Made by a program: the position numbers and the translations under genes | Notes under the pieces: generated by a model | The model's database searches: none | Told to the model about the DNA's origin: nothing | The model's input: the letters and a program-made list of their open reading frames with translations, nothing else | Source of the DNA: Caulobacteraceae bacterium PMMR1 | GTDB taxonomy: Bacteria > Pseudomonadota > Alphaproteobacteria > Caulobacterales > Caulobacteraceae | NCBI GenBank assembly: GCA_000733915.1 | Contig: JPOM01000001.1 | Coordinates: 682,001 to 746,000, forward strand | Direction of reading: 5' to 3' | DNA: 64,000 bases | Shown: in pieces, positions 1 through 64,000 of the stretch | How the letters are laid out: every line of letters begins with the position of its first letter | Position numbering within the stretch: the stretch's first letter is position 1

Positions 1-690
1 CCCAGGGGCTCCATCGACGGCCCGTTCGGCTATCTGCCCCTGTTCGAGACCGCCTTCGACCTCGAGCCGGCGCTGGACGCCCTTGGACGGGTCTTCCGCA
101 TCGCAGAGGTCAGCTGGAAGCCGTTCCCGACCGGACGCGCGGCCCACGGCGCCATCGTGGCGACCCAGGCCCTGGCCCGCGAGCACGGGGTCACGCCGCA
201 GACCCTGGTCCAGCTCACCTACCGCGCTCCGCCGCTGATTAAGCGCCTCGTCGGACGGCCGATCGCCGCGGAGCTGACGCCCGCCTACGCCCGGCTCTGC
301 TTTCCCTACCTGGGGGCGGTCGCGCTCACGCGCGGCACGGTGAGCCTTGGGGACTTCGGGCGGGAGAGCCTGAGCGATCCCGCCTTGCTGGCGCTCGGCG
401 CCCGGATCGCGGTGGAGGCGGACGACAACCCCGATCCCGCCGCCTTCACGCCCGCCCGGGCGGTGGCGCACCTGAGCGACGGGCGCGAGGTCGCCGTGGA
501 GGTCCACGCTCAGTTCGGCAGCCCCGCCTGGCGGCTTACGCCGGCGCAGCATCTTGAGAAGGCCCGCGCCTGCCTGGCCTTTGCGGGCCTGGAGGCGCTG
601 CACGATCCCCTCGCAGCCGCCATGGCCGGGTTCGCGGCCGCGCCGGACGCTCGCACCGCCTTCGCCCTCGCCTCCGGGGACCGCCCATGA
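1..690 (+). CDS. MmgE/PrpD family protein (2-methylcitrate dehydratase-like), 5' truncated by window edge
   Basis: The reading frame is open from base 1 and ends at TGA 688-690, so the N-terminal half lies outside the window. Visible motifs are GPFGYLPLFE near the start and a segment reading SWKPFPTGRAAHGAI, which is typical of the MmgE/PrpD dehydratase/epimerase fold. Family members dehydrate 2-methylcitrate or isomerise related carboxylic acids in the cytoplasm. Later GTG codons are not needed as starts because the frame continues upstream. The stop overlaps the next start as ATGA, so it is translationally coupled to the CoA-ligase-like gene downstream. That suggests a catabolic pair acting on an unknown carboxylate. 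The exact substrate cannot be read from the sequence. Confidence 0.8.
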   Translation, partial: PRGSIDGPFGYLPLFETAFDLEPALDALGRVFRIAEVSWKPFPTGRAAHGAIVATQALAREHGVTPQTLVQLTYRAPPLIKRLVGRPIAAELTPAYARLCFPYLGAVALTRGTVSLGDFGRESLSDPALLALGARIAVEADDNPDPAAFTPARAVAHLSDGREVAVEVHAQFGSPAWRLTPAQHLEKARACLAFAGLEALHDPLAAAMAGFAAAPDARTAFALASGDRP

Positions 691-2084
691 CCGACACCCA
701 TCGCAGCTACTGGCAGGAGATCGACTTCAACGCCCTCGTCCGCGAGCACCCGATCGGCGAGGACTTCGTGCGCTTCGCGACCCAGACCAGCCGCAACGCG
801 CTGCGCGCGCACCAGGAGCGGCTCTTTGCGCGCTGCCTGGACCGGGCCTGGCGCACGCCTTTCTACCGCCGACTCTGGGGCGATCGCGGCATCGAGCCCG
901 GCGATATCCGGAGCCTCGAGGACATCGAAAAGCTGCCGGTGTTCGACAAGTCCGACATCATGGCGAGCCTGGAGCGCGCCCCGCCCTTGGGCGACTTCGC
1001 CGGTTTTGAGAGCTATCCCGCCGACGCCCGCCCGCCGGTGATCCTGCACACGACCTCGGGCACGACCGGCAAGCCGCAGGTCCTGCTCTTCGGGCCGAAG
1101 AGCCGCGAGGTGCAGGCGCTGCTGCTGGCGCGGCTCTATCGCTTCCAGGGCTTGCGCCCCGGCGACGTGGTGCACAGCGTCTATGGCCACGGCATGATCA
1201 ACGGCGGCCACTATGTCCGCGAGGCGGTGACGCACTGGACCAGCGCCGTCTTCCTGTCCGCCGGCACCGGCGTCGAGACCCGCTCGGCGCAGCAGGTGGA
1301 GCTGATGCGCAACTTCGGCGCGACGGTGATCGTGGGCTTTGCCGACTACATCAAGAAGCTGGCCGAGGTCGCGCGGGCGCAGGGCCTGGAGCCTGGGCGG
1401 GACATCCCCGTGCGCATGATCTCCGGCCACCTCGGGCGCGAGGACAAGGCCGCTATGGGCGAGGCCTGGGGCGGCGCCCAGTGCTTCGACTGGTACGGCG
1501 TGGGCGACACGGGCTGTATCGCGGGCGAGGGTCCCGACCGCGACGGCCTCTATGTGATGGAGGACGCCCAGTTCCTGGAGGTCTGCGACATCGACACCGG
1601 CGCGCCGGTGGCGGACGGGGCGGTCGGCGACATGGTCGTGACCTGCCTCTACAAGGACGACCTCTATCCCATCATCCGCTTCAACACCCACGACGTGACC
1701 CAGGTGAAGACCGGCGACAGCGCCATCGGGGTCAGGTTCAAGCGGATCGAGGGCTTCATGGGCCGCTCGGACAACATGGTGAAGATTCGCGGCATCAACA
1801 TCTTCCCCCAGGGGGTGGGGCCGATGCTCGCCGAGCACCCCGCGTTCGCAGGCGAGTTCGTCTGCCGGGCGGAGCGGGACGGGAGCGGTCGCGACAGCTT
1901 CGTCGTGGTGGCCGAGGCGCTGGACGCCGATCCGGCGACCGCAGCGGCGTTCCGCGAAATCCTGAAGCGCAAGATCGGCATCGAGGTGGAGGTCGAGCTG
2001 GCGGCCAAGGGCGAGACGGCGGCCCTGACCCAGATCGACGTGCGGCAAAAGCCGATTCGCCTTATCGACCGGCGGTTCGCCTGA
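687..2084 (+). CDS. Phenylacetate-CoA ligase-like (PaaK-type) AMP-dependent acyl-CoA ligase
   Basis: This 465-residue protein has the adenylate-forming P-loop HTTSGTTGKPQ at about residues 121-131 and an adenylation core with WYGVGDTG and YPIIRFNTHD. Its C-terminal AMP-binding domain contains RSDNMVKIRGINIFPQ. Length and domain order match PaaK-type ligases, which activate an aryl or short acyl acid to its CoA thioester using ATP. The start overlaps the upstream stop by four bases (ATGA). The substrate is unknown: the MmgE/PrpD neighbour argues for carboxylate catabolism, while PaaK-like ligases also occur near exopolysaccharide loci such as the one that follows. The family call is firm and the substrate is not. 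Confidence 0.85.
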   Translation: MTDTHRSYWQEIDFNALVREHPIGEDFVRFATQTSRNALRAHQERLFARCLDRAWRTPFYRRLWGDRGIEPGDIRSLEDIEKLPVFDKSDIMASLERAPPLGDFAGFESYPADARPPVILHTTSGTTGKPQVLLFGPKSREVQALLLARLYRFQGLRPGDVVHSVYGHGMINGGHYVREAVTHWTSAVFLSAGTGVETRSAQQVELMRNFGATVIVGFADYIKKLAEVARAQGLEPGRDIPVRMISGHLGREDKAAMGEAWGGAQCFDWYGVGDTGCIAGEGPDRDGLYVMEDAQFLEVCDIDTGAPVADGAVGDMVVTCLYKDDLYPIIRFNTHDVTQVKTGDSAIGVRFKRIEGFMGRSDNMVKIRGINIFPQGVGPMLAEHPAFAGEFVCRAERDGSGRDSFVVVAEALDADPATAAAFREILKRKIGIEVEVELAAKGETAALTQIDVRQKPIRLIDRRFA

Positions 2085-2106
2085 ACCTCGCGGGCAGGGG
2101 CGCCCC

Positions 2107-3501
2107 TCAGAGGTCCCTGTGCACCCTAAGGAGGTCGGGCGTGTAGGGCCACCAGCCGGTGCGCAGGATGCCGAGCGCGCCGACGAACACCAGGAAGTCG
2201 CGGACGAGCATGCCGGCGACCGTGGCGTAGATCACGCTGAGCCCGCCGACGAAGGGTATGGTGGCGGCCAGCACCCCGCCGAAGGCGATCGCGCTCACAA
2301 TCGACCAGGTCAGCATCAGGTCGTCCCGCTGGGACGCGCGATAGATCGGGCTCCAGGGCCCGAAGACCGAGTTGCCGACGTACGCCAGGCTGAGCAGCAC
2401 CAGGCGGCCGTAGGCGGCGCCGTACTTGGCGCCGAACACCAGGCTCACGCCCTGCCGGCCGAGGAGCGCCACCGCGCCCAGCTGGCCAAGGGCGCAGACC
2501 CCGCAGAACAGCGAGGCCACGGCCAGGAGCCGCCGCGTCTGCTGCCGGTCGCCCGAAACCCAGGCGCGGGTGACCGTCGGGGTGATCACGAAGCCCAGCG
2601 CCCAGGACACCAGCGAGCTCAGCGCCGCCACGCGCCAGGCGATGTCGGTCAGCCCCGCCTGGACCGCGCCGAAGAGCATGAAGGCGATCGGCACCGGCGC
2701 GCGCTGAACCGCCGTCAGCACGCCGAGCCCGGAGAAGATCAGGAAGGCTTCCTTGGGCTTGATCCGGAAGCGGGCCTCGCCCGCCGGCGCGACCAGCACC
2801 CGCCTGAGGTCCCACAGAAAGCCCAGGATGGCGCAGGCCTGGGCGGCGGCGAGGGACAGGATGCAGGCCTGAAGGCTCAGCACGCCTGCGAGCCGACAGC
2901 CGATTACGCCCCCGAGCAGCGCCAGGTAGAAGAGCACGACCTCCGGCAGTTGCGCCCGCGTCGATCCGCGCACCACGCGGGTGGCGGCTGAAAGCACGCC
3001 CATCGTCGAGGTCATCGGCAGCATGGCCAGGACCACCAGGCTCAGGACCGGGCCGATCTTCAGCGGGTCGGGCCCGGCGAAGACGACCACCACCGTCCCG
3101 AGCAGCGCCGCGGCGACCAGCGAGGTGACGAGGTTGGTCTTCAGCGCCGTCCGCGTGATCCGCGCCTGCATGGCCAGCGGCTCGTCGCCCGCGATGGCGG
3201 CCATCTCGCGCACCACGATCTGGTCCAGCCCGAACGCGCCCAGGAACCGCATCACGGTTTGGGAGGCGAACACCAGGGAGAACACGCCCACGAGCTCGAT
3301 CGGAATGCCGTGGGTGATCACGGCCATGGCGAGGAACTGGCCCGCCAAGAGCCCGCCGCGCAGCCCCAGCGTGATCGCCGCCGTGCTCGCCAGCTCCGAG
3401 AAGCGCACCGACAGCCGCACGCCGCCGAAGCGCACGACCGCCGCGGCGGACGCGTCAGGCGCGGCGTCGGCGGACGGGGCGAGGACGGGCGAGGCGCTCA
3501 T
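2107..3501 (-). CDS. Polysaccharide flippase, Wzx/MATE-like oligosaccharide exporter
   Basis: This 464-residue protein is almost wholly hydrophobic, with about twelve to fourteen membrane segments. The arrangement is typical of oligosaccharide flippases of the MOP superfamily, which move lipid-linked sugar repeats across the inner membrane. An Ala/Ser-rich cytoplasmic N-terminus of about 35 residues precedes the first segment. The ATG at 3499-3501 lies only 9 bases after the stop of the heparinase-like gene, so it is the last gene of a minus-strand exopolysaccharide transcript. No single catalytic motif exists for this family, so the call rests on topology and neighbours. It converges with the PaaK-like gene, leaving about 22 bases between them. 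Confidence 0.8.
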   Translation of the reverse strand: MSASPVLAPSADAAPDASAAAVVRFGGVRLSVRFSELASTAAITLGLRGGLLAGQFLAMAVITHGIPIELVGVFSLVFASQTVMRFLGAFGLDQIVVREMAAIAGDEPLAMQARITRTALKTNLVTSLVAAALLGTVVVVFAGPDPLKIGPVLSLVVLAMLPMTSTMGVLSAATRVVRGSTRAQLPEVVLFYLALLGGVIGCRLAGVLSLQACILSLAAAQACAILGFLWDLRRVLVAPAGEARFRIKPKEAFLIFSGLGVLTAVQRAPVPIAFMLFGAVQAGLTDIAWRVAALSSLVSWALGFVITPTVTRAWVSGDRQQTRRLLAVASLFCGVCALGQLGAVALLGRQGVSLVFGAKYGAAYGRLVLLSLAYVGNSVFGPWSPIYRASQRDDLMLTWSIVSAIAFGGVLAATIPFVGGLSVIYATVAGMLVRDFLVFVGALGILRTGWWPYTPDLLRVHRDL

Positions 3502-3510
3502 GGCCGCTTC

Positions 3511-5466
3511 CTACGCGAAGTCTAGGGCGATGTCGGTGACCGCGACGCGGTTGTCGCTGTCGCGCGATGTCACGGCGCCCGAAATCTCGATCCGCCGGCT
3601 TGGCAAGAGCACATTGAACGAGGGCGAGACCGGGTGATCGACCACGCGCCAGGCTAGCGGCGCTGCGTCAAGACCGGTCGCACGGAGGCGAAGGCTGCGG
3701 CCCTTGGGCGTCACGAGCCGCGCCGAGCCATCTTGGGCGAGATCGAGGCGAACGCCGGGATCCAGGGTGAACCCGCAGGACCAGGCCAGGTCCGGACGGG
3801 AGGGCGACCCGAGCAAACGGTCGGTGATCGCGAGCTTCACGCCGTCGAAGGAAATCGTGCGCTGGTGCGTCAGCCCGTAGCGGCGTCGGTACCCGTCATG
3901 CTCGGCCCGGATGGTGGCGTCCCCTGACGCTCCGGATAAGGCGGCCGTCGCGTGCGCCGTCCAGTTGAACGGGCCGCCGATCAGGCTCTGATCCCGGCCG
4001 TCGATCGCAAGCGTGTTGTGCGCGGGCGTGCCGCGGAGCCGATCCCGGATCGCGCCCCCGGCGTGGTAGAGGTAGGTCCCGGGATCGACCAGCACCGGCT
4101 CGTCCTCCAGGTGCAGCCAGACGCTCAGCGCATCCGCATGGCCGTGGGCGGCGATGGAGAGGTAGCCGAGCGGGCCGTGGTCGAAGACGACCAGGGCGCG
4201 GCCCTGGGGCGTGTCGCGCCGGAAGACGGTGTAGCCGCCCTCGCCGAAGGTGCGGACCCCTTCGCGAACGCTCGCGTCTTCCGGCGTCGCGCCGCCGATG
4301 AGGTCGCGCAGGTGCGGCGTCCGCAGCCGCGCCGGGACCTGCGGCCGCCCCGTCACCCTCTGCGCCAGGGCGACGACGGAGGCGACATATCCGGCCTCCG
4401 GCTGCTGCTGCAGGCACAGCACCCGCCCGTGGTCCTCGTCGCCGATCTTCGGCGTTTCGCCCGCGGCGTCCATCATCCAGCACAGGTGCTCAGCGGCGGC
4501 GGCGAGCCGCTCCAGATAGGCCGGCGACAGCGGCCGCCCCGCCGCCTCGCCCGCTGCGGCGCACACGGAGAACCACTCCAGCGAGAACGCGGCGTAGTTC
4601 AGGGCCTGCTCCGCCCCGACGCCGTCCGGATGGAATTGGCGCAGGACCTCCGTCTCCAGCTCGGCCGAGGCGTGGTCCAGCTCGCGCGCCGCGCCCGGCC
4701 GATCGGGCTGGCAGAGGCCGGCGAGGAAGAGCCCCGCCAGCTCCGCGACGCGGTGGTTGTTGGCGGACGAGAACAGCGAGGGGAAATAGCTCAGCCACCG
4801 CGCGTGCGCCGCCATGAACCGGCTCAGGCGGGCGGCCATCCCGGCGTCGGTCGGCGGGGCGAAGGCCAGCGCGATCCCGACCGAGGCGATCCGGCTCGCC
4901 ACCTCGATCCCGCTCGTCCAATTGATGCCCTGGAACGGTGGGTTGCGCGCCATCCAGCCCTGAACGATCGCCCAGACCGTGTCGCGGGCTTCGGCGTCGC
5001 CGCTCGTGGCCGCGTGGAGCGCCAGGGGTTGGATCATCTGCAGCCGGTTCGGCTCCCAAACCCATTTGATGTCGCCAAAGCCTTCGGCCCTGCGGAAGCC
5101 GGTATCGAAGGCGTAGGTCTCAGCCCCTGGCCAGTGCCGGCCCGTGGCGGGATCAAGGGTCCAGACGTCGCTGGTCCACCAGGGCCGGGAGCCGGGTGCG
5201 GGCCAGGCTTGGCCGAGGTAGTCGAACTCCCCGGCGATCGTGCGCTGCGCCGCCTCGCCCGCCGCCGCAAGCAGGGCAGGGGCGGCGTCCTTTGCAGCGA
5301 GGCCGGGCATGGGTTTGACCGGCCAGTCGCCGGAGAACCGCTCCCAACGCCCGGTCTGCAGCTTCAGCACCTTCTGCGTCGCGAGTTCGCGGAGGCGATG
5401 GGCCACCTCTGGCGGGGACATCCGCTGCAGGCGCTTCAGGTACCAGCTCGGCGAGCCGTAGGACAT
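3511..5466 (-). CDS. Heparinase II/III-fold protein (alginate-lyase-like) of exopolysaccharide locus
   Basis: This 651-residue protein begins with a segment typical of heparinase II/III N-domains (YLKRLQRMSPPEVAHRL, Arg/Trp-rich). A helical toroid follows, then a C-terminal beta-sandwich containing GHGHADALSVWLHL-like sequence (AAHGHADALS) and DPGTYLYHAGG. Such proteins cleave or modify acidic polysaccharides. Copies inside capsule and EPS loci are thought to trim or epimerise the polymer. No clear Sec signal peptide is visible, which is common in this subgroup. The ATG at 5464-5466 has a plausible upstream purine stretch. It sits between asnB and the flippase on the same strand. The family is clear and the polymer substrate is inferred only from context. 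Confidence 0.85.
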   Translation of the reverse strand: MSYGSPSWYLKRLQRMSPPEVAHRLRELATQKVLKLQTGRWERFSGDWPVKPMPGLAAKDAAPALLAAAGEAAQRTIAGEFDYLGQAWPAPGSRPWWTSDVWTLDPATGRHWPGAETYAFDTGFRRAEGFGDIKWVWEPNRLQMIQPLALHAATSGDAEARDTVWAIVQGWMARNPPFQGINWTSGIEVASRIASVGIALAFAPPTDAGMAARLSRFMAAHARWLSYFPSLFSSANNHRVAELAGLFLAGLCQPDRPGAARELDHASAELETEVLRQFHPDGVGAEQALNYAAFSLEWFSVCAAAGEAAGRPLSPAYLERLAAAAEHLCWMMDAAGETPKIGDEDHGRVLCLQQQPEAGYVASVVALAQRVTGRPQVPARLRTPHLRDLIGGATPEDASVREGVRTFGEGGYTVFRRDTPQGRALVVFDHGPLGYLSIAAHGHADALSVWLHLEDEPVLVDPGTYLYHAGGAIRDRLRGTPAHNTLAIDGRDQSLIGGPFNWTAHATAALSGASGDATIRAEHDGYRRRYGLTHQRTISFDGVKLAITDRLLGSPSRPDLAWSCGFTLDPGVRLDLAQDGSARLVTPKGRSLRLRATGLDAAPLAWRVVDHPVSPSFNVLLPSRRIEISGAVTSRDSDNRVAVTDIALDFA

Positions 5467-5548
5467 CGCAACTCACTCTGTCCGAACCTCCGGAGGGGCT
5501 CGCGCCGTTCAGGTTGGCCTGCAGCATCGCAAGCTTAAGCAGGCGCTT

Positions 5549-7414
5549 CTAGCTCAGGCGGTACTCGCGCAGAAAAACCTCCAGGCTCAAGAGCGCCCAG
5601 AGCTTTTTGACCAGCCGGTCTCGCCCGCTGCGGAACTCCTCGACGATCCGGTCCACGCCCGCGGGGTCGAGCAGGCGGCGGGTGACGGACGCCTCGCTGG
5701 TCAGCAGGTCGTCGATGATCTCGCCGTGGCCGTTCATCAGCCAGGCCCCGATCGGAACGGTGAAGCCGACTTTCGGGCGGGCGATCACCCTGGGGTCGAT
5801 CAGGCCCTGAGCATATCGGCGCAGGATGGCCTTGCCCCGGGGGTGACCCGACAGGTAGCGGTCCGGCATGCGGGCGACGAGCTTGGCGAGCTCGACATCC
5901 ATGAAGGGCATGCGGCCTTCCACGCTGCCGCCCATCATCATGCGGTCGCCGCGCTCAAGCAGGTTGTCGGGCAGCCAGGTCAGCTGGTCGATCAGCTGCA
6001 GCCGCCGGGCGGGCGAGCCGGGCGGCATGTCGGCAAGCTCGGCCAGGATCACCGGGGAGAGCTCACGGCCAGCCAGGACCGCCGCTTCGGCGTGGGAGAG
6101 GCTTGCGAACCAGAGCTCACCCCGACGCATCGCATCGGGCTCGCCCACCGCCCGGGCGAGAACCGAGGCGCGTTGGCGGCCGAGCGGCATTGCGCGCAGG
6201 GCCGGGGCCGCCAGCTGCGAGACCCGCCCGCCGAGGAGCGATCGGGACAGGCCGACCAGAGGCTCCGCCTTGTACTTGGGGTAGCCGCTCAGGAGCTCGT
6301 CCGCGCCCTCGCCGGTCAGCACCATCTTCACCTTGCGGCCGGCGGCGCGCGACAAGGCCAGGATCGGCAGGTCGGAGGGCTCCGACACCGGCGCGCCGCG
6401 CAGGCGGGTGGCTTCCGGGAGCAGGTCGAAAAACGAGTCCGCCCCGATCTCGTGCTCCTCGTGCTGGGTGCCGAGGTCGCGCGCCACGGCGGCGGCATAG
6501 GTCAGCTCCGAGGCGCCCGGCACGTCGAAACCGACGGAGAAGGTGCGCGTAGGGTGCGCGCTGTGCCGCTGCATCAGCGCCACGATGACGGAGGAGTCGA
6601 GCCCGCCGGAGAGATAGGCGCCAAATGGGGCGTCCGAGCGCATCCTGAGGCGGACGGCCTCGTCGAGGGTCTCCGCGAAAGCGGCGTCCGCCTCGGCTTG
6701 TCCCATCGGCTCGGGCCGCACCGTCGCAAAGGGCGGGACGAAGAACCGGTGCGCCTCGGTTCGCTGCGGACCGATGAGGAGGCACGAGCCCGGGTTCAGC
6801 TTGCGCACGCCCTGGAACAGGGTTCCCGGGCCCGGCACGTAGCGGGCGACGAGGTAGTTCGCCAGGGCCGAGCGATCCAGGCGCGCCTCGATCAGGTCCG
6901 CATCGATCAGGGCGGCGATCTCGGAGCTGAAGGCGATCCCGCCATCGGGCAGGTCGGTCAGGAACAGCGGCTTCTTGCCGAAAGCGTCCCGCGCCAGGAC
7001 GACCTCGCCGGCCTGCAGATCCGCAAGAGCGAAGGCGAACATGCCGCGCAGGCGCGGCAAGGCGTCTCTGCCCCAGGCGCGCCAGGCTTCGATGACGACT
7101 TCGGTATCGCTGTCGGACGTGAAGGCGTGGCCGCGGGCCAAAAGCTCGGCCTTGAGCTCGACGTAGTTGTAGACCTCGCCGTTGTAGCACAGCGCGAAAC
7201 GGCCATCGTGACTGAAGAAGGGCTGCCGCCCCCCGGCGATGTCGATGATCGCCAAGCGTCGATGGGCGAAGGCGACGGCATGGGACCCGACCTGGCCGGT
7301 CCAGGTGGTCGCTCCGTCAGGGCCCCGGTGTTGCAGCCTTTCCAGCGCGCGGGCCAGGCGCGCGTCAGGCCGATCGGGAGAGTGTCGGGCGGCCCACCCG
7401 AATATGCCGCACAT
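5549..7414 (-). CDS. asnB: Asparagine synthetase B-type glutamine amidotransferase
   Basis: The start is set at ATG 7412-7414 because the protein then begins MCGIFG, placing the catalytic Cys at position 2 as class II (Ntn) glutaminase domains require. A longer GTG start at 7427-7429 would bury that Cys. The glutaminase domain covers about residues 2-200 (HRRLAIIDIAGG, CYNGEVYN). The ATP-pyrophosphatase/synthetase domain follows with the PP-loop SGGLDSSVI near residue 265. The length of 621 residues matches AsnB. The enzyme transfers glutamine nitrogen to aspartate; copies in EPS loci may instead amidate a sugar acid. The preceding gene on the strand is the BY-kinase, 144 bases upstream, so it may have its own promoter. 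Confidence 0.9.
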   Translation of the reverse strand: MCGIFGWAARHSPDRPDARLARALERLQHRGPDGATTWTGQVGSHAVAFAHRRLAIIDIAGGRQPFFSHDGRFALCYNGEVYNYVELKAELLARGHAFTSDSDTEVVIEAWRAWGRDALPRLRGMFAFALADLQAGEVVLARDAFGKKPLFLTDLPDGGIAFSSEIAALIDADLIEARLDRSALANYLVARYVPGPGTLFQGVRKLNPGSCLLIGPQRTEAHRFFVPPFATVRPEPMGQAEADAAFAETLDEAVRLRMRSDAPFGAYLSGGLDSSVIVALMQRHSAHPTRTFSVGFDVPGASELTYAAAVARDLGTQHEEHEIGADSFFDLLPEATRLRGAPVSEPSDLPILALSRAAGRKVKMVLTGEGADELLSGYPKYKAEPLVGLSRSLLGGRVSQLAAPALRAMPLGRQRASVLARAVGEPDAMRRGELWFASLSHAEAAVLAGRELSPVILAELADMPPGSPARRLQLIDQLTWLPDNLLERGDRMMMGGSVEGRMPFMDVELAKLVARMPDRYLSGHPRGKAILRRYAQGLIDPRVIARPKVGFTVPIGAWLMNGHGEIIDDLLTSEASVTRRLLDPAGVDRIVEEFRSGRDRLVKKLWALLSLEVFLREYRLS

Positions 7415-7558
7415 GCTTAGCCCCGACACCCGCCTAGACGACGACCCACCGAGGCGTCTAGCACAGCCGCACCGGCGGGCGCACGTGAATATTGCAGTCC
7501 GGAAACATGCGAACTCGCAAGGTTCACTTTTGCGATATCGCTCACGTTCCGGCCGGGC

Positions 7559-9778
7559 TCAGCCGACGGAATAATAGCTCTTATAAGCGCGGTAGTAGTA
7601 GCTGGCGTCGCCATAGCCGGAGCGGGCCTGCTCTCGCATGTCGACCTGGGTCAGACCGACCCCGGCCACGAAGGCGCCGACGACCTCGAGTTGGCGGAGC
7701 GCGTTCTGGACAGCCTTGCGCGGCGTCCGGCGCCACTGCGCGAGGAACAGCACGGCGTCGACCTTGGGTGCGATGACCCGGGTGTCGGCCACGGGCAGGA
7801 CCGGCGCGGTGTCGAGGATGGCGATCTCGAAGCGGGCCCGGATCTCTTCCAGAAGCCGGTCCATCGCCTCGCTCGAGAACACATCGCGCGGCGTGTAGCT
7901 CGACTTGGTCAGGGGCAGCACATAACAGCCGCTGGCGGGGTCGCGCAGGATCGCCTGATCCAGGGTGCAGGCGCCGCTCAGCACCTCCAGAAGGCCAAAG
8001 GTCGGCTCCTCGCGGAAGAGGCGGTTCACCGTGCGGCGGCGCAGGTCGCAGTCGACGAGCAGAGTGGCCGCGCCCCCCACGGCCATGACGCGCGCCAGGC
8101 AGATGGCGGTGGTGGTCTTGCCTTCGTTGGGCAACGACGAGGTGACGGCGATCAGCTTCACCTGCTCGCCGACCCGCGAGGCGGAGATTGAGGTCTTCAG
8201 GTTGCGGAACGCCTCGGCGAAGGACGAGAGCGGCTTTTCGACCACATAGTCGGTGGGCGCGATGCCCCGCACGTCCCCCTTCTTCCGGTCGATCGAGGAG
8301 GCGAGTTCCGGCGTCGCCCCGAGGTAGGGCATGTTCAGTTCGCGCTCGACGTCCTCGGAGGTGTAGAGCCCGCTCTCCAGCGCCTCGCCCAGGAACACCG
8401 CCCCCAGCGCCGCGCCCATGGCCAGGACGATGCCGATCGCGAGGTTCAGCGGAATGTTGGGGAAGCTGGGCAAGGTCGGAATCTTCGCCGGCGAGACGAT
8501 GCGGGCGTCCGACTGCTCCAGCCCCTGCTCCTGTGAGGTTTGTTTGAAGCGGTCGAGGAAGGACTGGTAGAGCGTCTTGTTGGACTCCGCGACGCGCTCC
8601 AACTCGTCGAGCTTCACCTGCGCCGTGGTGTTGGAGTTCAGGACGCTCTTGGAGCCCGCGACGCTGCTTGCGATAGAGGCCGTGCGTTGCCGCGCCACCT
8701 GCGCCTGGGCGTCGAGATTGGAGATGATGCGCCGGATCTCGGCCTGGATCTGGGCGTCGATCTCGGCGAGCTTGCGCTGTGCGGCGACCAACTCCGGGTA
8801 CTTGGGACCGTAGCGGCCCTGCATGTCGGCGACCTGGGCGGCGAGTTCGGTCCGCTGCTTGCGTAGATCGATGATCGTCGCGGAGCTGAGCGTCTCGCCG
8901 AGGTCCTCGCCGGTGGAGCCGCGCGCCAGCTGGGAGCGAGCCGTCGACAGCTTGGCTTCCGCCTCCGCCTGTTGCGCCCGCGCCGCCGCCAATTGGGTGT
9001 TCAGGGTGGAGACTTCCTGTTGCGCGATGGTCGCGCCTTCCGAGCTCTGCAACCCGACTAGGCCGTTGGCCGCCTTGAATTGCGCCACCGCAGCCTCGGA
9101 CGCGATCACCTCCTGGCGCAGGCCGGCGAGGCGGTCGTTCAGCCACTTGTTGGCGCGCTGGGTCGCGTCGAACTTGGCGTCCAGCTGCTCTGTCAGGTAG
9201 CGCTCGGCGAAGGTGTTGGCGATCAGCGCCGCCTTCTTGGGGTCTTCCGACTCGAAAGCGACGTTCATCACATAGGTGACGCCTTGGCGCGTGACCTTCA
9301 GCCGCTTGACGACCTCGTCGATGAGCTTGGCGTGCTTGACCGCCGGCGAGGCCTCGCGGCCGCCGAACATCGCCGCGACCTTGGACAGCGGCGAGGTCTT
9401 GCGGAGGTCCGGATTGAACTCCGGATCCTGGTCGAGCTTGAGCTGGGCCACGACCTTTTCGGCCAGGGCGCGCGACTTCAGGATCTCGACCTCCGTGTCG
9501 ACCTGAGCCGCATCGCTCGGTAGGCCGGACAGAACGGCCTGGGTGTCGACCACCTGGTGCTTGCGCGTGTCCAGCATCACGGTCGCCACCGCCGTGTAGC
9601 GCGGCGTGAGCTGAAGCGTGATCAGCACGACCGACAGGAAGACCAGCGCCGCGATCGCCAGGAACAGGCGGAGCCGGCGCCGGAACAGGGCGATCTGGCG
9701 GTGGAGATCAATCGTCGGACGCAATGCGTCCAGCATCGGCGAGGCCTGAGCCTCAGCCGGTTCTACACGCGCAAGCAT
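7559..9778 (-). CDS. Wzz/GumC-type chain-length determinant fused to BY-kinase (tyrosine autokinase)
   Basis: This 739-residue protein has an N-terminal Wzz domain with one membrane helix at about residues 35-55 and a long periplasmic coiled-coil region. A second helix lies near residue 445. A cytoplasmic BY-kinase domain follows, with Walker A SLPNEGKTTTA, Walker A' LLVDCDLRRR and Walker B AILDTAPVLPVAD. The last 20 residues carry seven tyrosines (SGYGDASYYYRAYKSYY), the usual autophosphorylation tail. It controls polysaccharide chain length and export with the Wza-type protein. The start at 9778 is preferred over a longer frame because a GGGAG element (plus-strand 9787-9791) lies 8 bases upstream. 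Kinase and Wzz are fused here, unlike the split HfsA/HfsB described for the Caulobacter holdfast. Confidence 0.92.
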   Translation of the reverse strand: MLARVEPAEAQASPMLDALRPTIDLHRQIALFRRRLRLFLAIAALVFLSVVLITLQLTPRYTAVATVMLDTRKHQVVDTQAVLSGLPSDAAQVDTEVEILKSRALAEKVVAQLKLDQDPEFNPDLRKTSPLSKVAAMFGGREASPAVKHAKLIDEVVKRLKVTRQGVTYVMNVAFESEDPKKAALIANTFAERYLTEQLDAKFDATQRANKWLNDRLAGLRQEVIASEAAVAQFKAANGLVGLQSSEGATIAQQEVSTLNTQLAAARAQQAEAEAKLSTARSQLARGSTGEDLGETLSSATIIDLRKQRTELAAQVADMQGRYGPKYPELVAAQRKLAEIDAQIQAEIRRIISNLDAQAQVARQRTASIASSVAGSKSVLNSNTTAQVKLDELERVAESNKTLYQSFLDRFKQTSQEQGLEQSDARIVSPAKIPTLPSFPNIPLNLAIGIVLAMGAALGAVFLGEALESGLYTSEDVERELNMPYLGATPELASSIDRKKGDVRGIAPTDYVVEKPLSSFAEAFRNLKTSISASRVGEQVKLIAVTSSLPNEGKTTTAICLARVMAVGGAATLLVDCDLRRRTVNRLFREEPTFGLLEVLSGACTLDQAILRDPASGCYVLPLTKSSYTPRDVFSSEAMDRLLEEIRARFEIAILDTAPVLPVADTRVIAPKVDAVLFLAQWRRTPRKAVQNALRQLEVVGAFVAGVGLTQVDMREQARSGYGDASYYYRAYKSYYSVG

Positions 9779-9825
9779 AGCTTGAACTCCCTGTCTCGCC
9801 AAGGGCTAGTCGGCGGAACCTTCTC

Positions 9826-11148
9826 TTAGAACTGATAGGTCAGGGACGCTAGCACGCGGTTGATGTCGTAGCTTTTGTCGCGGGCCGCACCGCTCGAGTC
9901 CACGTTGTAGTAGGCATAGGAGACGTTCAGCCCGACCGCCCGGTTGATCAGGAAGGTCGCCGAGACGGTCGCGCCCGTGCGGTCGTCGCTCCGGTCCACG
10001 CCCTTGTAGTCGTCGTTTTCGTAGGACAGGCCGCCCGTCAAGATGATGTTGCGGCGAAGCTCGTGATCGACTTGAACGCCGACCGAGCTCGCGATGTAGC
10101 CCGCAGCGCTCGACACCGCGCCGTCTTCGATGCTGCGCGACACCGTGCCCGTCACCGTGGTCAGCTGGCTCGGGAACCACTCCAGCTGCCCGCGGGCGCC
10201 CAGGCCGCTGATGTCCTTGAACCGGGAGTCGTCATAGCTCTGGCTCAGGTAGCCGACGGAAACCTCGCCGCGCAGCAGCGCGGAGATGTCGGTGTTCACG
10301 CCGACGGACACATCGTAGCCGTTCGAGGTGCGCGAAATGTCCGCCGGCCGCCGGTTGCGATAGTCGTGCCAGTTCGCCACCGCCTGAACGAAGACCGCGG
10401 TATCGGGGCTGACCGCATATTCCACCTTGCCGCCGAGCTTGGTCTCGGTCCGGTCGCGGTTCTTCTCGTAGATCGGCGCGCCGTAGAAGTCGTTGGCGTT
10501 GTCGTATTGGTAGTCGCGCACATCGGCGCGGCCCGTGACACGGACGCGGTTGAACTCGCGCACGGCCTCAAGGAACGCGGCCGGCTGATAGTAGCGCACC
10601 GGCTCCCGCGTGTTTGCGATCACCCCGGACGCGGTCCGCGGCTCCGTGTCGCGCTCGAAGCTCGCACCAGCACGCACATAGGCCCCGCTGTACACATCCA
10701 GACGACCCGAAACGCCGGCAAAGTAGTCGAAGGTGCTCTCGCTGTCGTGGTCGAGGTACTCGTTGTCGCTGGCCCGGACGGTGAAGGCGAGCTGGTGGCG
10801 GTTCCAGTTCGACGCGAGGATCGCGCTCGGCTGGATCCGAACGATGGTGTCGCTCTTCTCGTTCGTATCGGAGGCGTAGATGTTGTCGTTCAGCTCCAGG
10901 CCGCCGGTGATGTTGGCGAGCAGCTGGAATCCGCCGAAGGGGATCGGGTCTTTGGAGTATTCGGGCTTCGGCCGCTGGCGGACCGAGACGTTCCGGTCGC
11001 GCTGAAAGTAGCCGGCCTGGTCGGCCTGCGGGGTCGCGCCGCCGGCCGCCTTCAGCGCTGTGGAGCCCTCGGTGCTCTGCGCCTGAGCGCGCACCGGCAG
11101 CATGGCGGCCAGGATAAGCGGCGCCGCATAGACGATCTTCGAATTCAT
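9826..11148 (-). CDS. Outer-membrane beta-barrel protein of exopolysaccharide locus
   Basis: The start at 11148 gives the signal peptide MNSKIVYAAPLILAAMLPV with an AQAQ-like cleavage site and is preceded by GGGGG at suitable spacing. The longer open frame upstream lacks signal character. The mature part of about 415 residues is built of alternating polar/aromatic strands ending in LTYQF, with a terminal Phe as expected for a BAM substrate. Repeated YxxDN and RNxN strand turns fit a large porin-like barrel of the type often found beside Wza/Wzc genes. Its role may be as outer-membrane exit or anchor for the polymer, but this is inferred from position. It lies 47 bases upstream of the BY-kinase start in the same transcript. 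Confidence 0.75.
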   Translation of the reverse strand: MNSKIVYAAPLILAAMLPVRAQAQSTEGSTALKAAGGATPQADQAGYFQRDRNVSVRQRPKPEYSKDPIPFGGFQLLANITGGLELNDNIYASDTNEKSDTIVRIQPSAILASNWNRHQLAFTVRASDNEYLDHDSESTFDYFAGVSGRLDVYSGAYVRAGASFERDTEPRTASGVIANTREPVRYYQPAAFLEAVREFNRVRVTGRADVRDYQYDNANDFYGAPIYEKNRDRTETKLGGKVEYAVSPDTAVFVQAVANWHDYRNRRPADISRTSNGYDVSVGVNTDISALLRGEVSVGYLSQSYDDSRFKDISGLGARGQLEWFPSQLTTVTGTVSRSIEDGAVSSAAGYIASSVGVQVDHELRRNIILTGGLSYENDDYKGVDRSDDRTGATVSATFLINRAVGLNVSYAYYNVDSSGAARDKSYDINRVLASLTYQF

Positions 11149-11286
11149 CTTGACCCCCACATGAAAGGGATCGATCTGCGACCGACCCCACCCTATGTCC
11201 GGCTGACCCGAATCCTTGTTCTCCGACGGAGCCGCCGGACCCATAATCGAGCAAGGGGCGGCCCCACAAGCCGCCCCCGCCGATGC

Positions 11287-11718
11287 CTACTTGTAGCCCG
11301 AATTGCCTTGATTGTTGTTGTCCGAACCCTTTTGGCCGGTCGAGGTCGGCTGCTGGTTGGCGTCGTTCATCGCCTGCTGGATGACGGCCATGCTGGCCTT
11401 CACGGCCGCCTGCGCCTGCGCGTTGTTCGCCAGTTCGTTGGCCACGGCGTTCAGCACCGCCAGCGCCTGGTCCGGCTTCAGCCCGAGCTTCGCCACCTCG
11501 GCCTCGATGGCCTTCTGGATGGCGTCCTTGGTCTGGGCGTCGCTCAGGTGCGCCTTACGCGCGTCCTTCTGCGCCTTCAGGATCGCCGCCTTCATCTGGG
11601 CCGAGGTCGAGGACGACTGCACGCCGGACCCGTTCGCCGCCAGGGCGGGGACAACGGCGGCGACGCCGCCGCCGACCAGAGCGAGGACCGCCGCGGCGGC
11701 CAGGATCTTCTTGTTCAT
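11287..11718 (-). CDS. Small secreted Ala/Gln/Asn-rich protein of unknown function
   Basis: The ATG at 11716-11718 is preceded by GGGGG and starts a clear signal peptide (MNKKILAAAAVLALVGGGVA) cleaved near ALAANG. The mature part is about 115 residues: a helical, Ala- and Lys-rich segment (about 30-110) followed by a low-complexity Gln/Asn/Ser/Gly tail. It carries no cysteine and no recognised domain. It lies between the barrel protein and the Wza-type gene on the same strand with gaps of about 115-140 bases, so it probably belongs to the polysaccharide locus. It may be a periplasmic or surface accessory. I do not recognise the family. Confidence 0.7.
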   Translation of the reverse strand: MNKKILAAAAVLALVGGGVAAVVPALAANGSGVQSSSTSAQMKAAILKAQKDARKAHLSDAQTKDAIQKAIEAEVAKLGLKPDQALAVLNAVANELANNAQAQAAVKASMAVIQQAMNDANQQPTSTGQKGSDNNNQGNSGYK

Positions 11719-11834
11719 CGGAACCCCCAACAAAGCTTTGCGTTTCTCTAGGCCCTCATTTGGCCGGAGTCGAGTGACGTTTCTAAGGTATCCGGGCGAG
11801 CTCCAGCTTTCACAAGGATTCGCTCAGGAGGTGA

Positions 11835-12440
11835 TCAGAAGTAGCGCTCCCCGATGCGGATGGTGTCGCCGGGAAGCACGACGGTGGCCTGATCGAGATC
11901 AAGACGCTGCTCCGCCGTGTCGTTGGCGCGGCGGATGTAGACGTGCTTCTTATCCGCCCGATAGGTGAAGCCGTTGGCGGTGGCCACGGCATTCAGGACG
12001 GTCAAGCCGTTTGTATAGGGATACTCGCCCGGCTTGGCGACCTCGCCCAAAATGTAGAACGGGCGGTAATTCAGGACTTCGACACTGACGTTCGGGTCCT
12101 TGAGGAAGCCGTCCTTCAGGGCGGTCTCGATCGCCACCTTCAGTTCCGAGGTGGTCTGGCCGCTGGCCTTGATCTCGCCGATCAAGGGAAACGACACGGT
12201 GCCGGCCCCCGAGACGAAGAACTCGCCAGTCAGCGAAGGCTCGCCGTAGGTGGTGATCCTGAGCTTGTCGCCGGCGCCCATGCGGTAGGCGGTGAGCGCG
12301 GGGGCGATTGAGGCCACGGTCGCAGGCGGGGGCGGCGGAGGCTGTGCGGCGGCCAGCGAGGCGGTCCCGAGCGCGGCCATCCCGAACGCGGCCGAGACGA
12401 CGGCGGCCATGATCGCAAGGCGCTTGAACAGGCGCGACAT
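11835..12440 (-). CDS. Wza-type polysaccharide export protein (PES/SLBB)
   Basis: From ATG 12438-12440 the 201-residue protein has a signal peptide ending near SLAAAQ and a Pro-rich linker. The polysaccharide export sensor domain follows (YRMGAGDKLRITTYGEPSLTG, about residues 55-130) and then one SLBB domain (FYILGEVAKPGEYPYTNG). It would form the periplasmic/outer-membrane channel for the polymer made by this locus. It is shorter than classical Wza (about 380 residues), has a single SLBB domain, and has no lipobox Cys. It may therefore rely on the neighbouring barrel protein for outer-membrane passage. It is the first gene of the minus-strand EPS cluster, facing the 480-base divergent region before ftsW. 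Confidence 0.88.
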   Translation of the reverse strand: MSRLFKRLAIMAAVVSAAFGMAALGTASLAAAQPPPPPPATVASIAPALTAYRMGAGDKLRITTYGEPSLTGEFFVSGAGTVSFPLIGEIKASGQTTSELKVAIETALKDGFLKDPNVSVEVLNYRPFYILGEVAKPGEYPYTNGLTVLNAVATANGFTYRADKKHVYIRRANDTAEQRLDLDQATVVLPGDTIRIGERYF

Positions 12441-12922
12441 ATCGGTCCTCTGGCTCACTGCCCCAGCCCGCTCAATGACTTGGGAGAGCCCCGAGACACA
12501 AGTCCCGAAGGCCTGCTTCACGCGGCCGCATCAGCCTTGCGCATCAATAGCATAGCTCGGCCGTTTGGCAAGCCTGTTGCGCTGCAGCAAGACGGGCGCG
12601 GGCCGTTGCGGGACAGGTCTTTCGCATCGCGCTGGCACGGTGCAGCTTGCATACCGAACCGTGGCTGAGCGTCGCCTTCAGCCGGCGTTCACCCGATCGC
12701 TGCAAGGCTCAAAGCTTCGGCGCAACTTAGACGGTCAATTAAGCGGGCTTTGCAGTATAGGCGCGAGTTCTGCGCTTGCGCCGCCTTGCGCTCGCTGCAG
12801 GCCCAATCCGGCCTCGGCGAACCCTCGCGCTTTCTGCGCGCCAGCCTAACGGCCGATTAACCGGATCGGGGCAAGCTTGGCATGCCCGCCGCCCGCTTTA
12901 GGTCCGGTACTCCGCGCCCGCT
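12441..12922. other. 482-base divergent intergenic region between EPS export gene and ftsW
   Basis: No convincing coding potential was seen on either strand. The region separates the minus-strand polysaccharide cluster from plus-strand ftsW and must hold both promoters. It is less GC-rich than its neighbours around 12720-12770. One candidate minus-strand promoter is listed separately. No strong Shine-Dalgarno element precedes the ftsW ATG at 12923. Confidence 0.6.
12544..12571 (-). promoter_or_regulatory. Candidate sigma-70-like promoter for the exopolysaccharide cluster
   Basis: Read on the minus strand, TTGCCA (plus 12566-12571) and TATTGA (plus 12544-12549) are separated by 16 bases and lie about 105 bases upstream of the Wza-type start. 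This is a weak pattern match with no experimental support. Confidence 0.3.
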
Positions 12923-14095
12923 ATGACCACGACGCATCCGTTCGCGCGCACCGACCAGAGCCGCTTCGGCGTGTGGTGGTGGACCACCGACCGCCTGCTG
13001 ATGAGCGCGGTCGCCGCCCTGATCGTGCTGGGGGTCCTGCTTTCCTTCGCCTCGAGCCCCGCGGCGGCGGCGCGCATCGGCATCGCCGACCCGTTCCACT
13101 TCGCCTTGCGCCAATGTCTTTACGCAGCGGCGGGCGCGGCGATCCTGCTGAGCGTCTCCATGCTGTCGCCCCGGGGCGTCCGCCGGGCCGCCTTCTTCAT
13201 CTACGGGGCCTCGATCCTGGTCATGATCGCGCTTCCCTTCCTGGGCCACGCGGCCAAGGGCGCGGACCGCTGGCTCCAGATCGCCGGCTTCACCCTGCAA
13301 CCGTCGGAGTTCATGAAGCCCGCCCTGATCGTGCTGGCGTCCTGGATGTTCGCCGAGGCGCAGAAGGGGCAGGGCGTGCCGGGCGTCTCGATCGCCTTCG
13401 GGCTCTACGCCGTCGCCGTCGTGCTCTTGCTGCTCCAGCCCGACGTTGGCCAGACGGTGCTGATCACCACGGCCTTCGGCGCGGCCTTCTTCATGGCGGG
13501 GGTTCCGATCCGCTGGATCCTGGGGCTCGGCGGCGGAGCGGTCTCGGGGTTCGTGCTGATCTATCTGACCTTCGGCCACGTGGCCGCGCGCATGCACAAG
13601 TTCCTGTCGCCCGACAAGACGGACACGCTGCAGGTCGACAAGGCCGGGGAGGCCATCGCGGCGGGCGGGCTCTTCGGGCGCGGCCCCGGCGAGGGGCTCA
13701 TGAAGCGCCACGTGCCGGACCTGCATACCGACTTTATCTTCGCCGTGGCCGGAGAGGAGTACGGCCTGCTCTTCCTGCTCCTGCTGATCGGGCTCCTCGG
13801 CTTCGTGGTGATCCGGGGCCTCTACAAGGCGATGCGGCTAAACGACCCCTTCGAGCAGATCGCCTCGGCCGGGCTGTTCGTGCTGGTCGGGCTGCAGACC
13901 TTCATCAACATCGCCATGGTCTTGAAGATGATCCCCACCAAGGGCATGACCCTGCCCTTCATCTCCTACGGAGGATCCTCGATGCTGGCCTCCGCGCTCA
14001 CCCTGGCCATGGCCCTGGCGCTGACGCGGCGCCGGCCGGGGGCCTATGCGCCCGCCGCAGAGGGCTTCGGCCCGAGCGCCGCGGCCCTGCCGTGA
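12923..14095 (+). CDS. ftsW: FtsW, SEDS-family septal peptidoglycan glycosyltransferase
   Basis: This 390-residue membrane protein has about ten transmembrane segments. It carries SEDS motifs GADRWLQIAGFTLQPSEF in the first half, LLQPDVGQT in the middle and KGMTLPFISYGGSS near the C-terminus. FtsW polymerises lipid II at the division septum with its partner FtsI. Identity as FtsW rather than RodA is supported by the coupled murG immediately downstream (GTGA overlap), as in division/cell-wall clusters. The N-terminus carries about 20 cytoplasmic residues before the first helix. No clear Shine-Dalgarno element precedes the ATG. Confidence 0.92.
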   Translation: MTTTHPFARTDQSRFGVWWWTTDRLLMSAVAALIVLGVLLSFASSPAAAARIGIADPFHFALRQCLYAAAGAAILLSVSMLSPRGVRRAAFFIYGASILVMIALPFLGHAAKGADRWLQIAGFTLQPSEFMKPALIVLASWMFAEAQKGQGVPGVSIAFGLYAVAVVLLLLQPDVGQTVLITTAFGAAFFMAGVPIRWILGLGGGAVSGFVLIYLTFGHVAARMHKFLSPDKTDTLQVDKAGEAIAAGGLFGRGPGEGLMKRHVPDLHTDFIFAVAGEEYGLLFLLLLIGLLGFVVIRGLYKAMRLNDPFEQIASAGLFVLVGLQTFINIAMVLKMIPTKGMTLPFISYGGSSMLASALTLAMALALTRRRPGAYAPAAEGFGPSAAALP

Positions 14096-15189
14096 GCGGG
14101 CGTCTGGCGGTGGTGGCGGCCGGGGGCACCGGCGGCCACCTGTTTCCGGCCGAAGCCCTGGCGCGCGAGCTGCAGGCCCGCGGCTGGCGGCTGGTGCTGG
14201 CGACCGATGCGCGGGGCGCGCAGTACGCCCAGAACTTCCCGGCCGAGGAGCGGCTGGCGCTCGAGGCGGCGACATTCCGCACCGGCGATCCTCTCGGCAT
14301 GGCGCGGGGCGGCCTGGCCATCGCGGCCGGCGTGCTCCAGGCCCGGCGCGCCTTTCGACGGCTGAGGCCTGCCGTGGTCGTCGGCTTCGGCGGCTATCCG
14401 TCCCTGCCGGCCCTGCTCGCGGCGAACCAGACCCGCATCCCCACGGTCATCCACGACCAGAACGCGGTGATGGGCCGGGTCAACCGCCGCCTTGCGGGCA
14501 AGGCCGCCGCGGTCGCCTGCGCCTTTCCTATCCTGGAAAAGGCCCCGCCCAAGGTGAAGGCCGCCGCCGTGGTGGTCGGCAACCCGGTGCGGCCCAAAAT
14601 CCGCGCCCTCTACGACCAGCCCTACGCCCCGCCCGAGCCCGGCGGCCCCTTGCACGTGCTGGTGACCGGGGGCAGCCAGGGCGCGCGCCTCCTGTCGGAG
14701 CTCGTGCCCGACGCCACGCTGATGCTGGCCGAAGACCTGCGGGTGCGCCTGAAGGTCGAGCAGCAGACGCGCATGGAGAGCCTGGAGCACGCGCGCCAGA
14801 CCTATGCCCAGGCCGGGGTGGAGGCGGAGGTCGCGCCCTTCTTCCGCAACGTGGCGGCGCGCCTTGCGGCCGCGCACCTCGTCATCGGGCGGGCGGGGGC
14901 GTCCACCGTGTGCGAGCTGGCGGTGGCGGGGCGACCCGCGATCCTGGTGCCGCTCGCCATCGCCATGGACGACCACCAGCGGTTCAACGCGCGCCTGCTG
15001 AGCGACGTCGGGGCCGCGCGGGTCCTGCCTGAGCGCGACCTCAGCGCCGAACAGATCGCAGGCGCGCTGCAGGAGATGCTGTGCGACCCGGCGGGCCTGG
15101 CGCAGGCGGCCGCCGCGGCCCGCTCGGTGGCGCGCCCGGACGCGGCCGAGCGCCTCGCCGACCTCGTCGAGCGGGTCGCCAAGGCTTAG
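14092..15189 (+). CDS. murG: MurG, UDP-GlcNAc:undecaprenyl-PP-MurNAc-pentapeptide GlcNAc transferase
   Basis: The GTG at 14092 overlaps the ftsW stop as GTGA and gives a 365-residue protein beginning with the diagnostic glycine-rich loop AAGGTGGHLFPA (about residues 9-20). Further MurG motifs are GFGGYPSLPALLA, HDQNAVMGRVNR, VTGGSQGAR and the UDP-GlcNAc-binding stretch GRAGASTVCELAVAGRPAI. It makes lipid II from lipid I on the inner face of the membrane. The longer open frame upstream (from 12877) runs out of frame through ftsW and is spurious. murC, murB and ftsQ do not follow, so the usual cluster is split here. Confidence 0.95.
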   Translation: MSGRLAVVAAGGTGGHLFPAEALARELQARGWRLVLATDARGAQYAQNFPAEERLALEAATFRTGDPLGMARGGLAIAAGVLQARRAFRRLRPAVVVGFGGYPSLPALLAANQTRIPTVIHDQNAVMGRVNRRLAGKAAAVACAFPILEKAPPKVKAAAVVVGNPVRPKIRALYDQPYAPPEPGGPLHVLVTGGSQGARLLSELVPDATLMLAEDLRVRLKVEQQTRMESLEHARQTYAQAGVEAEVAPFFRNVAARLAAAHLVIGRAGASTVCELAVAGRPAILVPLAIAMDDHQRFNARLLSDVGAARVLPERDLSAEQIAGALQEMLCDPAGLAQAAAAARSVARPDAAERLADLVERVAKA

Positions 15190-15265
15190 ACGCGCTGCGC
15201 CGCGCCGGCGGACCGGGCCCGACTCGGATAGAGTGCAGGCCGCACACCTCTGCGGAGACTGTCCC

Positions 15266-16642
15266 GTGTTCACCCCCGCCGTCCTGATGTTCGCCGGCCT
15301 GCTCCTTCTGGGCTTCGGCACGGTGATCGCGCTGATCTTGCTGCGCGGTCGAGCCGAGGCCTCCGCCTCTCCGGAGCTGATCGAGCGCCTGGCGCGGCTG
15401 GAGGCTTTGCAGGGCCAGGCCGCGCCCCAGCTGCAGGGCGAGCTGCGCGGCCTGCGCGAGGAGATCCGCACCGCCCTGGCCGAGGCCCGTCGGGAGGCCG
15501 CCGAGAACCAGGCCCGGTTCGCAGAGCAGCTCAAGGCCTCGACGGAGAGCTTCGCCCAGACCCAGCGCCAATCGCTGGGCGATAATGCGAACGCGACCAA
15601 GGCCTTAGCCGACAAGCTGGAGAGCCAGCTGAAGCAGCTCCTGGAGTCCGATGAAAGGCGCCAAGCGATGCTGCGCGACACCCTGACCCAGACGCTGGAT
15701 AAGCTCCGCGAGGGCAACGAGAAGAAGCTCGACGAAATGCGGGGCGTCGTCGACGAGAAGCTGTCCGCCACGCTCGAAACCCGCCTCGGCGAAAAGTTCA
15801 AGACCGTCTCGGAGCACCTGGAGGCCGTGCACAAGGGGCTGGGCGAGATGCAGAGCTTGGCGACCGGGGTGGGCGACCTGAAGCGCGTCCTGACCAATGT
15901 GCGCAGCCGCGGCGCCTGGGGCGAGCTTCGCCTGGGCCAACTGCTCGAAGACATCCTGCCCGGCCAGTACGAGGCGCAGGTGCAGGTGCGCGCGGGAACC
16001 TCCGAGCGGGTCGATTTCGCCGTCAAGCTGCCGGGCAAGGGCGAGGCGCCGGTCTGGCTGCCCATCGACTGCAAGTTCCCGCAGGAGGACTACGAGCGGC
16101 TGCAGGCGGCGCAGGAGCTGGGCGATCCCGCGGAGGTCGAGGCCTGCGCGACCGCGCTCGACCGCGCCATCCGGATCCAGGCCAAGTCGATCGCGGCGAA
16201 GTACGTGCACCCGCCCCAGACGACCCCCTTCGCCTTCCTCTATTTGCCGACGGAGGGGCTCTATGCGGAGGCGATCCGCCGGCCGGGCCTGGTCAGCGAT
16301 CTGCAGACCCAGCTCGGGGTCCTGATCGCCGGGCCGAGCACGCTGACGGCCAACCTCGTCAGCCTGCAGGTCGGGTTCAAGTCGCTGGCGGTGGAGAAGC
16401 GCGCCGCGGAGGTCTGGACCCTGCTCGGCGAGGCCAAGGCGGAGTTCCGCAAGTACGGCGAGGTCTGGAGCAAGCTCGGCGAGAAGCTCGACCAGGCCAA
16501 GGACTTGCACGAGAAGGTGGCGACGCGCAGCCGTGCGGTGCAGCGCAAGCTCCGCGGGGTAGAGGAGATCGAGGCCGCCGCCGGCACGCCGGCCCTGCTC
16601 GAGGCCGCGGCCGAGCTGGACGCGGAGGACGAGGCCGCCTGA
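15266..16642 (+). CDS. rmuC: RmuC family DNA recombination protein
   Basis: This 458-residue protein has one N-terminal membrane helix (LMFAGLLLLGFGTVIALILL), a long coiled coil (about residues 35-200), then the RmuC nuclease-like domain with NVRSRGAWGELRLGQLLEDI, LPIDCKFPQEDYERL and YLPTEGLYAEA. RmuC proteins are linked to limiting inversion and recombination at inverted repeats; the endonuclease fold is inferred from the family. The GTG at 15266 is chosen because GGAG (15254-15257) lies 8 bases upstream; the open frame beginning at 15233 has no such site. It follows murG after 76 bases. Confidence 0.9.
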   Translation: MFTPAVLMFAGLLLLGFGTVIALILLRGRAEASASPELIERLARLEALQGQAAPQLQGELRGLREEIRTALAEARREAAENQARFAEQLKASTESFAQTQRQSLGDNANATKALADKLESQLKQLLESDERRQAMLRDTLTQTLDKLREGNEKKLDEMRGVVDEKLSATLETRLGEKFKTVSEHLEAVHKGLGEMQSLATGVGDLKRVLTNVRSRGAWGELRLGQLLEDILPGQYEAQVQVRAGTSERVDFAVKLPGKGEAPVWLPIDCKFPQEDYERLQAAQELGDPAEVEACATALDRAIRIQAKSIAAKYVHPPQTTPFAFLYLPTEGLYAEAIRRPGLVSDLQTQLGVLIAGPSTLTANLVSLQVGFKSLAVEKRAAEVWTLLGEAKAEFRKYGEVWSKLGEKLDQAKDLHEKVATRSRAVQRKLRGVEEIEAAAGTPALLEAAAELDAEDEAA

Positions 16643-16652
16643 GCCTAGGTGA

Positions 16653-18343
<1,691 letters not shown>

Positions 18344-18591
18344 GACAGCAGGATAAGCGCGTCGCCTCGCCCTGTCGCCGACCCGGGGGTCGTTCAATCC
18401 TTATTCATGTCGTGGTCTGGTTTTCGACACAGATGGGACAACAACGACGGACGCTGGCCAGGCGGCCGCCGCAATGTGTGGCTTTGAGGCATCAGAAGCC
18501 GTCTAGATAAGCTGAGACTGGCCGGTGGGTGTGAACGTTTCGATTGGTTCGGATTTTCCGCTGCCTGGGTGGGTGCATCCTGGAGTGTGCG

Positions 18592-19131
18592 ATGAAAGCT
18601 ATTGTTTTGCTTACAACGGCCTGCAGTGTTCTGGCGGCGGCGCCTGCGATGGCGCAGGACGCGACCGCGCCGGCTTCGAACTGGTATGGCACGCTCGGCT
18701 ACACCGGCCAGACCTCCGGGCGGAACGGCGCAGACACGGGGGCGGTCACGGGACGGCTTGGCTATCGCGCGAACCGTTGGCTCGGCGCGGAGATCGAGGC
18801 CTCCGGCGGCGTCAACAGCGACACCCGCAACGGCGTGCGCACCAAGCAGGACAGCGCCTATTGCGCCTATGTCGTGGGCTACTATCCGGTCACGGACCGG
18901 GCGGAGATCTTCGGCCGCGTGGGCTACGGCTATGAAAAGTACAAGGTGCGCGGCTCGACCATCCCGGTGGTGAACGGCGAGCACGACCAGAACAGCGTCA
19001 ACCTCGGCGCGGGCGCCCAATACATGTTCGACGGCGTGAACGGCGTGCGTGGAGAGTACACCAAGTTCGTCGGCCAGGGCCGGGGCGCCGACAGCGACAA
19101 CTACACCTTGTCCTACGTCCGCAAGTTCTAG
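18592..19131 (+). CDS. Small outer-membrane beta-barrel protein
   Basis: The ATG at 18592 follows GGAG (18582-18585) by six bases and starts the signal peptide MKAIVLLTTACSVLAAAPA, cleaved near AMAQD. The 158-residue mature part alternates polar and aromatic residues (WYGTLGYTGQTSGRNG, YFxRVGYGYEKY-like, SLSYVRKF-like end TLSYVRKF). It ends in Phe, the hallmark of an eight-stranded OmpA/Opa-like porin-family barrel. The function is unknown. It is monocistronic, with about 248 bases upstream to the divergent pgsA start. Confidence 0.75.
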   Translation: MKAIVLLTTACSVLAAAPAMAQDATAPASNWYGTLGYTGQTSGRNGADTGAVTGRLGYRANRWLGAEIEASGGVNSDTRNGVRTKQDSAYCAYVVGYYPVTDRAEIFGRVGYGYEKYKVRGSTIPVVNGEHDQNSVNLGAGAQYMFDGVNGVRGEYTKFVGQGRGADSDNYTLSYVRKF

Positions 19132-19186
19132 ACCCGAAACCCGGCGGGCGCGTGCGGCGGGCCCGTACGCGTCCGTCGGCCTTGCG

Positions 19187-19723
19187 CTACTTGCCTGGCC
19201 CGTCGGCCAGCATCTTGCCCAGCGCCTGGCGCTGCTCGGGCGTGCACGATGACTTGACGCAGAAACGCTCGACCGTGCCGCGCACCAGGGCGGGCATGTT
19301 CTGCACCAGGAAGGGCGCGAGCTGCTGTGTGATGGCGGGCACCTTGGCCACCACCGCCTTGCCCGTGGGCGTGCGGTAGAAGGCCAGCATCTCGCTCAGC
19401 TGCGCCTCGGTGAAGTCCTGGGCGTAGAGGGTCACGATCTGCTCGAGCAGGCGCGGGGCGAAGGCCTGCATTTCCTCGCTGGACGCCTGGACGTAGACGT
19501 CGGCCTTGGACTGCTGGTCGGCGGGCAGGCCGTTCACGATGGCGCCCGCCATCGACTGGCTCAGCCCGGCGGAGAGCTCGCCCACCATGCGCTGGCCGTT
19601 GGTGGCGTCCACCACCTCGCGGGCGAGCTGCATCGCCCGGGCGGTCGGCGCAGGCGCAGGCGCGGGCGTCGCTGCAGGCGGGGCGGCGAGGAGGAGCAGG
19701 GCGAGGGCGAACGGGGCCGGCAT
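19187..19723 (-). CDS. DUF2059 domain-containing secreted protein
   Basis: This 178-residue protein has a signal peptide (MPAPFALALLLLAAPPAA), a short Ala/Pro linker and then a DUF2059-type helical domain with LLEQIVTLYAQDFTEAQL and MLAFYRTPTGKAVV. The domain is common in Caulobacterales and Sphingomonadales periplasmic proteins, and its role is not known. Two cysteines near the C-terminus (FCVKSSC) could form a disulfide. It stands alone between a convergent barrel gene and the orphan gene at 19781. Confidence 0.75.
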   Translation of the reverse strand: MPAPFALALLLLAAPPAATPAPAPAPTARAMQLAREVVDATNGQRMVGELSAGLSQSMAGAIVNGLPADQQSKADVYVQASSEEMQAFAPRLLEQIVTLYAQDFTEAQLSEMLAFYRTPTGKAVVAKVPAITQQLAPFLVQNMPALVRGTVERFCVKSSCTPEQRQALGKMLADGPGK

Positions 19724-19780
19724 GGACTGAACGATCTCCGAAAGCGCGCGGGCCGAATGTGAGCGGGCGAGACGCGGACC

Positions 19781-20326
19781 CTAGGCGGTCTGCTTCTCCT
19801 GCAGAAGGTCGAAGGAGCGCTCGTACTCGCCCAGGCAGTCGATGCGCGTCAGCTCGGGACAGATGAAGATGGTCTGCTCCTCGTCGTAGACCCCGAACGG
19901 GTCCACGCAGAGCACGGCGATCGAGGCGGCGCTGACCAGCCGGATCAGACCGACCCGCACCTCCCCCGGGCGAGCCTCCTCGTAGTGGAACACCCCATGC
20001 ACGCCGGCCCGCATCATCCAGATGCAGAAGTCCTGCAGCGAGAAGCTGGCGATCTTCGGCACATAGGCGAGGTGCGCGCCCTTGGCCTTCAACACCCGGC
20101 TATAGAAGGCGGAGCGGGGGCTCTCGAACTCGTCGGCGATGTCGCGGGTACGGACCAGCTGCACCCCGTCCGGCACGATATAGTCGCTGATGGTGGCGTA
20201 GAGCCGCCAGTCGGGGGTCGAGGCGACCAGCACGCCGGAGAAGCGGTCCTCGAACCCGCCCACGCGGCGACGCACGCGTACGAAGCGCTCCTTCGACAGG
20301 TCGAGCTCGCTCCACCTCGCGCGCAT
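19781..20326 (-). CDS. Conserved-looking hypothetical cytoplasmic protein
   Basis: I do not recognise this 181-residue protein. It begins with charged residues (MRARWSELDLSKERFVRVRRR), has no signal peptide or membrane helix, and is predicted to be a mixed alpha/beta globular protein. A core beta segment reads FSGVLVASTPDWRLYATISD. Codon usage matches its neighbours and the frame has a clean start at 20324-20326, supporting a real gene. It is divergent from polA, with 182 bases between the starts, and followed by the DUF2059 gene. No function is proposed. Confidence 0.65.
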   Translation of the reverse strand: MRARWSELDLSKERFVRVRRRVGGFEDRFSGVLVASTPDWRLYATISDYIVPDGVQLVRTRDIADEFESPRSAFYSRVLKAKGAHLAYVPKIASFSLQDFCIWMMRAGVHGVFHYEEARPGEVRVGLIRLVSAASIAVLCVDPFGVYDEEQTIFICPELTRIDCLGEYERSFDLLQEKQTA

Positions 20327-20441
20327 GCGCGGCCCCCAAGCCTACTCAACGCCAAGCTAACGCGGGGCGGTCCGCCTCGCCAGCGGGATTCGTCCACAGA
20401 TGGCTCGCGCCGTCGACGCAGGGCGGCTCGGCGGATCCGAG

Positions 20442-20478
20442 CCCGGGTGACGGGCCCCGGGTGACCGGCCCGGGTGAC
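20442..20478 (+). repeat. Three direct copies of a 10-bp motif upstream of polA
   Basis: The sequence CCCGGGTGAC occurs at 20442-20451, 20456-20465 and 20469-20478, with spacings of 14 and 13 bases, ending 30 bases before the polA ATG. The position suggests an operator or leader element, but no regulator is known to me for it. Confidence 0.7.
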
Positions 20479-20508
20479 GCGCTTGGCGGACGGCCCTATC
20501 CTGCCCCG

Positions 20509-23355
20509 ATGAGCAGCGACGTCGACGTGCTGGACCCGGCCGAGGCCGACCCGAGAAACGCCATCCGGGAGCCGGCGGCCGCCGAGCCGCAGGGGCCGAT
20601 CCGCCTCTATCTGGTGGACGGCTCGGGCTACATCTTCCGCGCCTTCCATGCCCTGCCGCCGCTCACGCGCAAGTCCGACGGCCTGCCGGTCGGCGCGGTC
20701 CAGGGCTTTTGCAACATGCTCTGGAAGCTGCTCTGCGACATGCAGGCGGAGGCCGAGCGCCCGACGCACCTCGCGGTGGTGTTCGACGCCTCGGAGACCA
20801 CGTTCCGCAACACGCTCTACAGCGACTACAAGGCCCACCGTCCGCCCTTGCCCGAGGATCTCGCGCCTCAGTTCCCCCTGGTGCGAGAAGCGACGCGCGC
20901 ATTCGGCGTACCGGCGGTGGAGGTGAACGGCTACGAGGCCGACGACGTCATCGCCACCTACGCCCGCAAGGTCGCCGAGGCCGGGGGCGAGGTCGTCATC
21001 GTCTCGTCCGACAAGGACCTCATGCAGCTCGTCAATGAGCAGGTCTTGATGCTGGACCCGGTCAAGCAGGTGAAGATCGGGCGCGACCAGGTCATCGAGC
21101 GCTTCGGCCTCGGCCCTGAGAAGGTGGTCGAGATCCAGGCGCTGGCGGGCGACAGCGTCGACAATGTGCCGGGCGCGCCGGGCATCGGCGTCAAGACCGC
21201 CGCCCAGCTGCTCGCCGAGTACGGCGACCTCGACACGCTGCTCGCGCGCGCTGGCGAGATCAAGCAGCCCAAGCGGCGCGAGACGCTCGTCAACTTCGCC
21301 GACCAGATCCGCCTGTCGCGCGAGCTCGTGCGCCTGGCGGACGACGCGCCCGTGCCCCTGCCCCTGGACCAGCTCGCGGTGCGCGACCCCGATCCTGCGA
21401 CGCTGGGCGCCTTCCTGGAGGCCATGGAGTTCCGCACCCTGGCGCGGCGGGTGAGCGAGGCCGGGCGGGCGTCCGCGCCCGCGCCGGCTGAGGTCGCCGC
21501 GGCGGTCGCCATCGACCCCGCGCGGCACGTCTGCATCCGCGACCTTGAGACCCTGGACGCCTGGATCGCCCGCGCCATGGACAAGGGGCGCGTCGGCCTG
21601 GGCGTGCAGGTGGACGCAAGCTGCGGCGAGAACGGCGTCTACGGCGTGGCCCTGGCGATCGACCCCGGCGAGGCCGCCTATGCGCCCCTGAGCCACTGCG
21701 CCCGGGGCGGGCTTGAACTCGGCGACGGCGAGGCGTGGCGTCAGCTTGATCCGGCCGAGGCGCTTGCCCGGCTGAGGCCCCTGCTGGAAGCGCCCGGGGT
21801 GCTGAAGATCGGGCACAACATCAAGACCGCGGTCCGCGCCCTGGCCCAGGCCGGCATTGCGGTCGGCCCGGTCGAGGACGTGATGCTGATCAGCTACGTC
21901 CTGGGCGGCGGGGCGCATGGCCACGACCTGGAGGCGCTGGCGCAACGGCGCCTGGGCCACATGCCGATCCCCTGGAAGTCGGTGGTGGGCTCTGGCCAAA
22001 AGCAGGTCGCGTTCGGCGAGGTCGAGCTCGGGCCCGCCGCCGCCTACGCCGCGCAGGAGCCGGATCTGGCGTTGCGCCTGCACGCCCAGCTCCGCCCGGA
22101 GCTGCAGGCCCAGGGCCTGATCACCGTCTATGAGACCCTGGAGCGCGGCATGCCCGCCGTCCTGGCCGAGATGGAGACCCACGGGATTCTCGTGGACCCC
22201 GAGCGCCTGCAACAGCTCGCCCATGAGTTCGGCAGCCGCATGGCGGCGCTCGAGGCCGAGGCGCACCGCCTGGCCGGCCATCCTTTCAACCTCGGCAGTC
22301 CCAAGCAGATCGGCGACGTGCTCTTCGGCGAGCAGGGCCTGCCCGGCGGGCGGCGCACGGCGACGGGCGCATGGTCCACCGACGCCGACACGCTGGAGGC
22401 GCTCGGCGCCTCGGGGCATCCGTTGCCCCTGACCATCCTGGAGCACCGCCAGCTCGCCAAGCTGAAGGGCACCTATGCGGACGCGCTGCTGGTGGCGCGC
22501 TCCCCGCGGGACGGGCGGGTGCGGTGCAATTTCCAGCTCGCCGCCTCCTCGACCGGCCGGCTGTCGGCGACTGACCCGAACCTGCAGAACATCCCGATCC
22601 GCACGGAGGTCGGCCGCCAGCTCCGCACCGTCTTCGTGGCCCCGCCCGGGCACGTCCTGGTCTCCGCCGACTACAGCCAGATCGAGCTCCGCCTGCTCGC
22701 CCACATCGGCGACATCCCGCAGCTTAAGCAGGCCTTCGCGGAGGGAGTCGACATCCACGCGCGCACCGCCTCGGAGATGTTTGGCGTTCCCGTCGAGGGC
22801 ATGCCGTCTGAGGTCCGCTCGCGGGCCAAGGCGATCAACTTCGGCATCGTCTACGGCATCTCCGCCTTCGGGCTGTCCAACCAGCTCGGCATCCCCCAGG
22901 AGGAGGCGGCGGCCTACATCCGAACCTACTTCGAGCGCTTCCCCGGCATCCGCGACTACATGGACCGGGCGAGGGCGGAAGCCCGGGCGAAGGGCTATGT
23001 CACCACCCTCTTCGGGCGGCGGGTGCACATTCCCGACATCGCGGCCAAGTCCGTGGGCCAGCGCCAGGCCGGCGAGCGCCAGGCGATCAACGCCCCGATC
23101 CAGGGCGCCGCCGCCGATGTAATCCGCCGCGCCATGATGCGCATGCCCGCCGCGCTCAAGGCGGAGGGGCTGAAGGCCCGGATGCTGCTGCAGGTGCACG
23201 ATGAGCTGGTGTTCGAGGCGCCGGAGGCGGAGGCCGAAGCCCTCTGCCGGGTCGCCAAGCTAGTGATGGAGCGCGCCGCCGAGCCGGCCGTGTCCCTGAC
23301 CGTGCCGCTGGTCGTCGACGCCCGCGCGGCCCGCAACTGGGACGAGGCGCACTGA
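20509..23355 (+). CDS. polA: DNA polymerase I
   Basis: This 948-residue protein has three domains. The 5' nuclease (about 25-310) shows LVDGSGYIFRAFHALPP, GYEADDVIATYA and VDNVPGAPGIGVKTA. A 3'-5' exonuclease-like domain (about 345-540) follows. The polymerase domain has motif A SADYSQIELRLLAHI, motif B RAKAINFGIVYGISAFG and motif C QVHDELVFE. The proofreading domain looks inactive: the Klenow positions D355, E357, D424 and D501 correspond to Gly365, Gln367, Ala441 and Glu517. It fills gaps and removes Okazaki primers. The ATG at 20509 is chosen because the family start is close to the nuclease motif. The stop overlaps the SDR start by one base. Confidence 0.96.
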   Translation: MSSDVDVLDPAEADPRNAIREPAAAEPQGPIRLYLVDGSGYIFRAFHALPPLTRKSDGLPVGAVQGFCNMLWKLLCDMQAEAERPTHLAVVFDASETTFRNTLYSDYKAHRPPLPEDLAPQFPLVREATRAFGVPAVEVNGYEADDVIATYARKVAEAGGEVVIVSSDKDLMQLVNEQVLMLDPVKQVKIGRDQVIERFGLGPEKVVEIQALAGDSVDNVPGAPGIGVKTAAQLLAEYGDLDTLLARAGEIKQPKRRETLVNFADQIRLSRELVRLADDAPVPLPLDQLAVRDPDPATLGAFLEAMEFRTLARRVSEAGRASAPAPAEVAAAVAIDPARHVCIRDLETLDAWIARAMDKGRVGLGVQVDASCGENGVYGVALAIDPGEAAYAPLSHCARGGLELGDGEAWRQLDPAEALARLRPLLEAPGVLKIGHNIKTAVRALAQAGIAVGPVEDVMLISYVLGGGAHGHDLEALAQRRLGHMPIPWKSVVGSGQKQVAFGEVELGPAAAYAAQEPDLALRLHAQLRPELQAQGLITVYETLERGMPAVLAEMETHGILVDPERLQQLAHEFGSRMAALEAEAHRLAGHPFNLGSPKQIGDVLFGEQGLPGGRRTATGAWSTDADTLEALGASGHPLPLTILEHRQLAKLKGTYADALLVARSPRDGRVRCNFQLAASSTGRLSATDPNLQNIPIRTEVGRQLRTVFVAPPGHVLVSADYSQIELRLLAHIGDIPQLKQAFAEGVDIHARTASEMFGVPVEGMPSEVRSRAKAINFGIVYGISAFGLSNQLGIPQEEAAAYIRTYFERFPGIRDYMDRARAEARAKGYVTTLFGRRVHIPDIAAKSVGQRQAGERQAINAPIQGAAADVIRRAMMRMPAALKAEGLKARMLLQVHDELVFEAPEAEAEALCRVAKLVMERAAEPAVSLTVPLVVDARAARNWDEAH

Positions 23356-24089
23356 TGGGCAGGCTGCAGGGGCGGGTCGCGATCGTCACCGGCGCGGCCT
23401 CCGGCATCGGCGCGGCGAGCGCGCGGCTCTTCGCGGACGAGGGCGCCCAGGTGCTGGCGGTGGACCGCCCGGGCGCGGCCTTCGGCCTCGACCGCCCCGG
23501 GATCGCGACCCTGCCCTGCGACCTCCTCGACGACGACGCGCCCGACCGGGTGGTCGGCGAGACCCTGGCCCGCTTCGGCCGGCTCGACATCCTCTTCAAC
23601 AACGCCGGCGTGTCCGCCGCCGTGCCCGCGGCCGAGACCTCCGACGCCGAGTGGGACCACGTGAACGGCGTGAACCTGCGCGCCGTGTTCCGCCTGACCC
23701 GCCGCGCCATCCCGGCGCCGATCGCATGCGGGCGGGGGCGGATCGTGTCCACCGCGAGCACGGCGGCGACCCACACGGACTACGGCCTTGCGGCCTACAG
23801 CGCATCCAAGGCGGGCGTCGTCGGCCTGACCCGCACCCTGGCGCTGGAGCTCGGCCGGCACGGGGTCACGGCCAACGCCATCCTGCCGGGCGCCATCCTG
23901 ACCGGCATGACGGCCGCGAGCTTCGCGCGGGAGGAGGTGGCGGCGATCTGGGCGAAGAAGGCGGCGCTGAAGCGGCTGGGCGCGCCGCTCGACATCGCCC
24001 GCGCCGCGCTGTTCCTGGCCAGCGACGATGCGGCCTTTGTGACCGGCCAGGCCATCGCAGTGGACGGCGGGCTGACGCTGCGGCTTTAG
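23355..24089 (+). CDS. Short-chain dehydrogenase/reductase (classical SDR)
   Basis: This 244-residue protein has the cofactor-binding motif TGAASGIG (residues 13-20), NNAG (about 86-89), a catalytic Ser in STASTAATH, and YSASK with the catalytic Tyr and Lys. The C-terminal VTGQAIAVDGGLTLRL is typical of FabG-like oxidoreductases. An Asp near the end of the second strand (AVDRPG) suggests preference for NAD(H). The start shares a base with the polA stop, so it is probably co-transcribed with it. The substrate is unknown. Confidence 0.88.
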   Translation: MGRLQGRVAIVTGAASGIGAASARLFADEGAQVLAVDRPGAAFGLDRPGIATLPCDLLDDDAPDRVVGETLARFGRLDILFNNAGVSAAVPAAETSDAEWDHVNGVNLRAVFRLTRRAIPAPIACGRGRIVSTASTAATHTDYGLAAYSASKAGVVGLTRTLALELGRHGVTANAILPGAILTGMTAASFAREEVAAIWAKKAALKRLGAPLDIARAALFLASDDAAFVTGQAIAVDGGLTLRL

Positions 24090-24159
24090 TTCTTAATTTG
24101 TTCTTGCGCCCGGCGGGCGGCCGTGCCAGCTTGATGGCAGGCGGAACGAGGGCGCGCGC

Positions 24160-25713
24160 ATGGTGGGGCGGGTCGTCACGGTCGCGTTCGACGGGGTCGA
24201 CGCGCGCCGGGTGGATGTGGAGGTGCAGCTCGCCTCGGGGACAGTGGCCCTCGTGGTCGTGGGCCTGGGCGACAAGGCCGTCGCCGAAAGCAAGGAGCGC
24301 GTGCGGGCGGCCTTCGCGGGCCTGGGCCTGGCGCTGCCGCCCAAGCGGGTGATCGCGAGCCTGGCGCCGGCCGACCTGCCCAAGGAGGGGAGCCACTACG
24401 ACCTGCCGATCGCGCTTGCCCTGATGGGGGTCATGGGCGTCCTGCCGCCGGATGCGCTCGCGGGCTGGATGGCCTTCGGGGAGCTCGGGCTCGACGGCTC
24501 GATCGCTCCTACGGCCGGGGCGCTGCCCGCTGCGGTCGCGGCGGCCTCCATGGGGCTGGGGCTGATCTGCCCGGAGGCGAGCGGGCCCGAGGCGGCCTGG
24601 GCGGGCGAGGTGAACGTGCTGCCGGCGCGAAGTCTGATCTCGGTGGTCAACCACTTCCGGGGCAGCCAGGTCATGAGCGCGCCCAAGCCCGGTCCGGTGC
24701 TGGACGGCGGGCCGGTCCCCGACCTGCGCGACGTGAAGGGCCAGGAGCAGGCCAAGCGCGCCCTCGAGATCGCCGCGGCCGGCGGTCACAACCTGCTGTT
24801 CCTGGGGCCGCCGGGCTCGGGCAAGTCGATGCTGGCTCAGCGCCTGCCCGGCCTGCTTCCGCCGCTCTCGCCCCGGGAGCTGCTTGAGACTTCCATGATC
24901 CAGTCCGTGGCCGGGCTGATCGCCAAGGGCGCCCTGACCCGGGCGCGGCCGTTCCGGGCCCCGCACCACAGCGCCAGCATGGCTGCGCTCACCGGCGGCG
25001 GGCTGAAGGTGAAGCCCGGCGAGATTTCGCTGGCGCACCACGGGGTGCTGTTCCTGGACGAGCTGCCGGAGTTCAGCCCGCAGGTGCTGGACAGCCTGCG
25101 CCAGCCGCTCGAGACGGGCGAGGTGATCGTCGCGCGCGCCAATGCCCATGTGCGCTATCCGGCGCGCTTTCAGCTCGTGGCGGCGATGAACCCCTGTCGC
25201 TGCGGTTACGGCGGGGCCGGGCGGGGCCACTGCGGCAAGGCGCCCAAGTGCCAGCGCGACTACCAGGGGCGCATCTCGGGGCCCCTGCTCGACCGCATCG
25301 ACCTGCAGGTGGAGGTTCCGCCGGTGACCGCCGCCGACCTCGCCCTGCCGCCCCCGGCGGAGGGGACGGCGGAATCGGCCGCCCGTGTCGCGCAGGCGCG
25401 GACGCTGCAGGCGGAGCGGGCCGAGGCGATCGGCTCGCCGGAGCGGCTGAACGCGCGGCTGGAAGGCCGGGCGCTCGAGGCAGCGGCCATGCCGGACGCG
25501 CCGGGGAAGGCGCTGCTCGCCCGTGCGGCCGAGGCGGCGGGGCTCACCGCCCGGGGCTGGACGCGCACGCTGCGCCTGGCCCGCACCATCGCCGACCTCG
25601 ACGGCTCTGAGATCGTGCGCAGAGTGCATGTGGCCGAGGCCCTGATCTACCGCCGCACGGGCTTCGACCCGGCCGAGCCCGCCCCGCGCGCGCCGGCCTT
25701 CGACCCGGCTTAA
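24160..25713 (+). CDS. YifB/ComM family Mg-chelatase-like AAA+ ATPase
   Basis: This 517-residue protein starts with the Lon-protease-like N-domain (VAFDGVDARRVDVEVQL, VGLGDKAVAESKERV). The AAA+ module has Walker A GPPGSGKSMLAQRLPGLLPP, Walker B VLFLDELPEF and the Mg-chelatase sensor region ARANAHVRYPARFQ. A cysteine cluster (CRCGYGG...CGKAPKCQRDY) and a C-terminal helical domain complete the family layout. ComM homologues are helicases that drive branch migration during natural transformation, so a recombination role is likely. It lies 70 bases after the SDR gene. Length and start match the family. Confidence 0.92.
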   Translation: MVGRVVTVAFDGVDARRVDVEVQLASGTVALVVVGLGDKAVAESKERVRAAFAGLGLALPPKRVIASLAPADLPKEGSHYDLPIALALMGVMGVLPPDALAGWMAFGELGLDGSIAPTAGALPAAVAAASMGLGLICPEASGPEAAWAGEVNVLPARSLISVVNHFRGSQVMSAPKPGPVLDGGPVPDLRDVKGQEQAKRALEIAAAGGHNLLFLGPPGSGKSMLAQRLPGLLPPLSPRELLETSMIQSVAGLIAKGALTRARPFRAPHHSASMAALTGGGLKVKPGEISLAHHGVLFLDELPEFSPQVLDSLRQPLETGEVIVARANAHVRYPARFQLVAAMNPCRCGYGGAGRGHCGKAPKCQRDYQGRISGPLLDRIDLQVEVPPVTAADLALPPPAEGTAESAARVAQARTLQAERAEAIGSPERLNARLEGRALEAAAMPDAPGKALLARAAEAAGLTARGWTRTLRLARTIADLDGSEIVRRVHVAEALIYRRTGFDPAEPAPRAPAFDPA

Positions 25714-25748
25714 CCCAGACTTAGGTGCAGCCGGCCTAGGGTCCTGGA

Positions 25749-26882
25749 ATGACCGCGCCGCCCACCGCCCGCGACCTGAACGCCCGCGAGCGCTGGCTGG
25801 CCACCCTCAGCCACGAGATCCGCACGCCCCTGAACGGGGTGCTGGGCATGGCCGACCTCCTGGCCGCCACGCCGCTGGACGCGACTCAGCGCGCCTATCT
25901 GCAGACTCTGCGCGACTGCGGCGACCACCTGCTGGGCCTGGTGAACGGCGTGCTCGACTGGGCGAAGCTGGAGCAGGGAGACCTCCGCCTCGAACCCGCA
26001 AAGACCGACCTCGAGGGCCTGCTTCAGGGCGTGGCCGAGCTTTTGAGCCCGCGGGCGAATGCGGGCGGGATCGAGCTGGCCTGGGCCGTGGACCCTGATC
26101 TACCCCTGGTGCTGGCCGACGATGGCCGGCTGCGCCAGATCCTGTTCAACCTGGCGGGCAATGCGGTGAAGCTGACCGCCTCGGGAGGCGTGCTGCTGAC
26201 GGCGGAGCGCCGCTTCGAGGGCGCCGGCAGGCTGGGCCTGAGACTTGCGGTGCGCGACACCGGGCCGGGGCTTGATCCGGCCTGCGCCGTGCGCCTCTTC
26301 GAGGAGTTCGAGCAGGCCGAGGCGGGGGTCGCGGCAGGCGGGGCGGGGCTCGGCCTGGCCATCGTCAAGCGCCTGGCGGAGGCCATGGGCGGGAGCGTGG
26401 CGGTGCAGAGCCGGCCGGGGGAGGGGGCGCTGTTCGCCGCCGACCTGGACCTGCCCATTGTTGAGGCGTCCCTGGGGGCTCAGCCGCTCGCCGGCCTCCG
26501 CGTCGGTCTGCAGGGCCTGCCGCCGGTCACCGCGCTCGCCGCCGCCCGCCAGATCGCCGCTTCGGGCGGGGTTCCGGTAATCGGCGACCCGCGCGCCGAC
26601 GTGCGCCTGCTGACGGCGGACGCGCCCTTCGATCGGCCCGGCCCGCCGGCCCTGGTGCTGCTGACGCCCGAGACGCGCCAGCGCTGGGACATGCTGAAGA
26701 CGCAGGGCTATGCCGGCTTCCTGATCCAGCCGCTTCGGCGCGCCTCCCTGACCGACCGCGTGCTGGCGGTTCTCGGCCGCGCGGCCCCGCCGCCGTCTCG
26801 CCGTCCGCCGCGCTCGACGAAAGGCAGGAGGCGCCCGCGTCCTTGGCCGCGCGGGTCTTGCTGGCCGAGGACAATCCGGTGA
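25749..26882 (+). CDS. Hybrid sensor histidine kinase, kinase part (frameshifted from its receiver)
   Basis: The 377-residue frame contains a HisKA dimerisation domain with LSHEIRTPLNG (phosphorylated His22) right at the N-terminus. The HATPase domain follows (N box FNLAGNAVKL, G1 DTGPGLDP, G2 GGAGLGLAIVKRLAE), then a degenerate pseudo-receiver ending LVLAVLGRAA-like at about residue 345. After about base 26790 the frame becomes Arg/Pro-rich nonsense and ends at 26882. The +2 frame continues a perfect receiver domain (next entry). Adding one base near the C-run at 26783-26795 rejoins both parts into one hybrid kinase of about 495 residues. It is cytoplasmic, with no sensor domain or membrane helix. 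Confidence 0.85.
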   Translation: MTAPPTARDLNARERWLATLSHEIRTPLNGVLGMADLLAATPLDATQRAYLQTLRDCGDHLLGLVNGVLDWAKLEQGDLRLEPAKTDLEGLLQGVAELLSPRANAGGIELAWAVDPDLPLVLADDGRLRQILFNLAGNAVKLTASGGVLLTAERRFEGAGRLGLRLAVRDTGPGLDPACAVRLFEEFEQAEAGVAAGGAGLGLAIVKRLAEAMGGSVAVQSRPGEGALFAADLDLPIVEASLGAQPLAGLRVGLQGLPPVTALAAARQIAASGGVPVIGDPRADVRLLTADAPFDRPGPPALVLLTPETRQRWDMLKTQGYAGFLIQPLRRASLTDRVLAVLGRAAPPPSRRPPRSTKGRRRPRPWPRGSCWPRTIR

Positions 26883-27235
26883 ACGCGCTGCTCGCCCAGG
26901 CCCTGCTGGCGCGGGAGGGCTGCGTGGTGGAGCGGGTCGTGAACGGCCGCGAGGCGCTCGAGGCGGCGGCGCGCACGCGCTTCGACCTGATCCTGCTCGA
27001 TGGGCGCATGCCGGAGATGGACGGGCCGGAGACCGCGCGGCGCCTTCGCGCCTCCGGCTGGAGGGGCCCCGTGCTGGCGCTTACCGCCAACGCCTTCGAG
27101 GAGGACCGGCGGGCGTGCCTGGAGGCCGGCATGGACGACTTCCTGGTCAAGCCGCTGGAGCCGCGCGTGCTCCGCGCCGCCTTGGCGCGTTGGCTGCCGG
27201 CCGCCGCCGGCGCGGCGCGCTCGGTCGCGGCCTGA
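26843..27235 (+). CDS. Receiver domain of the frameshifted hybrid histidine kinase
   Basis: This frame encodes a complete CheY-like receiver: acidic pocket LLAEDNPVN, phospho-acceptor Asp in LILLDGRMPEMDG, Thr in LALTANAFEEDRR and Lys in FLVKPLE. The frame is open further 5' than 26843. Back to about 26783 it reads AAVSPSAALDERQEAPAS, which fits as a linker to the kinase. TTG 26843 is therefore probably not a true start. In the intact gene this would be the C-terminal output domain receiving phosphate from His22. It lies 10 bases from the convergent S24-family gene. Confidence 0.8.
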   Translation: MAARVLLAEDNPVNALLAQALLAREGCVVERVVNGREALEAAARTRFDLILLDGRMPEMDGPETARRLRASGWRGPVLALTANAFEEDRRACLEAGMDDFLVKPLEPRVLRAALARWLPAAAGAARSVAA

Positions 27236-27244
27236 CGCCCCGTC

Positions 27245-27877
27245 CTACTGGCTGGCCCAGAGGATTCGCGCCACCCAGGCCACGTCCTTGCGGTCCAGGG
27301 TACGCGGGGGATAGTCGGGGTTCAGCGACCTCAGCTCGAGCCGGCGCGCCGTGACCCGCGCCACCTCCTTGGCCATGACCTCCCCGTCGGCGGTCTTGAC
27401 CACCACCCGGTCGCCCCGGCGCGGCTCGGGCGTCGGCTGCACCAGGATTCGGTCGCCGTCGCGATAGACCGGCGACATAGAGTCGCCGGAGATCTCCAGC
27501 GCATAGACGCCGTCGGCGAGGCCCGGGAACTCCACCTCGTCCCAGCCCTGGCCGACGGGATAGCCGGCGTCGTCGAAGTAGCCGTCAAAGCCCGCCTGGG
27601 CCAAGCCGATCAGGGGCGCGGTGCGGGCCGGCGCGCGGCCCTTTCCCTCGGCGAGCGCGGCGAACTCGGCGAAGCTCACGCCAGTCGCCTGCAGCACCTT
27701 GGCGAGACTCTCGGTCGAGGGCCAGCGGGGACGAGGCGAGGTCTCGTTGGAGGCGCGCTTGGAGCGGTTGAAGCTGGTCGGGTCCAGACCCGCCAGGCGC
27801 GCCAGGCCGGACGGCGTCTCCCCCAGCCGCGCGGCGAGGGCGTCGATCGCCGACCAGACCTGGGCGTGGGTCAGCAC
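27245..27877 (-). CDS. S24-family (LexA/CI-like) HTH transcriptional repressor
   Basis: This 210-residue protein has an N-terminal helix-turn-helix region (about residues 5-75, LARLAGLDPTSFNRSKRA) and a C-terminal peptidase S24 domain. Ser133 lies in ISGDSMSPVYRDGD and Lys170 in EVMAKEV; their 37-residue spacing matches LexA/CI. An Ala95-Gly96 pair (LAQAGFDG) sits where autocleavage is expected, so RecA-stimulated self-cleavage is plausible. Such Caulobacterales proteins resemble phage CI repressors but are often chromosomal and lack a phage. The region upstream of its start contains AATTGCAGGAATT near 27935-27947, a possible operator. It is not LexA itself judging by its HTH. Confidence 0.85.
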   Translation of the reverse strand: MLTHAQVWSAIDALAARLGETPSGLARLAGLDPTSFNRSKRASNETSPRPRWPSTESLAKVLQATGVSFAEFAALAEGKGRAPARTAPLIGLAQAGFDGYFDDAGYPVGQGWDEVEFPGLADGVYALEISGDSMSPVYRDGDRILVQPTPEPRRGDRVVVKTADGEVMAKEVARVTARRLELRSLNPDYPPRTLDRKDVAWVARILWASQ

Positions 27878-28006
27878 CGCCGCGCCTCCGTCCGCCGGGC
27901 CAGCCCCGGCTCTAAGATGGAGGACTACTATCCTAATTGCAGGAATTCAACCCGCTCGCTCTGAGCCCCGTGCGCCCGCCGGCCAGGTCTCGCCTCAACG
28001 CGAAAC

Positions 28007-28027
28007 GCCCGGAGCAGGGCCCCGGGC
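28007..28027 (-). terminator. Candidate terminator of rpmG
   Basis: On the minus strand downstream of rpmG, GCCCGG and CCGGGC form a stem around a nine-base loop, followed by GTTTCGCGTT. The stem is GC-rich but the T-run is short. Confidence 0.45.
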
Positions 28028-28056
28028 GCCGGCGGTCGTCCGCGCGGACCTGGCGC

Positions 28057-28224
28057 CTATTTGATCTTGCCTTCCCGAAACTCCACGTGCTTGCGCACCA
28101 CCGGGTCGTACTTCTTGAGCACCAGCTTCTCGGTCTTGGTGCGGGCGTTCTTCTTGGTCACGTAGAAAAAGCCCGTGTCCGCGGTCGAGTTCAGGCGGAT
28201 CTTGATGCTAGCCGGCTTGGCCAT
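28057..28224 (-). CDS. rpmG: 50S ribosomal protein L33
   Basis: This small gene encodes 55 residues beginning [20 protein letters not shown] and ending [10 protein letters not shown], an almost canonical L33 of the alphaproteobacterial type. It has [14 protein letters not shown] in the middle and lacks zinc-binding cysteines. L33 is a late-assembling protein near the ribosomal E site. The start is ATG 28222-28224 and the stop is TAG at 28057-28059. It is monocistronic between the S24 regulator and the accessory patch, and marks the last core gene before that patch. Confidence 0.95.
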
Positions 28225-28369
28225 GACGCGGTCGTCCCTGCCCGCGCGCGGCGGGGTGAGATTCGGAAGGCGCGGAACCTAGCGGCGCGCGCCTGAATGT
28301 CAATCGCGGTTGATCGACCGGCGGCCGACGGTCGTGTCTCCGGACGTGGTGTAGCTGGGCGTTAGCGAA

Positions 28370-28417
28370 GCCGCTCGCGTAGCGCGCCCCCACAAGGCGC
28401 CGTAGCGAGCGAGCGGC
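28370..28417. repeat. Inverted repeat (9-bp arms) at the edge of the accessory patch
   Basis: GCCGCTCGC at 28370-28378 is matched by GCGAGCGGC at 28409-28417, and the arms enclose further partly paired GTAGCG sequence. It looks like a REP- or MITE-like palindrome in noncoding DNA. No second copy was seen in the window. Confidence 0.5.
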
Positions 28418-28467
28418 GTCGCGGGGTGGTCATCTGCGATCATCGGTTAGGGTCGGATTTGCCGACC

Positions 28468-28735
28468 TCAACCCAAGACCACGAGACCGAAGATGACCGA
28501 GGACATGATCGCCCTTCGCGGGCGCGATGTTGAACAGCCACAGCCCCTCGGCCACGGCGTGCAGGCCCGGGATCGGCAGGGGGAATTGCGCCAGCGTCAA
28601 CGCCAGGATGCCCGTGCCCATGGTGGCGGTGAACCAGTTGGGCATGAACTGTCGCACCACCTCGCGCGGACTGGACAGGCTCGCGAGGGGGCGCAGGCCC
28701 GTGGTGACGGCCAGGACGGCGGCTTGGTCGGTCAT
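28468..28735 (-). pseudogene. Truncated TDT/TehA-SLAC1 family transporter, N-terminal fragment
   Basis: From ATG 28733-28735 the frame reads a cytoplasmic leader and then VRQFMPNWFTATMGTGILAL and HAVAEGLWLFNI. This is the first membrane hairpin of the tellurite-resistance/dicarboxylate (TDT) family, which contains SLAC1-like anion channels. Family proteins have ten helices and about 330 residues. Here homology stops after roughly 60 residues. A short second piece in another frame, ending MSSVIFGLVVLG before TGA 28468-28470, looks like the tail of a membrane protein. The gene is therefore an internally deleted remnant with no expected function. Confidence 0.65.
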
Positions 28736-29113
28736 GGGGTCGGCCTCCTTGGAGCAGGGATTGTGCGCCTTCGCCGCCCGCCCGTCCAACCGGGCCTTGC
28801 GTCCAAACCGTTCGGCCGAGCCGATGAGTCCGGCGCCAGGCGGCGTCGATTGATCATCATGAGCGATCGGACTACGCCCCAGGCATGACGCTGGGGCCGC
28901 CTCACATCACCAGCATCCAGACCGCCATGGCGACCATCAAAATTTCAGTGTCAAGCTTCGACACGAGGACCCACAACTAACGGATCGTCAGCGGAGCGCG
29001 CCGCTTCCCGATACGATCCCCGCCCTCCAGTAGACTTGCGGGCAACGGCGAGTTCTCTACACTGAACGGATCGGGCGCCGTGTTGAACCGGCCTCGCTTG
29101 CGCGGGGGAAGGG
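28736..29113. other. 378-base region without an intact gene
   Basis: No credible gene was found. The region includes an imperfect palindrome GTGTCAAGCTTCGACAC at 28948-28964. A short minus-strand frame reads WVLVSKLDTEILMVAMAVW and looks like the tail of a lost membrane protein. Composition is more AT-rich than the surrounding core genes. Confidence 0.5.
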
Positions 29114-29479
29114 ATGGCGAAGTAGCTGTGGATCTTCGCAGCCTTGGTCGGGCTCACAGCCGCGCCCTGCGGTGCGCAAAGCATCGATGCGTCGCGCTAC
29201 TATCCTGGGCGGGCACTGCGGATGGGCGTTGAGGGCACGGCCATCATCACCTGCCATGTTGCAGCCGAGGGGCGGCTCGCGCGATGTGTCGTCGTGTCGG
29301 AGACACCGCCCGGGTTCGGGTTCGGCGAGGCGGCGATCAGAGGGATGTCGTCCCTCTTCAAGCCACGGCCCGCGATGCGCCACGGTGCAGCTGTGGACGA
29401 CTACAAATTCACAGTCCCAATGCAGTTCAAGCTGCCCGAGGGCGCGCGGCCGGGGGAGCCGGTCAAGCCCAGCCTATAG
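29114..29479 (+). pseudogene. TonB C-terminal-domain secreted protein interrupted by an amber codon
   Basis: A good Shine-Dalgarno (GGGGAAGGG) precedes ATG 29114. The frame reads MAK, then TAG at 29123-29125, then LWIFAALVGLTAAPCGAQS, which is plainly the rest of a signal peptide. The remaining frame encodes a TonB C-terminal-like domain (VEGTAIITCHVAAEGRLARC, FKPRPA) ending at 29479. Small proteins of this sort are frequent in Caulobacterales and may act in the periplasm. Translation could only restart at TTG 29144, which would lose most of the signal peptide. The gene is probably inactive unless the TAG is suppressed or is a base-call error. Confidence 0.6.
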
Positions 29480-29536
29480 CGGAACTGGTGGCGGCCGGAG
29501 ACGCTGGCGCACTTCAGTTCACGCTTGTCGACCTAG

Positions 29537-29668
29537 ACGGCCTTGAACCTGCAGGTCGCGCGCGAAGGCCTGCGCGGACTGGCGGCCGCCTGCGAGGCTG
29601 GCGGGACCGGCCCATGTCCGATCCTGGCCGCCTTTCAACAGGAGGCGGCCTTCGAAGAGCAGAAGTGA
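29537..29668 (+). pseudogene. MerR-family regulator C-terminal remnant
   Basis: A 43-codon stretch after an in-frame TAG reads LQVAREGLRGLAAACEA, then GPCPILAAFQQEAA, and ends at TGA 29666-29668. The helix followed by a C-x-I-L motif is typical of the effector end of MerR-type regulators. No DNA-binding domain remains. It is one of several gene fragments in this patch. Confidence 0.45.
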
Positions 29669-29776
29669 AGTCGCCAAGCGCGCCGTCGAGCCAAGGCGGC
29701 AGCGGGGTTCGAAGTACGGCTTGAAAAATCGCCAACGGCATGCATCCATGGGTCATGGCATGTTGGGGTCACGCGT

Positions 29777-30253
29777 ATGTGGTCGAAGAACTTGCTTGTT
29801 CGCATAGCCAGAACACCCCTGGCCATTTTTGCGCTGGTGAGCTGGGTGACCTTCTGCGGTTCCGCAGAGGCACAGGATCAGCGTAAACCCACCCGATTCG
29901 ACTTTTTCCTTCAGGCGGACCGCCACCATCGGGGCCGTTTGAATTTCGACGAGTGGCTTGACTTCGAATGGACAGTGTACGCGCCCTACAGCACCACCGG
30001 GAGAGGTACGCTAAGCCTGGATGATTTCTTACGCATGCGGTGCTTGCCTGACAGTGGTGGTGAGCTGCCTGAGCCGCAGCGGTCCCTCTGCAGTAAGTCG
30101 GCGAAGAGGGAGTTCCATCGATTGGCGGGCTGGAAAGACGAGCTCACGAAACAGGATATCGCGCCGATCTCGCTTCGGTGGTTCCTCCTGAACGACCGAA
30201 ATCACGATGGCTTCGTGAGCTGGGAAGAACTGAATTCACCAACTAATCCATAA
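29777..30253 (+). CDS. Secreted EF-hand protein
   Basis: This 158-residue protein has an N-terminal signal or anchor helix (about residues 10-32, ending SAEAQD). It contains one canonical EF-hand loop at residues 140-151 (D140, N142, D144, G145, S148, E151; NDRNHDGFVSWEEL) and a degenerate one at 48-59 (DRHHRGRLNFDE). Calcium binding in the periplasm is likely at the second loop. Two cysteines (Cys90, Cys105) may pair. Base composition and codon use are noticeably less GC-rich than neighbouring genes, which suggests acquisition. No Shine-Dalgarno is obvious before ATG 29777. The function is unknown. Confidence 0.7.
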   Translation: MWSKNLLVRIARTPLAIFALVSWVTFCGSAEAQDQRKPTRFDFFLQADRHHRGRLNFDEWLDFEWTVYAPYSTTGRGTLSLDDFLRMRCLPDSGGELPEPQRSLCSKSAKREFHRLAGWKDELTKQDIAPISLRWFLLNDRNHDGFVSWEELNSPTNP

Positions 30254-30344
30254 AAGAGTAGGGTGGTACAGGTCATTCAATGTGCAGTCCCAGGTGTGGT
30301 GGAATGAGCCCATCTAATGCCGCCGGTCACTGGGGACGTTAGGG

Positions 30345-30492
30345 GGAAGGTTCTTCACGGCTGCGCCCACGACCCCGCACGCCGTCCGAGAGCAACGCCA
30401 CAGAGATCAATGGCTCCGCTCAAAGTCCTCGCCGCCCCGCACGGTCTGAGCTCCGAGACCGCCGCCAAATGGCGCAAGCGGGTCCCTCACTC
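30345..30492 (+). pseudogene. IS481-like transposase N-terminal fragment
   Basis: The plus strand encodes ATPQRSMAPLKVLAAPHGLS followed by SETAAKWRKR, the N-terminal helix-turn-helix of IS481-family transposases (normally RYGLNPKTVAKWRKR). After this point the frame loses similarity and no DDE catalytic core is present, nor are terminal inverted repeats obvious. It is a leftover of an insertion sequence next to the LysR-dab module. Confidence 0.6.
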
Positions 30493-30615
30493 CTATTTCC
30501 ACCTGAGCTTTCTCAACAGTTCGTCGAACGTTTGGGCGCGCAGATCGACATCCCCCGCAAAAAGGTCATGCCCCGCATCCGGGACTCTGGCGGGGTCGAT
30601 TGACGTCTTCTCCGT

Positions 30616-31497
30616 CTAGAGCTTCCCGGTCGGGAGGAGCTCGCTCAGCAGCCGATTGGGGAACCGCCGCTTCTGCACAACGGCGTAGAAGGTCTCGGTG
30701 ACCTCGGGTATCCGGCAGTGCTCGACCAGGACGCCGGTCTCAAGCTCATCGCGGACGACGATGGGCGGCACGAGGGTCACGCCCTCCCGTTCACGGGCGA
30801 GCAGACGCAGCATCGCCATGTCGTCGACTTCGGCCAGGACGGTGGGTCTTATCCCGGCGAGCTCGAGCACCCGATCGAAGGCGACGCGGATGTCGCTGTC
30901 CAGACTGGGCAGGAGGATCGGCTCTGACCGGAGATCGTCGGGGAAGCTGAACTTGCGCCCGTCGGGACGCGGGTGGCCGACCAAGCTCACCGGCTGCTCG
31001 TTGAGCAAGTGATTGCGCAAGGACGAGCGGGCGTCGCGGGGTGCAGCGCTGTTGGCCAGGACCACGTCGATGGCGTGCGCCTCCAGCTGCGCGAGCAGAT
31101 CGCGGATGTTGCCCGAGCGCACGATCAATTCGACATCCGAGCGGCCCACCAGGGGCCGGAGGAATTCGAGCTGGAAGTTCCGCGACAGGGTCGTCAGGGC
31201 GCCGACGCGGAGAACCTGACGGGTGGCCGAGGGCCGCCCCCGCAGGGTGCTCATCAGTTCGTCGCCGGCCTTGAACACCGTGTCGGCGTAGTCGAGCGCG
31301 ATCTGTCCGGCCTCCGTCAGAACGAGCTTCCGGCCGACGCGCTCGAAAAGCGCGTGCCCCATCTGATGCTCAAGCTTCTGAATCTGAACGGAAAGCGCCG
31401 ATTGGGACAGGTTCAAGCGCTCGGCCGCCCGCGTGAGGCCGCCCTCGTGGGCCACCACCCAGAAATAGCGCAGGTGATTGTAGTTCAGGTCTCGCAT
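30616..31497 (-). CDS. LysR-family transcriptional regulator, divergent from dabBA
   Basis: This 293-residue protein has an N-terminal winged HTH (YNHLRYFWVVAHEGGLTRAA, LNLSQSALSVQIQKLEHQMG) and a LysR substrate-binding domain (about 95-293) ending in LLSELLP. The LNYNHLRYFW opening resembles NhaR-like and DAB-linked regulators. It is divergent from dabB with a 108-base promoter region containing an ATT-N9-AAT (T-N11-A) element. It probably senses carbon status or a metabolite and controls the dab genes. The effector is unknown. It appears intact, with complete helices and a normal family length. Confidence 0.9.
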   Translation of the reverse strand: MRDLNYNHLRYFWVVAHEGGLTRAAERLNLSQSALSVQIQKLEHQMGHALFERVGRKLVLTEAGQIALDYADTVFKAGDELMSTLRGRPSATRQVLRVGALTTLSRNFQLEFLRPLVGRSDVELIVRSGNIRDLLAQLEAHAIDVVLANSAAPRDARSSLRNHLLNEQPVSLVGHPRPDGRKFSFPDDLRSEPILLPSLDSDIRVAFDRVLELAGIRPTVLAEVDDMAMLRLLAREREGVTLVPPIVVRDELETGVLVEHCRIPEVTETFYAVVQKRRFPNRLLSELLPTGKL

Positions 31498-31519
31498 GTT
31501 GTTCTATTAAAACGAACGA

Positions 31520-31534
31520 ATTAGCCGAAACAAT
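31520..31534. promoter_or_regulatory. Candidate LysR-type (T-N11-A) operator between LysR gene and dabB
   Basis: The AT-rich divergent region contains ATT, nine bases, then AAT (31520-31534), which satisfies the T-N11-A pattern bound by LysR regulators. It lies 72 bases before the dabB GTG. This is a pattern match only. Confidence 0.45.
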
Positions 31535-31605
31535 GAAATTTTTTCGAGGTTCCGTGATCAGGTACCAACGTCCACGGACAGTCATCGTTTTTGAAGGAGG
31601 CTCTC

Positions 31606-33165
31606 GTGCAGCACTTCCTTGCGCCGCTGTCGGCGTCCGTTCCGCTGCTTCTCGCCGGAGCGGTCAGCTTCCTCGATCGTGGTCGGCGCCCGAAGATCGG
31701 CCCCTGGATGGCCGAAGCCGCCTCGCTGCTCGCCCTGCTGGCGGCGGTGGCGACCGCGGGCGGGCTGATCCTCTTTGGCGCGGGCGAAAGCCCCGTTTTC
31801 GGGCTCATGGGATGGGGTCTGTCGATCAGATTCGACGCCGTCAGCGCGACCGTGCTGCTGGTGGTCACATTCGTGGGATGGATCGTCGTCCGCTATGCTC
31901 GGACCTATCTGGACGGCGAGGCCCGCCAGGGCGACTTCACTGGGTGGCTCTGCCTGACGCTGGCGTCGGTGGTGCTTCTGGTGAGCGCCGGCAATCTGTT
32001 GCAGCTGGTGATCGCCTGGATCGGCACCAGCCTATTTCTGCACCGGCTGCTGCTGTTCTATCCACAGCGGGTCGCCGCGCAGCGGGCGGCGCGGAAGAAG
32101 TTCATCATCGCGCGGCTCGGCGACGCCGCGCTCCTCGGCGGCGCGTTCCTGCTGGCCGCCGCTTACGGGACATCTGACGTCGGGACGATCCTTGCCGCCG
32201 CGAAGTCGGGGGCGGGCGGAGGTCTTGCCGTCGCCGCGGCTGGGCTCCTGGCGGTCGCCGCGGTGCTGAAGTCGGCCCAGTTTCCCGCCCACGGCTGGCT
32301 CACCGAGGTCATGGAGACGCCGACGCCGGTGTCGGCGCTCCTCCACGCCGGCGTCATCAATGCCGGCGGTTTCCTGCTGATCCGCTTCGCCGACGTCATG
32401 CTTCTGGCGCCCGGCGTGCTTGCCGCCCTGGTCGTGATCGGCGGGTTCACCGCGCTTTTCGGCAGCCTGGTCATGCTGACCCAGCCCGCGGTCAAGACCT
32501 CGCTCGCCTGGTCCACCGTGGCCCAGATGGGGTTCATGGTCTTCGAGTGCGGCCTGGCGCTCTTCCCCCTGGCGCTGCTGCACATCGTGGCGCACTCGCT
32601 CTACAAGGCGCATTCCTTCCTCGCGTCCGGCGGCGCCGTCGAGCGCGTGGCGGCGATCCGCAGGCCCGGGCCGGTCGCTGTGCCGAAGGCCGGCGCTGTG
32701 GCGCGCGCCTTCCTGTCGGCGCTCGCCATCTATGTCCTTGTCGGGGCTTGCTTCGGCTTCGAGCACAAGTCGCCCCAGGCGGTCGCGCTCGGCGCCATCT
32801 TGATCTTCGGCGTCGCCTATATGCTGGCGCAAGGGTTCGCCGACGCGGCGCCCCGAGCGCTGACGCGGCGCACAGCCGTCTATGCGGTGGCGACCTCGGT
32901 CGGCTACTTCGCCCTTCAGTGGGCGGCGACCGCGATCACCGCCCATGTCCTGCCGCCGCCGCCGTCGCCGGGTCCGCTCGAATGGGCGCTGATCGCACTG
33001 ACGGCCGCAAGCTTCGGCCTGGTCGCCGTCGTGCAGGCCATGTTCCCCCTCTGGGCCAACCACCCCGCCGCCGCCGGCCTTCGCGTGCATCTTTCGAACG
33101 GATTTTACGCCAACGCCGTTTTCGACCGGCTGATCGGCGGCTGGTCCGTCCGCAACCCATCCTGA
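31606..33165 (+). CDS. dabB: DabB, NuoL-like proton-conducting membrane subunit of the DAB inorganic carbon accumulation complex
   Basis: This 519-residue protein has about thirteen to fourteen membrane helices and the proton-conducting (NuoL/M/N, MrpA) module. Visible motifs are GWLTEVMETPTPVSALLHAG and SLAWSTVAQMGFMVFECGLA, with the conserved Glu/Lys/His positions of antiporter-like subunits (LKSAQFPAHGWL). In DAB systems it couples ion flow to DabA, driving one-way CO2 hydration. GTG 31606 is chosen because AAGGAGG (31594-31600) lies five bases upstream; a TTG at 31591 would sit inside that element. dabA follows after 19 bases, giving the usual dabB-dabA order. Confidence 0.9.
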   Translation: MQHFLAPLSASVPLLLAGAVSFLDRGRRPKIGPWMAEAASLLALLAAVATAGGLILFGAGESPVFGLMGWGLSIRFDAVSATVLLVVTFVGWIVVRYARTYLDGEARQGDFTGWLCLTLASVVLLVSAGNLLQLVIAWIGTSLFLHRLLLFYPQRVAAQRAARKKFIIARLGDAALLGGAFLLAAAYGTSDVGTILAAAKSGAGGGLAVAAAGLLAVAAVLKSAQFPAHGWLTEVMETPTPVSALLHAGVINAGGFLLIRFADVMLLAPGVLAALVVIGGFTALFGSLVMLTQPAVKTSLAWSTVAQMGFMVFECGLALFPLALLHIVAHSLYKAHSFLASGGAVERVAAIRRPGPVAVPKAGAVARAFLSALAIYVLVGACFGFEHKSPQAVALGAILIFGVAYMLAQGFADAAPRALTRRTAVYAVATSVGYFALQWAATAITAHVLPPPPSPGPLEWALIALTAASFGLVAVVQAMFPLWANHPAAAGLRVHLSNGFYANAVFDRLIGGWSVRNPS

Positions 33166-33184
33166 CTGACCCGGAAGACCGATC

Positions 33185-35611
33185 ATGACCCACGAACTCC
33201 TCTCGACCTGGCCCAACCCTCAGGCCTTAGCGGCCGCCATGAACCGCGCCGCGCGGGCAATCCCGCCGGTCTGGCCTCTGGCGTCCAGCGTCGCGGTCAA
33301 TCCGTTTCTCGGGCAGGCCGAGGAGCCCCTCGCCAAGGTCGGCGCGCGGCTTGCTCGGGTCGCCGGCGCCGCGGTCGCCATGCCCCGGGGGTGGTATGCT
33401 CAGAAGATCGTCACCGGCGCGATCAGCGATGCCGATCTGGAGGCGGCGATCGCGAGCACGCCGGCCGGATCGATGCGCCTCGATGTTTCGACGCTCAAAG
33501 CCGCGCTCAGCGTCGACGCGCCGCGCCCAGAGGCGCTTCCCACGATCGCTGATCTGGCCGCGCGCGCATCCGGCGTCGATTGGCCCGGGATTATCGCGGA
33601 GCGCTTCGGAGCCTGGGCGGCCGGCTATTTCGACGAAGGCCAGGCGCTGTGGACGGCGCCGAAGGGCAAGGGCGCCTATGCCGCCTGGCGGGCGATCGCG
33701 ACGCACGACCTCACGCCCGAAATCGCCGGGCTGCCGAACTTCGCGCTGCACGTATCGGAGGCGCCGGAGACCGCCTCGGCGCTGGTCGAGCGCGTTGCGG
33801 CCCGGCTGGGGTTAGAGGCGGGCGCTGCTGAGACCTACTTCCATCAGATGCTCATGACGCTTGGCGGTTGGGCGCAGTATGCCCGCTATGCCCTATGGCA
33901 GGCGGAACTCGCCGGCGGCGCGGACGAGACGATCACCGATTTCCTGGCGATCCGGCTGATCTGGGAAGAGGCGCTCTTCCTGCGCTACGAAGCCAAGATC
34001 GCCAAGGCTTGGGTGAGCGTGCGCACGGCCCATGCCGCGCCCCTTGCGCCGACGCTCGATGGCGTCATCGACGCCGTGCTCCAGGAAGCCGCCGAGCGGG
34101 CCGCGCAGCGGAGCTTGGCTCAGGTCCTTGCGAGTGAGGCGCCGCACGCGCTCGACGACCGACCCGCGCTTCAGGCCGTATTCTGCATCGACGTCCGTTC
34201 GGAAGTGTTCCGCCGGGCGCTGGAAAGCCTGGATCCCCGGATCCAGACGATGGGCTTCGCGGGCTTCTTCGGCTTGACCACCGCGCATCGGCGTTTCGCC
34301 TCCGACGTCGAGGAACGGCGGCTGCCTGTCTTGCTCAACCCCGCGCTCAGCTCCTGCTCGGGCGGCCCCGAACTCCAGGCGAAGGATCAGTCCACGCGGT
34401 TCAAGGCGCGGGCAAAGCGCGCCTGGGGCCGGTTCAAGCTCGCCGCGGTCTCCTCCTTCGCCTTCGTCGAGGCGACAGGCCCCGTCTATGTCGGCAAGCT
34501 CCTGACCGATGCGTTACACCTGCAAGACCCCCTTACGCCCAACGACCCGCCGCCGCGGCTCGATCCTGCGCCCGATCCGGCGGCCCGGTTGCAGGCTGCC
34601 GAGAGCGTGCTGCGAGCGATGTCGCTGACCCGCGATTTCGCGCGGCTGGTGCTGCTGGCCGGTCATGGCGCCAGCGTCGTCAACAACCCGCATGCCAGCG
34701 CCCTGCATTGCGGCGCCTGCGGCGGCTATTCTGGAGAGGTCAACGCCCGGCTGCTCGCCTTGCTTCTGAACGATGCCGAGGTGAGGGATGGGCTGTCGCA
34801 GAGTGGGATCGAAATCCCCGACGACACGCTGTTCGTGGCGGCGCTGCACGACACCACCACCGACGAGGTGACCCTCTACGACGGGGATCATCCCGCCGCC
34901 GCCCACCGGGGCGATCTCGAGCAGGCGAGAGCCTGGCTGGCTTCGGCAGGCAAGATCGCCCGGACCGAACGCGCCCTTCGCTTGCCGCGGGCCGCAAGCG
35001 GGGCGGCGCTGCATCGCAGAAGCCGCGACTGGTCCGAGACCCGGCCCGAATGGGCGCTGGCCGGATGCCAGGCCTTCATCGCCGCGCCGCGCCGGCGCAC
35101 GGCTGGCAAAAGTCTGGAGGGGCGGGCCTTCCTGCATGACTACGACTGGAAAGAGGACAAGAGCTTCAGCGTTCTCGAACTGATCTTGACCGCTCCGGTC
35201 GTGGTGGCGAGCTGGATCAGCCTGCAATATTATGGATCGACTGTGGCGCCCGAGGTCTTCGGAGCCGGAAATAAGCTCCTGCACAATGTCACTGGCGGGA
35301 TCGGCGTGGTCGAGGGCAACGGCGGCCTCTTGCGCGTCGGCCTGCCGTGGCAGTCGGTCCATGACGGCGAGCGCTATGCGCACGATCCGCTGCGCCTGTC
35401 GGTCTGCATCGAGGCGCCGCGCGAGGCGATGTCGGAGATCCTTGGCCGGCACGCGGGCGTGCGGGCCCTGTTCGACAATGGCTGGCTGCATCTGTTCGCC
35501 CTGGACGAGGCCGGGCGCATGGCCTGGCGTTATGCCGGCGATCTCAAGTGGTTGGCGATGGGGGAGCGCGAGGCCTCTCACGCGGCCCCGCCCCTCAAAG
35601 TGGCGGTCTGA
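33185..35611 (+). CDS. dabA: DabA, beta-carbonic-anhydrase-like subunit of the DAB inorganic carbon transporter (DUF2309)
   Basis: This 808-residue protein matches UPF0753/DUF2309. All four residues predicted to form the zinc/catalytic site are present: Cys334 and Asp336 ([10 protein letters not shown]), His494 ([13 protein letters not shown]) and Cys509 ([12 protein letters not shown]). The His-Cys spacing of 15 equals that of the characterised Halothiobacillus DabA. The protein is largely soluble and expected to sit on the inner face of DabB. It would hydrate CO2 to bicarbonate in an energy-coupled way, supplying bicarbonate for anaplerotic or carboxylating reactions. No carboxysome or Rubisco gene is in this window. 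The start is ATG 33185. Nothing suggests decay, unlike the flanking genes. Confidence 0.93.
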
Positions 35612-35681
35612 CGCCATGCTCCGTCCCCTCTCTCCGTGGAGTGGGGCCGAAACGCGAAATAGGCTCTGCGGCGAAGGCGAC

Positions 35682-35695
35682 ACGTCGCGCGACGT
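35682..35695. repeat. 14-bp perfect palindrome downstream of dabA
   Basis: ACGTCGCGCGACGT is its own reverse complement and lies 71 bases after the dabA stop in noncoding DNA. It could be an operator or the core of a hairpin, but there is no T-run for a terminator. Confidence 0.55.
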
Positions 35696-35774
35696 CGTCT
35701 GGAGGGTTCAAAAGCCCGGGCCCCGATTTCCTTCTCGGCGGCGGTCGCATCGGTGAAGGGCGGCGGCGGGCGGC

Positions 35775-36286
35775 TCAGGGGGCGGGTTTCGACCTGGCTA
35801 GTTCGGCCTCGAGCTCGGCGATGCGCGCGTCGCGCTGGGCGAGTGCGGCGGCGACGTCCTCGGCGTCGAACTTCTGCGGGATATGCTGAGGGCAGTTGAG
35901 GTCCCAGGCGGCGATCTGAAACAGGATCGCAGCCTCGGCGCGCGCCCTATACCCCGTCGGCATCAGCATCGCGTTCAGCGCGGCGTCGCCCTCCACAACC
36001 CGTGCGCGGCCCCAGATCTTCACCCGCTGGCGCCGGGCGTAGTCCATCAGGAACAGGAACGCCTTGGGATTTTCGGCCAGATTGCCGGTCGAGACATACT
36101 GCCGGTTGCCCGCATAGTCCGCAAAGCCGATCGTCGTCTCGTCAATCACCCGGATGAACCCCTGGGGCCGCCACGATGCTGGGCGTAGGGCTGTCCGTCA
36201 GCACTGGCGGTCACCAGATACGCGCTGTTGGCCTCGGCCAGGGCCTGGCGCAAGCGGGAGTCGATCGCCGCTCGAAAGCCGCTATC
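35775..36286 (-). pseudogene. Pyridoxamine-phosphate-oxidase-like (PNPOx-fold, FMN-binding) protein, frameshifted and N-terminally truncated
   Basis: The downstream 124-residue frame reads IGFADYAGNRQYVSTGNLAE and KAFLFLMDYARRQRVKIWGR, a PNPOx-like split-barrel, with a C-terminal coiled tail (RDARIAELEAELARSK). Upstream in another frame the minus strand gives LAEANSAYLVTASADGQPYA followed by QHRGGP, the preceding family segment. The two join as GGP-x-GF if one C is added to the run at plus-strand 36164-36167. The usual first 60-80 residues are missing, replaced by a LysR fragment. Such proteins bind FMN and may reduce small molecules. The gene is very likely nonfunctional as it stands. Confidence 0.75.
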
Positions 36287-36312
36287 AGGCTGCCCCGGCG
36301 ATCCGCCAGGGT

Positions 36313-36465
36313 CGGCTGACGTCGATCCTTGAGGACTACGCGCCAGACCCGATCCCCGTCCACCTGCTCCACACCGGCCCGCCCTTGCCGCCGCTGAAGC
36401 TGCGAGCGTTCCTCGATTTCGCGACCCCTCGGCTCAGGTCGGCGCTCGCCGGCCTGCCGACGTGA
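36313..36465 (+). pseudogene. LysR-family regulator, C-terminal fragment
   Basis: The frame reads RLTSILEDYAPDPIPVHLLH and PPLKLRAFLDFATPRLRSAL before TGA. This is the diagnostic end of LysR effector domains (LEDYxPxPxPVHLLxP, KxRAFLDFxxPRLR). Nothing upstream resembles a DNA-binding domain. The fragment abuts the truncated PNPOx-like gene head-to-head, as expected if a deletion removed the start of both. Confidence 0.65.
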
Positions 36466-36606
36466 GGGGCGTGCGGACGATTAGGCCGAATTCGCGTACT
36501 GTTATCGCGGTCTGAACGTCGAGTCGCTGGGCGGGCAGCTGTGAAGCTGTCCTGTACTACCCCTCTCGGCGGCGGCGGTGGCCGGCTGTTCCAGCAACGC
36601 TGGGGA

Positions 36607-39387
36607 TCAGACCAGCGCGCCGTGGCAGTGCTTGAACTTCTTGCCCGATCCGCAGGGGCACATGGCGTTTCGCGCCGTGCGCTCCCAGCCCGCCGGCAGG
36701 TCCTCCACCGGCAGCGCCGCGGCGAGGGCCGGGTCCAGGAAGCCGCCCTCCGAGCCCAGCGCCGCGCCGGATCGCGCCGCGTTCTCGCCCGTGGTGGGAT
36801 CGAGATGCACCTCGAAGGCCTGCGGCGGCTGGGGGGCGAAGGCTTCCGGCGGCTGGAACTGGAACTCCACCGTCATGATCCAGCGCGTCACGTCCTGGCG
36901 CAGATCGATCAGCAGCTTCTCGAACAGGGAGAAGGCCTCGGTCTTGTATTCGTTCAGCGGATCGCGCTGGCCATAGCCGCGCAGGCCGATCACCTGGCGC
37001 AGGTGGTCCAGGTGGGTCAGGTGCTCGCGCCAGTGCAGGTCGATCATCTGCAGCAGGAAGTTCTTCTCGACCTCGCGCATCTGCTCAGGGCCGAGCTGGG
37101 CCTCGCGCTCGGCGGCGCGGGCGTCGGCGGCCTCGTTGATGCGCCGGGCGATCTCCTCCTGCTCGATCCCGTCCTCCTGCGCCCAGGCCTGCACGGGCAG
37201 GTCCAGACCGAGGTAGGTGCGCAACCGCTCCGCTAGGCCCTCCACATCCCACTGCTCGGCGTATTGCTTGGGCGGGAGGTGGCGGGTGACGAAGTCGTCG
37301 ATCGTGTCGCGCCGCATCTCGGTGGCGATCTCCGACAGGTCGGTCGCCTCCATGAACTCCTGGCGCTGCTCGAAGATGGCCTTGCGCTGGTCGTTGACGA
37401 CGTCGTCGTACTTCAGGAGGTTCTTGCGGATCTCGTAGTTTCGCTGCTCTACGCGCTTCTGGGCGGTGGCGATGGCGGAGTTCAGCCACTTGTGGGTGAT
37501 CGCCTCGCCCTCCGCCACGCCGAAGGTGCGCATGATGCTGTCGAGGCGATCGCCCGCGAAGATGCGCAGCAGGTCGTCCTCGCAGGAGAGGAAGAACTTG
37601 GAGCGGCCGGGGTCGCCCTGACGGCCCGTGCGGCCGCGGAGCTGGTTGTCGATGCGGCGGCTCTCGTGGCGCTCGGTGCCGAGCACGTAGAGACCGCCCG
37701 CGGCGAGGGCCTGCGCCTTCTTGGCGGCGATGTCGGCCTTGAATTCGGCCTCCATCGCCTTGGCCTCGTCTTCGGACACCTCGCGCCCGAGCCCGCGCTG
37801 CTCGTTGCGCCAGCGCTCCATGCGCATCTCGAGGTTGCCGCCGAGCTGGATGTCGGTCCCGCGGCCGGCCATGTTGGTGGCGATGGTCACCGCGCCCGGC
37901 ACGCCGGCCTCGGCCACGATGTAGGCTTCCTGCTCGTGGTAGCGGGCGTTCAGCACATTGTGCGGGATGCCTCGGCGCTTCTGGCCGTCCTGCTCGAACT
38001 CGTAGGCGTTCAGGAACTCCGAAAGCAACTCGGACTTCTCGATCGACACCGTGCCGACCAGGATCGGCTGGCCGCGCACGTAGCAGTCGGCGATCTGGGC
38101 GGCGATGGCGCGGGTCTTCTCCGCATAGGTGCGATAGACCTCGTCGTCCTCGTCGATGCGGGCGACGGGGCGGTTGGTCGGGATCTCCGAGACCTCCATC
38201 TTGTAGATGTCGGAGAACTCCTGCGCCTCGGTCGCGGCGGTCCCGGTCATGCCCGAGAGCTTCTTGTAGAGGCGGAAGTAGTTCTGGATCGTCACCGAGG
38301 CCAGGGTCTGGTTCTCGGGCTGAATCTCGACGCCTTCCTTGGCCTCGATCGCCTGGTGCAGCCCTTCGGACAGGCGGCGGCCCTGCATCATGCGGCCGGT
38401 AAACTCGTCGATCAGCATGACCTCGCCGGCGCGGATGATGTAGTCCTTGTCGCGCTGGTAGAGCACATTGGCGCGCAGCGCCTGGTTGACGTGGTGCACG
38501 ACCGAGACGTTTGCAGGATCGTAGAGGCCCGCGGAGTCCGTCTCCAGATAGCCGCCCGCGAGCAGCATCTCCTCGACGGTCTCGTTGCCGTGCTCGGTCA
38601 GGATGACCTGGCGCTGCTTCTCGTCGTGCTCGAAGGTGGCGGGGTCCTGGATCAGCTCCTTCACAACCTTGTCGATGGTCCGATAGAAGTCCGAGCGGTC
38701 CTCCGTCGGGCCGGAGATGATCAGCGGGGTGCGAGCCTCGTCGATCAGGATGCTGTCGACCTCGTCCACGATCGCGAAGTTGTGGCCGCGCTGAACCATG
38801 TCGCGCACGTCGTAGACGAGATTGTCGCGCAGATAGTCGAAGCCGAATTCGTTGTTGGTGCCGTAGGTGACGTCGCTCTGATAGGCGCGCTGCCGCTCGC
38901 CCTGGCTGAGGCCGTTCACGATCACGCCCACGCTCATGCCGAGGAAGCCGTAGATCCGGCCCATCCACTCCGCGTCGCGCCGGGCGAGGTAGTCGTTGAC
39001 GGTCACCACGTGCACGCCCTTGCCGTCCAGCGCGTTGAGATAAACGGGCAGGGTGCCGACCAGGGTCTTGCCCTCGCCGGTGCGCATCTCAGCAATGCCG
39101 CCCTTGTGCAGGCACATGCCGCCGATCAGCTGCACGTCGTAGTGCCGCTGTCCGAGCGTCCGCTTGGCCGCCTCGCGCACCGCGGCGAAGGCCTCGATCA
39201 GCAGGTCGTCGAGGGTCTCGCCCTTCTGAAGGCGCGCGCGGAACTCCTCGGTCTTGCCGCGCAGCTCCGCGTCGGACAGCGCCGCCATCCGGGGTTCCAG
39301 CGCATTGATCGCCTCCACCTTGGGACGCAGGCTTTTCACCTTGCGTTCGTTGGAGGAGCCGAGAAAACGACGGGCCAGAGCGAGCAT
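36607..39387 (-). CDS. secA: SecA, preprotein translocase ATPase
   Basis: This 926-residue protein carries the SecA DEAD motor: Walker [34 protein letters not shown], and motif VI in [14 protein letters not shown]. The preprotein cross-linking, helical wing and scaffold domains follow. The extreme C-terminus holds the zinc-binding tail [14 protein letters not shown] that contacts SecB and phospholipids. It pushes unfolded preproteins through SecYEG. Start and length are standard for alphaproteobacteria ([20 protein letters not shown]). It is divergent from a parvulin-like lipoprotein gene and is the first core gene after the accessory patch. Confidence 0.98.
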
Positions 39388-39576
39388 GAAGGGTCCGAAC
39401 TCGAGAGCGTCCGCATGTATCGCCTGCGGACCGTCCCGGAAGACTAGGGATCAAGCGGAGCGGAAATACGGCCCGCGGCGACGGCTGCGCCCTGCCGGAA
39501 AACCGCTCGACTTGCGGGCGCGCGAGACTTAGGCAAGCCCCCTTACCCTGTCAACGCGACCGGGAGCGGCGAGGCT

Positions 39577-40245
39577 TTGGGCCGGGGACTGGCGATCGCA
39601 AGACAGGGGGGCGGAGCGCGGCGGGCGGGCCTAGGCTGGGCGGGCCCAGGCTTGGCGGGCCTCGGCTGTGCAGGTTTTCTGGGCCTGAGCGCTCTGGCGC
39701 TCGCCGCTTGCGGGCCGCAGGCCGCGCCGGATCGCGCGCCGGAGCCCGGCGACCGCGTCGTCGCGCGCGTCGGGCCCGAGGCCGTCTACCTCTCCGACGT
39801 GCGCCGCGCCGCCCAGGCGCAGGGCGCAATCGGGGAGGGGGAGGCGCTGGACCCCGCCTCCGACCTTTATCGCTCGGTGCTGGACGAGCTGATCGACCGC
39901 AAGCTGCTGGCCCGGGAGGCGCAGCGGCTGCACCTGGACCGCGACCCCGCCGTCGCTCGGCGGCTGAAGGCGCTGCGGGAGAAGGCGCTGGCCGACGTGC
40001 TGGTCTCCAGGGCGGTGGACCGGCGCGTCACCGACGAGGCCGTGCGCGAGCTCTACGCCGCGCAGCAGAAGCAACCCGCCGCCAGGCCGCTCAGCCTGGA
40101 GGCCGCGCGCCCCGAGATCGTGCGCTACCTGACCTTCGACGAGGTCCGCACCCTCCTCGCCCGCCTGCGCCAGGAGACCTCGGTGCAGGTCTTTCCCGCC
40201 CCCCGATCCGCCGCCAAGCCTGATCCCGCCGGAGCCCGCCCGTGA
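39577..40245 (+). CDS. SurA/PpiC-related periplasmic lipoprotein (parvulin-like, lacking a full PPIase domain)
   Basis: The 222-residue frame starts at TTG 39577 with GGGAG 10 bases upstream. A hydrophobic Gly/Ala-rich signal ends in the lipobox ALAAC (Cys45). The mature protein has the SurA/PpiC N-terminal chaperone segment (VLDELIDRKLLAREAQRLHL, VARRLKALREKALADVLVS) and then stops early, so the catalytic parvulin fold is absent or rudimentary. It may be a folding helper for secreted proteins, consistent with its divergent position beside secA. The signal region contains three 15-bp tandem repeats that lengthen it beyond the usual 20-25 residues. It overlaps argJ as GTGA. Confidence 0.75.
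   Translation: MGRGLAIARQGGGARRAGLGWAGPGLAGLGCAGFLGLSALALAACGPQAAPDRAPEPGDRVVARVGPEAVYLSDVRRAAQAQGAIGEGEALDPASDLYRSVLDELIDRKLLAREAQRLHLDRDPAVARRLKALREKALADVLVSRAVDRRVTDEAVRELYAAQQKQPAARPLSLEAARPEIVRYLTFDEVRTLLARLRQETSVQVFPAPRSAAKPDPAGARP
39625..39669 (+). repeat. Tandem 15-bp repeat (three copies) inside a lipoprotein signal peptide
   Basis: Three imperfect 15-base units (39625-39639, 39640-39654, 39655-39669), all beginning GCGGGCC and containing GGCT, encode AGLGW, AGPGL and AGLGC in frame. Copy-number change would lengthen or shorten the signal peptide by five residues without breaking the frame. Confidence 0.75.
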
Positions 40246-41516
40246 CCGCCGCCCCCGCCGCCGCCTCCGCCCCTGGCAAGCCCGGCCTCGCCGTCTCGCC
40301 CCTCGCCACGCCCTTCCCTGAGATTGCGCCGGTGCCGGGGGTCCAGCTCGCGATCGGCCGGGCGGGGCTTTACAAGCACGAGCGTGCAGACGTGGTCCTG
40401 ATGCGCTTCAGCGCCGGCACGACCTGCGCGGGCGTGTTCACCCGCCACAACGTGGGCGCCGCGCCCGTGGACTGGTGCAAGGCGGCGCTGAGGGCGACCC
40501 GCGGGCGGGCGCAGGCGCTGCTCGTCAACGCCGGCTGCGCGAACAGCTTCACAGGGTCGGCGGGCGCGCAGGCGGTCGTGCGCGTCATGGAGGCCGTCGC
40601 GACCGACCTCGGCTGCCGCGACCGCGAGGTGCTGATGGCCTCCACCGGCGTGATCGGCGTGCTCTTGCCCTACGGCAAGATCCTGAACGTGCTGCCGAGC
40701 CTGACCGAGCGGCTGGACGGGGCGGCCTGGGCCGAAGCCGCCCGGGCCATCATGACCACCGACACCTTCCCCAAGGGCGCGACCGCCGACTGCGAGGTCG
40801 ACGGCCGCCGGGTGCGCATCGCGGGCGTCTGCAAGGGCTCGGGCATGATCGCGCCCAACATGGCGACCATGCTGGCGTTCCTGGCCACCGACGCCGCGCT
40901 CGCGCCCGAGGCGCTCGACGTGCTGCTGCGCGAGGCGGTGGAGGACAGCTTCAACGCGGTCACGGTCGATGGCGACCGATCCACCAACGATACGGCCTTG
41001 CTTTTCGCGACCGGCCGCTGCGGCGGGCCGGCGATCGCCAACCCTCGCGACCCGCGGCTGCAGGGCTTTCGCGAGGCCCTGAACGCCGTGTGCCTGGACC
41101 TCGCCCAGCAGCTGGTGCGCGACGGGGAGGGCGCGAGCAAGTTCGTGAAGGTGACGGTGAACCAGGCCGCCTCGGTCGCCTCCGCCCGCAAAATCGCCCG
41201 CACCATCTGCGAGAGCCCGCTGGTGAAGACCGCCCTCGCCGGCGAGGACGCCAACTGGGGCCGCATCGTTATGGCGGTGGGGCGCGCCGACGAGCCCATC
41301 CTGCGCGAGAAGATCGCCATCCGTTTCGGGCCGCTCTGGGCGGCGCGGGGCGGGCAGGTCGCGCCGGACTATGACGAAGCGGCCATGAGCGCCTACGTGA
41401 AGGGCGCCGAGCTAGAGATCGAGGTCGACGTCGGCGCCGGCGACGCCTCGGCCGTCATGTGGACCTGCGACCTGACCCACGGATACATCTCGATCAACGG
41501 CGACTACCGGAGCTGA
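40242..41516 (+). CDS. argJ: ArgJ, glutamate N-acetyltransferase / N-acetylglutamate synthase
   Basis: This 424-residue protein has the ArgJ self-cleavage site in CKGSGMIAPNMATMLAFLA, with Thr209 as nucleophile and new N-terminus of the beta chain. Other motifs are ALLVNAGCANSFTGSAGAQA, a FNAVTVDGDRSTNDT substrate loop and WTCDLTHGYISINGDYRS at the C-terminus. It recycles the acetyl group from N-acetylornithine to glutamate in arginine synthesis; bifunctionality cannot be judged from sequence. GTG 40242 overlaps the previous stop (GTGA). Confidence 0.96.
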   Translation: MTAAPAAASAPGKPGLAVSPLATPFPEIAPVPGVQLAIGRAGLYKHERADVVLMRFSAGTTCAGVFTRHNVGAAPVDWCKAALRATRGRAQALLVNAGCANSFTGSAGAQAVVRVMEAVATDLGCRDREVLMASTGVIGVLLPYGKILNVLPSLTERLDGAAWAEAARAIMTTDTFPKGATADCEVDGRRVRIAGVCKGSGMIAPNMATMLAFLATDAALAPEALDVLLREAVEDSFNAVTVDGDRSTNDTALLFATGRCGGPAIANPRDPRLQGFREALNAVCLDLAQQLVRDGEGASKFVKVTVNQAASVASARKIARTICESPLVKTALAGEDANWGRIVMAVGRADEPILREKIAIRFGPLWAARGGQVAPDYDEAAMSAYVKGAELEIEVDVGAGDASAVMWTCDLTHGYISINGDYRS

Positions 41517-41530
41517 GCGGGGGCGGGTCG

Positions 41531-42040
41531 CTAGCCTGCGTCCGCCGGAGTGATGAAGGGCGTCAGGCGCGTCACGAGGACCGAGGGAGGGCGACGCGGG
41601 CGGCCCTGCAGGTCGATGCAGGCGGCGAACACGAGCGCTTCGCACAGGACCTCCTGGCCGCGCATGATAGCCTGGCGGGCGTTCAGCTTCGCCCCGCGCA
41701 ACCTCTCCCAGCGCGTGCGCACCAGGAGCGCATCGTCGATCCGCGCCGGGCGCTTGAAGTCGATCTCCATGCGCACGATCACGAAGGCGGCGGGGTCCTC
41801 CCGCTCCAGAAGGCTCGTGTGGTCCGCCCCGGCGATGCGCAGGAAATCCGACCGGCCTCTCTCAAAATAGCGCACGTAGTTGGCGTGGTAGACGACGCCG
41901 GTGAAGTCAGTGTCCTCGTAGTAGACCCGCACCGGCAGCACGTGCTCGATCCCCTCCAGCCAGCCGGCCGAGGGTTCGGGGGGCGACGCTTGCGGGGCGG
42001 CGTTCGGCGCCAGGGGCGGAGGGGACGACGGCGGGGCCAT
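41531..42040 (-). CDS. ybgC: YbgC-type acyl-CoA thioesterase (hotdog fold)
   Basis: This 169-residue protein has a Pro/Ala-rich N-terminal extension of about 35 residues. A hotdog thioesterase follows, containing YYEDTDFTGVVYHANYVRYF with the catalytic Asp, then EIDFKRPARIDDALLV. YbgC enzymes hydrolyse short acyl-CoA or acyl-ACP and usually sit in front of tolQRAB. No tol genes lie within this window, because the gene converges on argJ. The start is ATG 42038-42040. Confidence 0.85.
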   Translation of the reverse strand: MAPPSSPPPLAPNAAPQASPPEPSAGWLEGIEHVLPVRVYYEDTDFTGVVYHANYVRYFERGRSDFLRIAGADHTSLLEREDPAAFVIVRMEIDFKRPARIDDALLVRTRWERLRGAKLNARQAIMRGQEVLCEALVFAACIDLQGRPRRPPSVLVTRLTPFITPADAG

Positions 42041-42215
42041 GCCGTCCTGCTAACCGCCTCCGCGGCGTCCGCAAAGCCTGACCGCCACGCGTTAACAACG
42101 TTCAGGTCCGGTTCAGCCGCAGTCGGATAATTCAAGAACCATCGCGCGAAACCCGCACGCCGACCTTTCATCAGACCGTGCGTCCCGGGCTTTAGCGAAC
42201 CGCAAGGAGGAGATC

Positions 42216-42602
42216 ATGAAGAAGATCCTGACCGGCGCGCTGGCGGCCCTCAGCCTCGGTGGCGCGGCGCTGTCTGGCGCGACCCCCGCCGCAGCCCAGC
42301 ACTGGGGCGGCTACGGCGAGCATCACGAGGGGTGGGGCGGCTATCGCGGCTACTACCACCACGACCATGACCGCGACGGCGCCGGAATCGCGCTGGGCGT
42401 CCTGGGCGGCCTCGCCGTCGGCGCGGCGATCGCAAGCAGCAGCCACCCGCACTACTATGCGCCGGCGCCTCGCTACTACGCCGCTCCGCCTCCGGCCTAC
42501 TACGTCGGCCCGACGTACTACTACGCGGGTCCGGTGTGCCGGACGCATTACCGCTGGGACCCCTACTGGGGTCGCTATGTGACGGTGGAGCGCTGCTACT
42601 GA
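42216..42602 (+). CDS. Secreted His/Tyr/Gly-rich small protein
   Basis: A strong Shine-Dalgarno (AAGGAGGAG) precedes ATG 42216. The 128-residue product has a signal peptide (MKKILTGALAALSLGGAALS, cleaved near AAAQ). A GGY/HHD-rich segment follows, then a glycine-zipper-like helix (IALGVLGGLAVGAAIASSS) and a Tyr/Pro-rich tail ending CRTHYRWDPYWGRYVTVERC. It is probably an envelope protein. The paired cysteines and the His-rich stretch could bind metal, but this is speculative. It is followed by an excellent terminator, so it is monocistronic and possibly well expressed. Confidence 0.75.
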   Translation: MKKILTGALAALSLGGAALSGATPAAAQHWGGYGEHHEGWGGYRGYYHHDHDRDGAGIALGVLGGLAVGAAIASSSHPHYYAPAPRYYAAPPPAYYVGPTYYYAGPVCRTHYRWDPYWGRYVTVERCY

Positions 42603-42632
42603 GCGCGCCCCGCCCCGCCTGAGCTGAAGGAG

Positions 42633-42664
42633 CCCCGCAGGTCCGCCTGCGGGGTTTCTCTTTG
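42633..42664 (+). terminator. Rho-independent terminator after the 42216-42602 gene
   Basis: CCCCGCAGG (42633-42641), loop TCCG, then CCTGCGGGG (42646-42654) form a perfect 9-bp stem directly followed by TTTCTCTTTG. It is the clearest intrinsic terminator in the window. Confidence 0.85.
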
Positions 42665-42720
42665 CGGCGCGCGGAAATCGGGGTCGTATTTTCCCACGCG
42701 CTCAGGCTAGCATGGCGGGC

Positions 42721-43740
42721 ATGAAACTCGCGTCTTTGAAGGGCGGCCGCGACGGGCGGCTGGCGGTGGTGTCCCTTGACCTCGCCTGGTGCGCCCTGGC
42801 CGATCCGATCGTGCCGACCCTGCAGGCCGCGCTGGACGACTGGGACCGCTACGCGCCGCAGCTCAAGGCGCTGTCGGAGAGCCTGGAGCATGGCGGCGTG
42901 CCGCGCCTGCGTTTCCACGAGCACGAGGCCGCCTCGCCGCTCCCGCGGGCGTACCAGTGGGCGGACGGCTCGGCCTATGTGAACCATGTGCAGCTGGTGC
43001 GGCAGGCGCGGGGCGCTGAGATGCCCGAGAGCTTCTGGACCGACCCCCTGATGTATCAGGGCGGGTCCGACGGGTTCCTGGGCCCGCGCGATCCCATCCC
43101 GCTCGCGGACGAGGCCTTCGGCTGCGACCTGGAGGCCGAGGTGGCCGTGATCACCGGCGACGTGCCCATGGGCGCCTCGGTGGAGACGGCCCGGGCGGCG
43201 ATCCGGCTCATCCTGCTGGTCAATGACGTGAGCCTCAGGAACCTCATCCCGAAAGAGTTGAGCAAGGGCTTCGGCTTCTTCCAGTCCAAGCCCGCCTCGG
43301 CCTTCTCCCCTGTGGCGGTGACGCCGGACGAGCTCGGACCGGCCTGGGACGGCGGGCGGCTGCACGGCCCCCTGGAGACGTTCGTGAACGGGGAGCCGCT
43401 CGGCCGGGCGGATGCGGGCGTCGACATGACCTTCGACTTTCCCACGCTGATCGCGCACGCCGCCAGGACGCGGAGCCTTTCTGCGGGAACGATCATCGGT
43501 TCAGGCACGGTCTCCAACCGCGGGCCGGACGGCGGGCCTGGGCGGCCGATCGCGGAAGGCGGGGTGGGCTACGCCTGCCTGGCGGAGGTCCGCACGGTGG
43601 AGACGATCCTGCACGGCGCGCCCAAGACGCCCTTCCTGCGCCACGGCGACGTGGTGCGCATCGAATACGGCGGCGTCCGCGGCCGCCATATGTTCGGCGC
43701 GATCGAGCAGCGGGTCGAGGCGCCGCCGCCGGCGTCTTAG
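42721..43740 (+). CDS. Fumarylacetoacetate hydrolase (FAH) family protein
   Basis: This protein of about 339 residues starts MKLASLKGGRDGRLAVVSLD, the usual start of one FAH subfamily; an in-frame ATG three codons earlier is also possible. Metal-binding acidic residues lie in CDLEAEVAVITGDVPMG and the active-site loop is YQGGSDGFLGPRDPIP. SGTVSNRGPDGG and the basic RGRHMFG complete the fold. FAH members cleave C-C bonds in diketo acids or decarboxylate; the substrate here is unknown. Its stop overlaps the rimM stop in TTAG. Confidence 0.88.
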   Translation: MKLASLKGGRDGRLAVVSLDLAWCALADPIVPTLQAALDDWDRYAPQLKALSESLEHGGVPRLRFHEHEAASPLPRAYQWADGSAYVNHVQLVRQARGAEMPESFWTDPLMYQGGSDGFLGPRDPIPLADEAFGCDLEAEVAVITGDVPMGASVETARAAIRLILLVNDVSLRNLIPKELSKGFGFFQSKPASAFSPVAVTPDELGPAWDGGRLHGPLETFVNGEPLGRADAGVDMTFDFPTLIAHAARTRSLSAGTIIGSGTVSNRGPDGGPGRPIAEGGVGYACLAEVRTVETILHGAPKTPFLRHGDVVRIEYGGVRGRHMFGAIEQRVEAPPPAS

Positions 43741-44282
43741 CTGTCTTCGGGCGAGGTCGTCTCGTCGCCGGCCTCGATCTCCGGCGGCGGCACGATCACG
43801 ATCAGGCCGGCGGCGAGATCGATGCGGGGCGCGACCTCGCGCGTGAAGGGATAGAGCGCCGTGGGGCGGCCTTGGCCCGGATCGACCTCCAGAATGTCGC
43901 CCGCGCCAAAGTCGTGCACCGCCTTCACCGTCCCCATGGGCGCGCCCTCGGCATCGACGGCGCGAAGTCCGATCAGGTCGGCGAGGTAGAACTCGTCCTC
44001 GTCCTCCGGCGGGGGGAGGGCGGTCCGGGGCACGTGCAGCCGCAGGCCGCGCAGGGCCTCGGCCGCTTCGCGGGTCGCGACCTCCTCGGCCCGGACGACC
44101 AGCTCGCCGGGCTTGTGCAATCGCCCGCCCGTGAGCGTCAGGGCGGGGGTCCCGTCCTCGCGGACGAGACGGCCGTAGCGCAGCAGCGCGAGCGGCTCCG
44201 CCGTATAGGAGCTCAGCCGCACCTCGCCGCGGACGCCGAATGCGCCCGCGACGCGGCCGACCAGGACCAGCTTGGGCCTCAC
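43737..44282 (-). CDS. rimM: RimM, 16S rRNA processing / 30S maturation factor
   Basis: This 181-residue protein opens with [16 protein letters not shown], typical of RimM, and has a PRC-barrel C-domain ([39 protein letters not shown]). It binds S19 and assists 30S head maturation. The start overlaps the rpsP stop by four bases. In many bacteria trmD and rplS follow; here the neighbour is a convergent FAH-family gene, so they must lie elsewhere. Confidence 0.93.
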
Positions 44283-44794
44283 GTCTGCGCAGGGGCCTCT
44301 TCGGCGGGCGCAGCATCTGCTTCGGCCGGAGCAGCTTCGGCGTCGGCGGGCGCGGCTTCGGCCGCGGGCTCATCCGCGGCGGGCGCCTCGACAGGCGCGG
44401 GCGCCGCCGCGGCAGCGGCCGCCTCGGCGCGGGCGGCGGCTTCGGCTTCCGCGCGATCGGCTTCGCGTTGGGCGCGTTCGGCGGCGCGCTCCTGAGCCTT
44501 CTTGCCCGGCTGACCCTTCTTCGGGTTGTTGCCGTGCTGCCAGGCGACGATGCCCTCCGCGGCCAGGAAGCGGGCGACGCGGTCGCTCGGCTGGGCCCCC
44601 TTCGCGATCCAGTCCTGGATGCGCTCGGTCTTCAGGGTGACGCGCGGCGCCGGGCCGTCCTTGGCCAGCATCGGGTTGTAGGTCCCGACCTTCTCTATGA
44701 AGCGGCCGTCGCGGGGCGAATGGCTGTCGGCCACCACGATGGAGTAATAAGGCCGCTTCTTAGCGCCGCCGCGGGTCAGTCGGATTTTCAGCAT
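44279..44794 (-). CDS. rpsP: 30S ribosomal protein S16 with long Ala/Glu/Pro C-terminal extension
   Basis: Residues 1-80 are standard S16 ([49 protein letters not shown]). A highly charged linker follows ([20 protein letters not shown]) and then about 65 residues of Ala/Glu/Pro/Asp, giving 171 residues instead of the usual 80-100. The tail is low-complexity and acidic, so it would protrude from the 30S body. The core is intact. It is co-transcribed with ffh upstream (41-base gap) and rimM downstream. Confidence 0.95.
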
Positions 44795-44835
44795 CTCTCA
44801 GGGTCTCTTTTCTGTTTCGGCCTTGGTTGGAGGAG

Positions 44836-47900
<3,065 letters not shown>

Positions 47901-47918
47901 GCCGGGCGCCTGAGCGTC

Positions 47919-48935
47919 GTGCGCGTGAGCTTCCCCCTGGCGGTCGTCGGCGCCGCCTTCCTGTCCTGGGTGCTGTGCCGGCTGGTGCTGGCGGCGGGTC
48001 CCGTGGACCGGCCCCGGGCCCGCGGCACTCATGATCGCGCCACGGTGACGAGCGGCGGCGTGGCCATTGTGGTCGCCACCGCGGTCGCGACCGGCTGGGC
48101 GGCTCAAGGCCTGCATCTGGGATCGCCGGCGGCGGCCTGGTCGCTGGCCCTGGCCGCGATCCTGGCGATGGCCGGCCTGATCGACGATGTGATCGACCTC
48201 GGCGCCTTGACCAAGCTCGGGCTTCAGCTCGGCCTGGCCCTGGGATTTGCGGCCTTCGCGCGCGTGCAGGCGCTGCCGGTGGCGGGGGCCGTCGTTCCGC
48301 TCGGAGCCGTGCTGGGCGCTTTGGGCTCGGTCGCCTGGATCGTGCTCGCCGCCAATGCAGTCAACTTCGTCGACGGCGCGAACGGGGTTGCGGCCGGCGG
48401 GGCGGCCTTCGCCTTCGCCGCCTTCGCAGCGGCGGCCCACGGGGGCGGAGCGGACGACCTGGCCCTGCTCGCCGGCTGTGCGGCCGCGGCCAACCTCGGG
48501 TTCCTCGGCTGGAACATGGCGGGGCGGCTGTTCCAGGGCGACGCCGGCGCGCTCTTCTCAGGCTTCCTGCTCGGGGCCTTGGCGGTGGTCGGGGCAGGGC
48601 CGTCGTCGGTGGGGCCGGTCTCGCCCTATGTGCTGCCGACGGCGCTGGCGCCGATCCTGACGGACGTGCTGGTGACCCTGGCGCTGCGGGCGTCGCGCCG
48701 CGAGCGCCTGTTCGAAGCGCACCGCAGCCATCTTTATCACCGCTGGCTGGAGGCGCTGGGCGGTTCGCACCTGAGGCTGGCGCTCAGGGTCTGGGCGATC
48801 GAGGCGGCCTTCGCCCTAGCCGCCCTGGGCGTGGCGGCGGCCCCGCCGCGCCTGCAAACCGCCGCCTTCCTGCTCTCGGCCTTCGTGAGCCTCAGCGGCT
48901 GGATCGTTCTGGACCGCCGCCTTCGTCCGGCCTGA
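47919..48935 (+). CDS. WecA/MraY-like polyprenyl-phosphate sugar-1-phosphate transferase (glycosyltransferase 4)
   Basis: This 338-residue protein has about ten membrane helices, the Asp-rich LIDDVIDLGAL motif (substrate/metal), NAVNFVDGANGVAAGG, and the cytoplasmic HRSHLYHR loop typical of WecA-type enzymes. It would transfer a sugar phosphate from a UDP-sugar to undecaprenyl phosphate, the first committed step of O-antigen or exopolysaccharide repeat synthesis. The start is GTG 47919. It is the only initiating-transferase-like gene in the window, about 35 kb from the EPS cluster, so a functional link is possible but unproven. Confidence 0.85.
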   Translation: MRVSFPLAVVGAAFLSWVLCRLVLAAGPVDRPRARGTHDRATVTSGGVAIVVATAVATGWAAQGLHLGSPAAAWSLALAAILAMAGLIDDVIDLGALTKLGLQLGLALGFAAFARVQALPVAGAVVPLGAVLGALGSVAWIVLAANAVNFVDGANGVAAGGAAFAFAAFAAAAHGGGADDLALLAGCAAAANLGFLGWNMAGRLFQGDAGALFSGFLLGALAVVGAGPSSVGPVSPYVLPTALAPILTDVLVTLALRASRRERLFEAHRSHLYHRWLEALGGSHLRLALRVWAIEAAFALAALGVAAAPPRLQTAAFLLSAFVSLSGWIVLDRRLRPA

Positions 48936-48936
48936 A

Positions 48937-48959
48937 GGCGGGCGCGCGCGGCGCCCGCC
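48937..48959. terminator. Hairpin between convergent WecA-like gene and tuf
   Basis: GGCGGGCG (48937-48944) and CGCCCGCC (48952-48959) form an 8-bp GC stem with a seven-base loop in the 39-base gap between the two stops. There is little T-run on either side, so it may serve as a bidirectional but imperfect terminator. Confidence 0.5.
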
Positions 48960-48974
48960 CTGCCGTTTGGCCGG

Positions 48975-50165
<1,191 letters not shown>

Positions 50166-50226
50166 GGCTCAACCTTGCGCGAGTGCTGGGACGGAGGCGT
50201 CGTCTACTGGGGAAGTCTGCGAGGTC

Positions 50227-50300
50227 TGGAGCGGGTAGCCGGGATCGAACCGGCATCCTCAGCTTGGAAGGCTGCTGCACTACCATTGTGCTATACCCGC
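50227..50300 (-). tRNA. tRNA-Gly (anticodon TCC), CCA encoded
   Basis: The minus strand folds as a cloverleaf with acceptor GCGGGTA/TACCCGC, D-arm AGCACAATGGTAGTGC, anticodon loop CTTCCAA (anticodon TCC, Gly), T-loop GGTTCGATCC and a genome-encoded CCA (plus 50227-50229). It is located between tRNA-Tyr and tuf. Confidence 0.95.
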
Positions 50301-50395
50301 CCGCGATACGCGATCTCCCGCTCCTGGTTCATGTCGGCCTGGAACGGCCGCCGTCGGACGGGCGCGGCCTTGTCGGAACCGGCGGGGTCAGCACG

Positions 50396-50479
50396 TGGTG
50401 GGGGAAGAAGGACTCGAACCTTCGAAGCTTACGCAGCGGATTTACAGTCCGCCCCCTTTGCCGCTCGGGACATTCCCCC
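50396..50479 (-). tRNA. tRNA-Tyr (anticodon GTA), CCA encoded
   Basis: The minus strand shows acceptor GGGGGAA/TTCCCCC, anticodon loop ACTGTAAAT (anticodon GTA, Tyr), a long variable arm of the class II type (GCGTAAGC region), T-arm GGTTCGAGTCC and an encoded CCA. It is the promoter-proximal gene of the tRNA-Tyr/tRNA-Gly/tuf transcript. Confidence 0.95.
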
Positions 50480-50612
50480 GCGCGCGTGACCTTGGGCCGA
50501 TCCCGGGGCGCATCCCCCGGCCGGGACGTCGGACGCTTCCGCCGGGCCTCGTCGCCCGCTAAGGGCTTGGAAAACCGGTCGAAGGCGGCCAGGGCCCCAA
50601 AACGGAGCGCGT

Positions 50613-50641
50613 CTTATAGTGTCCTCGCCCAAGCAACGCAA
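50613..50641 (-). promoter_or_regulatory. Candidate sigma-70 promoter for tRNA-Tyr/tRNA-Gly/tuf, overlapping the rlmB start
   Basis: On the minus strand TTGCGT (plus 50636-50641) and TATAAG (plus 50613-50618) are exactly 17 bases apart. They lie about 130 bases upstream of tRNA-Tyr. The -35 box falls inside the first codons of divergent rlmB and the -10 box abuts its GTG. Confidence 0.45.
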
Positions 50642-51455
50642 CGACCGCCGACGGGGCGCTCCGAAGGGGCCGAAAGCCCAAGCTGGGCCTCAGAGTCCGG
50701 GCGGTTTGCACCGCGAGCGGCGGGTGCGGCGCGAGGCGGCGGAGAGCGGCTGGCTCTGGGGCTGGCACGCCGTGGAGGCGGCGCTGAAGAACCCCGCGCG
50801 CACCGGACTGCGTCGCCTAATCTGCGCCTCAGCCCGCGCGGCGGAGGCGGAAGCCCTGGCGCGCGCCGCCGCCGAGCCGATCCGCGTGGAGCCGCTGGAG
50901 CCGCAGGAGATCGCCCGCACCCTGCCGCCCGGGGCCGTGCACCAGGGCATCGCCCTTCTCGCCGATCCCCTCGAAGGTCCGGACCTGGAGGACGTCGCCA
51001 CGCCGGCGCAGGGCGTCATTCTCATGCTGGACCAGGTCACCGATCCGCAGAACGTCGGGGCCATCTTACGCTCCGCCGCGGCGTTCGGGGCCAAGGCCGT
51101 GATCCTGCAGGACCGCCGCGCGCCCCAGCTCACCGGCGCCCTGGCCAAGGCGGCGGCGGGCGCGGTGGAGCGCACCCCGGTGGTGCGGGTCGTGAACCTC
51201 GCCCGGGCGCTGGAGACCCTGGCCGATCTCGGCTGGCGGGCGGTGGGCCTGGACGGTCAGGCGGCGGACGAACTGTCAGATGTTCTGGACGCCAGGCCCA
51301 CTGTACTGGTCATGGGATCGGAGGGGGAAGGTCTCCGGCGCCTGGTGCAAGAGCATTGCGACGGCCTGGCCCGGATTCGCATGCCAGGCGAGTTGGAGAG
51401 CCTGAACGTCTCCGCCGCCGCGGCCATTGCGCTCTACGCCGCGACGCGACGCTGA
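50619..51455 (+). CDS. rlmB: TrmH/SpoU family rRNA 2'-O-ribose methyltransferase (RlmB-like)
   Basis: This 278-residue protein begins with a basic, disordered N-terminus. A substrate-binding domain follows (SGWLWGWHAVEAAL, LPPGAVHQGIALLA), then the SPOUT knot with LDQVTDPQNVGAILRSAAAF, VLVMGSEGEGL and MPGELESLNVSAAAAIAL. It probably methylates G2251 of 23S rRNA from S-adenosylmethionine. GTG 50619 is the only reasonable start and leaves no upstream Shine-Dalgarno. It is divergent from the tRNA/tuf operon. Confidence 0.9.
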   Translation: MSSPKQRNDRRRGAPKGPKAQAGPQSPGGLHRERRVRREAAESGWLWGWHAVEAALKNPARTGLRRLICASARAAEAEALARAAAEPIRVEPLEPQEIARTLPPGAVHQGIALLADPLEGPDLEDVATPAQGVILMLDQVTDPQNVGAILRSAAAFGAKAVILQDRRAPQLTGALAKAAAGAVERTPVVRVVNLARALETLADLGWRAVGLDGQAADELSDVLDARPTVLVMGSEGEGLRRLVQEHCDGLARIRMPGELESLNVSAAAAIALYAATRR

Positions 51456-51589
51456 ATCACACACGTGTCACACGAGGAAGGTTGATTCTTCTCTAACGTT
51501 GGGGCCTTCTACCTTCGCCATGGGCCCAACCAGGGGGGCGATGGCGCCGAGCGTGCAATCAGGCGTTAGTTGGGGCAATCGAGGCGTCA

Positions 51590-52956
51590 ATGATGAACGG
51601 GCGATGGATCAAGTCGGCGCGGGCGTCAGCCGCCGCCGCGGTCATGATGGCGGGCGCGATCGCCCTTTCGGCCTGCGAACAGCGGCCCTATCCGACTCCC
51701 GCCGTCGATCCCCAGCCGCCCCCGCCGCCGCCGCCGGCCGAGCTGATGGGCGCGCCGACGCCGCCCCCCCGCCGCCGCCGCCCGTGGCCGAGAACAACGC
51801 ACCTGTGGTCGTGGCTATGGCGCCCATCCCGAACCCGCCGGGGGCCAGCCGCTATGAGCGCCGCCGCGCCTGGGCCGAAGAGGGCTATGCCCGCGCGCCC
51901 GCACATCGGCGTCACCGCGAGGCGCCCGAGACCTATGGCGAGGCCGCGCCGCCGGTCCGCCACGCCCGTACGCACCACGCCTACGCCGCCGCGCCGGCCC
52001 CCGCCGCCCACGCCTATGTCCCGCCGCCGGCGCCCAAGGCCCTGCCGCGTCCCGTCGCCCCGAGCGTGGCCAGCGCGGCGCATCAGGCCGACATCGCCGC
52101 CCGCGCGGCTGCGGCGGCGGCGGCGGTGAAGGCGCAGGAGGAGGCCCGCAAGGCCGAAGCTGCGGCCCGAGCGGCTCAGGCCAAGGCCGCGCAGGACGCC
52201 AAGGCCGCGGCGGCGAAGGTTGCGGCCGACGCCAAGGCCGCCAAGGACAAGGCGGCCGCCGCCGCCAAGCTCGCCGCCTCCGGGGCCGCGCCGAAGCTGG
52301 CCGCGCCCGTCACGCCGCAGGCCACGCCCTCCACGGCGAGCGCCGGTGCCGATGACCGCGTGCAGCACCTGAAGGACCTGCAGGCGGCCCTCACCGCGGC
52401 CGTCGCCAAGCAGGCCGTGCTGAAGAAGCCTGTCACCTTCACCGCCGGCCAGCCCGCCGACGTGTCGCTGAGCCTGCCGGCCGGCTTCGCCGAAACGGTG
52501 CGCGACGCCGCCGCCAAGACCGGGCTCACCGACGCCGCGGCGTCGGTCAACCTCACCGCCATCCTCTCGGGCGACGGCTACACCGCCGTGCCGGACGAGA
52601 CCCAGTCCCAGCCGTTGACCGTCGGCCAGCCGGTCGAGTTCCACTGGACCGTCACCGCCGCCCCGAACGCCAAGGGGCCGCTGCACGCGGACGTGGGGGC
52701 CGACCTGCTCGGCGCCGGCTCCGACAGCCTGGCGCTGGGCTCGGTCCAGGGCGCGGCCAAGGGCGGCTTCCACCTGACGCCGCAGGTGCTGGGCGCCGCG
52801 CTCCTCGTCCTGATCGTGGCCGTGCTGGTCGCCTGGCTGTCGAGCGGCCGCAACAGCGGGCCGACCCGCTCCGCGGCCGCGCGCCGGGCGGCGCGCCGCA
52901 TGCAGCGGGACCGCCGCCCCGCGAACCCCGACGGGGGCGCCGAAGTCGCCCACTGA
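51590..52956 (+). CDS. Lipoprotein with Pro-rich linker, Ala/Lys coil and C-terminal membrane helix; frameshifted
   Basis: From ATG 51590 the product has a lipoprotein signal (AAAVMMAGAIALSACEQRPY; Cys about residue 29). A poly-Pro segment follows, at which point the frame is lost. In the +2 frame the same gene continues with APVVVAMAPIPNPPGASRYE, a long Ala/Lys coiled coil (about bases 52080-52300), a globular domain with TAGQPADVSLSLPAGFAETV, then one membrane helix (VLGAALLVLIVAVLVAWLSS) and a basic tail. One base added at the C-run near 51763-51769 joins both into about 455 residues. The open frame beginning at 51427 overlaps rlmB and is spurious. I do not recognise the family; the layout suggests an envelope-spanning protein. 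A strong terminator follows. Confidence 0.65.
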
Positions 52957-52987
52957 GGCGATCCGACTCCAGGACCTGAGAACGGCG

Positions 52988-53018
52988 AAGGCCGGGGGAG
53001 ACCCCGGCCTTCTGCTTT
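52988..53018 (+). terminator. Rho-independent terminator after the lipoprotein gene
   Basis: AAGGCCGGGG (52988-52997), loop GAGA, then CCCCGGCCTT (53002-53011) form a perfect 10-bp stem followed by CTGCTTT. It lies between the convergent lipoprotein and metG genes and could also stop metG readthrough. Confidence 0.8.
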
Positions 53019-53065
53019 GAAGAGGCCAGCTCCTCAGGCCGGCCGCGCCTCGGGCCAGCCGCGCC

Positions 53066-54913
53066 TCAGGCCTTTTCGGCCCCAGCCGGGTCCGCGCCGC
53101 CGAACCGTTCGGCCCACGCCGCGACCTGGGCGTCCTCGATCTTGCGGAAGAGCACCTCGGGCGCGGACACCGGCCGGCCGGCAGGCAGGCGGTCGAGCTC
53201 TTGCGCGGCCGGCTGATCCGGCCAGGGCAGGGGCCCGCTCTCCCCTACTGCGCCAGCAATCTTGGCGGCGGCGAAGGGGATGAAGGGCTGGGACAGGCGC
53301 GCGAACAGGTGCGCGAGGTTCAGGGCCGTGCGCACGATCACGCCCGCGCGCTCAGGCTCGGTCTTGATCGCGGTCCAGGGCGCGGCTTCCTGAAGGTACT
53401 CGTTTCCGAGCACCCATAGCCCGCGGAGGGTCTGGGCCGCCTTGCGGACCTCGATGCCCTCCAGGTTGGCGGTCAGCTCGGCCAGCCGCGCGTCCACCTC
53501 GGCATAGAGGCGCTGCTCGACCTCGCCCGGCGTTCCGCCCTCGGGCACGCGGCCCTCAAAGCGCGTCTCCGCGAACTTCACGACGCGGTTGACGAAGTTG
53601 CCGAGCACGTCGGCCAGGTCCTTGTTCACCGAGGATTGGAACTGCTCCCAGGTGAAGGCGGTGTCCGATCCCTCCGGCGCATTGGCGGTCAGGTACCAGC
53701 GCCAGCAGTCCGCGGGCAGCAGCTCCAGCGCCGTGTCCATGAACACGCCCCGCCGCTGCGAGGTGGAGAACTTGCCGCCGTACCAGTTCAGCCAGTTGAA
53801 GCTCTTCAGCTGGTCCACCAGCCGCCAGGGCTCGCCCGATCCGAGGATGGTCGCGGGGAAGCTCACCGTGTGGAAGGCGACGTTGTCCTTGCCCATGAAC
53901 TGGACGTAGCGGACCTGATCGGCGCCCTCGTCCAGCCGCCACCAGCGCCGCCAGGCGCCCTCCCCCTGGCCGGTGGCGTGGGCCCACTCCGCGGTCGCGG
54001 CGATGTATTCAATGGGCGCGTCGAACCAGACGTAGAAGACCTTGTGCTCGAACCCCGGGCGGGGGACGCCGTCCTTGGCCACCGGCACGCCCCAGGTCAG
54101 GTCGCGGGTGATGCCCCGGTCGATCAGGCCTTCGTCGAGGTGCTTATAGGCGATGGAGCGGGTCAGGGCGGGCCAGTCCACCCGGCTGTCGACCCAGGCC
54201 CGAATGCGATCCTGCAGCTTGGACTGCAGGAGGTAGAGGTGGCGGGTCTCGCGCACCTCGAGGTTGCGCGAGCCGGAGATGGCGGAATAGGGCGCCTTCA
54301 GGTCGATGGGGTCCAGCAGCGAGCCGCAGTTGTCGCACTGGTCGCCGCGCGCGCTCGGGAAGGCGCAGACCGGGCAGACGCCCTCGACATAGCGGTCCGG
54401 CAGGAAGCGGCCGTCGTCGATGGAATAGATCATGCGGTCGGTGCGGGCCTCGATCAGGCCGTTGGCCTCCAGCACGGCGGCGAAGTGCTGGGTCAGCTCG
54501 CGGTTCTCGGGGCTGGAGGAGCGGCCGAACCAGTCGAAGCTGAGGCCGAAGGCCTGGGCGACGCGCGCCTGAATCTCGTGCTGCTCATCGCAATAGGCGC
54601 GCACGTCCTGGCCGGCCGCCGCGGCGGCGAGCTCGGCGGGCGTTCCGTGCTCGTCGGTGGCGCAGATGTAGAGCACCTCGCGGCCCCGCGCGCGCTGGAA
54701 ACGGGCATAGACGTCGGCCGGCAGCATCGACCCCGCCAGATTGCCCAGGTGCTTCACGCCGTTGATGTAGGGCAGGGCCGAGGTGATCAGGACGCGCCCG
54801 GGGCGAGGTCGGCGGGCGGGGCGGCGGTCATCGGGGCGGCGCAGGTCCGGAAAGCTGGAGCGGGGAGCGCATATAAGCCGGACGATCTTAGAAGCGAAGC
54901 GAGCGCGCCGCAT
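53066..54913 (-). CDS. metG: Methionyl-tRNA synthetase
   Basis: Family motifs are clear: [16 protein letters not shown] (HIGH-type site), [13 protein letters not shown], a zinc knuckle [26 protein letters not shown], and the KMSKS equivalent KFSTS. The C-terminus carries the anticodon-binding helical domain. It charges tRNA-Met. The N-terminus is uncertain: the usual MARILITS start is absent and the in-frame ATG at 54913 adds about 70 Arg/Pro-rich residues running into the divergent promoter. Adding one base to the C-run at plus-strand 54797-54802 would place ATG 54831 in frame, giving [12 protein letters not shown] then RVLITS. The true start is probably there. Confidence 0.93.
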
Positions 54914-54956
54914 GGCTCCGCTGTGCGTTACCGCTCCATACATCGAAGGAGAGGTC

Positions 54957-56744
54957 ATGAACTGGCAGGAGGGCATAGCCTTCGCCCTGATCGGCACGGC
55001 GCTGGTCATGTTCGCCTGGGGGCGGTTCCGCTACGATCTGGTTTCGTTGGCGATCCTGGCCGCCGGCATCCTCCTGGGCGTGGTCAAGCCCGCCCACGCC
55101 TTCGACGGCTTCAAGAACGAGATCGTGGTCATCATCGGCGCGGCGCTGGTGGTGTCCACCGCCGTGTCCCGCTCTGGCGTCGTGGAGGCGCTGCTCCGGC
55201 CGATCACGCCCTATCTGAAGACCGAGCAGGCGCAGGTCCCGGCGCTGGCGGTCTCGACGACCCTGCTCTCCATGGTGACGAAGAACGTGGGCGCGCTGGC
55301 GATCTTCCTTCCGGCCGCGCTGAGGCTGACGCGCACGACCCCTACGCCGGCCAGCCGTCTGTTCATGCCGATGTCGTTCGCGAGCCTGCTCGGCGGGATC
55401 GTAACCCTCGTCGGCACCTCGCCCAACATCATCGTGTCGCAGGTGCGCGGCGAGATGCTGGGCAAGCCCTTCGCCATGTTCGACTTCGCCCCTGTCGGCC
55501 TGACGCTGGCCGGGCTCGGAGTCGCCTTCGTCTCCGTCGCCTATCGCCTCCTGCCCAAGGAACGCGTCGCCGAAACCGGACCGGACGCCGCCATCGAGCG
55601 CGCGCCTTATCTGACCGAAGCGGTGGCGCCCGGGGACTATGCGCACGGACTGGAAGCGGTCGCCGAGCTCCACAAGCGCCTGGGTCAGGACGTCGCCGTC
55701 GTAGGCCTGACGCGCGAGGGCGCGCCCCGCGCCGCAATCGGGCCGGACGCCCGCATCGAGATCGGCGACGTGCTGCAGATCGAAGGCGAACCGAGCACGC
55801 TGCAGGACGCCATCGCCCGCGCCGGCCTGCGCCTCACCCGCGCCGACTCAGCCGCGCCCAAGAGCGATGCGACGGAGGAGGTCCGCTCGGCCGAGGCTGT
55901 CGTCACCACCCAATCGGAGCTGAACGGCCGCAGCGCTCGCCAGGCCGCCCTGTTCGACCGGCTGGGCATCAATGTGCTGGCCATTAGCCGGGTGGCCGAG
56001 CGGCTGCGCGGGCGGCGGCTGAAGGACGTGCCCCTCCGCGCTGGGGACGTGCTGGTGCTGCAGGGCGGGGCCAAGGCCCTGCCCCGGGCGATGAAGGACC
56101 TCGGCCTCTTGCCGCTCGCCGAGCGCGACGTGCGGCTGGGGGCGACCAAGCCCTCCTTCCTGCCCATTGCGGTCCTGGCCGTGTTCATGGTGCTGGTGGC
56201 GCTGAAGCTTCTGCCCGTCGCCCAGGCCTTCTTCTGCGCCGCGGTGCTGATGGTGCTGCTCGGCAGCCTGTCGATGCGCGAGGCCTACGAAAGCCTGGAC
56301 CCGCCGGTGCTGGTGCTCATCGCCGCCCTGGCGCCAATCAGCGAGGCGGTGCGCGAGAGCGGCGGCACGGCCCACGTCGCCGTCCTGCTCAGCCACATCG
56401 TCGGGCTGTTCCCGCCGCTCGGCGCGCTGATGTTCGTGATGACCGCCGCCATGCTGCTCGCGCCGTTCCTGCACAACGTCCCGACCGTCCTGATGCTGGC
56501 CCCCATCGCCGTCGACCTGGCGCGTCGGCTGCACCTCAGCCCCGATGCGTTCCTCATGGGCGTGGCGACCGGCGCAGCCTGCGACTTCCTCACCCCCGTC
56601 GGGCACCAGTGCAACACGCTGGTGTGGGGGCCGGGCGGTTATCGCTTCACCGACTATGCGCGGCTGGGGGCGCCCCTGTCGGTGCTTGTCATCGCGCTCG
56701 GCGCCCCGCTGATCTCCGCTGTCTGGGGCCTGCACCTGCGCTGA
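54957..56744 (+). CDS. SLC13-type divalent anion:Na+ symporter-like membrane protein with two RCK_C (TrkA_C) domains
   Basis: From ATG 54957, preceded by GGAGAGG, the 595-residue protein has about eleven membrane helices and the DASS sodium-binding motifs [10 protein letters not shown] and [15 protein letters not shown]. Between the two halves lie two TrkA_C domains ([20 protein letters not shown] and [15 protein letters not shown]), about residues 205-395, possibly ligand-sensing. The family imports sulfate, di- or tricarboxylates or phosphate; the substrate is unknown. The longer frame starting at 54783 overlaps the metG 5' end and is rejected. It is divergent from metG. Confidence 0.88.
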
Positions 56745-56826
56745 GGTCCCGCGGCGTCAGGGTTGCCAGGGCGCGGGCCGCCGCTCCAAAGTCGCTTTCG
56801 CGATCCGTCCCGAGGAGTCCCGCGTC

Positions 56827-58119
56827 TTGTCCTTCGCCACGTCCGGCCTCAGCGCCGACCGACTGAACCGCATCGCGCCCTATCTGGAAGACAAGTACGT
56901 CAAGCCCGGGCGGCTGCCCGGCACGGCCACGGCGGTCTGGCGTCGCGGCGAGCCCGCCCACTTCGCGACCACCGGCTTCGCCGACGTCGAGCGCCGCACG
57001 CCGCTCAGCCAGGACACCATCTACCGCATCTATTCGATGACCAAGCCGGTCACGAGCGTCGCTTTCATGATGCTCGTAGAGGAAGGCAAGGTGGCGCTGG
57101 AGGACCCCGTCCATCGCTTCATTCCCTCCTGGCGGGACCTCGGCGTGTTCAACGGCGGCACGCTCGACGCCTTTCAGACCAAGCGCACCGACCAGCCGAT
57201 GCGCATGATCGATCTGCTGCGCCATACCTCGGGGCTCACCTACGGCTTCCAGAACCGCAGCAATGTCGACGCCGCCTACCGCAAGCTGAAAATCGGCGAG
57301 ATCGAAAAGGCCGGGACCCTGGAGGACATGATCGAGAAGGTCTCCAAGCTGCCGCTGGAGTTCTCGCCGGCCAGCGCCTGGAACTACTCGATCTCGACGG
57401 ACGTGCTGGGATATCTCGTGGGCGTGATCTCGGGCTTGCCCTTCGACGAGTTCCTGCGCACGCGCATTTTCCAGCCGCTCGGCATGTCGGACACCGGCTT
57501 CTTCGTCCCGCCGGAGAAGGCCTCCCGCCTCGCCGCCTGCTACGCCATGGCCCCTCCGGGCGCGACCGCCCTTCCAGGCGCGAGCGCGGCCTCGGTGCTC
57601 GGCACGGGCCTCACCGGCCTTGGCGGCATGGTCCTGCAGGACGACCCGCAAAAGAGCCCCTATCTCCACCCGCCGAGCTTCGTGTCCGGCGGCGGCGGCC
57701 TGGTCTCCACAGTCGACGACTATCTCCGCTTCTGCCGCATGCTGATCAGCGGCGGCGCGCTCGACGGGGTGCGCCTTTTGTCCCCCAAGACCGTGGAGCT
57801 GATGACCCAGAACCACCTGCCGGGCGGGGCGCAGCTGATCGACATGTCCCGCTCGCTGTTCAGCGAACAGACCTATGCCGGGCTGGGTTTCGGCCTGGGC
57901 TTTGCGGTCAATCTGAACCCGGCGGCGACCATGGTGCCGGGCTCGCACGGCGACTTCTACTGGGGCGGGGCGGCCTCGACCTTCTTCTGGATCGACCCCC
58001 GCGAAGCGCTGATCGGCATCTTCATGACCCAGCTCCTGCCCTCCTCCGCCTACCCCGTCCGGCGGGAGTTCCGCACCCTGGTCTATTCGGCGCTGGAGGA
58101 CAGCGCGACCTGGCCCTGA
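56827..58119 (+). CDS. Serine hydrolase, beta-lactamase/esterase EstB-like
   Basis: This 430-residue protein contains the SxxK motif in YSMTKPVTSVAF (catalytic Ser and Lys) and a YSxS motif (NYSISTDVLGYLV). It ends in HGDFYWGGAASTFFWIDP, which substitutes for the KTG loop. Such enzymes act as esterases or peptidases rather than true beta-lactamases. No signal peptide is seen, so it is likely cytoplasmic. TTG 56827 is supported by GAGGAG (56812-56817) ten bases upstream. It stands alone between the SLC13 gene and a receiver gene. Confidence 0.88.
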   Translation: MSFATSGLSADRLNRIAPYLEDKYVKPGRLPGTATAVWRRGEPAHFATTGFADVERRTPLSQDTIYRIYSMTKPVTSVAFMMLVEEGKVALEDPVHRFIPSWRDLGVFNGGTLDAFQTKRTDQPMRMIDLLRHTSGLTYGFQNRSNVDAAYRKLKIGEIEKAGTLEDMIEKVSKLPLEFSPASAWNYSISTDVLGYLVGVISGLPFDEFLRTRIFQPLGMSDTGFFVPPEKASRLAACYAMAPPGATALPGASAASVLGTGLTGLGGMVLQDDPQKSPYLHPPSFVSGGGGLVSTVDDYLRFCRMLISGGALDGVRLLSPKTVELMTQNHLPGGAQLIDMSRSLFSEQTYAGLGFGLGFAVNLNPAATMVPGSHGDFYWGGAASTFFWIDPREALIGIFMTQLLPSSAYPVRREFRTLVYSALEDSATWP

Positions 58120-58214
58120 GGCGAGCCGGGCCGCTTGCGCCGATCAGATCGCGCCTCTAGCGGAACGGCTCCGCCTGCGGCGAGTTCTGACATGAGCAGA
58201 GTGCGGGAGGTGGT

Positions 58215-58586
58215 TTGAGCGTTCTTCAGGGCAAGACGATCCTCGTGGTGGAGGACGAACTCCCGGTCGCCATGGGGATCGAGGACGCGCTCGCCGATTT
58301 CGGCTGCAGGGTCGCGGGGCCGTTTCCGACCGTGGACGAGGCGCGCACGGCCGCCGCCGGAACGATCGACGGCGCCATCCTGGACGTGAACGTGCGGGGC
58401 GAGCTTGTCTTTCCCCTCGCCGAGCAGCTGCGCGCGCGCGGCCTGCCGATCGTGCTCTGCAGCGGCTACGCCGAGATCGGCGTGATCCCCGACACCTTCG
58501 CCGGGGCGCCCCGGGTGTCCAAGCCGTACACCGACGCGGATCTGAGAAACGCGCTCGAGGCGGCGTTCCAGCGCCAGGCGGCCTGA
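58215..58586 (+). CDS. Stand-alone response regulator receiver
   Basis: This 123-residue CheY-like protein has the acidic pocket VVEDELPVAMG, phospho-acceptor Asp in GAILDVNVRGE and the Lys in PRVSKPYTDADL, with no output domain. It is of the type usually paired with HWE/HisKA2 kinases, and it converges on the receiver-HWE kinase gene 20 bases away, making that kinase its likely partner. TTG 58215 follows GGGAGG. Confidence 0.85.
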   Translation: MSVLQGKTILVVEDELPVAMGIEDALADFGCRVAGPFPTVDEARTAAAGTIDGAILDVNVRGELVFPLAEQLRARGLPIVLCSGYAEIGVIPDTFAGAPRVSKPYTDADLRNALEAAFQRQAA

Positions 58587-58605
58587 GCGGCCCAGGCTCT
58601 CGGCC

Positions 58606-59643
58606 TTAAGCGCTCAGGACCATCTCCGGGCGGGCCTCCGTCTGGGAGCCGGCAGGGAAGTCCAGGCGGCAGACCAGGCCCGTGGGCTCGAAGCTCATGT
58701 GCGCGGAGCCGTCGAGCTCGTACTGCGCCGTGCGGGCGATCAGCTCCGCCCCGAAGCCGAGCTCGCCCGGCTGAGCGACCTGGGGGCCGCCGACCTCGCG
58801 CCAGGTCAACTGCACGCGCCCGTCGCGATCGGTCCATTGCAGGTCGATCCGGCCGCCCTCGCGGGACAGGGCGCCGTACTTGGCGGCATTGGTGGCGAGC
58901 TCGTAGGCGATCAGCGCTATGGCGAGCGCCGCCTTGGGGGGCAGCTTGAGCGGAGGTCCTGAAAGGCTGAACCCCGGGCTGCCTTCCTTGGCGTAGGGGG
59001 CCAGGACCCGGTCCAGCACGCGTCGGATGTCCGTCTCGCCCCATTTGGCCTGGAAGATCAGGGCGTGGGCGTCGGCCAGGGCCTTTAGCCGCCCCATGAA
59101 GGCGGTCTCGAAGCTCTTCAGGTCCGTGCTCCGGCGCAGCGTCATGCGCGCGACCGTGGCGACGCTGGCCAGGGTGTTCTTCACGCGATGGCTGAGCTCG
59201 GCGACCAGCAGCTGCAGGCGCGCCTCCGCCCGGCGGCGTTCCTCCCGCTCGTGCGCTTCAGAGAAGGCGCGCAGCACCGCGCTCGGCAGACGCTCCAGAC
59301 GCGGCTTCAGCACATAGTCGGTGGCGCCGGCCTTCAGCGCGTCGACCGCGAACTCCTCGCCCAGGACGCCGGAGACGATGATGAAGGGCACGTCCGGCCA
59401 CCGCTCGCGCGTCAGCCTCAGCGCCGTCAGGCCGTCGAAGCCCGGCAGGGAGTAGTCCGACAGCACCACGTCGCACGCGCGATCCTGCAGCGCCGCCTCG
59501 AAGGCGGTGCGCGTCTCGACCCGCTTCAACTCGGTTCGAAGCCCCGCCCGTCGGAGCGCCGCCCCGATCAGCTCCGCGTCGATGTCGCTGTCCTCCACCA
59601 GCAGGATGCAGATCGTGGGGGTCGAAGCGGGAAGGTCGGACAT
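58606..59643 (-). CDS. Receiver-HWE family histidine kinase
   Basis: The 345-residue protein begins with a receiver (residues 10-130; VEDSDIDAE, LSDYSLPGFDG, YVLKPRLERL). A short coil leads to an HWE-type kinase: H box in LVAELSHRVKNTLASVATVA (phospho-His), N box ELATNAAKYGALS and the family-defining WRE in LTWREVGG. The HWE family is enriched in alphaproteobacterial light- and stress-response paths. It sits 13 bases behind the Rcp1-like gene in the bacteriophytochrome transcript, so it may receive signals from it. No membrane segment is present. Confidence 0.9.
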   Translation of the reverse strand: MSDLPASTPTICILLVEDSDIDAELIGAALRRAGLRTELKRVETRTAFEAALQDRACDVVLSDYSLPGFDGLTALRLTRERWPDVPFIIVSGVLGEEFAVDALKAGATDYVLKPRLERLPSAVLRAFSEAHEREERRRAEARLQLLVAELSHRVKNTLASVATVARMTLRRSTDLKSFETAFMGRLKALADAHALIFQAKWGETDIRRVLDRVLAPYAKEGSPGFSLSGPPLKLPPKAALAIALIAYELATNAAKYGALSREGGRIDLQWTDRDGRVQLTWREVGGPQVAQPGELGFGAELIARTAQYELDGSAHMSFEPTGLVCRLDFPAGSQTEARPEMVLSA

Positions 59644-59656
59644 ACGGGGCAGGCAC

Positions 59657-60112
59657 TCAGGTTGTCGGGGCAGCCGTCGGGGGAGGGGGCACGTTCAGGA
59701 TTCCCCAAAACACGCCAAGGTCCTGAATCGCTTCAAAGAAGTCGCGAAAATTCACGGGCTTGACCACGAAGGCGTTCACGCCGGACTGATAGCTGCGCAC
59801 AAGGTCGCGCTCCTCGCGCGACGAGGTCAGCATCACGATCGGGATCTGGCGCTGCTGCGGGTCGCTCTTGACCTGCTGCAGCACCTGCAGGCCGTCGACC
59901 TTGGGCAGCTTGAGGTCGAGCAACACCACGGCGGGATCGCCGGGCGGCCGCTCGGCGAACTCGCCCTGGCGGTAGATCCAGTCCAGCGCCTCGGCCCCGT
60001 CCCGCGCCACGACGATCTCGTTGGCGAGCTGGCAGCGGCTGAGCGCCGCCAGGGTCAGCTCCATGTCCCTGGGGTTGTCCTCCACAAGCAGGATTGGTCT
60101 TAGATCAGCCAA
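59657..60112 (-). CDS. Rcp1-type response regulator linked to bacteriophytochrome
   Basis: This 151-residue single-domain receiver has VEDNPRDMELTLAAL, phospho-acceptor Asp in VVLLDLKLPKVDGLQVL, Thr/Ser in IVMLTSSREERDL and the Lys in AFVVKPVNFRDF. The RDGxEALDWIY insert and C-terminal tail match phytochrome-partner receivers (Rcp1-like). TTG 60112 overlaps the bphP stop by eight bases, so it is translated with the phytochrome and is its most likely phosphate acceptor. Confidence 0.88.
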   Translation of the reverse strand: MADLRPILLVEDNPRDMELTLAALSRCQLANEIVVARDGAEALDWIYRQGEFAERPPGDPAVVLLDLKLPKVDGLQVLQQVKSDPQQRQIPIVMLTSSREERDLVRSYQSGVNAFVVKPVNFRDFFEAIQDLGVFWGILNVPPPPTAAPTT

Positions 60113-62333
60113 CGCTACGCTCCCGACCGAGGTGCGGCAGGGCGAAGCGGAAAGTCGCCCCTTCTCCGAGCCGTCCTTCGGCCCAGATCCGACCCCCGTG
60201 TCGATCCACGATCCGGCGGCTCAAGGCAAGGCCGATCCCGGCCCCCTCGAACTCCTCCACCCGGTGCAGCCGCTGGAACACGCCGAACAGCTTGTCCACA
60301 TAGCGCATGTCGAAGCCGACGCCGTTGTCGCGCACCGCGTACACGGCTTCGCGCTCGTTGCTTTCCGCAAAGACCTCGATCACCGCGGGCCTGCGATCGC
60401 GCGAGTATTTGACCGCGTTGCTGACCAGGTTGAACAACACTTGTCGCAGCAGCGAGCCGTCCCCGTAGGCTGGCGCAAGCTTGCCGATCCGCCACTCGAT
60501 CTGCCGATCCTTGAGGTCGAGCTCCAGGCTCTTCAGGACCTCGGCCATGAGCTTGTCCATGTCGACGCGCGATTTCTGGAGCGTCACGCGGCCAAGCTGG
60601 GAGAAGGCCAGCAGGTCGTCCACCAGACGCCCGGCCGAGAGCGCCGCGTCGATGATATTCTCGAGGTAATGGCGCGAGGTCGCGTCCAGGTCCGGCGCGC
60701 GCTCCTGCAGCAGCTCCGAGTAGCCCACGATGTGCCGGAAGGGCGCGCGGAGGTCGTGGGAGACGGAGTAGGAAAAGGCCTCCAGCTCCTTGTTCGACCG
60801 CTGCAGCTCCTCCGCCAGCTGGGCGCGCTCCTCGGCGGAGCGCAGCACGATGTTCAGCACCGCGTTGCGGAACTCCCGCGCCGTTTCGATCTCCGCAGTG
60901 CGCCAAGGACGGGAGCGGCCGCGCACGACCTCCTTCCAGCGTTCGAAGGACTTGCGGGGGTGCAGCCGGTCGGAGCCCGGCTCGACGCGCTTGTGCGGCT
61001 CCCCGCCCCAGAGCACGGTCTGCTCCAACTCCGGGCGGAACCAGAGGATATAGCTGGGGTGCAGCTCCGAGATGCTGACGGCCAGAAGGCCCGCGGCCTC
61101 GGTTCGGAACCGCTCGGCGCCCGGCATGGCGGCGGGCAGGCTGTCGACGGCGATCACGTCCTGGCGCGGCTGGCTGTTCAGCCAGGCCACGATGTCTTCG
61201 ACCTCCTCGCGCGAGGGTGTACGCCCGGCCATGATCACCGAGGTGGGCGAGACCAGCGCTGCGCCTTCCGCGCCACAGAGGCGGATCCAGGGCTCGGCGT
61301 TGGCGGAGAGCCCCTCCGCAAAGGTCGGGCTGCGCGTCATGCCGGCGAGCAGGTCGGTCATCTGCGACTTCAGCCGATTGCGCGCCTCGGCCGCCTCCAC
61401 ATGGGCGCGCGCGCCGAGCTGCAGCCCCAGCACCTGGCCGATCAGGTCGCAGGCGATGCGCACCGGCGGGGGAGGCAGGCGAGGCTCTGCGTGGTGGCAG
61501 GAGATCAGCCCCCAAAGCCGGTCCTCGACCAGCACCGAAACCGACATGGACGCCGGCGTGCCCATGTTGCGCATGTACTCCAGGTGCACCGGCGAGACGC
61601 TTCGCAGGCCGACGAAGCTGAGGTCGAGGGGCGCCCCGTCCATCGGGTTCAGCGGCGGCGACAGGGGCACGGGGGCGTAGCGCGCGTCCGGGATCAACCG
61701 CAGGCGGTTCGCCAGATAGAGCTCGCGGGCCTGGGCGGGGATGTCCGAGGCCGGGAAGTGCAGGCCGAGATAGCTCGGCAGGGCGCCCGAGCCGTCCTCC
61801 GCCAGGACCTCGCCGTTCCAGTCCGGGTCGAAGGCGTAGATCAGCACCCGGTCGAAGCCGGTGATCCGCCGCACGTGCCGGGCCGCCACGGCGCAGAGCT
61901 CGCGCATGTCCGCCGCCGCCTCCAGCCGCCTCAGCAGCGACCGCACCTCCGGATAGAGCCCCTCAAACGACGTCGGCGCGCCGGGGATGACAGGCTCGAG
62001 CTCCATCAAGGTGAGCGGGCCATGGCCATGGGCGGTGACGTGGAAGGCCCGACCGTTCACGCTCACGGTGCGCAGAGCCCCGTCCGGGGGCTCGGCCGGG
62101 ACCTCGCGCGCGAGGGCGGCGATCTCGGGACAGAGGACGTCGAGCGGCTGCGGGTCGCCGGTCCAGGCCGCCCCGGTGAGGTCGGCGAAGTTGGCGCTGG
62201 CCTGCACGGCGCGTCCGCTCGTGCGGTCCGCGACGAGCAGAGCGCCATGAGGCTGGATCGCGCCGGGGACGCGGATCGGCTCGGCGTCGCAGGCTTCCAG
62301 GTCGAGAGCGCCCGCCGGGGCGGCGTCGGCCAT
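60105..62333 (-). CDS. bphP: Bacteriophytochrome histidine kinase (PAS-GAF-PHY-HisKA-HATPase)
   Basis: The ATG at 62333 is preceded by GGAGGAGG and gives 742 residues with the biliverdin-binding Cys15 in LEACDAEPIRVPGAIQPHGA. The PAS domain is followed by GAF (FPASDIPAQARELY; the DIP motif) and PHY (PRKSFERWKE; the PRxSF tongue motif). Then comes a HisKA domain with SVSHDLRAPFRHI and an HATPase (NLVSNAVKYS, DNGVGFD, GIGLALSRRIV). It senses red/far-red light through biliverdin IXalpha and phosphorylates the Rcp1-like protein. A heme oxygenase gene is not visible in this window, so biliverdin must come from elsewhere. The longer open frame upstream is rejected. Confidence 0.95.
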   Translation of the reverse strand: MADAAPAGALDLEACDAEPIRVPGAIQPHGALLVADRTSGRAVQASANFADLTGAAWTGDPQPLDVLCPEIAALAREVPAEPPDGALRTVSVNGRAFHVTAHGHGPLTLMELEPVIPGAPTSFEGLYPEVRSLLRRLEAAADMRELCAVAARHVRRITGFDRVLIYAFDPDWNGEVLAEDGSGALPSYLGLHFPASDIPAQARELYLANRLRLIPDARYAPVPLSPPLNPMDGAPLDLSFVGLRSVSPVHLEYMRNMGTPASMSVSVLVEDRLWGLISCHHAEPRLPPPPVRIACDLIGQVLGLQLGARAHVEAAEARNRLKSQMTDLLAGMTRSPTFAEGLSANAEPWIRLCGAEGAALVSPTSVIMAGRTPSREEVEDIVAWLNSQPRQDVIAVDSLPAAMPGAERFRTEAAGLLAVSISELHPSYILWFRPELEQTVLWGGEPHKRVEPGSDRLHPRKSFERWKEVVRGRSRPWRTAEIETAREFRNAVLNIVLRSAEERAQLAEELQRSNKELEAFSYSVSHDLRAPFRHIVGYSELLQERAPDLDATSRHYLENIIDAALSAGRLVDDLLAFSQLGRVTLQKSRVDMDKLMAEVLKSLELDLKDRQIEWRIGKLAPAYGDGSLLRQVLFNLVSNAVKYSRDRRPAVIEVFAESNEREAVYAVRDNGVGFDMRYVDKLFGVFQRLHRVEEFEGAGIGLALSRRIVDRHGGRIWAEGRLGEGATFRFALPHLGRERSVG

Positions 62334-62440
62334 GACCTCCTCCGAAAGTGGTGCGGAAACGCTGCGCACCATAGCGAGGCGCGACAGTCTGCCATGCGCA
62401 AATGCGGGGAGGGCCTGCCGGTTTCGGAGCTTGCGCGCGC

Positions 62441-62929
62441 TCAGTCCCCGAACCAGGCGAACCGGGGACGCCAGACGCCCAGCACGACGTTCGCCGCCGC
62501 CACCGCCAGCAGAACCCAGAGCGTGCCGACCTCCGAGGCCAGCAGGCGCTGGGCGGCGGCCGGGTCGGGCGCGACCGCCAGGCGGGCGGCGCTGCGGGTC
62601 GCCTCCTCCTGGATCGGGCCCAGCACGTGCAGTCCGCCCTCCAGCACCAGGACGCCGGTTCCGGCCTTCAGCCACACCCAGCCCAGGTCGTAGAAGGCCG
62701 GGTTCAGCGCCATGGCGAGCAGGCCCGAAACGACCGTCGCGATCATGCCGGGCCCGACCAGCAGGTTCGCCACCTGCGCCATCGCCGCCACCAGGGCGCC
62801 GTCGCGCGCCTCGCCCCCTGCGCCGGGCGCGGCCATCGACAGCACGACCGCCAGGGCCGCCATGCCGCCCATGAAGGCCGCGGCCCCGAGCGTATGCACG
62901 ATCTTCACGAGCCGGCGCAGCGCGATCAC
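62441..62929 (-). CDS. DUF2269-like integral membrane protein
   Basis: This 162-residue protein has about four membrane helices and starts MIALRRLVKIVHTLGAAAFM, typical of the DUF2269/CopD-like group where His in helix 1 may bind heme or metal. Further features are LLVGPGMIATVVSGLLAM and LGWVWLKAGTGVLVLEGGLH. It is not clearly linked to the bphP operon, whose start lies 108 bases away. The function is unknown. Confidence 0.7.
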   Translation of the reverse strand: MIALRRLVKIVHTLGAAAFMGGMAALAVVLSMAAPGAGGEARDGALVAAMAQVANLLVGPGMIATVVSGLLAMALNPAFYDLGWVWLKAGTGVLVLEGGLHVLGPIQEEATRSAARLAVAPDPAAAQRLLASEVGTLWVLLAVAAANVVLGVWRPRFAWFGD

Positions 62930-63074
62930 CCTCGCAGCTTAGCACGGATCGCGGGCGCGGCGTCGCAGGGGCGTTCGCAAGCCGGCGGGATTTGCTAAAG
63001 CGACAGCCTTGTCACGGTCCTGAGGGGCCAGGGCGCGGCGCGAACGCGCGCGGGCCCCTGGCCGGGAGAGACGA

Positions 63075-64000
63075 TTGCCACACGCCGTCATCGCGGCCAC
63101 GGGGCTCTACACCCCGCCGCAGAGCATCTCGAACGCCGAGCTGGTGCAGGCCTTCAACGCCTTCGTCGAGCGCCACAACCGCCGCCATGCCGCGGAGATC
63201 GCCGCCGGGACAATGGAGCCGCTGCAGCCCTCCTCGGAGGCGTTCATCGAGAAGGCGTCCGGGATCAAGTCGCGATACGTGATCGACAAGTCCGGGGTGC
63301 TCGACCCCGAGGTTATGGCGCCCCGCATCCCGGAGCGCGCCAACGAGGAGCTGTCCGTCCTGGCCGAGATCGCGGTCCACGCCGCGCGCCAGGCGATCGA
63401 GGCGTGGGGCAAGCCGGTCTCGGACATCGGCGCGGTGCTCTGTGCGGCCTCCAACATGCAGCGGCCCTATCCCGCCATGGCCATCGAGGTGCAGCACGCG
63501 CTGGGGATCGAGGGCTTCGCCTTCGACATGAACGTCGCCTGCTCTTCGGCGACCTTCGGGATCAAGACCGCGGCGGACTTCATCGCCTCGGACCCGAGCA
63601 AGGCCGTGCTGATGGTGAACCCCGAGATCTGCTCGGGCCACCTGAACTTCCGCGACCGCGACAGCCACTTCATCTTCGGCGACGTGGCCACCGCCGTGAT
63701 CGTGGAGGCGGGCGCGCGGGCTCAGGCCGGTTCGGGCTGGGACATCTTGGGCACGCGGTTGAAGACGGTCTTCTCCAACAACATCCGCAACAACTTCGGC
63801 TTCCTGAACCGCGCCGCCCCCGAGGGCGCGGGCGCCCCCGACAAGCTCTTCGTCCAGCAAGGCCGCAAAGTCTTCAAGGACGTGGTCCCGATGGTGTCGG
63901 AGATGATCGTGGAACACGCCGCCGACCTTGGGCTCGACCCGACCGGGCTGAAGCGGCTGTGGCTGCACCAGGCCAACATCAACATGAACGAGCTGATCGG
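63075..64000 (+). CDS. Beta-ketoacyl-ACP synthase III-like (FabH family), 3' truncated by window edge
   Basis: TTG 63075 follows GGGAGAG and opens LPHAVIAATGLYTPPQSISN, the usual start of a FabH subfamily. The catalytic Cys lies in FDMNVACSSATFGIK, and the His of the triad in RLWLHQANINMNELIG at the very end of the window; the final Asn is outside. The frame is open to base 64000 (308 codons visible). The enzyme condenses an acyl-CoA starter with malonyl-ACP; this subgroup may use longer or branched starters. It has 73 bases or more of upstream noncoding sequence. Confidence 0.88.
   Translation, partial: MPHAVIAATGLYTPPQSISNAELVQAFNAFVERHNRRHAAEIAAGTMEPLQPSSEAFIEKASGIKSRYVIDKSGVLDPEVMAPRIPERANEELSVLAEIAVHAARQAIEAWGKPVSDIGAVLCAASNMQRPYPAMAIEVQHALGIEGFAFDMNVACSSATFGIKTAADFIASDPSKAVLMVNPEICSGHLNFRDRDSHFIFGDVATAVIVEAGARAQAGSGWDILGTRLKTVFSNNIRNNFGFLNRAAPEGAGAPDKLFVQQGRKVFKDVVPMVSEMIVEHAADLGLDPTGLKRLWLHQANINMNELI

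Follow-up and report, generated by a model that had tools for sequence, protein, structure and literature searches.

Our analysis has shown that the genome of Caulobacteraceae bacterium PMMR1 carries an intact module in which a LysR-family regulator gene is divergent from dabB and dabA, and that the gap between regulator and dabB contains a conserved two-part candidate operator. The module lies within the window, by which we mean the whole 64,000-nucleotide stretch analysed here (contig JPOM01000001.1, positions 682,001 to 746,000). We consider it likely that the three genes form a working vectorial carbonic anhydrase of the DAB type together with a dedicated regulator, and that they were transferred between lineages as a unit. 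In a host without detected RuBisCO, the module probably turns CO2 into bicarbonate with membrane energy, and our best reading is a portable CO2 hydratase that is driven by protons, switched by LysR and supplies the cell with bicarbonate. The DAB machine itself is known; the new detail is the regulator and DNA switch that accompany it in many related bacteria.

Results

An earlier note on this DNA had described the LysR-dabB-dabA module as apparently intact. This holds, as lysR (30616-31497, reverse strand), dabB (31606-33165, forward strand) and dabA (33185-35611, forward strand) are all intact. DabA, an 808-aa beta-carbonic anhydrase-like zinc subunit with a membrane finger, matches PF10070 (E 1.4e-265; 883.8 bits, cut-off 25) over model positions 2-747 of 747, and its best solved match is DabA2 of H. 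neapolitanus (9rd0_A, E 1.1e-172). The earlier note named four site residues (Cys334, Asp336, His494 and Cys509), all of which DabA carries, and the 15-residue His-Cys spacing given there equals that of DabA2 His524-Cys539, as numbered in the available part of PMC13144422. Further residues that matter in DAB2 by mutation are also kept, DabA additionally retaining Arg338, Ser339 and Glu429, the last at the place of the finger residue Glu444. The zinc ligands Cys-His-Cys (C334, H494, C509) and the Asp-Arg dyad (D336, R338) are found in 103 of 103 DabA rows. The finger residue (E429 in the window) is Glu in 102 of 103, with Asp in row L098. A phylogeny placing DabA in a clade without carbon-uptake function was not found, the 103 rows with their complete zinc site and dyad being tied to carbon uptake by homology alone.

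DabB, which adjoins DabA, is a complete NuoL-like membrane subunit, as had been claimed (PF00361, Proton_antipo_M, 4.4e-39; intact open reading frame), and its best solved match is DabB2 (9rd0_B, E 3.5e-68). Mapped on the DabB2 alignment, it retains Ser248, His252, Lys302, Ser308, His331, His335, Lys339 and Ile144; the seven proton-path residues (S248, H252, K302, S308, H331, H335, K339) are kept in 97 of 97 DabB rows. The open-reading-frame list placed the dabB start at TTG 31591, upstream of GTG 31606. A ribosome-binding site, AAGGAGG, can be read from the sequence at 31594-31600 on the forward strand, 5 bases ahead of GTG 31606, and this GTG is most plausibly the start, giving a protein of 519 aa. 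The intergenic span of 31498-31605 is therefore correct.

The 293-aa LysR is encoded on the opposite strand from dabB, as the earlier note had it, and is complete, with an HTH domain (HTH_1, 1.4e-23, 83 bits) and an effector domain (LysR_substrate, 2.2e-22, 80 bits). Its AlphaFold model is poor (pLDDT 66.7). Among the best 25 of 54 NCBIfam matches, all fall under the curated cut-off; the highest is NhaR, a sodium-response regulator (132.6 against 219), and CynR (93.1 against 277) and CbbR (56.2 against 450) were rejected with it as family assignments. A divergent LysR homologue within 400 bp was found at 66 of 72 usable named DAB loci and is missing at the other 6. Among the literature matches listed for LysR with DAB, no title or abstract concerns this operator, and an earlier mention of the linked LysR is possible.

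The 108-bp gap carries a candidate operator reading GTTC-N9-GAAC, 12 bases, ACAATGAATTT. The earlier note had pointed to a T-N11-A element between lysR and dabB. The bare motif is uninformative, with eight overlapping matches in 108 bp, and it was dropped as evidence in favour of the cross-species footprint, but the match at 31503-31515 is the core of box 1, a conserved palindrome at 31501-31517. A real element exists in the gap, because 47 of the 48 distinct close intergenic sequences (that of the window among them) and 16 of 25 distant ones keep this palindrome as GTTY-N9-GAAY. Box 2, at 31529-31541 on the forward strand, has the consensus AACAATGAATTTT (at 31538 the window reads A instead of T), and the top base of each column occurs in at least 92% of the 48 distinct sequences; it is likely an activation half-site. 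The pattern GAAY-N12-ACWAT occurs in 46 of the 48 close and 23 of the 25 distant regions. A TA dinucleotide at 31563-31564 on the forward strand is invariant (100% of 48) in an otherwise little conserved stretch and may be part of a dabB -10 element. A leader peptide from the conserved ATG of box 2 was considered and set aside since, by eye, the frames are not evidently conserved. The two-part operator has one site in this genome, and across 100 genomes it is present only beside dabAB; with one mismatch allowed, it is unmatched in 11 of the 21 DAB-positive genomes among these 100 relatives.

The genome encodes one DabA and one beta-carbonic anhydrase, and genome-wide searches gave no match for RuBisCO (PF00016), BMC shell proteins (PF00936) or alpha-carbonic anhydrase. 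The reported lack of a Rubisco or carboxysome gene thus extends to the whole genome, and a role in a carboxysome/RuBisCO CO2-concentrating mechanism was rejected here. Since these matches are absent, the suggestion of an energy-coupled bicarbonate supply without RuBisCO carbon fixation stands as the best reading, but the word "heterotroph" is unproved by a search that covered RuBisCO and BMC shell proteins. The beta-carbonic anhydrase (G000:C1:1638179-1638634; 214 aa) looks intact and contains the stretches CSDSR and HYDCGG, so a second route to bicarbonate exists beside DAB. DabA occurs in 48 of 390 Caulobacteraceae genomes, 41 of them without RuBisCO and 47 with a beta-carbonic anhydrase match; therefore DAB adds to carbonic anhydrase rather than replacing it. 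Seven of the eight RuBisCO genomes in the family have DAB (Fisher p 2e-6, the genomes not being independent), and because of this association carbon fixation may be part of DAB history in Caulobacteraceae.

The module has moved between lineages; its direction of travel we infer. Its nearest named relatives are from Acidiphilium and from an Acetobacteraceae MAG of bog origin, Acidocella lies close to them, and the same DabA clade also holds Enhydrobacter and Caulobacteraceae rows. Grouping the window DabA with the main Caulobacteraceae clade was rejected with Sphingomonas row L031 included (AU p 4e-4), the groups having been chosen once the tree was known. A first AU test, on the window and nine family rows, had left out L031, which falls among those rows in the free tree (p 1.7e-6); it was repeated with L031 because the nine rows alone, without the window and L031, already gave p 0.044. 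With L149 also added, the printed value (6e-94) is not usable as a number. Between the window and the bog MAG, dS is 0.28-0.44 for the module and 1.03 for polA from the same two organisms. Across 21 gene comparisons dN/dS is 0.06-0.20, well below 1 for all three genes. Both of the causes offered earlier for the module's preservation, selection and recent acquisition, are thus supported. Base composition is weak as proof of transfer, the module being only mildly odd: GC3 is 0.871 for lysR, 0.874 for dabB and 0.836 for dabA, against 0.914 (sd 0.031, range 0.832-0.955) for 25 hand-chosen window genes, and lysR (0.299) and dabA (0.267) have a high codon-usage distance, that of dabB being ordinary (0.199; others 0.108-0.303). 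At the Acidiphilium sp. PA locus the neighbours are SSB, Mom and DUF3991-Toprim genes, which we take to be plasmid-like. Plasmid records gave no close match to the Acidiphilium flanks except a short one of 72%, so only the neighbouring gene types hint at a plasmid origin. A literature search on the habitat of the nearest MAGs found nothing.

The module had been placed "among decayed genes", and this is true in part. A PNPOx gene lies in two different frames (35778-36433; its second part matches only at E 0.024) and a SLAC1 fragment (28433-28906) covers 42 of 331 model positions; both look broken. However, the TonB_C and EF-hand open reading frames may be ordinary small genes, and the adjoining secA is full-length. 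Three further open reading frames in the patch have no Pfam match. In 11 relatives compared at secA, a SurA-like neighbour was found in 10 and argJ in 9. An insertion border cannot be drawn, because the other side of secA in these relatives matches nothing of the window bar one weak response-regulator match (30% identity, L163).

Discussion

We propose that DabB would let protons run down the proton-motive force, and that the DabA finger with Glu429, seated in DabB, would couple this proton movement to the hydration of CO2 from the cytosol at the buried zinc (Cys334, His494, Cys509; Asp336-Arg338). Inorganic carbon would thereby be trapped as bicarbonate for biosynthetic carboxylations. Both the catalysis by DabA-DabB and the choice of H+ as coupling ion are predicted, the latter by analogy with DAB2. 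The divergent LysR would bind the two boxes and switch dabBA, probably also itself; the likeliest occasion would be a shortage of CO2 or bicarbonate that the beta-carbonic anhydrase can no longer make good. The available part of PMC9894237 reports that DAB2 restores growth of carbonic anhydrase-less C. necator at 1.5% CO2 and that an E. coli strain still grows better when it has DAB2 together with Can, and explains both effects by nutritional bicarbonate need. A Firmicutes-based argument in the accessible text of PMC8552792 holds that DAB and carbonic anhydrase are seldom found together and that there is little point in having both; this argument and the presence of the beta-carbonic anhydrase count against our best explanation. 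The link between DAB and RuBisCO in the family, the DAB-positive genomes with no operator match and the 6 loci lacking a close divergent LysR weigh against it too.

An unlikely alternative, though the strongest, is a sodium-driven bicarbonate importer instead of a proton-driven CO2 hydratase. The homologue MpsAB has been proposed as a Na+/HCO3- cotransporter (PMC6689103, in the part available), and NhaR is the best NCBIfam match of LysR, though below cut-off. Against it, DAB2 uses CO2 and its zinc site and dyad recur in the window, DabA2 and DabB2 match best among solved structures, and sodium dependence of DAB2 was tested and not found, according to the portion of PMC13144422 available. MpsAB was weighed here by description rather than sequence, and the solved matches include no MpsAB structure.

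We regard it as improbable that the module is a regulated device for letting protons in, serving to control pH or membrane potential and making bicarbonate on the side. Such a role would be plausible in acid habitats, where CO2 makes up most of the inorganic carbon, and Acidiphilium, Acidocella and bogs, which supply the nearest relatives, belong to such habitats; however, Enhydrobacter and Caulobacteraceae share the clade, and the DAB2 mutants were assayed by growth under CO2 limitation (PMC13144422, available part). Slightly less probable still is a remnant of the CO2-concentrating mechanism of an ancestor that fixed carbon, now kept only by chance. The DAB-RuBisCO association favours this, but the window DabA falls outside the main Caulobacteraceae clade, RuBisCO is missing from most DAB genomes of the family, and the dN/dS values make a relic unlikely. 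That DAB is the cell's only CO2 hydratase, as MpsAB is the only such system in S. aureus (PMC8567241, in its available part), is very hard to credit and contradicted by the beta-carbonic anhydrase of this genome, unless inactive, and by its near-universal presence in the family's DAB genomes.

The proposed proton-driven, LysR-switched hydratase would bear on the question why carbonic anhydrase-bearing bacteria also keep an energy-consuming CO2 hydratase. Coexistence had been noted in a few species, such as B. anthracis, L. pneumophila and V. cholerae (PMC6689103, available part); among the DAB genomes of Caulobacteraceae it is the rule. We suggest tentatively, giving it somewhat less than even weight, that LysR is a dedicated single-target sensor of CO2/bicarbonate shortage and that it has spread together with dabBA through many alphaproteobacterial families, carried by chromosomes as well as plasmids. 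The three genes would then make up a portable "bicarbonate on demand" cassette that complements carbonic anhydrase without taking its place, and the operator would be an exact genomic tag of such cassettes. The conserved regulator and exact operator offer a direct handle, since the LysR signal would tell when such bacteria need pumped bicarbonate, and the operator also marks DAB copies of the regulated, mobile type.

Among known systems, DAB2 of H. neapolitanus (DabA2-DabB2; PDB 9rd0, 9rd8, 9rd9) has in common with the window module its two subunits, zinc site, Asp-Arg dyad, finger Glu and proton-path residues, and the Ile at the place of Ile151, marking DabB2 against NuoL, is also found in the window DabB. 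The module differs from DAB2 in sitting in a genome without RuBisCO and with a beta-carbonic anhydrase, and perhaps also in lying beside a divergent LysR and conserved operator. Acidiphilium rubrum and the bog_908 Acetobacteraceae MAG (L002, L004) have the same three genes, order and operator (identity to the window 87% for DabA, 90% for DabB and 93-94% for LysR), but belong to another family and have other flanking genes. MpsAB of Staphylococcus aureus is a homologous system for inorganic carbon, likewise with two subunits and in a non-autotroph (PMC6689103, available part); it is the only such system of that species and has been proposed to be sodium-coupled, whereas in the window genome a beta-carbonic anhydrase coexists.

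The module and its residues

Our analysis has shown that the LysR-dabB-dabA arrangement described in the earlier note is real and was well read. The genes of this DAB-type inorganic carbon system, lysR (30616-31497, minus strand), dabB (31606-33165, plus strand) and dabA (33185-35611, plus strand), are all intact. DabA spans almost the entire Pfam model PF10070 (883.8 bits), and the sole distinct solved sequence that it matched at E 0.001 is DabA2 (9rd0_A, E 1.1e-172) of DAB2, the DabA2-DabB2 complex of Halothiobacillus neapolitanus. The top solved match of DabB is DabB2 (E 3.5e-68), the best complex I subunit being weaker (1.1e-40). Translation of dabB most plausibly begins at the GTG at 31606, 5 bases after AAGGAGG.

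PMC13144422 names Cys351, Asp353, Arg355, His524, Cys539 and Glu444 of DabA2, and Ser256, His260, Lys310, Ser316, His339, His343 and Lys347 of DabB2, as important by mutation. Pairwise alignments were used to map their equivalents, and all are present: C334, D336, R338, H494, C509 and E429 in DabA (the first, second, fourth and fifth already assigned in the earlier note), and S248, H252, K302, S308, H331, H335 and K339 in DabB. Across the relatives retrieved, all 103 DabA sequences retain the zinc ligands and dyad; 102 have Glu as the finger acid, and locus L098 has Asp. The seven DabB residues are kept in all 97 sequences compared. NuoL has Glu at the position equivalent to Ile151; the 97 DabB sequences carry I (67), V (28), A (1) or M (1) there, and their ion-pair residues vary slightly (R175 in 95/97, D178 in 93/97, K227 in 95/97). 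Selection, one of two explanations previously offered for the module's preservation, is supported by dN/dS values of 0.06-0.20 across the three genes. Against seven relatives these were 0.06-0.11 for lysR, 0.16-0.20 for dabB and 0.15-0.20 for dabA, as obtained by a simple counting method and uncertain in some pairs where dS is near 1.

A putative operator and linkage to LysR

The 108-bp lysR-dabB gap holds a palindrome, GTTC-N9-GAAC (box 1, 31501-31517), and a second box (31529-31541). We compared 48 distinct intergenic regions, the window's included, whose LysR identity is at least 79% (the close group). Their left half aligns, with gaps solely at the lysR edge (loci L042 and L081), in the conserved order GTTC-N9-GAAC, 12 bases, ACAATGAATTT, then an invariant TA 22 positions on. 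The palindrome occurs in 47/48 close and 16/25 distant regions, its spacing to box 2 in 46/48 and 23/25, and both boxes by an alternative pattern in 44/48 and 15/25. Mean top-base frequency is 0.82 in the left half versus 0.56 in the right half, which serves as internal control.

When 100 genomes were searched with up to one mismatch, the two-box pattern was found at 11 places in 10 genomes, all within 2.5 kb upstream of a dabA match; it was matched in 10/21 DAB-positive and 0/79 DAB-negative genomes, and the reversed pattern had no match in the 100. The pattern was partly built from the same loci, so presence there is expected and absence elsewhere is the independent result. Two of the 11 DAB-positive genomes without a match (those of L016 and L081) differ by a few bases in the boxes. 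In the window's own genome there is still one match at up to three mismatches, and hence none at the beta-carbonic anhydrase (CA) gene.

LysR itself is closely linked to the system. From 80 named loci, picked by DabA rather than LysR, 8 were dropped because the upstream sequence was too short; a LysR homologue is present in 69 of the 72 usable loci, and in 66 it is divergent and no more than 400 bp from dabB. Six loci depart from this: in L022 the gene is divergent but 828 bp off, in L030 and L071 it runs in the same direction as dabB, and L045, L050 and L070 gave no match. Within the Caulobacteraceae, 17/20 loci have such a LysR, these sets overlapping. LysR reached the NCBIfam cut-off for none of the families among the matches listed. 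The putative operator and the LysR linkage are conserved at dab loci, and we propose that LysR binds the boxes.

Two loci are organized differently. L030:3274-4152 and L150 are probably one contig (37,319 bases), in which a co-directional LysR gene, 67% like the window's, precedes dabBA with no divergent LysR. In L022, a TspO/MBR gene (1342-1881) lies between lysR and dabB with an operator copy on each side (G011:C28:1310-1349 and 2044-2083), as if duplicated to capture another gene.

Lateral transfer of the module

The module has been transferred laterally. A scan of named genomes confirmed at least 565 places, of which the 80 best were retained; in this set the closest DabA proteins (86-87%) are those of Acidiphilium rubrum, Acidiphilium sp. 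PA and a bog Acetobacteraceae MAG (L004); the top same-family DabA in our set reaches 79% (L149, from G020, another genus of the family), and the next 75%. A quick tree of 103 DabA sequences placed the window in a starred group of six with Acidiphilium and the bog MAG, and a careful tree of 32 hand-chosen sequences supported a group of four at 99/94. G020 shares a wider clade with the window; most family copies form a separate clade and some fall elsewhere again in the 103-sequence tree. Since family copies are spread over several DabA clades, the module has, judging from the trees, moved more than once. The window DabA does not group with the main family clade, and constraining it into that clade (nested Sphingomonas sequence included) was rejected (p-AU 4e-4). 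The LysR tree has the same outline, with the window lacking a starred group.

Recent acquisition, the other explanation in the earlier note, also has support: dS to the bog MAG is 0.31 for lysR, 0.28 for dabB and 0.44 for dabA, versus 1.03 for polA (protein identity 54%). Nucleotide similarity to this MAG stops at the module ends (30613-35623), besides the separate polA match. Acidiphilium belongs to a different order from Caulobacteraceae. Its distance from the module (dS 0.33-0.51) is about that seen between native genes and their counterparts in other family genera, or smaller: native secA gave 0.42-0.89 against 11 same-family genomes and argJ 0.56-0.64 against three. The module's GC3 is slightly low in this genome, which would fit an incoming transfer. 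DabA relatives occur in 123 plasmid records (14 at 60-80% identity, others lower) and LysR DNA relatives in 98, 8 of which cover at least 80% of the query.

Pfam found no mobile-element families among the neighbouring ORFs scanned. An S24-peptidase regulator (27245-27877), a SLAC1 anion channel gene fragment (28433-28906, minus strand; 42/331 model positions), a PNPOx-type gene split across two frames (35778-36433, minus strand; upstream piece a weak match, E 0.024) and a phytochrome-type histidine kinase (60105-62945, minus strand; PAS-GAF-PHY-HisKA-HATPase) are found in the window. A lower-GC stretch with few recognisable genes (28000-31000, about 60-67%) adjoins the module; GC is 70-75% to its left and 64-69% rightward across secA.

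Genome content and distribution in the family

The 2.67-Mb genome, a single contig with 99.9% completeness, encodes one DabA and one beta-CA match, and has no alpha-CA, RuBisCO or BMC-domain match, which extends the earlier reading of no Rubisco or carboxysome gene to the whole genome. The 214-aa beta-CA contains the motif stretches CSDSR and HYDCGG, and no signal peptide is evident by eye. The assignment of the family to Caulobacteraceae is backed by two of its genomes, in which stretches match records of Asticcacaulis sp. AC402 and Caulobacter sp. RI_161 identically over 5.2 kb. Across the family, DabA (PF10070, divergent copies counted) is present in 48/390 genomes and 11/22 genera; none of the 390 is a second genome with PMMR1's genus code. 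RuBisCO occurs in 8/390, 7 of which are also DabA-positive (Fisher p 2e-6, the genomes not being independent). DAB in the family is therefore enriched with RuBisCO yet mostly occurs without it. Beta-CA was found in 381/390 genomes. Of the 48 DabA-positive genomes, 47 have it, and the one that does not (G259) is an assembly with 88% completeness; because of this coexistence, DAB is no replacement for beta-CA in the family. Two genomes carry two full-length DabA copies each, G386 (C16, C31) and G410 (C28, C32).

Proposed role and comparison with known systems

With its parts intact and its active site and proton path conserved, in a genome of this content, the window's DAB is predicted to carry out proton-driven CO2 hydration. 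The bicarbonate formed would feed anabolic carboxylations, and LysR may induce the module when CO2 or bicarbonate is short. What is new here is the dedicated putative operator, the portability of the module in the company of LysR, and coexistence with beta-CA as a family rule. This coexistence differs from a Firmicutes-based statement, in PMC8552792, that a DAB-type system and CA rarely coexist. Other reports describe such coexistence in some species (PMC6689103) and no harm from DAB2 together with the carbonic anhydrase Can in engineered E. coli (PMC9894237). DAC homologues are also described as widespread in heterotrophs in PMC13144422 and PMC10880623. Every mutation-sensitive DabA2 and DabB2 residue compared has a same-residue equivalent in the window's proteins, and the module is a further member of a kind of system already described, structurally solved and known from heterotrophs.
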